A stretch of DNA of 26,503 nt from a virus, in IMG/VR virus record IMGVR_UViG_3300042507_002430, positions 1 through 26,503 of that record. One strand, 5' to 3'. Positions 1 to 26,503 of the stretch are shown here, piece by piece. The notes under the pieces were generated by a model, which saw nothing but the letters and a program-made list of their open reading frames with translations, made no database searches and was not told the DNA's origin. The translations under genes were made by a program, and so were the position numbers. The first letter of the stretch is position 1, and every line of letters begins with the position of its first letter.

Positions 1-144
1 GAAGCCAAAGCGGTACGGATCGCGTTCTGCGTTGTCCACAGCCTCATGGTAAACCCTGTGAAGCTCGATAAGCTCCTCTGGCTCCATGAGGGAAATTTCC
101 TCATCGGTCGGCGGAGAAAGGATCTGGTGGGTACGCCACTTCAT
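1..144 (-). CDS. terL: Terminase large subunit, N-terminal fragment
   Basis: The first 48 codons of a gene that runs off the left edge. It starts at the ATG at 144, which overlaps the TGA of the upstream gene as ATGA, so translation is probably coupled. The fragment is acidic and ends in DPYRFGF. That resembles the short lead-in before the adenine-binding and Walker A region in many phage TerL proteins, where a similar PYRFGF-type segment occurs. The ATPase and nuclease motifs would lie outside the window. The call rests mainly on position: the terminase small subunit lies one gene upstream on the same strand. If right, the product is the ATP-driven DNA-packaging motor and headful or cos nuclease. 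Another packaging-associated protein cannot be excluded from 48 residues. Confidence 0.6.
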   Translation of the reverse strand, partial: MKWRTHQILSPPTDEEISLMEPEELIELHRVYHEAVDNAERDPYRFGF

Positions 145-503
145 GTTGTCTTATATGCTCCAGTCTCCATGAGAATGTCCTTGATGTGGTAGACACTATC
201 ACAATAATCACACCCAAAGGTATCGTCCTCTGGAGGTAACGAGCCGCGATTCCCGTCAACAAAGTGAAGCTCACTATATTTCTTGTTGTTCTGGCAGTGC
301 TGGCAGACTCCGATAAATGGTTTCATTCGCATCTCCAGCACCACATGCCAAATCTTCGCATTGAACTTCTCGGCCAAGTATGAGGCGTAGGTTAGCGTGT
401 GGCACTTATATTGTGTCCCGTCATGCTCTACCATGTAGTAGTAAACTAGGTTACCACCATCCTTGAAGCAATCTGCGTATCTGGATTTTGGTTCTGGTAT
501 CAT
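141..503 (-). CDS. Small C4 zinc-binding protein between terminase subunits
   Basis: A 120-residue protein of unrecognised family. Two CxxC pairs (C67/C70 and C98/C101) are spaced as in a C4 zinc ribbon, with an aromatic-rich N-terminal half. Both ends are tightly coupled: its ATG overlaps the TerS stop (ATGA at 500-503) and its TGA overlaps the next ATG (141-144). It should therefore be made together with the two terminase subunits. Position suggests a role in packaging or a late regulator, but nothing in the sequence shows a specific function. Confidence 0.75.
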   Translation of the reverse strand: MIPEPKSRYADCFKDGGNLVYYYMVEHDGTQYKCHTLTYASYLAEKFNAKIWHVVLEMRMKPFIGVCQHCQNNKKYSELHFVDGNRGSLPPEDDTFGCDYCDSVYHIKDILMETGAYKTT

Positions 504-1039
504 GCTACGATTTCAGCCTCGACTGCCTGCGCCTTCACCTTGCTGGCAATGCGAGATTTAGCCTCTGCGATCATCTTGGCGGCATCGTCGATACTCGCCC
601 CCTGCCTGTGTTCCACGACCGCAGTAGCCATTCCAGATAGTTGCATACTCTTGTCCGTGAGGACACCCACAGTGATCGCCAGTCGGTCTGGTGAGATGTT
701 CTTCAGTTGGTCGGGGTCGTCGGCAAGTTGGTCTGCCTTCGCAAATAGCAGGTCGGTGTAGGTCTCCGCTGCCATTGCATACTTCTGGCTGAACTCCTTG
801 CGCTTCGTCTCCAGAGTGTCGCTGTGCCTCCACATGAGCGACCGCACGGTGTCACGGGCAAGCCCGGTGATCTCGGAGGTGCTTTTGATGCTCTTCCCCT
901 GTGCGAGTAGCCAGAGGCACTTTGCCGCTGCCTGCGGGTTCCAAAACTCCACACGCTGCCTGTTGCCGTGTTCCTCGGCTCGACGCATGACCTCTGCGAA
1001 CCATTCCTGATCTGGCTCTGCGGTTAGTTTCTCGCTCAT
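500..1039 (-). CDS. terS: Terminase small subunit (TerS-like)
   Basis: A 179-residue protein with a helix-turn-helix-like N-terminal region at about residues 37-72 (an AAAKCLWLLAQGKS helix followed by ITGLARDTVRSL). A helical middle and an Ala/Lys/Glu-rich C-terminal tail follow. This is the layout of small terminase subunits that recognise phage DNA and recruit the large subunit. The order initiator-like HTH protein, small gene, putative TerL fits a packaging operon, and the stop overlaps the next ATG. The start has no Shine-Dalgarno; the bases before it are AACACC, a pattern repeated at many starts here. A generic HTH DNA-binding protein is the main alternative. Confidence 0.72.
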   Translation of the reverse strand: MSEKLTAEPDQEWFAEVMRRAEEHGNRQRVEFWNPQAAAKCLWLLAQGKSIKSTSEITGLARDTVRSLMWRHSDTLETKRKEFSQKYAMAAETYTDLLFAKADQLADDPDQLKNISPDRLAITVGVLTDKSMQLSGMATAVVEHRQGASIDDAAKMIAEAKSRIASKVKAQAVEAEIVA

Positions 1040-1050
1040 GGTGTTTAGTT

Positions 1051-4000
1051 TTACTTCAGCTTCGCAGCGTTTGCAATAGCTGAAGCGTTACCTTTTGCTT
1101 TTGATTTCGGCTTTTTGATCCTTGCTTCCCGTTCTTTTTGGATTTGTGCATATGATTTGTACGCACTCGGATTTCCAGATCCAAACTCTTTGGCTAGATT
1201 GCTGGTAGTTTTCGCTGTTTCTTTTTGCAGAATAAGTGGTTTAGCACTTCCCTGAATGTCACCCGTAACGAGCTTATCAAGGTTAATGCCAGTAACCATA
1301 AGAGGTTGCGCTCCAAGCCTGCCCCCAACTTTCAATCCAGCAAATGCCCTTGGATCTGTGGTCAAATCAGCAACATTATGCATTTCCGAAAGTGTTGCTT
1401 TATTCTTAAACTTAATTCGCCAAGGATAAGCTTTGTTTAATTCTGGCTTATACTCTGGCTTGGAACCATCATATTCAGCAATGGCATACAAATCGCCAAG
1501 TTCAGCACCTTCAAATTCTGGTTGACGATATTCTTTTGCAACAGATTCAAGATCAAGCCCTTGTTCTACCAATGTTTTATATTTAATTGGCAATGTCTTT
1601 GCTGTGAGCTTTTCGTAGAACATTGGAGCGGCAGCCCACGGAATCTTGTCAAAATAACTTGCAAGGTCATCAACATTCTCAATCATTTTAGCAGCATTGC
1701 GCCAATCTGTTTTTACAGCCTTGCTTTCAGAGTTAACTATTCTCTCCATAGCCTGTTTGATATGAGAATTAGCTTCATCTTCACCAATTGCACCAATTGA
1801 CACAAGATTACTCCACTTTTCTGCGTATGCCTTTCTGGCATCAAGCGAGTTGAGATGGTTTGCAGAACCTAGAGATGCCAGACCGATAAGTGGCTCGCCA
1901 TCTTTTTTCCATCTAGTAACAAACGCATCCGCTGCGGCTTTGTCAGTAAATGCCCACCCATCGTTATCTAAGTATCCGGGGCCACCTTGGAATTTTGCTG
2001 TATAGTTTCCATATTTAACATCACCAACAAGCGATAAGTCAGATGTGAGGACTTGTACGCGCTTTCCTTTGAATGCAGATAGATTTTCTACTGGTTCTGG
2101 CAGAAACCGCATCTTACCAGTCTTTTCACTGGCGGCAGTCTCCTGTGGCTCCATCCACCCGATAGCATCTGCTGAATACGAGTCCAGCATCGCCTTGGAT
2201 GTGATCGGGGTCAGCTTCTCATCCATCTCGTTGAGAGCAAACATCCGCTTGCCGTCTGCCCACAGACCTTGAGCCTCTTGCTTGTTGGCTACGGGGTTGA
2301 GGTCTTCTGGGGAGACACCCTCTGGCATCGCTCGCTGGGCTTCTGGCATGCGGACTTGACTCACTGCCTCGTAGCTGAACGGCATTGCTGCGTATTCCTC
2401 TGGAGCCATTGGGACTGCCTTGCTAACGCGATCTGCGCGGTAGGTGCGGTAGACATTGTCCTTGCTCTTGATGCCATCCTCCAGAAGCATGGGGTTGAGG
2501 ACTGCCTGCTCCTTCTTGTTGAGCAGGCCGAACATGGTGTTGATGAACTTCTTGCGCTTGTCACCCTCGACCGCACCATACTTCTCGTTGAAGTAGTTGA
2601 TGCTATCCTCACCCTTCTTGTGGAAGTCCATCATCGCCTGCGTGTCGCGCAGGATCAGGTCGATATTGCCACTATAAAGTTGCTTGCCACGCTTACTCTG
2701 TGCGCGTTTCTTGATGTTTTCCTGAAGCTTGGTCACGGACATGAGTCCGTACAGGATGTTGCCGTCCTTGGAGATTGTCATCGCAACTGGCACAGCGTCA
2801 CGAATAGCTGCCTTCTGCGGAGCGTAGACCACCTTGCCAGACTTTAGGCGGGTGGTTGCAGGGAAGTTAATCATCACCATGCGTTGACCATCGCCCTGCT
2901 TGATAAGCCTGTTGGTCTGGCGAATCATCCGCTTCTGCTCGTTGTTGAACTTATGCTTGGCGAACATCTCAGTCAGCACGGCATCCGAAAGCCAACCGGG
3001 TTGTAGTTCGCCATCGTCGTCCACATACGCCTCCCCCTTTTCTGGGATATAGTTGGACTCTCGACGCTTACGCATTGCATCCACGGCAGTCAGACCAGCC
3101 ATTGCGCGGTCGATGTCCACCGATTTGTCAATGAAGACTGGTCTTCCATCCTTGAGGATTGGCTTGTCGTTATCGTCCACTTGGATGAATGGGTGCATCA
3201 ACTCCATGTCGATTGCGTTAGCAGGGTCGAACATAAGCGGTGCGCCAGAACCCTCCTTGTCGCTGATAAGTGGCTCAAACTGCCCCGGCATCATGCCAGA
3301 ACTGCGCCTGTTCATCTCGCGGAACATCTTGTTGGCGATTGGGTTTTGCCTGATGCCTTCCGCTCCCAAGATGCCGTTACCAGTAACCCATGCGCCATCC
3401 TTGTCGATCATGCCACCGCTCTTGATGTGGAGGTCACGCAGGACGGGGATCTTTGGCAATACAGTCTCCATCACAGATCCAAGCTTTTTACGAACCTCAC
3501 CACGGGCGGCAAGCGCACCAAGCTCGCCAGTCTCTGCCATTGTCGCGTACTGGTCTGCGTGCTGGTCGATGAAGTATTCGACAGCAATCTTGTCGAGTGG
3601 GTACTCAACTCCAATTTCAGCATCGGTCATGCCAGCACTACGCAGGCGATTATAGTACCCCTCCTTAAACTGGTTGAATTCCGGGTCAAGCTTTCCATCC
3701 TTTGACCTAAACAGACCACCAACCGCATTGGTCTTGGTATCACCCAAGAATAGGGCTGCGATGCCACCCTCCATGTTGTTCTTAATCAGCGTGTGGTGGA
3801 GCGTTTCGTGGGCTACCAGTGCCTTCAGAGGGTTGTTGGAGTTGATGTTGATGTTTGCGGTATTCGTGTTGATGTCGTAACCGCTAGTTCCAGAGTCAAT
3901 AAAGTTGTAATTTAGCGTTGGGTTGGCAATAGAATAAGTAGCCATTGACCTGCGAACACCCGGAGGCAATGCCTCGTACAACGCCTTCTGCTTTGTTTCC

Positions 4001-6126
4001 GTTAAGTTGCGCCTAAAGTTAATTTCATCACCAACGGAAAGCTCTCGCATGCGCTTCTTAGTTCCCATGAATGCACCACCACCTGCGGCAAATGATCCAC
4101 CTATCACCAATGATTCTGCGGCTGCACTTGTCATGGTTTCTGGGCGCATATCAGCACCATCCGAAAGCCACTCAAACATGAGGTCTACTGGATATGCTGC
4201 GGCTATACCACGACCAGTTCTGCGGATGATGTCAGATGTAGCACCACCAAGCTCAAAGATGTTGAATGTGTGGGCAATACCTCGCCCAAGCGAACCCGGT
4301 GCTGTGTGTGCTGCCACACGCTTCCAGAATGGAATCTGTCCACGCACATTCTCCATCTCCTTGCCCACATAGCGCAAAATCTTTCCGTACTCGGATAGGA
4401 ACTTTCCTGTTTTAAGTGCTGCGCCAGCCACACCAATTGCACCAACTACTGGATTGCCAGCAAGTCCCACAACACCAGAAGCCCCAAGTGCTGCGTTGTA
4501 CGCTTGATCTAGTCCACGATCCTTTAGGTAACCCGTCACAGCATCGTCAACCTTGGTGAGCGTTTCTCCAGTGCGTTCCAAAATGGAACTTAATGCTCTT
4601 GCTGGTGCAGATTTAATTTTGCGACCAAGTTCTGTGGTCTGCATGACTTTTTGAGCATACGACTCTGGAATTCTAGTTGCTAAGCTATTACGCTTTGCAG
4701 TCAATTCATCAAGGGTGCTCATTGCAGTCGGCATTGCCGCACGAACCTCGTCAGCACTAGCTGTAATTTTTCTTGCCTTATCCAGAACCTCGTTGGCTTG
4801 CACCATAAGCTCTGGATTTCCAGCAGCCCTAGCTGACATGTTCTGGAAGAGTTGCTGGTATCTTGGAACAAAAAGTTCCTCCTTCTTGAGGACGGAATTT
4901 CCAGCTTGAATAACAGCCTGAACCTCTGACAAGGCAGCTTCTGTTTGTGCTACCTTCCCAAGTGTCTTCTGTGCGCCCAGTGTTAGACGAGATGCCAGTG
5001 GAACAGATTTGGCAACATTGAATGCAACACCAACTGGTATCAAGTTCGTTGGGTCTCCAGCAATTTCTGTAAACGCACCAACACGCGAGTATCTTTTATT
5101 GAATTCTTCTTCGCCAAGTGTACTCTTGGCTTCCTCTGCCATTTTTACAGCACCATCAAGACCAAGCACAGATTCGGCAATCTGACCAACCTCAAAGCTT
5201 TGAATATCACGGTTCTGCGTCCATTGCCTCTGGCGTGCGGCATAAAGTCCGCGTTCAGCCTCTGTGTTCTGTTGCTTGATCATCTCCACGCTTTGATCTG
5301 GCGTTGGAATGCCACCAAGATCAGCCGCAGCCGCATATTCTTGTTGAATGGATTCAGCAAGCCATGCTCTTCCCACATCTGCAAGCCTACCAAGATTTGC
5401 GAAATTCGTTGTGATTTTTTCTATTGCCGCGAGTTGGTTTGCTTGAAATTCAGCTTGTAACTTTTTACCTTTAGGTGTTCCAGTTAGAACATCCACAGCA
5501 CCTTGGACGCTCATGGCTTCACCAGCGGTCTTAAAGTAGTCTTTCGCTCCTCCAATTGCATCTGCAACAAAACCACCAGCGGCCTTGAGTTGCTCATCCC
5601 AAGTTGAATCTGGACGAATCACTCCATCATTCCATAGGATTTCAAATGCATCAAGATTTGCTTCGTTTTCAAGGTCATCCTCTGACATTGAATATGCACG
5701 ACCCTTGTCGGTCATAGTGCCATCCTCGTTGAACATCCCAGACTCCTTGAGGTTAAAGAAAAGCTCTCCGCGAGGTGTGGCGTTTCCTTCAGTATCTACA
5801 AGCCCAACTGCTTTTGCCCGATCTGCATTAAGTGGCTGTGAAAACAACTCATTGGCATTGCGGTAGATTGTGCCGTCTGGCATCCGCAGGGAATCAATCT
5901 CCATCCTCCGTGCCATTTGAGGATCTACCGTCACCATGTCAGATGGTGGAACTTGAGTGAGTTCCGCTTCTGAAATAGGTTGGTTGTACGCCTCTACAAG
6001 CGAATCTGCTGATTCAAGCTCAATTTGTCTAAGCTTATCAGTTACATCAGCATTCAGCAGTTCAAGGCTTCCCTTGACCTTTTTGTTGAACTCTGGCTTT
6101 TGATCTTCAGGAACATTGAATGGCAT
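1051..6126 (-). CDS. Giant internal virion protein with embedded HExxH metallopeptidase-like domain
   Basis: A 1691-residue protein, the largest in the window, at the end of the virion gene block. The N-terminal third is helical. Two Gly/Ala-rich hydrophobic stretches (about residues 545-572 and 667-687) could insert into a membrane. A HETLHH motif at 773-778 matches HExxH, and an IAVEYF segment provides E850 as a possible third zinc ligand. The rest is mixed alpha/beta with a Lys-rich end. Large proteins of this kind in podoviruses are ejected into the cell with the DNA and may carry peptidase or transglycosylase domains. A zinc metallopeptidase domain in a multidomain, polyvalent-like protein is an inference from the motif. 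No lysozyme motif was recognised. The start has no Shine-Dalgarno. Confidence 0.75.
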   Translation of the reverse strand: MPFNVPEDQKPEFNKKVKGSLELLNADVTDKLRQIELESADSLVEAYNQPISEAELTQVPPSDMVTVDPQMARRMEIDSLRMPDGTIYRNANELFSQPLNADRAKAVGLVDTEGNATPRGELFFNLKESGMFNEDGTMTDKGRAYSMSEDDLENEANLDAFEILWNDGVIRPDSTWDEQLKAAGGFVADAIGGAKDYFKTAGEAMSVQGAVDVLTGTPKGKKLQAEFQANQLAAIEKITTNFANLGRLADVGRAWLAESIQQEYAAAADLGGIPTPDQSVEMIKQQNTEAERGLYAARQRQWTQNRDIQSFEVGQIAESVLGLDGAVKMAEEAKSTLGEEEFNKRYSRVGAFTEIAGDPTNLIPVGVAFNVAKSVPLASRLTLGAQKTLGKVAQTEAALSEVQAVIQAGNSVLKKEELFVPRYQQLFQNMSARAAGNPELMVQANEVLDKARKITASADEVRAAMPTAMSTLDELTAKRNSLATRIPESYAQKVMQTTELGRKIKSAPARALSSILERTGETLTKVDDAVTGYLKDRGLDQAYNAALGASGVVGLAGNPVVGAIGVAGAALKTGKFLSEYGKILRYVGKEMENVRGQIPFWKRVAAHTAPGSLGRGIAHTFNIFELGGATSDIIRRTGRGIAAAYPVDLMFEWLSDGADMRPETMTSAAAESLVIGGSFAAGGGAFMGTKKRMRELSVGDEINFRRNLTETKQKALYEALPPGVRRSMATYSIANPTLNYNFIDSGTSGYDINTNTANININSNNPLKALVAHETLHHTLIKNNMEGGIAALFLGDTKTNAVGGLFRSKDGKLDPEFNQFKEGYYNRLRSAGMTDAEIGVEYPLDKIAVEYFIDQHADQYATMAETGELGALAARGEVRKKLGSVMETVLPKIPVLRDLHIKSGGMIDKDGAWVTGNGILGAEGIRQNPIANKMFREMNRRSSGMMPGQFEPLISDKEGSGAPLMFDPANAIDMELMHPFIQVDDNDKPILKDGRPVFIDKSVDIDRAMAGLTAVDAMRKRRESNYIPEKGEAYVDDDGELQPGWLSDAVLTEMFAKHKFNNEQKRMIRQTNRLIKQGDGQRMVMINFPATTRLKSGKVVYAPQKAAIRDAVPVAMTISKDGNILYGLMSVTKLQENIKKRAQSKRGKQLYSGNIDLILRDTQAMMDFHKKGEDSINYFNEKYGAVEGDKRKKFINTMFGLLNKKEQAVLNPMLLEDGIKSKDNVYRTYRADRVSKAVPMAPEEYAAMPFSYEAVSQVRMPEAQRAMPEGVSPEDLNPVANKQEAQGLWADGKRMFALNEMDEKLTPITSKAMLDSYSADAIGWMEPQETAASEKTGKMRFLPEPVENLSAFKGKRVQVLTSDLSLVGDVKYGNYTAKFQGGPGYLDNDGWAFTDKAAADAFVTRWKKDGEPLIGLASLGSANHLNSLDARKAYAEKWSNLVSIGAIGEDEANSHIKQAMERIVNSESKAVKTDWRNAAKMIENVDDLASYFDKIPWAAAPMFYEKLTAKTLPIKYKTLVEQGLDLESVAKEYRQPEFEGAELGDLYAIAEYDGSKPEYKPELNKAYPWRIKFKNKATLSEMHNVADLTTDPRAFAGLKVGGRLGAQPLMVTGINLDKLVTGDIQGSAKPLILQKETAKTTSNLAKEFGSGNPSAYKSYAQIQKEREARIKKPKSKAKGNASAIANAAKLK

Positions 6127-6137
6127 TTTGGGAAGGA

Positions 6138-8156
6138 TTATTTAAAGCTTCGGAAGTAGTTGTTTGCCTCAACTGCTGCTTTGTCTTGAGCGGTTTGAGG
6201 GGAACCATCGGGATTTATTAGCTTGTTCCCGGTGATTCTCTCCTGTCCTTTTTGGATATATTGGATAACTTCGTCAATCCTAGCCTTCGCTGCCTTTTCT
6301 GACATTTGTGGTTTAATCCCAACAAATGCAGCGGATGCCCTTGCACCTTCTGCGTCTGAAAGCGCACCCATTCCCTTCATGTCCTTGATCGCCTCCATGA
6401 AACCCATTGCTTCCACTTGGTCAAACAAGACCTTAGCATCAGCAGCATCAGTCCCCGGAACCCATGTTGGAGTGATTGTTGCACCAAACAAACCAGAAAA
6501 TCCTTCGTGTCCTTTAAGCTCGTTCAACATGCTAACAAACCTCTCTGATTTGTCTTTTGTGACTGCTACCTGCTGTTGCATATCGCGTTGAGCCAATTCC
6601 GTCTTTTGCTTTTGCTCTGCGGTTGGTGGTGCTGACATCACCTGTGCGTCAGCTAGAGATCCATCTGGATTCATCTGCACCTTGTAGGTTCCCATCGGGT
6701 CTAAACCGAACGCTTCAGCCTCTTGTCCTTTGACAATCTTAACTGCCTTTTGTTGTTTTGCTCCAGATACTGGCACAAATCCCGGACGGACTTGGTATTG
6801 AGGTGCTTGCTGTGCTGCTGGTTGAGGCTGAGCCATTCTTGGTTCAGTCGGCATGGCTCCGCTTGGAGCTGCCTGTGCTGTGCGCATTCCCGCACTTTGT
6901 TCAATCATGCGGGAAACTCCAGCTTGTTGCTCTGGAGTACCCATTGCTTGTCTGGAGAGATCACCTCGGCTCAAACGCTCAAGGGCAGGGATGATAGAAC
7001 CCTTGGCAAAATCTCGTTCATTGAAATTGCCATCAGATGCTCCTGGGTCGTTGGTTTTATGTGGAGCAATAAATGTTACATTTGGAATGCGTCCAAGTGT
7101 ATCCGCAAGAACCTTAGCATAACCATCTGGATCTGACTCCATGACCTTGCGTGCTTCAGCGTGACCAACAAAGAACGGCTCCGTGTGGAAGCGTCCGGGT
7201 GTACCCCGTCCATTTTCCTTGGCAGTACGAACACCACGAACTGGAACATTTACTCCGCGCTCGGCAAAGTATTGTTGAGTTTTATTCACATAATCCATCG
7301 CCGCAGCACGCTCAATTGCACTAGCATCATTTGGAATGATGATTTCAACACCTTTAGCATCCTTGCTTGCGGCAGCATTGAAATCAAGCGACACCTGCCT
7401 TGCGTCAGCAGTAGATCTTGGCATCTGATCGCGTGTTTTGGAGGTGAATCCAAAGTTGTTTGAGGATGGAAGCTGATCGTAATTGATCTGCGATGTCGGA
7501 GGCATGTCTTCAGCATATGCGTCTTTACCGAGACCCCATGCGTTTATGTCTATAATCTCTTTTCCTTTTGAAGCGTCAAAAAATCTTCCAGTTTTTGGAT
7601 TAAATGGCATGTCCTGCTCAAGCACTTCTCCTGTTGGAGTTGTGATTGTTGCTTTTTTAATCTCGTATGAAGGCTGTCCCGCTTGTGATGCTTTATATTC
7701 AGTTGCTCTAGTGCGCCTTTCCTGCATTCCAAGCTGTTGTTGCTTGTAGATAGCATCAGCCATTGCCTGTTCTTGCTTGAGCGACATGTTTGAGCGATTG
7801 CGCATCTCACCGACACCCATATTGATTAGGTTTGCAACCACCTCGGCTTCTGCAGCACGGTCAGAAAGTGGGATATTCTCGTCGCGCATGCGTTCTTTTA
7901 CACCTTGAAGCGATGGAGCAAGGTCTGGGAATAATTGGAGCGCAGCGTCAATCTGAAGGCTGCTTTGTTTGACAAGCTTCTTCTTCTCCCCCTGCTGCTT
8001 GAAGTAGTCGCCTACTTGACCAGCAACATTACCAATAGCAGTACCAAGATTCTGCATCCCCTGTGCTTGGATCTCCGCAGCCCTTGTGAAGCCAGAGTAA
8101 TCCTGCACAAACATCCGTGGGTCTATGCCCTCGCCAAGTCGTTGTCCTAATTGCAT
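6138..8156 (-). CDS. Internal virion protein with amidase-like central domain
   Basis: A 672-residue protein. The N-terminal about 240 residues are Gln-rich and helical. A compact central domain at about 248-395 contains the segments GRGTPGRFHTEPFF (near 325) and APHKTNDPGA followed by NERDFA (near 380). Arrangement and conserved polar residues remind me of N-acetylmuramoyl-L-alanine amidases found in phage virions, which open peptidoglycan during DNA entry; this is a tentative family assignment. A Pro/Gln/Ala-rich linker (about 415-460) leads to a C-terminal helical part. It lies between two other internal-virion-type genes with 4- to 11-base gaps. The start follows an A/T-rich leader without Shine-Dalgarno. 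Confidence 0.68.
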   Translation of the reverse strand: MQLGQRLGEGIDPRMFVQDYSGFTRAAEIQAQGMQNLGTAIGNVAGQVGDYFKQQGEKKKLVKQSSLQIDAALQLFPDLAPSLQGVKERMRDENIPLSDRAAEAEVVANLINMGVGEMRNRSNMSLKQEQAMADAIYKQQQLGMQERRTRATEYKASQAGQPSYEIKKATITTPTGEVLEQDMPFNPKTGRFFDASKGKEIIDINAWGLGKDAYAEDMPPTSQINYDQLPSSNNFGFTSKTRDQMPRSTADARQVSLDFNAAASKDAKGVEIIIPNDASAIERAAAMDYVNKTQQYFAERGVNVPVRGVRTAKENGRGTPGRFHTEPFFVGHAEARKVMESDPDGYAKVLADTLGRIPNVTFIAPHKTNDPGASDGNFNERDFAKGSIIPALERLSRGDLSRQAMGTPEQQAGVSRMIEQSAGMRTAQAAPSGAMPTEPRMAQPQPAAQQAPQYQVRPGFVPVSGAKQQKAVKIVKGQEAEAFGLDPMGTYKVQMNPDGSLADAQVMSAPPTAEQKQKTELAQRDMQQQVAVTKDKSERFVSMLNELKGHEGFSGLFGATITPTWVPGTDAADAKVLFDQVEAMGFMEAIKDMKGMGALSDAEGARASAAFVGIKPQMSEKAAKARIDEVIQYIQKGQERITGNKLINPDGSPQTAQDKAAVEANNYFRSFK

Positions 8157-8160
8157 ATTA

Positions 8161-9114
8161 TTATTTCAAACCTCCAATTGCACTTCCAATACCTTGAAAC
8201 AATCCAGCAGAATAGGATGCGCGAGCTTGTTGCGTGGCCGCATTTGCACTCAAGATATTCTGCCTATTAGCCGCACCAAGGTTGAGGAACGCATCTGGCG
8301 AGAATAGCTGTGGCCCAACTTGTTGAGCGGATACTGGAGTCCCGCCAAGCAACCCAAGTCCGGGGCTATAGAAATTCTGCCCAAGGTTGTATGCTTGAGT
8401 GCCAAGTGAGGACGCTTGACTAAGCAATCCAGACTGACGGGCTAGGCGTTGGTTTTCGATATCCTGTGCAAGACCAGCGGTTCCAGTCTCCAGACCTGCA
8501 AGACCAGCCATTCCTTGTTGAGCAATACCACCATATTGGGCTGCTTCGGCTCGGCGTTGAGCTAGTGCTTGCTCTCTGTTCATCACCTCTGCTGAGATGG
8601 CGGCATTACCACCAATCCTGCCAGACGCTGCTGAGGCTTCTCTAGCTGCTTGCTGCGACGAGCGGAGTTGCTCTGGGGTCAGTCTTCCAGACCTGCCATA
8701 AGCCTCTTGTGCTGCTTGAGTTTGCAGGGCGGACAATCCACCATATTGCTGGATAGCCTGTTTCTGCCGAGCAAGTGCTGCTTGGGCTTCTGGTGTAGCA
8801 AAATCTTGATACCCAGCCTGCATCTCACGGGCGCGTTGAGCAAGTCCACCTGCCGCCTCAACCTCACGGGCTTGTTCTGGGGAAAGCGATTGGAGCAGCC
8901 CACGAACTGTTCCTACATTGCGACCCATGCCAGCAAGCTCAAGCGAGCGAGCAAGATCAATCTGCTCTTGATTGAGGCGAGTAAACTGAGGACGGTACTG
9001 CTGTTCAAACAACAGAATGCTTGGTAGCGATTTCTGATAGGCCCTCAGCCCAGACATAATGTCTTTGCCGTAATCAACCTTGGGTGCTTGTACTGATTTG
9101 GGTTTACTTCCCAT
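8161..9114 (-). CDS. Ala/Gln-rich internal virion or tail-associated protein
   Basis: A 317-residue protein dominated by Ala, Gln, Gly, Leu and Arg. Long predicted helices (about residues 45-215) are followed by a Gly-rich hydrophobic C-terminal end. No enzymatic motif is visible. The composition and the position directly upstream of two large internal-virion-type proteins fit the smaller ejection proteins of podoviruses (functional analogues of T7 gp14), which form part of the DNA-translocating channel. This is inferred from context. The stop lies 4 bases before the next ATG, and the start has no Shine-Dalgarno. Confidence 0.65.
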   Translation of the reverse strand: MGSKPKSVQAPKVDYGKDIMSGLRAYQKSLPSILLFEQQYRPQFTRLNQEQIDLARSLELAGMGRNVGTVRGLLQSLSPEQAREVEAAGGLAQRAREMQAGYQDFATPEAQAALARQKQAIQQYGGLSALQTQAAQEAYGRSGRLTPEQLRSSQQAAREASAASGRIGGNAAISAEVMNREQALAQRRAEAAQYGGIAQQGMAGLAGLETGTAGLAQDIENQRLARQSGLLSQASSLGTQAYNLGQNFYSPGLGLLGGTPVSAQQVGPQLFSPDAFLNLGAANRQNILSANAATQQARASYSAGLFQGIGSAIGGLK

Positions 9115-9121
9115 ATGTGTG

Positions 9122-9451
9122 TTATTTAAGTTTGTTGTAAAATTCGTGCATATCGTAGCACCTTAACCTATGGGAGTTCTTGAAGTCCCGCTGAAATGAA
9201 ATGTATTGGAAGTCGTCCACAAACTTGCGTAGTGCCTTTTCCATGTTTCCCGTGCAGATTGTGACAAACAATGTGTCAGAATGTTCAAACAAGCAGGGTG
9301 TTTCTGGTGACTCAGAATCAGAGAAGTAACACATGGAGAAAGAATCGTGATCACAAACAACAATACCATGACACAAGTGCCATGTGAGAAGTTGTTGGAA
9401 ATCAATATCATTTTCTTCATAAAGTGCTATCGTTGATTCTAGTGGGGTCAT
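9122..9451 (-). CDS. Conserved-looking small phage protein of unknown function
   Basis: A 109-residue acidic protein. An N-terminal helix (TPLESTIALYEEND) is followed by alternating strands with several Cys and aromatic residues and a basic C-terminal helix. Small proteins with this kind of opening often sit beside tail or fibre genes in podovirus genomes, but I cannot assign a function. Its ATG overlaps the stop of the collar-domain gene (TAATG at 9449-9453), so it is probably translated by coupling to that gene. Confidence 0.7.
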   Translation of the reverse strand: MTPLESTIALYEENDIDFQQLLTWHLCHGIVVCDHDSFSMCYFSDSESPETPCLFEHSDTLFVTICTGNMEKALRKFVDDFQYISFQRDFKNSHRLRCYDMHEFYNKLK

Positions 9452-10224
9452 TAAATCTTAATGCAGTAGAGCATTGCAATGTTTGCGGGGCGAGTTTCAC
9501 TTCCGCCTCCAACAGATGGGTTTCCTGTCGTGAAGCCGTGAGCATGATCTGCCGATACGCCACCTGTTAGTTGGGTAGTCGTATTCTGCCAAATGCCATT
9601 AACACCACCACCTGAGAAAATACTTACATTATTAAGTAGTGTATTGTATCTAGTATAAGCATGAGTGTGGTCTGCTGAGGCACCGGCAGTAGTTCCTGAG
9701 TGTGTATGGTTAAGTAATGATGCGGCTTGTTTTGCCCCAAATGTTCCAGATGCCGTGCCATCGCTATTCGTTCCGCTTCCGCGAACGAAGTAACCACGCA
9801 GATCTGGCAACGCAAATGTCGTACTACCATCACCTGCTCCATATGTGGTTCCAATTGCAGCAAAAAGAGCAGCATAAAGAGTTCTGCTTACCGCTGACCC
9901 ATTAGCAGCCAACCAGCCACTCGGTGCCGAGTTCATAGCGAATGCCATAATACCACCAGATGGTACAAAGATTACCGCTGCGTTTAATTTATCTGAGGTT
10001 ACTGCGCCATTAAGTATTTTTGATGTAACAACCGAGTCAGTTGCCAATTCATTAGAGGTGATTCCACCAGCATTTACGGCAAGTTTACCGGGGGACACAA
10101 CCTGCAAGGTGGTTCCTTGGATTGCGTCACCAGTAAATGTAGTCTGGTCAATAATGTTATTCAGCTTAGAACTGGTAATTGTGTCAGTTGCTTGAAAGGT
10201 ATAGGTTGTATCTAGGACTCCCAT
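9451..10224 (-). CDS. Tail collar-domain fibre protein
   Basis: A 257-residue protein with a clear phage tail collar domain (PF07484 type) at about residues 88-148: PSGGIMAFAMNSAPSGW, then TYGAGDGSTTFALPDLRG. This module occurs in short tail fibres and receptor-binding proteins. Residues 1-85 are Thr/Ser/Asn-rich with repeated SNEL/SDKL-like elements, as in trimeric beta-helical fibre stems. The end has His-rich loops (NHTHSG, DHTHAY, DHAHGF), which in T4 gp12-like fibres can bind metal; here that is only suggestive. It lies directly after the tail protein gene and overlaps the next gene by one base. Confidence 0.88.
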   Translation of the reverse strand: MGVLDTTYTFQATDTITSSKLNNIIDQTTFTGDAIQGTTLQVVSPGKLAVNAGGITSNELATDSVVTSKILNGAVTSDKLNAAVIFVPSGGIMAFAMNSAPSGWLAANGSAVSRTLYAALFAAIGTTYGAGDGSTTFALPDLRGYFVRGSGTNSDGTASGTFGAKQAASLLNHTHSGTTAGASADHTHAYTRYNTLLNNVSIFSGGGVNGIWQNTTTQLTGGVSADHAHGFTTGNPSVGGGSETRPANIAMLYCIKI

Positions 10225-10225
10225 A

Positions 10226-12688
10226 TTATTTTTGTGATAGAATTTGTCTATTAGTGATGGAACCCGCCACTTGAATAGAGTGGATCTTAGGCGAACCGAT
10301 AGTCCTTGTCAATGTGATAGTCCCAGTATAGCCCCGCTGACCACCAAGTCTGCATCTGATGCTTGCGGTTTCAGCCTCGTTCGGGCTGCTAGGTGATAGG
10401 ATCTGCCCACCAAGGAATGTGGTGGTAGTGCCAATACTCTCTGCAGAGTCTGGGTCTTCGGTGGCAAACGCGATGTCATACTCGCCAGTTTCCCCAGACA
10501 AGTTCTGCATTTGAACTTGTGCGTCTGTAAACCTTTTGCGTTCAAGGGTCTTGAAGTCGTACCCACGGCTAGTCACATACGAGTTAATCGTGGGAGTAAC
10601 TACGCCTGTATCTTCATTCGTAACGCTCAAGCGGTCTACGGACGAGTCGGCAGCATCAATCTGGTGCAATCCACCATTTGCGCTGACGGCATACAGGCTA
10701 TTGCGAACGCCAGCACTTGCCGTGATGAAGTTCTTGATCAAAAACCTAGAATCTCCATAGGTATCAAGCGACTCCCATCCTTTATTCAAGAAGTTGTAGA
10801 TCAGAACCGCGTTATTTCCACGGGCATCATTACCTCCAGCCACAGAGTCTAGCGGGACTGCGATGTAATAGCGGTTGTTAAAGTAAACCGCCACCGAATT
10901 ACCAGCAAGATTCTTGTTAATGCGGTCAATGTACGGCTGAATGTTCTTGGAAAGTGGTTCCTCCGTGCCTCGAAGGTTGTAATCGTTAAGGAAGGTAAGC
11001 TCGTAAATGCCCTCGTCGGCCAAGAATAACAGGTTATTAGCCTGCATAACCACGGACTTGCGAGCCAAGCACCCAACCTCGCCAGTAAGCTCCTTGACCA
11101 CGGTGTCAGACAGGCTTCCTTGGGTCTGTGCCACAAGGTGGATGCTATTGCGGTTCAAAACCACCAAGGAATCGTCGTAGAACCCGTGCATCGCCACCAC
11201 ATAGTCGGCAGTACCGCCAGTAATACGGAATTGATTTTCAATTTGGTCGAAGGTCGTGGTGTCCAGTAGGTCGGAAACCGCAATCTCGTCGGAAATCTTC
11301 CTGCTAGTGTAGACTGGTGCGCTAAAAGTTCCAGATTGGGAGTAGTAGAATGGAACAAACAACCTGCGCTGGAAGTAGGTAGCCCAAGGCGCACCGGGTT
11401 GGTGCATAAACCCACCGCCTTCTGTGAACCTACCGCCAAACTCAACCTGACCAGTGCTTCCGCTAGCCGATATGTTGGCGATTGGCGCGAGGAACTGAAT
11501 ATTTGTTGTGCTCGCTGATGTTACTTGGAATTGTTTACCAACAATTGCGGTAAACTCTGGAATGGTTGTCTCATAAATCACAACTACATCACCAGCAAAA
11601 ACTGTGGTATTTCCTGTGATGTTTAACGAAACCAAACCATTCGCTACGGAAACATTGTTACCGCTAGAGTTAAAAGTCTGTGGCTGGGTGTAAGCACCAC
11701 CGGGGGACAGGGTGAACCCATCAGTCATAATGGCGGCAGTTACCCCAAATGTTTGGGTCTGACTTGTAGTAAAGGTGTATTGAAATTGGTCTTGGGTGAG
11801 CCCAGAAGACAAAACGGTGAATGTTCCATTGGCTGGAGTGCCACCAGTTAGTCCTGCAATTACCACGGATGTGCCATTAGTAAGCCCATGTTCACGAACC
11901 TGCATTGTGACGGTGGTTCCACTCTGTGACGCAGAAAGAATCGCCCTTCCATTAGGATACCACTCAAGAGCTTGTTGCCCATCCCGCATGATCATCACCT
12001 TGTCGAAGCACTGCAACATATCGCAGTTACTCCCAACGGTGGCTCCCACAGGATACGGGATAGTCGTTGCCGTGTAGGGTGTCGTAGAAAGGTCGATCTT
12101 CTTCGCCAGAGTCTCCAGCGCAACAATGATGTATTCCTTGTTGGACTCGTTAGGGTCAGAGAACATGCAGGATGCCAACACATCGCTGGCTGCGGCATCG
12201 TTAATGTCGATCTGTGTAATCCTTGGAGTCGCCCCTAGTGCCACGGCAGTCACGCCAGTAACAGGAAAGGTCAATGTGTCCACGGTAGCCGCGGTCACAG
12301 CCTTGACCCCATTGTTATTCGTGCCAGTAAAGGTGATACCACTAACCATAAGGTTGCCAGCCACTCCAATAGCCAAACCATGTCCAGCCACGGTGATAGT
12401 TACCACATCAGCGGTATACGACACAGCAGTAATAGCCAAGTAGAATGGGCTAGGAAGGATGTGGAACGGAAGGTTCAACGGAGTGCCTCCAGTAGTCAGC
12501 ACAGGGCTAACAGAGACTACGCTCTTGCGCGGCCTCCAGAAGCCCTCCATGCGTCCATTAAGGCTTTCCCTTACCTCACCAGCCTCCAACTGGTTAAGCT
12601 GCAACCTCTGGTTCACACCAAAGAATCCTCGATCACCATCGGCGGTAATCGAGTCGTCTAGGCCACCAGTGGATCGAAACTGCGACAT
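10226..12688 (-). CDS. Podovirus-like tail nozzle/tail tube protein
   Basis: An 820-residue structural protein. The N-terminal about 60 residues (MSQFRSTGGL, NQRLQLNQLEAGEVRESLNGRM, WRPRKS) and the C-terminal half are typical of the large beta-propeller-like tail proteins of podoviruses (T7 gp12 or P22 gp10 role). Motifs include LLFLADEGIYEL and VAVYFNNRYYIAVP. Three beta-rich insertions at about 88-152, 252-318 and 350-418 share a VTITV..HGL.NG..V.ISG pattern resembling the FCCH-like module seen in phage tail proteins. It would form the distal tail and the DNA exit channel. The ATG overlaps the stop of the preceding gene by one base. Confidence 0.72.
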   Translation of the reverse strand: MSQFRSTGGLDDSITADGDRGFFGVNQRLQLNQLEAGEVRESLNGRMEGFWRPRKSVVSVSPVLTTGGTPLNLPFHILPSPFYLAITAVSYTADVVTITVAGHGLAIGVAGNLMVSGITFTGTNNNGVKAVTAATVDTLTFPVTGVTAVALGATPRITQIDINDAAASDVLASCMFSDPNESNKEYIIVALETLAKKIDLSTTPYTATTIPYPVGATVGSNCDMLQCFDKVMIMRDGQQALEWYPNGRAILSASQSGTTVTMQVREHGLTNGTSVVIAGLTGGTPANGTFTVLSSGLTQDQFQYTFTTSQTQTFGVTAAIMTDGFTLSPGGAYTQPQTFNSSGNNVSVANGLVSLNITGNTTVFAGDVVVIYETTIPEFTAIVGKQFQVTSASTTNIQFLAPIANISASGSTGQVEFGGRFTEGGGFMHQPGAPWATYFQRRLFVPFYYSQSGTFSAPVYTSRKISDEIAVSDLLDTTTFDQIENQFRITGGTADYVVAMHGFYDDSLVVLNRNSIHLVAQTQGSLSDTVVKELTGEVGCLARKSVVMQANNLLFLADEGIYELTFLNDYNLRGTEEPLSKNIQPYIDRINKNLAGNSVAVYFNNRYYIAVPLDSVAGGNDARGNNAVLIYNFLNKGWESLDTYGDSRFLIKNFITASAGVRNSLYAVSANGGLHQIDAADSSVDRLSVTNEDTGVVTPTINSYVTSRGYDFKTLERKRFTDAQVQMQNLSGETGEYDIAFATEDPDSAESIGTTTTFLGGQILSPSSPNEAETASIRCRLGGQRGYTGTITLTRTIGSPKIHSIQVAGSITNRQILSQK

Positions 12689-13020
12689 TATGCCCGATAG
12701 GCAATGACAGTCCCAGAAGTGATGGTGAAACCAGTGAAGTTGCCACCAAGCCCACTACCAGCATTGTGAGTGATGGTGATTAGCTTGGTGCTGGCATTCG
12801 TGATATTAGGACTAGCAATCGCACTGAACACAGTATCGGTCACGCACTGAATCCAGCGGAAGTCACCAGTCACAGCACCATCTGCGGAATTGTAAGCTTG
12901 GCCACCTTGCTGGCCTTGTAATTGATAGGAGTCGCCTCTCATATCCTCCAAGTGCAGGGGGAATCGCAATGCGTCAAGGGGGAACTTGTGGGTGTCATTC
13001 ACCCCCCATTCACCCCACAT
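12688..13020 (-). CDS. Small virion structural protein
   Basis: First gene of the virion block, about 110 residues if started at the ATG at 13020. That start is preceded by ATATCACA, the ACA-ATG context used by many starts in this phage. An alternative is the ATG at 12942 (84 residues, MRGDSYQLQG), which has GGAGG only 2 bases away. A longer open frame to 13131 overlaps the plus-strand hairpin and has a Phe/Ile-rich low-quality N terminus, so I reject it. The C-terminal 60 residues are beta-rich with Thr/Asn/Gly, like a small head- or tail-decoration domain. The last base of its stop is shared with the tail gene start. Confidence 0.55.
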   Translation of the reverse strand: MWGEWGVNDTHKFPLDALRFPLHLEDMRGDSYQLQGQQGGQAYNSADGAVTGDFRWIQCVTDTVFSAIASPNITNASTKLITITHNAGSGLGGNFTGFTITSGTVIAYRA

Positions 13021-13059
13021 TGTGATATAGAAGATAAAGAAGATTGAGAAGAAGTAGAA

Positions 13060-13088
13060 TTGACACTCATGGAATGAGCCACTACCAT
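13060..13088 (+). promoter_or_regulatory. Candidate sigma70 promoter with palindromic spacer, upstream of tRNA
   Basis: A perfect -35 hexamer TTGACA (13060-13065), a 17-base spacer and a weaker -10 TACCAT (13083-13088). The spacer contains the palindrome CTCAT-GGA-ATGAG, a possible operator. Transcription would run right, through a hairpin, into the tRNA gene. Confidence 0.4.
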
Positions 13089-13100
13089 CTAGCCAACAAC

Positions 13101-13146
13101 ACCTCCCACGCCTCTCCGCGAAGCGCACCAAGGGAGGTTGCTTTTT
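13101..13146 (+). terminator. Terminator-like hairpin just before the tRNA
   Basis: A 7-bp stem ACCTCCC/GGGAGGT (13101-13107 with 13132-13138) encloses an inner CGC-GAA-GCG hairpin and is followed by five T (13142-13146). The tRNA 5' end is at 13148, so the element may terminate or attenuate rightward transcription, or be the remains of an upstream tRNA-operon segment. Confidence 0.55.
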
Positions 13147-13174
13147 ATCCTGTGTAGCTCAGGGGCAGAGCGGC

Positions 13175-13202
13175 TTGACTTCTTCCGCATATCAATTATA
13201 CT
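13175..13202 (+). promoter_or_regulatory. Sigma70 promoter of the HNH gene, overlapping the tRNA 5' half
   Basis: TTGACT (13175-13180), a 16-base spacer and TATACT (13197-13202), each one mismatch from consensus. The ATG at 13209 follows after 6 bases, so the transcript should begin at or next to the start codon. A 7-bp inverted repeat ATCAATT/AATTGAT brackets the -10 region (13191-13197 and 13204-13210). Confidence 0.65.
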
Positions 13203-13505
13203 AAATTGATGAAGAAAGACACAAGGACATATTCAGATCGCAGAGAACACAATAAAGCTGCAGTATCAAAACGCAGAAAAAAAATAAAACAAATGGCCAT
13301 TGAGTACAAAGGTGGGTCATGTGAAGTCTGCGGATATTGCAAGTGCTCATCAGCGTTGGAATTTCACCATATAAATCCAATGCAAAAAGACTTTTCCATA
13401 GCCTCTAATGGTCACAGCAGATCATGGGAAAAAGTAAAAAATGAGTTGGATAAGTGTTTAATGTTATGCGCTAATTGCCACAGAGAAATGCATGCCAACA
13501 ATACT
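13175..13505 (+). mobile_element. HNH homing-endonuclease insertion in tRNA-Asn
   Basis: A compact insertion of about 330 bases consisting almost only of a promoter and an HNH gene. The left border is near 13174/13175, where tRNA sequence ends and the -35 hexamer begins. The right border is near 13502-13505. An ACT triplet occurs on both sides (13178-13180 and 13503-13505). The insert is much richer in A/T than its flanks. There is no room for a group I intron core and no G at the possible 3' junctions, so this looks like a free-standing homing gene placed at a conserved tRNA site. Confidence 0.65.
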
Positions 13506-13517
13506 GTTAATCGCTAG
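13209..13517 (+). CDS. HNH homing endonuclease
   Basis: A 102-residue protein with a basic N terminus (RREHNKAAVSKRRKKIKQ) and an HNH nuclease domain. It shows CEVC (C38/C41), the FHHINP signature (H53/H54, with N56), and CANCHREMH (C87/C90, H91/H95). The four cysteines would bind a structural zinc and the His/Asn residues form the metal-dependent nick or cut site. The ATG at 13209 is preferred; a TTG one codon upstream (13206) is the alternative. There is no Shine-Dalgarno, and the promoter lies so close that the mRNA should be leaderless. The stop TAG uses tRNA bases 43-45, so coding and tRNA sequence overlap. The gene is AT-rich compared with its surroundings, consistent with acquisition. 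Confidence 0.85.
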   Translation: MKKDTRTYSDRREHNKAAVSKRRKKIKQMAIEYKGGSCEVCGYCKCSSALEFHHINPMQKDFSIASNGHSRSWEKVKNELDKCLMLCANCHREMHANNTVNR

Positions 13518-13642
13518 GTCGTTGGTTCGATCCCAACCGCAGGAGCCATAAGTCAAGCGTAAGTAAAGTACCACCCACGGGTTCGCATGCCGGGTACTAA
13601 TTGCCCTCACAGAGGCGCGGGGTGGTAGACGCAATGTGCAAG

Positions 13643-13677
13643 GGGAACGCCAGCTTGGCAAGTTCCCATGCGGGAAC
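13643..13677 (+). promoter_or_regulatory. Mutually exclusive hairpins upstream of the GIY-YIG gene
   Basis: GGGAAC (13643-13648), GTTCCC (13662-13667) and GGGAAC (13672-13677). The middle element can pair with either neighbour: with the first it closes a hairpin containing GCCA-GCT-TGGC, with the second a tight hairpin with loop ATGC. Such three-part layouts occur in attenuators and RNA switches. No protein or ligand link is visible. Confidence 0.45.
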
Positions 13678-13683
13678 ATCGGA

Positions 13684-13706
13684 GGGGTTGGAGGGGGTGG
13701 GAGGGG
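13684..13706 (+). other. G-quadruplex motif
   Basis: Four G runs (13684-13687, 13693-13697, 13699-13701, 13703-13706) with loops of 5, 1 and 1 bases satisfy the canonical G4 pattern on the plus strand. It ends 33 bases upstream of the GIY-YIG promoter. Confidence 0.6.
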
Positions 13707-13739
13707 AAATGTGCGTGAGCGGGAATAGTTATTTTACTT

Positions 13740-13767
13740 TTGACAATAGGACTCCTTTTGTTACAAT
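13740..13767 (+). promoter_or_regulatory. Sigma70 promoter of the GIY-YIG gene
   Basis: A perfect TTGACA (13740-13745), a 16-base spacer and TACAAT (13762-13767). The ATG at 13774 follows after 6 bases. The spacing is identical to the HNH promoter at 13175-13202 and again predicts a leaderless transcript. Confidence 0.75.
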
Positions 13768-13773
13768 CACCGC

Positions 13774-14430
13774 ATGTCCAACAATTGTGGAACCTACATC
13801 GTCAAATGCGGCAACACCGCTTACATCGGATCAAGCTCAAATTTCCAGCAAAGGAAGTCCGCTCACAAGCGTGACCTTGAGCGGGGGATCCACCCGAACC
13901 AAAATCTCCAGCAGGCCTTCGACGGGTCACAGGACTTCTCGTTCATCCCTCACCAGTACATCACCCCGGTAGACTGCCCAAACGAGCTACGCACCATCCT
14001 GCGCAACGCAGAGCAAGCCCTGCTGGACGAGGCTGCAAAATCCAACCTGTGGGTCATCGCAAACATCTCCCAGAACGCATTCGGCCCACACGCAAGACCA
14101 GACATGGTGGCAAGGTGGCAAGACCCAGAGTTCCGCGAGTCCATGTCAAAAATGATCAAATCCAGAGTCATTAGCGACGATACCAAGCGCAAGATGTCGC
14201 TGGCAAAGCAGGGCGCAAATAACGCCAAGGCTCGCAAGGTAATCGTCACAAACCCAGACAGGTCAGAGACCACCTTCAGCACAACCACCGAGGCCGCGCA
14301 GTTCTTTCGAATCTCGCAGCAACTCCTGCACCTCATGCTCAAGGGAAAGACCGCTTGGCCGGGCAAGGGGAAGTTCATCCGCAACAAGGAAAACGAGTGG
14401 ATGAGGGAATACGAGGCTAGGTTGGTGTAG
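13774..14430 (+). CDS. GIY-YIG homing endonuclease with NUMOD-type DNA-binding tail
   Basis: A 218-residue protein. Residues 6-90 form a GIY-YIG nuclease domain: GTYIV (GIY variant, 6-10), YIG (17-19), R27, and a conserved Glu in the NAEQALLDE helix (E80 or E86) as metal ligand. Residues about 106-150 (EFRESMSK, SDDTKRKMSLAKQG) resemble NUMOD3 repeats. The C-terminal part (TTTEAAQFFRISQQLLHLMLKGK) looks like a NUMOD1 or HTH specificity domain. This is the layout of phage homing endonucleases such as I-TevI and SegA relatives. Start: the ATG at 13774, 6 bases after a near-consensus -10, with no Shine-Dalgarno. It runs against all phage genes except the neighbouring HNH gene, and a terminator follows. 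Long open frames on the opposite strand here are shadows. Confidence 0.9.
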   Translation: MSNNCGTYIVKCGNTAYIGSSSNFQQRKSAHKRDLERGIHPNQNLQQAFDGSQDFSFIPHQYITPVDCPNELRTILRNAEQALLDEAAKSNLWVIANISQNAFGPHARPDMVARWQDPEFRESMSKMIKSRVISDDTKRKMSLAKQGANNAKARKVIVTNPDRSETTFSTTTEAAQFFRISQQLLHLMLKGKTAWPGKGKFIRNKENEWMREYEARLV

Positions 14431-14454
14431 GTTCCACTTTGGGCAATTTTTGAA

Positions 14455-14482
14455 GGGGGGGTTAATCGCTCCCCCTTTTTTT
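14455..14482 (+). terminator. Rho-independent terminator of the GIY-YIG gene
   Basis: A run of seven G (14455-14461), a short loop, five C (14471-14475) and seven T (14476-14482), 24 bases after the stop codon. It would stop rightward transcripts before they oppose the replication operon. Confidence 0.8.
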
Positions 14483-14817
14483 GCGCCCGGAAAAAACTGA
14501 CCCCCCCCCGCCCCATCCTATTGTTACAAGCGGTGACAAGGTTAGTAATGTTGACTCCTGTTCCACGGAAATCCCCAGCATCTATCGGTGTTCCACGGGA
14601 TTGGGTGCGGAATCTGGTCGTGCTGCCGTGTTGAGTAGCAGGGTCAACACTAGATATGGTGGTAGTGACCCGGCCTCGCGTGCGTGTTTGCGATTCTCTG
14701 CGAGAAACTGCGAACGATTCCCAGCACTTGTGATCAGAATAAATTCTAGTCCCAACTCCCACTTCGCACCAGAATGCCCTGTACGCTCTTTGCCCTATCA
14801 TATGGAGTCAACACCCA
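14483..14817 (+). other. Intergenic region with repeats, no convincing gene
   Basis: About 335 bases without a credible gene; the open frames present have poor composition and no start signal. It contains a nine-C run (14501-14509), two copies of TGTTCCACGG (14559-14568 and 14589-14598), and GTTGACTCC (14550-14558) with its exact inverted copy GGAGTCAAC (14804-14812). A related GTCAAC lies at 14643-14648, and a palindrome TTCTC-TGC-GAGAA at 14694-14706. It lies between two convergent terminators and could hold a regulatory RNA, protein-binding sites or the promoter for the virion genes; none is proven. Confidence 0.4.
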
Positions 14818-14854
14818 CAAGAAAACCCCAGACGCAGTGTGAGCGATTCTGGGG
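14818..14854 (-). terminator. Terminator at the end of the replication operon
   Basis: On the minus strand CCCCAGA...TCTGGGG (14848-14854 with 14826-14832) forms a 7-bp stem with an inner CGC/GCG pairing, followed by TTTTCTTG. It lies about 95 bases after the helicase stop codon and separates replication from virion genes. Confidence 0.75.
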
Positions 14855-14948
14855 CAATCTAGGGGGTATCTGGCGCGGTTTGGTGGAGGATGTTGGCTGG
14901 GTGGCTACCTACTAATGGAGAACAAATTAGTTTTTCGCCAGTAATTGG

Positions 14949-16184
14949 TCAGACAAACTCCTGATACTGGCCGTTTAAACGCAGTGGCAGGACTACATCG
15001 CGCCTGCCGTTGCGCAGTTTTCCTACCTTCAGTCCATCCTCGGCAATGAATAGGAGAGCGTCAGCATCCTGCTCGATAGCTCTGGACTCGCGCACCTGAT
15101 TGTTGTCATTCAACTGACTTGCGCTGATCACCGGGCATTGCAGGTGCTTGGCTAGTTGCTTGAGCCCACCAGAGACTCTGGCTACTTCCTCTTCCCGTGA
15201 CTCTCTGCTGGAGCGTGATCCTCGGATGAGTTGCAGGTAGTCCACGACCACGAGATCGAGTGATCCGTGCAGGTCACGAATGCGTTCAGCCTCTGCCGCG
15301 ATGCTGTCGATGCTCTGGTTGGAGCTAGAGTCGATCCACAGTGGTGCTGATGAGATCTGCTCAACGCCTCGCTGGATCTTCTGAAGTTCGTGTTTGGCTG
15401 CTGACCTTGGTTGGGTGATCGACCCGTAATTCGTGTGGGTCATGACTGAGATAAGCCTGCCGATTACCTCATGCGTCATCATTTCGAGCGAGTGGATGGC
15501 GACTGGTCTCTGGTCGCTGATGAACTTGCTGGCGATCTGGAGCATGAGGACTGATTTGCCTCTGGATGGCTTGCCTGCAATGACCCAGAACTCACCGGGA
15601 CGCATTCCACCGCAAATCTCGTCTAGCTCTGCGATGCCTGTGGACATGCCCGGCAGATCGCCAGAGTTGTAGTCCCTGAGCAAATTCTCGATAAACGCCT
15701 TAGATGCCTTGTCTGCATCTATGCTGCGTTGCTTCCCGCTCACCACTTGCTGGAGGCTTTGGAGGGTGGTTCTGAACGAGGCAATTGCACTGGTGGCATC
15801 ATCGGCTGTGGCTATCTCACGGGCGGCAGATTGTGCCAAGCGTCTGGCTTGGTATTCTTTCAGCGTTGAGACCCACTGCGTCCATCCTGCTGGCGTTGGA
15901 GCGTAGTTATAGCACTCTACCACCTGCGATGCTCCACCGATGCGATCCAGTGTGCCGCTCTCCGTGAGGTGCTGGACGACCGCGATGAGGTCGTACTGGT
16001 TATTGTCGGACGCTGGAAGCTCCCTGCATGCCGTCCAGAGGGTCTTGGTGTCTGGGTGGTGGAATGACTCGGAGCTAATGCCTTCAGCGGCTGCGCGCTT
16101 GAGAAGCGTAGCATCCTTGAGGATGGACGAGATGACTGCCTTCTCGGAGGTGTGTGCGGATGGTATGGTTGGTTCTTCGTTCAT
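14949..16184 (-). CDS. dnaB: DnaB-like replicative helicase
   Basis: A 411-residue hexameric DNA helicase. Residues about 8-105 match the DnaB N-terminal domain (SEKAVISSILKDATLL, the IGGASQVVE segment). The RecA-like motor shows Walker A GKPSRGKS (204-211), catalytic Glu in SLEMM (E234), Walker B LVVVDYLQL (311-319), SASQL (354-358) and a KLRNGRRD segment (389-396) supplying arginine-finger-type residues. It is somewhat shorter than bacterial DnaB (about 450-470). It is the last gene of the replication operon, 9 bases after the initiator gene, the same order as P22 genes 18 and 12. A phage with its own initiator and helicase can load the fork without host DnaB; host primase may still be needed, as no primase is seen. 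No Shine-Dalgarno is present. Confidence 0.95.
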   Translation of the reverse strand: MNEEPTIPSAHTSEKAVISSILKDATLLKRAAAEGISSESFHHPDTKTLWTACRELPASDNNQYDLIAVVQHLTESGTLDRIGGASQVVECYNYAPTPAGWTQWVSTLKEYQARRLAQSAAREIATADDATSAIASFRTTLQSLQQVVSGKQRSIDADKASKAFIENLLRDYNSGDLPGMSTGIAELDEICGGMRPGEFWVIAGKPSRGKSVLMLQIASKFISDQRPVAIHSLEMMTHEVIGRLISVMTHTNYGSITQPRSAAKHELQKIQRGVEQISSAPLWIDSSSNQSIDSIAAEAERIRDLHGSLDLVVVDYLQLIRGSRSSRESREEEVARVSGGLKQLAKHLQCPVISASQLNDNNQVRESRAIEQDADALLFIAEDGLKVGKLRNGRRDVVLPLRLNGQYQEFV

Positions 16185-16193
16185 GGTTCTGGT

Positions 16194-16772
16194 TTAGATT
16201 CCGAACTGGTCGGAGGTTTGTGGTCTTGTGGTTTGCTTGTCTCTGGCTTGCCAAGTGCGGATAGCTGACTTCCAGCACTTCATCGGAGCCTTGCCCACAA
16301 CCCAACCTTTCGACTCGTAGTAGTCAATAAATTGTTGAGCCTTGAGGAACTTTGGTGTGAGGCTTGAGCCGTAGGCTAGGACATCCGCCACGGATGGTTT
16401 CTGGAATCGCTTCTGATTGTTTGTTGTCCCTATATGTTCTATTGACGGTTCTTTAATATAGGGCAGGTCTCCAGTCTGGACTTCTAGAGGTCTCCAGTCT
16501 GGACTTCTAGAGGTCTCCAGTCTGGACTTCTGGATTGTGTAGGTGACCTCGTTCCGTCCACGATGACGCTCAATAATGCCACTCTCCTCAAGCTCATTCA
16601 ATGCCTTGAACACACTGCTCCTCGACAACCCTGTCTCGGCTGCGATGGTTTCGATGTGCGGCCAAGCCACACCCTGATCGTTCGCATTATCCGCGAGCTT
16701 CAGCAGGACAAGCTTAGCCTTAGCATCGGCTACAGGTGTCTTCCATGCCTGTGAGATGTAGTGGATGCTCAT
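16194..16772 (-). CDS. Lambda-O-like replication initiator (winged helix) carrying the origin
   Basis: A 192-residue protein. Residues about 17-75 form a winged helix-turn-helix (KAKLVLLKLADNANDQG, TIAAETGLSRSSVFKALNELEESGII), as in phage O-type initiators. The middle (about 80-103) is encoded by tandem DNA repeats and is probably a linker. The C-terminal part (FIDYYESKGWVVGKAPMKCWKSAIRTW, here quoted as its key segments FIDYY and MKCWKSAIRTW) is a motif of phage replication proteins that contact helicase or loader. It precedes the DnaB helicase. The start is set by an ATGA overlap with the upstream gene (16769-16772). The iterons within the gene are the likely binding sites of its own N-terminal domain. 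Confidence 0.82.
   Translation of the reverse strand: MSIHYISQAWKTPVADAKAKLVLLKLADNANDQGVAWPHIETIAAETGLSRSSVFKALNELEESGIIERHRGRNEVTYTIQKSRLETSRSPDWRPLEVQTGDLPYIKEPSIEHIGTTNNQKRFQKPSVADVLAYGSSLTPKFLKAQQFIDYYESKGWVVGKAPMKCWKSAIRTWQARDKQTTRPQTSDQFGI
16411..16533. repeat. Predicted replication origin: three 23-bp iterons plus AT-rich stretch
   Basis: Three head-to-tail copies of a 23-base unit at 16465-16487, 16488-16510 and 16511-16533; the first two are identical and the third differs by one base. Each contains the 11-base palindrome TCCAG-T-CTGGA. On the side towards the gene's 3' end, 16411-16460 is about 70% A/T. Along the initiator gene the order is winged-helix codons, iterons, AT-rich stretch, C-terminal codons, which is the order of lambda ori inside gene O. 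Because 23 is not a multiple of 3, each copy is translated in a different frame. Confidence 0.75.
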
Positions 16773-16978
16773 GCTTCGTAGAGGTACAGGTATTTTTCGC
16801 AGTTGCGAACAAAATGCTCTACTGCCCGGCTTCGTGTCTTCTTCTCCCCTCGAAAATGCTCAGAGCAGATTCGGTCTAGGATTGCCCATGCCTCTGGGGA
16901 CATGGTGATGCTGGAGGCAATGCGGTGTTCCCCAGAAGGGAGTGGTTTACGCCCCACTTTTGCTTTGTTCTGATTCAT
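16769..16978 (-). CDS. Small ribbon-helix-helix-like DNA-binding protein
   Basis: About 69 residues from the ATG at 16978. A basic N terminus (MNQNKAKVGRKPLPSGEHR) leads into ASSITMSPEAWAILDRI and a second helix, the beta-alpha-alpha pattern of CopG/Arc-type regulators. It ends in an aromatic tail (CEKYLYLYEA). A TTG at 17014 is an alternative start that overlaps the stop of the zinc-finger frame as TTGA. The stop overlaps the initiator ATG, so it may regulate or be co-expressed with replication initiation. It is an inferred transcriptional regulator. Confidence 0.68.
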   Translation of the reverse strand: MNQNKAKVGRKPLPSGEHRIASSITMSPEAWAILDRICSEHFRGEKKTRSRAVEHFVRNCEKYLYLYEA

Positions 16979-17138
16979 AGATTTGTTCTGTGATGTCTTG
17001 TATGGCCAGCTCAAGCAGGTCTAGTTCCTGCGTGAGTCTCGGTGTTGATCCCAGCTTCTCCCGCTTGAGTCGGCGCATGTATGCCTCCTTGAGGCAGGCT
17101 AGGATAAGCCCTCTTGCGGTTATTGGTTGTTCTGTCAT
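16947..17138 (-). CDS. Small helical protein, unknown function
   Basis: 63 residues from the ATG at 17138 (MTEQPITARG), mostly two amphipathic helices (about residues 10-30 and 38-58, ending DITEQIYES). Starts are uncertain: a perfect AAGGAGG lies 5 bases before the in-frame ATG at 17078, which would give 43 residues, while most genes here lack Shine-Dalgarno. It overlaps the zinc-finger frame at 17011-17232 by up to 128 bases, which is unusual and may mean the two frames make one protein through a +1 shift. It also overlaps the start of the next gene. Confidence 0.52.
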   Translation of the reverse strand: MTEQPITARGLILACLKEAYMRRLKREKLGSTPRLTQELDLLELAIQDITEQIYESEQSKSGA

Positions 17139-17232
17139 GGCATTTGTGGCAACTGGGCGACGAGCGGAACTCTGAGATTGATTTCGGGAGTCCGCAGGTC
17201 GCACAGATACGCCAGCGTATTGGTTCTGTCAT
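17011..17232 (-). CDS. Zinc-finger microprotein, possibly frameshifted
   Basis: 73 residues. The N-terminal 40 look genuine: CATCGLPKSISEF followed by CHKCH (C10/C13 and C29/C32) is the C4 zinc-finger pattern seen at the front of some phage HNH/endonuclease-VII-like proteins. The remaining residues (PSLPQGGIHAPTQAGEA and on) look like out-of-frame translation of the neighbouring gene. The ATG overlaps the upstream stop (ATGA at 17229-17232), which supports the start. Either it truly overlaps the next gene or the reading frame was changed by mutation or programmed shift near 17100. Confidence 0.45.
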   Translation of the reverse strand: MTEPIRWRICATCGLPKSISEFRSSPSCHKCHDRTTNNRKRAYPSLPQGGIHAPTQAGEAGINTETHAGTRPA

Positions 17233-17549
17233 TGGTAGGTTGATGAGTCGTTGTCATGGTCTGCGCTTTCGAACGGTTCAAGGTCAAAAGGCCAATTGGA
17301 GATGCGGTACGAGCTATCGAACTTCATCTGTTTGACTAACTTCCCAATCTCATCAAGTTGAGCCTGCAACCGCTTATTCTCGACGATCAGCACTGCCTCT
17401 CGGTGCTGGGCTGTACGCAGTCGCTTGCATAGCTCGGTCGCAGAGACATGGTGACTCGCTGGCATCTCGCATGTTCCGCACTCGTAATCCTCGGATGGTG
17501 GTGTCGGCCTGCCACATGTCGGGCAGTCCCATTCGTCGTGTGTGTTCAT
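17229..17549 (-). CDS. Zinc-ribbon and coiled-coil small protein
   Basis: 106 residues from the ATG at 17549. An N-terminal zinc ribbon (CPTCG, C9/C12, and CGTC, C24/C27) is followed by a predicted coiled coil (about 42-75, AVLIVENKRLQAQLDEIGKL) and an acidic tail. A longer open frame to 17606 has no better start signal. Zinc-ribbon plus coil proteins are often dimeric nucleic-acid binders, but no partner is known. The stop overlaps the next ATG (ATGA). Confidence 0.65.
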   Translation of the reverse strand: MNTHDEWDCPTCGRPTPPSEDYECGTCEMPASHHVSATELCKRLRTAQHREAVLIVENKRLQAQLDEIGKLVKQMKFDSSYRISNWPFDLEPFESADHDNDSSTYQ

Positions 17550-17553
17550 GGTA

Positions 17554-17745
17554 TTAAATGCTATTGTCTTCGATGAACTCGCGTTGGAACATGCTCTCCA
17601 CAACATCTGGATGCCATGACATGTAGGTCATTAGTGTGCGGAATATTGTGATCATTTCGTCCAGAGGCGCATCGCGTGAAAACACGAATTCCATTCGTGA
17701 CCCCTCGTTGAGGATCTCAATCTTTATTTTTCGGTCGTATTGCAT
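17554..17745 (-). CDS. Small acidic protein of unknown function
   Basis: 63 residues, MQYDRKIKIEILNEGSR onwards: N-terminal strands, then an amphipathic helical half rich in Met and Phe. No known family recognised. The start is preceded by CAACACCACC without Shine-Dalgarno, and the gene begins inside the end of the preceding gene (22-base overlap), which favours coupled translation. Confidence 0.62.
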   Translation of the reverse strand: MQYDRKIKIEILNEGSRMEFVFSRDAPLDEMITIFRTLMTYMSWHPDVVESMFQREFIEDNSI

Positions 17746-17861
17746 GGTGGTGTTGGTTGTGGTGTTGGTTGTGGTTTGTCCTTGCGAAAAATGTCTTCGT
17801 AGTTTTGCCCGTAAACCTCGGCGTTGACCGGGCGCGGGGAGTCTCCTTTACCTGCACTCAT
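17724..17861 (-). CDS. Small phage protein with SAGKGDSPRP motif
   Basis: 45 residues. The opening MSAGKGDSPRPVNAEVY and the following YEDIF segment match a short protein widely found in phages and usually left without function. The start at 17861 is fixed by a perfect AAGGAGG 6 bases upstream, one of only three such sites in the window; the longer open frame to 17945 is rejected. The C-terminal PQPT repeats come from a 12-base DNA repeat. It overlaps both neighbours. Confidence 0.72.
   Translation of the reverse strand: MSAGKGDSPRPVNAEVYGQNYEDIFRKDKPQPTPQPTPPCNTTEK
17751..17774 (-). repeat. 12-bp tandem repeat in coding sequence
   Basis: Two exact copies of TGTTGGTTGTGG (plus-strand reading) with partial copies on each side. 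They encode a Pro-Gln-Pro-Thr repeat at the end of the small protein and probably vary by slippage. Confidence 0.7.
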
Positions 17862-18090
17862 CGATCCCTCCTTCCACGGCGGCGAGGGCTTCTTTGGCGA
17901 TGTTGGCAACTGTGTCTCGTAGGACTGGTTGATGATGTCCGCCATGCGTCATGAGATGCCGCAAAGCCTCCGCCATCCTGTCGCGTTGCTCGCGTGCCTC
18001 TACAAGCTCGCGTTCTAGTCTACGGGCAAAGTCCACGCTGACTCGACCTGTCCCAAATTGAGCTTCATCCGTTTGTGGTGTATCACTCAT
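17848..18090 (-). CDS. Coiled-coil small protein, paralog A
   Basis: 80 residues from the ATG at 18090, set by AAGGAGG 6 bases upstream. It contains a strong helix with EQRDRMAEALRHL and ends in ANIAKEALAAVEGG. The same two elements occur in the gene at 19720-20043 (EQRDRLAEALREI and ANIAHKALSAMKGG), so the pair arose by duplication. The family is common among small phage proteins and has no assigned role that I know. The stop overlaps the following gene by 14 bases. Confidence 0.7.
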   Translation of the reverse strand: MSDTPQTDEAQFGTGRVSVDFARRLERELVEAREQRDRMAEALRHLMTHGGHHQPVLRDTVANIAKEALAAVEGGIDECR

Positions 18091-18224
18091 GACTGACCTC
18101 CTTTCCATTCGATGATTGCCCAAGCAAGCGCAACCCACCATGCAATGACTGCTGCGATGATTGCAATGCGATCCCAACGGAGGTGGCGTTTGGGTGGTCT
18201 GATAATTGGTAGTGGTAGTTTCAT
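18087..18224 (-). CDS. Small single-pass membrane protein
   Basis: 45 residues from the ATG at 18224 with a basic N terminus (PPKRHLRWDR) and one strong membrane segment (IAIIAAVIAWWVALAWAII). A positive N-terminal side suggests the N terminus faces the cytoplasm. The stop overlaps the next ATG (ATGA at 18087-18090). No function assigned; it could be a membrane-active or lysis-regulating peptide. Confidence 0.65.
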   Translation of the reverse strand: MKLPLPIIRPPKRHLRWDRIAIIAAVIAWWVALAWAIIEWKGGQS

Positions 18225-18225
18225 A

Positions 18226-18330
18226 TTAGTAGCTGTGTACGAAGTTATGGAGCAGGATTGCCGCCTTCGCAAACCCCCATCCAAGGGCTGCACAGATGAG
18301 GGTTTGGGCGAGGAGGATTAGTGCTTTCAT
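18226..18330 (-). CDS. 34-residue membrane microprotein
   Basis: Short gene MKALILLAQTLICAALGWGF... of 34 codons ending in TAA at 18226. It is a basic-hydrophobic peptide that is either a single membrane helix or a signal-like sequence. The ATG overlaps the preceding stop (TAATG at 18328-18332) and the stop lies one base before the next gene's ATG, so it is seamlessly embedded between two genes, which supports it being real despite its length. Confidence 0.58.
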   Translation of the reverse strand: MKALILLAQTLICAALGWGFAKAAILLHNFVHSY

Positions 18331-18536
18331 TAGTGGTGGACTTCAACTCCTTTCTTCTCCAATGCGGTCAATACAGCATCCTCTATTGCCATGCGGTTTA
18401 CGCTGGTGGAATGCAGCCTGAGTACTGCCATGCTCATGTATGACACAATAGCATACACCACGACATCTGTGCTGCTTTCGATTCCATCAAATGCGGCGAG
18501 GGTTAAGTTAACAACTTTGTTTTCGTATTCGTTCAT
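18330..18536 (-). CDS. Small protein of unknown function
   Basis: 68 residues from the ATG at 18536 (MNEYENKVVNLTLAAFDG). Two helices are separated by a Ser-rich turn, with a Val/Ala/Ile-rich segment around 28-45 that is only moderately hydrophobic. It has no recognised family. The longer frame to 18653 is rejected because its N terminus is hydrophobic and compositionally odd. It lies after a 140-base gap without genes (18537-18676), where a promoter may sit though I see no clear hexamers. Confidence 0.6.
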   Translation of the reverse strand: MNEYENKVVNLTLAAFDGIESSTDVVVYAIVSYMSMAVLRLHSTSVNRMAIEDAVLTALEKKGVEVHH

Positions 18537-18676
18537 GTTATTTGGTTCTGGTTGGGTGTCGCTCGCGGCGACAAAAGAAAGAAACCATATGCCCGTAATA
18601 AACTCAACAGAAAAAAGAGGGTGAGGTGAAAATAATTCCACAACACCCTGCAACCCGCTTAAACACTAGGGTTTTT

Positions 18677-19063
18677 TTACTCCAATTCGTCGTCGAGACC
18701 GGGATATGACCACATTTGGGACGGTTCCGGGACATCTTCTGGGGACAAACCACGCTCGTCGATGATCAACGCCTTGGCGAGGATGGCGTAGTTGACCAGA
18801 TCCAAGCACGCATCTTCCGCAGACTCGTTAGGCACAGCGAGTTTGCCGTCATTAGCAAATGATTTCAGTCGCTGCAACTTGTCCTGCATGCGTAGTAGTA
18901 GCCCGGTGATAGGGTGCAAACCTAGTGACTCTGATGCTTTGAAGTTCGCTAACGCATCTGTTGCATGCTCGCCTCCAGAGTAGTCGTTATTCTTTGCATC
19001 CATGATTGCCAACGCTTGTCGGCATGTTTCGTTGTGTACCTTCAGTAGTGCTTGTTTGTTCAT
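18677..19063 (-). CDS. DUF1599/MazG-like nucleotide-associated protein
   Basis: 128 residues from the ATG at 19063. An all-helical protein with KNNDYSGGEHATDALANF (about residues 24-41) and later DACLDLVNYAILAKAL (about 89-104). This matches the Nucleotide-modification-associated domain 1 (DUF1599) pattern, whose members resemble MazG-type NTP pyrophosphohydrolases with acidic metal-binding helices. It could house-clean modified dNTPs or act on (p)ppGpp-like nucleotides; this is inferred from family. A few extra codons upstream to 19114 are open but less likely. Confidence 0.68.
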   Translation of the reverse strand: MNKQALLKVHNETCRQALAIMDAKNNDYSGGEHATDALANFKASESLGLHPITGLLLRMQDKLQRLKSFANDGKLAVPNESAEDACLDLVNYAILAKALIIDERGLSPEDVPEPSQMWSYPGLDDELE

Positions 19064-19214
19064 GTCGTTTGTTCCATGTTTTATAGTTATTCTCGTCAGC
19101 GTAGAAAGGGTCATTCTTCATCAACCACCGCTCGCATGCGCGGCGAACATCGAGGTACATCTCCTGCGGGAGACCATCTTGAGCTAGTGTTGGGTTGCGT
19201 ACGAACCTAGGCAT
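18987..19214 (-). CDS. Small protein overlapping the DUF1599 gene
   Basis: 75 residues (MPRFVRNPTLAQDGLPQEM and on). The first about 50 residues look like a genuine helical protein (MYLDVRRACERWLMKNDPFY); the last 25 overlap the next gene by 77 bases and have ordinary shadow composition. No Shine-Dalgarno. The overlap is larger than usual for this phage, so either the gene is real with an extended tail or a recent mutation removed an earlier stop. Confidence 0.48.
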   Translation of the reverse strand: MPRFVRNPTLAQDGLPQEMYLDVRRACERWLMKNDPFYADENNYKTWNKRHEQTSTTEGTQRNMPTSVGNHGCKE

Positions 19215-19293
19215 GCGTGTTGTTGTTAGGTGGCATTAACCATAACGCGACCAGTATTGCAATCACCAAAAAGTATGTGATGTCGTTATGCAT
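19207..19293 (-). CDS. 28-residue membrane microprotein
   Basis: A 28-codon gene, MHNDITYFLVIAILVALWLM..., ending TAG at 19207. One strong membrane helix fills most of it. It overlaps the end of the preceding zinc protein gene by 8 bases and the start of the next gene by 8 bases, as other genes here do. Being very short, it is supported only by hydrophobicity and tight packing. Confidence 0.48.
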   Translation of the reverse strand: MHNDITYFLVIAILVALWLMPPNNNTHA

Positions 19294-19522
19294 TGAGCAG
19301 TCGGTATTTGATTCGTGATAGGTGTTCGCATGCGTCAACAAACTCTCCTGCGTCATGCCTGTTTGTTAGTGATGCTAGATCATCCTCTAGGCAGTCCAAG
19401 CAAATTCTGCCACCTCTAGCTGCCTTCTCGCATCCGTCACGCTCGCATGTGCTGTAGGTGCTTGGCCAAAGCGGGAACTGGTATTGTATATCGTATATGA
19501 GTTGGTCAACGCTCGTTTTCAT
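19286..19522 (-). CDS. Small cysteine-rich zinc protein
   Basis: 78 residues with C26, C31, C41 and C44 (STCERDGC, then ICLDC), a C4 treble-clef-like zinc site, and a helical C-terminal half. The ATG is at 19522, close to an AGAGG element. No recognised function; such microproteins in phages often bind nucleic acid or a host factor. Confidence 0.65.
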   Translation of the reverse strand: MKTSVDQLIYDIQYQFPLWPSTYSTCERDGCEKAARGGRICLDCLEDDLASLTNRHDAGEFVDACEHLSRIKYRLLNA

Positions 19523-19730
19523 AGCCTCTCATTTTGTTGCGATGTTCTTCGATAAGTTGTTTCCATGCTGTCACTTGGAAGTTTTCGCCTGCCTGCTCTC
19601 TCCAGCGTTCAGCCTCTGCTTTCCAGAGGTCGCGTTGCTCTATCACGGACTCAAGCGTGGTTTGCGAAACTTTGAGTAGGTTTTCCAAGTACTCAATCCT
19701 TTCGGTCACTGTCATTGCGTCAATTATCAT
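19506..19730 (-). CDS. Coiled-coil small protein
   Basis: 74 residues, almost entirely helical with heptad-like leucines (RIEYLENLLKVSQTTLES) and charged ends. The start at 19730 is chosen over the internal Met at 19715 because AAGGAGG lies 7 bases upstream. It overlaps both neighbours (11 and 17 bases). No function assigned. Confidence 0.68.
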   Translation of the reverse strand: MIIDAMTVTERIEYLENLLKVSQTTLESVIEQRDLWKAEAERWREQAGENFQVTAWKQLIEEHRNKMRGYENER

Positions 19731-20043
19731 CGCTCCCTCCTTTCATAGCGGAGAGGGCTTTGTGAGCAATGTTTGCGCTCTGAGGGCGGAAGCCACGATA
19801 GTCTTCGTTTGCTATCTCCCGCAAAGCCTCCGCCAGCCTGTCTCGTTGCTCGCGCAGCTCGTTAGCCTCATCCACGATAGACTGCGTATGAAGCATTGTC
19901 GCTGCATGTCGTATTTCCATGTCAGAGATCATTGAGCGCAGCTCGTAGACTTCTCTGGGTGTCCAGTCCACATCGCATCCACATTCTGCCTCGCTGTGGG
20001 CGTGACATTCGCAGCCTTGTCCGGGTGTGTGTTTCTCTTTCAT
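19720..20043 (-). CDS. Coiled-coil small protein, paralog B, with N-terminal Cys/His cluster
   Basis: 107 residues. An N-terminal Cys/His cluster (CECHAHSEAECGC, residues 11-23) could bind zinc. The C-terminal half repeats the EQRDRLAEALREI and ANIAHKALSAMKGG elements of the gene at 17848-18090. Paralog A lacks the Cys cluster, so the N termini differ while the coil is shared. The ATG overlaps the resolvase stop. Confidence 0.7.
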   Translation of the reverse strand: MKEKHTPGQGCECHAHSEAECGCDVDWTPREVYELRSMISDMEIRHAATMLHTQSIVDEANELREQRDRLAEALREIANEDYRGFRPQSANIAHKALSAMKGGSDDN

Positions 20044-20492
20044 TGTCTTGTTCCGTAAAGTGCTATGAGCAATGCGTCTGCCGTAGCGTGAATAACCTTC
20101 TTGTCTGGGAATAGCTCTTGTGCCTTCTGCTTGGAAATGTTCTTGTTGCCTTTCGTCATGCAGCCCATTGCCTTCTGCCAGACTTGTGGGCGAACGCGCT
20201 CGAAAGGTATCCCTGCTGCTGTAAGTGCCATCTCAAGGTTGCCGTATCCTCGTCCAAAGCTGAACGCTGATACAACCCCCATCTGCGGGCTGCTGGACAC
20301 TTGCTCGATGTAAGCCTTGTACTTGCGCCCATCAATCGTTGACCTTGGGAAGTTGGTGATGTCGCAAACCAGCCCCCACAAGTCCTGCAATGTGTCTGGC
20401 ATCTTCTCAACGCAAGACTTTCCTCGCTCGTCAATCCATGCGATTCCGCCGGATGCGCCGGGATCTATTCCGATTGTGATTCCGTGTTTCAT
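20040..20492 (-). CDS. RuvC-like Holliday junction resolvase
   Basis: 150 residues with the RNase H-fold resolvase pattern. GIDPGASGG supplies D10, YIEQV supplies E63, and IHATADALLIA supplies H135 and D139, giving the four-ligand metal site. VWQKAMG and a basic patch (TKGNKNISKQK) are typical of phage RuvC relatives. It would cut four-way junctions produced by the ERF/exonuclease recombination system and clear branched DNA before packaging. It starts within the stop of the DnaA-like gene (ATGA at 20489-20492). Confidence 0.9.
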   Translation of the reverse strand: MKHGITIGIDPGASGGIAWIDERGKSCVEKMPDTLQDLWGLVCDITNFPRSTIDGRKYKAYIEQVSSSPQMGVVSAFSFGRGYGNLEMALTAAGIPFERVRPQVWQKAMGCMTKGNKNISKQKAQELFPDKKVIHATADALLIALYGTRQ

Positions 20493-20839
20493 GCCTTCAA
20501 GCGTTGCAGGACAAACTTAACCTTGTTGCGGAATGACTCATTCTCCCTAGTGAGAGCGTCTGCTCGGTGCTTTGCGGAGATGATCGTAGTGTGATTTTTC
20601 CTCTGAAAGATACGAGCAGTCTCCGCGAGCGTGTGGTGTTCGCTGACGAGTGCCATTGCAAGCGTCCTAGCCTGCGATGGAGCAACCTGTTTGTCGTAGG
20701 CGAGGATTTGGCTGGGGTGAACGCCAAAAACATCCGCAACAATGTTAATGGTACGATACGCCTTATTACTCGACATCCTGCGATCAAGCTCGGCGCATAG
20801 TTCGTCGGTAGTGAGGTCGTGGACATGTGTTATGGTCAT
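20489..20839 (-). CDS. Free-standing DnaA domain IV-like DNA-binding protein
   Basis: 116 residues. Residues about 31-100 match DnaA domain IV: IVADVFGVHPSQILAY, ARTLAMALVSEHHTLAETARIF, and the DnaA-box recognition signature KNHTTIISA (usually RDHTTVLHA). No AAA+ ATPase domain is present, so it can bind DNA but not act as a full initiator. It may compete with host DnaA, mark phage DNA, or regulate transcription. It precedes the RuvC-like gene with a 4-base overlap. No Shine-Dalgarno; two hairpins lie upstream. Confidence 0.85.
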   Translation of the reverse strand: MTITHVHDLTTDELCAELDRRMSSNKAYRTINIVADVFGVHPSQILAYDKQVAPSQARTLAMALVSEHHTLAETARIFQRKNHTTIISAKHRADALTRENESFRNKVKFVLQRLKA

Positions 20840-20911
20840 TGTAAAGTGTTTGCCCTATGTGCAACCCTCGGAGCCAAGGGACAGAACCCACCTGCACACT
20901 GGTGGTGATTG
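20840..20911 (-). promoter_or_regulatory. Two hairpins upstream of the DnaA-like gene
   Basis: In the minus-strand RNA, CCCTTGG/CCGAGGG (20865-20880, one G-U pair) and CCACC/GGTGG (20888-20905) can form two stems in the 72-base leader. Neither is followed by a U tract, so they look like mRNA-stability or translation-control elements. Confidence 0.35.
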
Positions 20912-21184
20912 TTATGCGTGATTTGCTACAGCGTCAATGGCAGAGCAACGGACGATGATTCCGTTGCCCCGTGCAGGGGCGAACTTGTCAACCCGGTGCT
21001 CTAGGTTGCGGAGGTAGGCAACCTCCTTTGCGTTGGATGGAATAACCCTGTAGAAGTCACCTTTAATTGTTGCTGAGTTAAAGACAGGCGTTCCGTATCT
21101 CAAGTCTTTCTCCTCGCGGATGATGTCAGGGTTTTTTACCTTGGTTTTTGCGCCAAAATTTAGTGTGCGTTTGATAAGTCTCAT
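20912..21184 (-). CDS. Small basic protein of unknown function
   Basis: 90 residues from the ATG at 21184 (MRLIKRTLNFGAKTKVK). Basic N terminus, then beta-rich sequence (TPVFNSATIKGDFYRVI) and helices. No recognised family. A TTG at 21253 would add 23 residues, but its extra sequence has ordinary shadow composition. Position between the SSB-like and DnaA-like genes suggests a DNA-metabolism role. Confidence 0.6.
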   Translation of the reverse strand: MRLIKRTLNFGAKTKVKNPDIIREEKDLRYGTPVFNSATIKGDFYRVIPSNAKEVAYLRNLEHRVDKFAPARGNGIIVRCSAIDAVANHA

Positions 21185-21256
21185 GAAAGTGATTTGCCCT
21201 GTGGTAAACCCGTGGGCGGCGGGGTTATGAAAACCAGTCACCACTCTGGACAAGGA

Positions 21257-21484
21257 CTAAAAGGGAATTTCTTCTTGATCGTCATTGCTAGCAGGTTTAG
21301 CTGCAGCCTTGTCGTCAACCTTCAGCGAGATGAACTTGCCGCTCTTGCCCTCGCGGAGCCAGCCAGCCAGTTGATACTCCTTGCCGTCGATGTCGATTTT
21401 GCCCTTATAGGCGGGACGCTTTGGGTTGTCACCCACATCGTTTTTAAACAGAATGCCCGTATTTGTATTATCGTAGTTGCTCAT
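21257..21484 (-). CDS. Small SSB-like protein with acidic C-terminal tip
   Basis: 75 residues from the ATG at 21484. A compact beta-rich part (TGILFKNDV, AYKGKIDIDGKEYQLAGW, FISLKV) resembles DUF736-like small proteins. A Lys/Ala/Asp linker follows, and the last residues are DDQEEIPF. An acidic tail ending in I-P-F is the signature by which bacterial SSB recruits partner proteins. It follows the exonuclease gene and would suit an ssDNA-binding or SSB-mimic role in recombination. The upstream frame to 21697 is a shadow of the exonuclease gene. Confidence 0.68.
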   Translation of the reverse strand: MSNYDNTNTGILFKNDVGDNPKRPAYKGKIDIDGKEYQLAGWLREGKSGKFISLKVDDKAAAKPASNDDQEEIPF

Positions 21485-21488
21485 TGTC

Positions 21489-22295
21489 TTACTTGTTTTT
21501 GATTGCCCACTTTGGAGGTGAGATTGTTTGTAGCCCGTCAATTGCTGGCGGGAAATGTTTGGTTTGAACGCACTGGTTCCACTTGGCCAAGGCTTGCATG
21601 TAACCCTCGCGTCCCAGTCGGATGAAGTCCTCGTCGAGTAGGACGGTTGCCATCTCGAAAGGACGGTCAACTGCCATGAAGACGATAACGAACTCATTGC
21701 GGTTGTCTCCAGAGGCTAGGTTCCACAGGTCAAGGTACATCGCAGCCTGCCAGTGGTAGCCCCGGTTGATGATGAGCGAGGTGAGTTGATCCAAGCTCTC
21801 GATGCTCTGGGTGGTCTTTAGATCCATCAGTGAGTCACCCTCGGAAGGTACAAGGTCAATCATGCACTTGCAGTTAGTCCCGAACACTTCTGCAAATACC
21901 GCAATCTCTGTCTGATAGTCTGGTAGGTGGTCAATGGAAGGGTTTTTCCTAAACGCATACCCGGCACTCTCGGCACGGAGGTACTCGTCTGCGGTGATCA
22001 CCTGCATTCCGCTCAAGCTGTCCCTCCACTCTCTAGCTTCCTTGGTGCGAAAGTCGGAGTAGGGTGAGATAATGTACTGCTCTTCCAACTTGTGAGGCTC
22101 CAAGCACGCTGTGTGGTACAGAGTACCAGTCCGCATGGCGGCGGTAGTTTCCTTTTCCTTACTTTTGTTGTACCAGCGATATGGACTCGCATTGAATTCC
22201 CAGAGCAAGGACTTGGACACTGGGCCATAAAGGTCGCGTGGTGTAGCGGTGCGGGAATAGTATTCCTCGCCCAATCCGTGGATAATCTTGCTCAT
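21489..22295 (-). CDS. RecE/DUF3799-type PD-(D/E)XK exonuclease
   Basis: 268 residues with the exonuclease VIII-like pattern: GTLYH (H61), E130, CMIDLVP (D147), LMDLKTTQ (D158-L-K160) and QAAMYLDL (Q183/Y187). These are the metal and DNA-contact positions of RecE-like PD-(D/E)XK nucleases, which degrade one strand of double-stranded DNA ends to make 3' overhangs. It follows the ERF annealing protein with an ATGA overlap, the usual pairing of exonuclease and single-strand annealing protein, so the two should work together in recombination and concatemer formation. Confidence 0.88.
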   Translation of the reverse strand: MSKIIHGLGEEYYSRTATPRDLYGPVSKSLLWEFNASPYRWYNKSKEKETTAAMRTGTLYHTACLEPHKLEEQYIISPYSDFRTKEAREWRDSLSGMQVITADEYLRAESAGYAFRKNPSIDHLPDYQTEIAVFAEVFGTNCKCMIDLVPSEGDSLMDLKTTQSIESLDQLTSLIINRGYHWQAAMYLDLWNLASGDNRNEFVIVFMAVDRPFEMATVLLDEDFIRLGREGYMQALAKWNQCVQTKHFPPAIDGLQTISPPKWAIKNK

Positions 22296-22879
22296 GCGTC
22301 ACCTCCCTTCTGGATCTTCTTGGCCTTGGCATCGAGAGATGCGTTAGCCTTGACCAGCACGGGCTTGGTAAGTTCGCTGAGGGACTTTACCGCGAGGTAC
22401 TTCAGAAACGCCTCCTCGTCCACTCCCAGCCCTTCCATGCGCTCCTTGAGTCCCGCAATGTCTTCCTTGGTCGCTGGGGCTGCTGTGCGGGTGTGAGCGG
22501 CACTCTGCCCGTCATCGTCCTCCTGCGCGATGCCAGTCATGGCTGCGAGTGCGTAGCGGCGAAGGTAGGTTGTTGATGCTCCAACTCCCTGTGCGTCTGC
22601 CTTGGCTGGGACACAGGATGCGGTGGAACTAATGTGACCACCCTCGGCATGGAGAATGGTTGTGGTGACCGATACCAAACTGCCATCGTAGCTGGTCGAT
22701 TGGATTATGCTAAGTCCGTTGGAAGCGAACACCGGGCGAACGGTGTTAAGTACCTCGGCCAAATCGGCATAGCGGTTTTTGAAGTGTGGATTAACACTTC
22801 CCTTTGTCGCATTCTCAACGAGAGACTGCGCGGTTGCGAGTGCCTTATTCAAGGCGGGTGTTGTATGTTCTAGGTTCAT
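22292..22879 (-). CDS. erf: ERF-family single-strand annealing protein
   Basis: 195 residues from the ATG at 22879 (the frame to 22924 adds a Cys/His-rich stretch without a start signal). ERF-family features in order: LNKALATAQ, NPHFKNRYADLAEVLNTVRP, an antiparallel beta part (VSVTTTILHAEGGHI), then GVGASTTYLRRYALAAMTGIAQ. A helical C-terminal domain (about 130-195, GLGVDEEAFLKYLAV) probably binds partners. It coats ssDNA and anneals complementary strands made by the neighbouring exonuclease. No Shine-Dalgarno; the start context is CAGAACA-ATG. Confidence 0.9.
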   Translation of the reverse strand: MNLEHTTPALNKALATAQSLVENATKGSVNPHFKNRYADLAEVLNTVRPVFASNGLSIIQSTSYDGSLVSVTTTILHAEGGHISSTASCVPAKADAQGVGASTTYLRRYALAAMTGIAQEDDDGQSAAHTRTAAPATKEDIAGLKERMEGLGVDEEAFLKYLAVKSLSELTKPVLVKANASLDAKAKKIQKGGDA

Positions 22880-22936
22880 TGTTCTGGACGGGTGGTTTGT
22901 CCCGTTGCGTGCATGTTGACACAAGTATGGTATCGG

Positions 22937-23155
22937 TCAATATCTTTTTTTCAAAGAAATATAACCCTTTAAGTTCCAATGTCTTACAACATCTTTTGGA
23001 GTCCAATCTGCCATGAATGATCGTGGGCTTTTGTCGCAGGCACAAATTATGTATGTGACACCGGGGTCATAACGCAACTCGTTACTAGGCTTTTTGCACG
23101 AACATTTACGCATGAGGCGGCGCGCCTCGTCGAACTCGTAGTCCTCGTCGGTCAT
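22937..23155 (-). CDS. Lar-like C4 zinc microprotein
   Basis: 72 residues with CSCKKP (C18/C20) and ICACDK (C38/C40), followed by WTPKDVVRHWN. The two Cys pairs and the closing RHWN-type helix resemble the Lar (restriction alleviation) family of small phage zinc proteins, though the CxC spacing differs from the usual CxxC. A role in counteracting type I restriction would be by analogy only. The ATG overlaps the upstream stop. Confidence 0.62.
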   Translation of the reverse strand: MTDEDYEFDEARRLMRKCSCKKPSNELRYDPGVTYIICACDKSPRSFMADWTPKDVVRHWNLKGYISLKKRY

Positions 23156-23307
23156 CGGTTGCTATCTGCCCATATCAAGCCTGCGTTCGCTGCGGCGTAT
23201 GCTAGGTAAACTAAAGCCCAAGGCGCATCACCCCTGAGCGCATAGCTTGCCCCAGCCGCCGTGTACAAGACCATCGCGGCTAGGACAATGATTTGCTCAA
23301 AAGTCAT
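23152..23307 (-). CDS. 51-residue two-segment membrane protein
   Basis: MTFEQIIVLAAMVLYTAAG opens the protein; a short RGDAPW loop separates it from a second hydrophobic segment (ALVYLAYAAANAGLIW). Both ends are locked to neighbours by ATGA overlaps (23304-23307 and 23152-23155), which strongly supports it. Two short membrane helices with a polar turn are also the shape of small holins, but it is far from the lysis genes. Confidence 0.7.
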   Translation of the reverse strand: MTFEQIIVLAAMVLYTAAGASYALRGDAPWALVYLAYAAANAGLIWADSNR

Positions 23308-23534
23308 TGGGGTATGCTGTAGTAAAAATTCCTAGTAGTTTTTCTTACAGCAAGTTTTCCTTCCTTTACTGCACTAGTTAGCATGCGACGAGCGGCATGA
23401 ATTCCTGTGCTTGCTCGCTCCGCATACTCTTGAGCGGTAAACTCATTATCGCGGCGTTTCTCCTGCGCTCCAGTAATTCGGATCGCTTCCTCTAGTGCTT
23501 CTAATGCGGTCAGTTGTTTTGGTTTCGTTTTCAT
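23304..23534 (-). CDS. Small winged-helix DNA-binding protein
   Basis: 76 residues. FTAQEYAERASTGIHAARRMLTSAV forms a helix-turn-helix at about residues 32-57, followed by a KLAVRKTTRNFYYSI wing. The N terminus is basic (KTKPKQ). Likely a local transcription regulator. No Shine-Dalgarno (start context CCAACA-ATG). Its stop overlaps the next ATG. Confidence 0.72.
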   Translation of the reverse strand: MKTKPKQLTALEALEEAIRITGAQEKRRDNEFTAQEYAERASTGIHAARRMLTSAVKEGKLAVRKTTRNFYYSIPQ

Positions 23535-23574
23535 TGTTGGTGTTCGGGTACATTGGTTTGATGTTGGCGTGCGG

Positions 23575-24306
23575 CTACAGGATGCCGTGTGGACTTACCC
23601 AGACACCGTCCTCGTTTGTCGCATGCCATGCCTGCCACGAACCAGTCTTAGTATTGATGAGTCCGAACAGGAAGCCCTGCCTCCACCCATGCTTTGCTTG
23701 GTAGCGGTCTGCATAGGTCATTTGGTCGATGTCTGCGAGACATCCAACGCTGAATGCCATGCCGCCATCGATGTGCCTTGCGTGATAGGTTGCCGGGGCA
23801 TGCACATGACCATGGATTACGCTTCCCCAGCCGTCATAATGGGCCTTGGCAGCATGTACGGAGGACTTGAACCCATGAATGAGTTTAGGCCCACCCTCTG
23901 GCATCTTGAGGTAGCGGGATACATGGTACGGACAGGTTTTGATTTTTAGCTTTTTAAACTCGTCCTCCAGAGTCTGCCAGTATTCTGTGCAACGCTCCCT
24001 CAACATGCCGTCAGCGCAATGAGTGCTGTGTAGGGCTAGCCTATCATCATGATTTCCGATTGTAAGGTAGTGCGGTTGGAACTCTCGCAGAAACTCCATG
24101 CCCATCATTACATCGTCTGCTATCCCGTCCGCTTTCTCCTCAATGGAGGCCCCGCGCCTAAGTGGACTCAAATCTATGAAATCCCCCAAATGTATGCGGT
24201 AGTCGGGTTTCCAAGTCTTGACGAAAGCAAGTGCCTTCTTCCTAGCCTTTTCACATATGAGGTTGCCGTGGTTGTCAGCGACCACCATGAACTTTTTGTA
24301 TGTCAT
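23575..24306 (-). CDS. Calcineurin-like metallophosphoesterase
   Basis: 243 residues with all five blocks of the family: DNH (D11/H13), GDFID (D42), GNHD (N85-H86-D87), H144 in IHGF, and HGHVH (H165/H167). These build a two-metal centre that hydrolyses phosphomonoesters or diesters. Phage members may act as nucleases, phosphatases or 2',3'-cyclic-phosphate enzymes; the substrate cannot be read from the sequence. It lies between the HTH gene and the metallopeptidase-like gene and shares an ATGA overlap with the latter. Confidence 0.9.
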   Translation of the reverse strand: MTYKKFMVVADNHGNLICEKARKKALAFVKTWKPDYRIHLGDFIDLSPLRRGASIEEKADGIADDVMMGMEFLREFQPHYLTIGNHDDRLALHSTHCADGMLRERCTEYWQTLEDEFKKLKIKTCPYHVSRYLKMPEGGPKLIHGFKSSVHAAKAHYDGWGSVIHGHVHAPATYHARHIDGGMAFSVGCLADIDQMTYADRYQAKHGWRQGFLFGLINTKTGSWQAWHATNEDGVWVSPHGIL

Positions 24307-24602
24307 TGTTTTGTTGGTTTAGTTTGTTGCAGTTTCCCCCAAGCCGGGAAAAACAGGTGATCAAGGCAACGAACAACACCCTCTTCCACTTCCTCGAAAG
24401 GTTTGCAATGCGCGATGCCTCCGATGGCGAAGGCGGCATGCATCATTTCGTGGCGCAGGGTGTCAGTCATTTCCTTGATGTGACCTTTCCTAAGACTTAT
24501 CGTGAGATCGTCAAGCGAAAAACTACCGAAATCCTCAAGATTCTCGACAATCGCAATCTTTACCCGCAACCCACCGATATGGATATGCTTGGGAATGTTC
24601 AT
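24303..24602 (-). CDS. Small SprT-like zinc metallopeptidase
   Basis: 99 residues from the ATG at 24602. HEMMHAAF at residues 51-58 is the HExxH zinc site, and the helix EVEEGVVRCL (71-80) could provide a Glu as third ligand. Size and pattern match the short SprT/ImmA-like predicted peptidases of phages. The frame further upstream is a shadow of the endolysin gene. Coupling to endolysin (ATGA at 24599-24602) places it in the lysis block. The substrate is unknown. Confidence 0.72.
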   Translation of the reverse strand: MNIPKHIHIGGLRVKIAIVENLEDFGSFSLDDLTISLRKGHIKEMTDTLRHEMMHAAFAIGGIAHCKPFEEVEEGVVRCLDHLFFPAWGKLQQTKPTKQ

Positions 24603-25162
24603 CGCGTGGCTTGGAAGTGTTGCCCATCTCTTGACCAAAAAGCACCCGCTGGTAGCCAAGCCTCTTTGGCAAAAATCTCCATTATTTCGATAGGCATATT
24701 GGAGCGTGAAGGCCAATGCTCGCGGTTGCCGTTAGTAGATGGGGCAAGGTCAATAGCAGCCCCTCTAGCGTGCAGAGAGGGCAGGGAACCACCCCTCATC
24801 GGGCGATTGTTGAACACTCCAGCGTACTCCTTCAACACCCAATGGTGCGGGGTTTTAGCGATGTTCTCCAGAATCCTGCGGAGGCTGGGAGCTACCTTGT
24901 GGTGGCAGCGAATGCTCTTAACATTCTTCCCGTCATAGCGGATGTCGAGGTCGTTGACGGCTAGGTTGACGAGTTGTGTTTCATCGCCCGGTCGCCCGTA
25001 AAACTTGGTTAGTGCCGCTTGATCCTGCGTAGGCCACGGGTGGTCTTTGGGCATGAGACCGCGCAAGTACTCCTTGCACTTGGCTACGGACTTCTCCCCC
25101 CAGAACCCGTCTGGAGTGGCTCCTACACGCTTCTGCAACTCGATAATCTGGTGGTATTGCAT
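24599..25162 (-). CDS. M15 peptidase endolysin with peptidoglycan-binding N terminus
   Basis: 187 residues. The N-terminal about 35 residues (IIELQKRVGATPDGFWGEKSV) resemble one repeat of a peptidoglycan-binding domain 1 fold. The C-terminal domain has the M15/VanY zinc motif: SLHARGAAIDL (H131, D138) and GQHF (H182). Enzymes of this class cleave peptide bonds in the peptidoglycan stem or cross-link at the end of infection. No signal peptide or anchor is seen, so a holin is needed for export. Two small membrane proteins directly precede it. No Shine-Dalgarno (start context CAACC-ATG). Confidence 0.85.
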   Translation of the reverse strand: MQYHQIIELQKRVGATPDGFWGEKSVAKCKEYLRGLMPKDHPWPTQDQAALTKFYGRPGDETQLVNLAVNDLDIRYDGKNVKSIRCHHKVAPSLRRILENIAKTPHHWVLKEYAGVFNNRPMRGGSLPSLHARGAAIDLAPSTNGNREHWPSRSNMPIEIMEIFAKEAWLPAGAFWSRDGQHFQATR

Positions 25163-25180
25163 GGTTGAACTTTACACCAT

Positions 25181-25201
25181 AGGTCAAGACCACCTTGACC
25201 T
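25181..25201. promoter_or_regulatory. Perfect inverted repeat upstream of the endolysin
   Basis: AGGTCAAG and CTTGACCT form an exact 8-bp inverted repeat with a 5-base centre, between the membrane-protein gene and the endolysin start. There is no U tract, so it is more likely an operator or a translation-controlling hairpin than a terminator. Confidence 0.45.
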
Positions 25202-25203
25202 AC

Positions 25204-25380
25204 TCACCGCTTTTTAAGCAACTGGTAGGCAGAAATCAAGCCCACGATGATACCGATTCCAAGCGAGGTCACACGCATACCCCACTCGACCTGCTCTTGC
25301 AAGGATGTCACTAGGCCAAGAACTGGTACTACGCTGCCCACAATGCCGTGTGCTGCGTCCCGTGCTGAGTCTGCGCTCAT
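25204..25380 (-). CDS. Small membrane protein, candidate holin or holin partner
   Basis: 58 residues. One hydrophobic stretch (GIVGSVVPVLGLV, about 12-24) and one strong membrane segment (LGIGIIVGLISAY, about 40-52) ending in a basic tail (LLKKR). The basic C terminus and position directly before the endolysin are typical of holin or antiholin genes. The start is locked by an ATGA overlap with the upstream membrane gene (25377-25380). Confidence 0.68.
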   Translation of the reverse strand: MSADSARDAAHGIVGSVVPVLGLVTSLQEQVEWGMRVTSLGIGIIVGLISAYQLLKKR

Positions 25381-25529
25381 TTGTTGTCGCGAGCTTTGAT
25401 GAGTCCGATTCCTGCGGTGACAGCGGCGAACGCGCCCATGAAGTCGGGTGCGCCACCTTTGAGGACTTGAACGCCCACATTAGCGAGCGTTGCGACGATA
25501 GTAAGAATGCCGAGTGCGGTAGTTTTCAT
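25377..25529 (-). CDS. Small membrane protein, candidate holin
   Basis: 50 residues from the ATG at 25529. A hydrophobic N-terminal segment (ALGILTIVATLANVGVQVL), a short KGGAPDF turn, then a Gly/Ala-rich second segment (GAFAAVTAGIGLI) and a charged tail (KARDNK). Proteins with this PDF...AAVTAGIGL layout are common in phage lysis regions and often listed as putative holins. Translation is coupled to the next membrane protein. Confidence 0.72.
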   Translation of the reverse strand: MKTTALGILTIVATLANVGVQVLKGGAPDFMGAFAAVTAGIGLIKARDNK

Positions 25530-25549
25530 ATGTATATTATGTGTTGAGA

Positions 25550-25876
25550 TTATGCCCAAAAGACATTCGGGACATCGGGGTTAAATTCTGGTCTGGGAAT
25601 GGAAATCTCGCTGCCAGCTTCATCCTCGACCATCCATTCGGATGACCAATAGATAAACTGCTCTCCACCCTCTGGAATCGGGATGCCCACAAGGTCGCGG
25701 AACAGCACCCACCAGTCCGAGCCATTATGCTCACCAATGATGTGAAGCGCGTACTCATGGGACGCGAGGGTGATTTGCTCGTTGCCGTCCTCGTCGATGG
25801 TCGCAAAGCCATTCTGCAACCCGAACATGACTGCGGTGGTGCGGTCTGGGAATTTAAGCAAATAGTCGGTGATCAT
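25550..25876 (-). CDS. Small acidic protein downstream of the fibre gene
   Basis: 108 residues. Opens MITDYLLKFPDRTTAVMFG and ends PDVPNVFWA; acidic, Trp-rich centre. Related proteins follow fibre genes in many phages, but no function is established that I know; a fibre chaperone or attachment role is only a guess from position. The ATG overlaps the fibre gene stop (25873-25876). Confidence 0.7.
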   Translation of the reverse strand: MITDYLLKFPDRTTAVMFGLQNGFATIDEDGNEQITLASHEYALHIIGEHNGSDWWVLFRDLVGIPIPEGGEQFIYWSSEWMVEDEAGSEISIPRPEFNPDVPNVFWA

Positions 25877-26503
25877 GCCGTGAGGGATTGGAGTTTCGCG
25901 TTTGAAAGCGGTTTTCTGAAGTATTTAATTTCAGAAATACAACCATTGGCAAACTCTGAGTTGGCTGTGCTAGCAGACCCAATGTTAAATCTATTCAGAT
26001 TGGTCGGCACGATCACGCTTGTGTCTGGAGTTCCAAGCACTCCGTTTAACGCCGACCGCGCATTATTAGTTGCATACGCTCCAGATATTTTTACAAACGA
26101 TCCATTTGTGCTGTTTTGTTGTATTGTTGCTGTGTAAGTGCCAGAATTTGCAACTCCAAATTTTATTGTAGTTGTTGATCTATCAAAGGAAATTTGGTTT
26201 GCATTTGCTCCAGAGTTGGCCATTACAAGAGTTGCAACACTTGCGCTCCCTCTCGGATCACCGCTTGCGAACATTGCGCCCTCGTTTGTATTCCAGAAGC
26301 TCGTAAAGTTAGCCCCCGTAATACTACACACATCCGCGCTACGCACCACGCTGCCAGTCGTCGTCGGGATGTAGGAGGTGGCGAAGCCGCCTGCTTCTAG
26401 TTGTGCGCCCCAGAGGAATACATCAGATGTCGTCAATCCAGTATAAGCCGGAAGCCTAACGGTAGGGCTTGAACCAACAAATCCGATTGGCATTCCAGCT
26501 GTT
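25873..26503 (-). CDS. Tail fibre / receptor-binding protein, C-terminal part
   Basis: The reading frame is open to the right edge, so the gene starts outside; an internal Met at 26493 is not a convincing start. The segment VFLWGAQLEAGGFATSYIPTT followed by VVRSADV (key residues Q-L-E-A and S-Y-I-P-T) is a recurrent phage fibre motif. A concanavalin/LamG-like beta-sandwich follows (about 130 residues, Thr/Ser/Asn-rich, ending FRKPLSNAKLQSL). Such domains bind cell-surface glycans, so this is a good candidate for host recognition. Confidence 0.75.
   Translation of the reverse strand, partial: TAGMPIGFVGSSPTVRLPAYTGLTTSDVFLWGAQLEAGGFATSYIPTTTGSVVRSADVCSITGANFTSFWNTNEGAMFASGDPRGSASVATLVMANSGANANQISFDRSTTTIKFGVANSGTYTATIQQNSTNGSFVKISGAYATNNARSALNGVLGTPDTSVIVPTNLNRFNIGSASTANSEFANGCISEIKYFRKPLSNAKLQSLTA

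What the first reader, a model, noticed from the sequence alone, without database searches (positions are those of the whole stretch)
13148..13548. tRNA-Asn(GUU) gene split by an HNH endonuclease gene
Two pieces about 330 bases apart pair as a single tRNA over the whole acceptor stem. The 3' piece keeps a perfect anticodon loop, T arm and CCA. The insertion lies in the anticodon arm and is almost entirely an HNH gene whose stop codon uses tRNA bases. tRNA anticodon arms are common integration and group I intron sites, but here there seems to be no ribozyme. This suggests either a homing gene that uses a conserved tRNA as its target, or a very small unknown intron type. Direct joining leaves an anticodon stem with a bulge or mismatches, so tRNA function is in doubt.
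Basis: partly seen in the sequence, partly recalled or inferred. Interest (0 to 1): 0.85.

Follow-up and report, generated by a model that had tools for sequence, protein, structure and literature searches.

The report
Endonuclease gene inserted inside phage tRNA-Asn
In this phage a "homing" DNA-cutting gene sits inside a tRNA gene that is intact in the phage's close relatives; cousins of the same gene ride in self-splicing introns in the same tRNA loop in many bacteria, so this copy without an intron may help show how such mobile introns arise.

Summary
Eighteen relatives of this phage carry an intact 75-nt tRNA-Asn(GTT) at the same place. In the window that gene is split into 13148-13171 and 13503-13548 by a 331-bp insert, with 5 tRNA bases missing. 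The insert is almost wholly an HNH endonuclease ORF (13209-13517) with its own promoter-like sequence. Its stop codon lies in tRNA sequence. There is no room or match for a ribozyme, so the tRNA is probably dead.

The HNH belongs to a family tied to this exact tRNA. Of 80 bacterial-genome homologues (58-69% identical), 72 sit inside tRNA-Asn(GTT), always at CTGT^TAA, and 51 of 56 tested carry a group I intron there. Of 121 viral relatives, 67 lie within 300 bp of a tRNA-Asn(GTT). Two other viral contigs (L129, L155) show independent ribozyme-less splits of a tRNA-Asn. In trees the window HNH and one other ribozyme-less phage copy fall beside the intron-encoded clade.

Best reading: a free-standing homing endonuclease that invaded its own target, the tRNA-Asn anticodon arm. 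This is tolerated because a phage tRNA is dispensable. Whether such copies preceded the mobile intron or lost its ribozyme is undecided; the former is somewhat favoured.

The parts
13148..13171 (+). 5' piece of tRNA-Asn(GTT), nt 1-24 (acceptor 5' strand and D arm)
   Evidence: Identical to the same part of the intact tRNA-Asn in L040; 7/7 acceptor pairs with the 3' piece
13172..13502 (+). Insert of 331 bp replacing tRNA nt 25-29 (AAGCG); alternative placement 13181-13505
   Evidence: Absent from 18 relatives with an intact tRNA at this site
13175..13202 (+). Promoter-like TTGACT-16-TATACT at the left edge of the insert; -10 box 6 nt before ATG 13209, suggesting a leaderless transcript
   Evidence: 10 of 12 consensus matches; similar -10 boxes just before ATG in several Patescibacteria intron copies; function inferred
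13209..13517 (+). HNH endonuclease ORF (102 aa from ATG 13209; TTG alternative 13206); stop codon 13515-13517 and last four sense codons are tRNA sequence
   Evidence: phrog_2255 HNH endonuclease E=2.7e-29; all residues invariant in the family are kept
13503..13548 (+). 3' piece of tRNA-Asn(GTT): anticodon loop ACTGTTAA, 3' anticodon strand, variable loop, T arm, acceptor, CCA
   Evidence: Identical to L040; T arm and CCA intact

Best explanation
A free-standing HNH homing endonuclease gene has inserted into the anticodon arm of this phage's tRNA-Asn(GTT) gene, the site its family recognises. Proposed cycle: (1) the enzyme, made from its own promoter, cuts or nicks uninterrupted tRNA-Asn genes, for example in a co-infecting relative; (2) repair from the interrupted copy transfers the insert; (3) the interrupted site is no longer a target. 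With no ribozyme the RNA cannot splice, so the tRNA is lost, which a phage can afford and a bacterium with an essential tRNA-Asn could not. Shown: the split, the empty sites, the intact HNH motif, the absence of a ribozyme, and the family's link to this tRNA and loop. Inferred: cutting activity, its target, the homing steps, and loss of tRNA function.
For: Empty sites in 18 relatives, with both halves identical in L040. No ribozyme match, and 294 of the 331 inserted bases are coding. HNH motif intact. 72 of 80 bacterial homologues lie inside tRNA-Asn(GTT), 72/72 at CTGT^TAA, with RF00028 in 51 of 56 tested. 67 of 121 viral relatives are within 300 bp of tRNA-Asn(GTT); flanking tRNAs are Asn in 69/197 against 16/473 non-flanking ones in the same loci, p=1.7e-26. 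Independent ribozyme-less splits of tRNA-Asn in L129 and L155, whose 3' halves best match annotated tRNA-Asn and resume exactly at TAA, the intron site. Window HNH groups with the intron-encoded clade plus L101 (98 SH-aLRT).
Against: No cleavage or homing data. The insert was not found in any other copy at this site, so spread is not shown. The right border is 5 nt upstream of the intron site, and 5 tRNA bases were lost, so this was not a clean insertion. The contig is a metagenome assembly without reads to check. Proximity counts are not independent of ancestry, and the loci were retrieved as best hits.
Confidence: 0.8

Rival explanations
1. Derived from a mobile group I intron: an HNH-bearing intron in tRNA-Asn lost its ribozyme core by deletion, leaving the HNH gene and an unspliceable tRNA. 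(Same element as the best explanation, different origin.)
For: HNH is closest to intron-encoded copies and shares their short N terminus. The order 5' half, short leader, HNH is the same as in the introns. A viral contig, L226/L348, still has the complete group I intron in tRNA-Asn.
Against: In the careful tree the intron-encoded copies form one clade (93/75) with the window and L101 outside it. A simple deletion inside an intron at CTGT^TAA would leave CTGT on the left and TAA on the right; the window instead has ACTGTTAA on the right and loses nt 25-29 on the left. The leader is not significantly similar to intron leaders.
Confidence: 0.35
2. The insert is a very small, unknown type of intron that is removed from the transcript.
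For: Removing 13181-13505 lets ARAGORN call a 76-nt tRNA-Asn. The two tRNA halves show no decay apart from the junction.
Against: The called tRNA has only a 3-bp anticodon stem and one extra base; the alternative join gives no tRNA. There is no ribozyme match, 37 nt of non-coding sequence, and no conserved insert structure. The two other split phage copies have different borders.
Confidence: 0.04
3. tRNA in pieces: the two halves are made separately, anneal through the acceptor stem and are joined or used nicked, as the split nrdA of phage Aeh1 retains function.
For: Acceptor, D and T arms remain able to form; both halves are unchanged.
Against: Anticodon stem reduced to 3 of 5 pairs, five bases missing, and no sign of complementary leaders (not searched systematically); relatives show no split form that is kept.
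Confidence: 0.05
4. Assembly chimera or chance juxtaposition of unrelated fragments.
For: Metagenome contig; the insert was not seen in other contigs at this site.
Against: The HNH belongs to the one family tied to tRNA-Asn anticodon loops, and it lies in that loop region; two independent cases exist in other contigs; chance rate 3/2422.
Confidence: 0.03

Closest known systems
HNH encoded in group I introns in bacterial tRNA-Asn(GTT) (loci L266-L345 found here)
   Same: Same HNH subfamily (58-69% identity), same tRNA, same anticodon arm, HNH just after the 5' tRNA half
   Different: Those carry a group I ribozyme (RF00028) and sit exactly at CTGT^TAA; the window has no ribozyme and its right border is 5 nt upstream
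[quoted passage not shown]
   Same: Endonuclease whose target is a tRNA anticodon region and whose gene lies there
   Different: Other tRNA, inside a self-splicing intron, and (from memory) another nuclease fold, PD-(D/E)XK
SegB of T-even phages (PMC13096335; PMC2988022)
   Same: Free-standing phage homing endonuclease associated with tRNA genes and cutting inside them
   Different: GIY-YIG, lies between tRNAs and does not split one
MobE inserted in nrdA of phage Aeh1 (PMC2988022)
   Same: Free-standing HNH homing gene without intron splits a host gene into two pieces
   Different: Protein gene that keeps function in pieces; here an RNA gene whose function is probably lost
Free-standing endonucleases that cut an intron insertion site (Bonocora and Shub 2009; Zeng 2009; cited in PMC10448857 under collaborative homing)
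   Same: Endonuclease without its own intron tied to the site of a group I intron in relatives
   Different: Those act beside an intron in protein genes; here the endonuclease gene itself occupies the site, in a tRNA

Membership tests
Free-standing HNH homing endonuclease | Intact HNH nuclease motif | tested here: met
   phrog_2255 E=2.7e-29; all family-invariant residues present
Free-standing HNH homing endonuclease | Presence/absence polymorphism with an uninterrupted recipient site | tested here: met
   18 relatives with intact tRNA-Asn at the site
Free-standing HNH homing endonuclease | Not inside a self-splicing intron or intein | tested here: met
   No Rfam intron match at E<=1; 37 nt non-coding in the insert
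Free-standing HNH homing endonuclease | Cuts the uninterrupted site and is preferentially inherited | not testable with these tools
   Needs cleavage and mixed-infection assays
HNH-encoding group I intron of tRNA-Asn | Group I ribozyme core (RF00028) | tested here: not met
   Absent in window; present in 51 of 56 bacterial loci and in L226
HNH-encoding group I intron of tRNA-Asn | Exon junction CTGT^TAA | tested here: not met
   72/72 bacterial loci have it; window pieces end at nt 24 and resume at ACTGTTAA
HNH-encoding group I intron of tRNA-Asn | HNH protein of the intron-encoded clade | tested here: inconclusive
   Groups with it at 98 SH-aLRT in the wide tree, just outside it (93/75) in the careful tree
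Split tRNA (trans-spliced, Nanoarchaeum type) | Separately transcribed halves with complementary leaders and an archaeal splicing endonuclease | not tested
   Not searched for; the halves are 331 bp apart on one strand with an HNH gene between them
Integrase-mediated insertion at a tRNA | Integrase gene and a restored, complete tRNA at one end | tested here: not met
   Neither end carries a complete tRNA; the insert holds only the HNH ORF

The most novel reading that the evidence does not exclude
Endonuclease-first origin of a mobile intron: phage HNH endonucleases that recognise the tRNA-Asn anticodon loop first lived beside or inside the tRNA without a ribozyme, as in this window, L129 and L155, and one lineage then joined a group I ribozyme at that very site and spread through bacterial tRNA-Asn genes. 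The window would be a living relative of the intermediate.
Probability: 0.4. Interest if true: 0.88.

Novelty: new variant of a known kind. Interest (0 to 1): 0.77.

Why it matters
How mobile group I introns acquire their endonucleases is a long-standing question. One proposal is that an endonuclease already cutting the intron's insertion site comes first. This family offers all the stages at one site: free-standing beside tRNA-Asn, inside tRNA-Asn without a ribozyme, and inside it with a group I ribozyme, in phages and in several bacterial phyla. Cutting specificity and direction can now be tested with a few small proteins and one 75-bp target. It also suggests that a phage tRNA can be destroyed by a selfish gene, which matters because phage tRNAs can counter tRNA-cutting defences.

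Tried and rejected
Rfam search of window and of L101, L125, L154, L165, L082 for group I/II introns: none. Similarity of the window's 40-nt leader to intron leaders: not convincingly above shuffles. A loose regular expression for the group I P7 motif gave chance hits in viral loci and was dropped in favour of Rfam. Pfam finds nothing for the HNH, PHROGs does. Solved structures: only weak matches to a restriction enzyme and a maturase. L101 flanks have no close phage record that shows an empty site. Integrase-type integration was considered and rejected because no complete tRNA is left at either end. The first idea that the left border is a clean insertion between U33 and G34 was weakened: it needs several changes in the 5' anticodon strand although the rest of both halves is identical to L040.

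Full report
What is there. The window holds 5'-TCCTGTGTAGCTCAGGGGCAGAGC (13148-13171) and, 331 bp on, ACTGTTAATCGCTAGGTCGTTGGTTCGATCCCAACCGCAGGAGCCA (13503-13548). ARAGORN finds no tRNA. Together the pieces make a tRNA-Asn(GTT) that lacks five bases. Eighty viral contigs related through the neighbouring 820-aa gene were fetched. Eighteen carry an intact 75-nt tRNA-Asn(GTT) at the same place, and in four others the tRNA region is missing altogether (L016, L033, L052, L079). L040 is identical to the window in both pieces, and its tRNA has AAGCG between them. So the simplest description is a 331-bp insert (13172-13502) that replaced tRNA nt 25-29. Because ACT occurs at both borders, an insertion at 13181-13505 just before the anticodon is also possible, but that needs several extra changes in the 5' anticodon strand while everything else is unchanged. 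As both halves are otherwise identical to L040, the insertion is probably young.

The insert. It is nearly all one ORF: ATG 13209 to TAG 13517, 102 aa, with the last codons and the stop supplied by the tRNA. PHROGs names it an HNH endonuclease (phrog_2255, E=2.7e-29); Pfam gives nothing at E<=0.001. All residues invariant in its family are present. A promoter-like TTGACT-16-TATACT (13175-13202) ends 6 nt before the ATG, so transcription of a leaderless mRNA is plausible, by inference. Rfam finds no intron in the window at E<=1. The non-coding part of the insert is 37 nt, far too short for a group I or II core.

What the protein family does. In annotated phages the closest relatives lie in tRNA clusters, many beside tRNA-Asn and several with the HNH stop codon inside the start of the next tRNA. 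In viral contigs, 67 of 121 distinct loci have tRNA-Asn(GTT) within 300 bp. The tRNAs next to the HNH are Asn in 69 of 197 cases, against 16 of 473 for other tRNAs in the same loci (p=1.7e-26; loci are not fully independent). Further contigs from a second profile repeat this, some with tRNA-Asn on both sides.

The link to introns. A scan of bacterial and archaeal genomes gave 80 homologues, 58-69% identical, from Omnitrophota, Patescibacteria, Elusimicrobiota, Melainabacteria, Acidobacteriota and others. In 72 of them the HNH lies between the two halves of a tRNA-Asn(GTT) with a perfect acceptor stem, and in all 72 the break is CTGT^TAA, inside the anticodon. Rfam's group I intron model matches in 51 of 56 loci tested, over or just after the 3' end of the HNH ORF (L266 is just under the gathering score at E=1.7e-9). 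One viral contig, L226 (the same contig as L348), has the same complete arrangement. I found no paper in the searched library that describes these tRNA-Asn introns, which is not proof that none exists.

Other ribozyme-less splits. L129 and L155 show an HNH of the family between two tRNA halves with 7/7 acceptor pairs. Their 3' halves best match annotated tRNA-Asn, and in L155 the 5' half follows a tRNA-Thr as a tRNA-Asn does in phage HU1. In both, tRNA sequence resumes exactly at the TAA of CTGT^TAA. L082 has an orphan 5' half, HNH, then a complete tRNA-Asn; L096 has a complete tRNA-Ile, HNH, then an orphan 3' half; L101 and L154 have an orphan 5' half before the HNH. Swapping upstream regions among loci gave a split in only 3 of 2422 pairings.

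Phylogeny. In a 133-row tree the window and L101 group with all intron-encoded HNHs (98 SH-aLRT), while L129 and L155 fall among the free-standing phage copies. In a careful 48-row tree the intron-encoded copies form one clade (93/75; 96% of bootstrap trees), with L101 and the window just outside. Only 101 columns are available and the branches there are short, so the order is not settled.

Mechanism. Homing endonucleases spread by cutting uninterrupted copies of their site, with repair copying the gene in (established knowledge). The common factor of the members here is tRNA-Asn(GTT), and inside it the anticodon loop, so that is the likely target. An insert there removes the target in cis. 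In bacteria, where tRNA-Asn is essential, the copies found inside it come with a self-splicing ribozyme; in phages, where the tRNA is an accessory, ribozyme-less copies survive. That contrast is the strongest single argument for the reading, though cutting itself is not shown.

tRNA function. Joining the pieces at nt 24/ACTG gives no tRNA call; joining at GACT/GTTAATC gives a tRNA-Asn call with a 3-bp anticodon stem and one extra base. Function is therefore doubtful, and splicing has no visible means.

Origin. Either the intron lost its ribozyme, or the endonuclease came first. For endonuclease-first: the tRNA-Asn link is shared by the wider phage family, the intron copies form a single clade, L129 and L155 are independent ribozyme-less insertions at the intron site, and the window's borders are not those of an intron with a deletion. 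For ribozyme loss: the window's HNH is nearest to the intron clade. I lean to endonuclease-first, but not strongly.

Known context. SegB, a GIY-YIG enzyme, is the known free-standing endonuclease tied to phage tRNA genes and cuts within them (PMC13096335; PMC2988022). MobE splits nrdA of phage Aeh1 without an intron (PMC2988022). Endonucleases without an intron that cut an intron's insertion site are known from protein genes (Bonocora and Shub 2009, Zeng 2009, cited in PMC10448857). A 2014 review knew group I introns in bacterial tRNAs but none in phage tRNA genes (PMC3984707). A homing gene that occupies a tRNA anticodon arm with no ribozyme is a new variant of these kinds.

Limits. Metagenome contig without reads; related loci chosen as best hits; no experiments; literature search limited to the open-access library.

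Noticed in passing
window 13102-13138 (+); L001, L014, L015, L040, L043, L046, L061: A solitary abiF RNA (RF03085, 39.7 bits here, up to 47.5 in relatives, gathering 37) stands just upstream of the tRNA-Asn, with a promoter-like TTGACA-17-TACCAT at 13060-13088 and no AbiF-like gene noticed. The abiF RNA is the antitoxin of AbiF in C. difficile (PMC12373285), so this may be a phage-borne antitoxin mimic next to a tRNA, an anti-defence cassette.
   Followed up: partly
window 13774-14430 (+): A GIY-YIG gene lies just downstream of the tRNA. In L043 and L044 the stretch 13729-14436 is absent, so a second homing-type gene has apparently inserted beside the same tRNA.
   Followed up: partly
L266-L345: Group I introns with an HNH gene at CTGT^TAA of tRNA-Asn(GTT) are widespread in Omnitrophota, Patescibacteria, Elusimicrobiota and others; no description was found in the searched papers.
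   Followed up: partly
L226 1392-2011 (same contig as L348): A viral contig with a complete HNH-bearing group I intron in tRNA-Asn. A 2014 review (PMC3984707) knew of no group I intron in a phage tRNA gene. Whether the contig is truly viral was not checked.
   Followed up: no
L082 936-1437; L096 1003-1490: Orphan tRNA halves: 5' half of tRNA-Asn, HNH, complete tRNA-Asn in L082; complete tRNA-Ile, HNH, orphan 3' half in phage Aci05 (L096). These look like insertions that carry a replacement half.
   Followed up: partly
L110, L112, L118, L120-L124, L126-L128 and others: In many phages the HNH stop codon lies in the first ten bases of the following tRNA-Asn, at a constant offset.
   Followed up: no
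L379 1410-2118: Possible split of a non-Asn tRNA (acceptor GCTCCTA/TAGGAGC), with a TTGACA box right after the 5' half and a complete tRNA-Ile inside.
   Followed up: no
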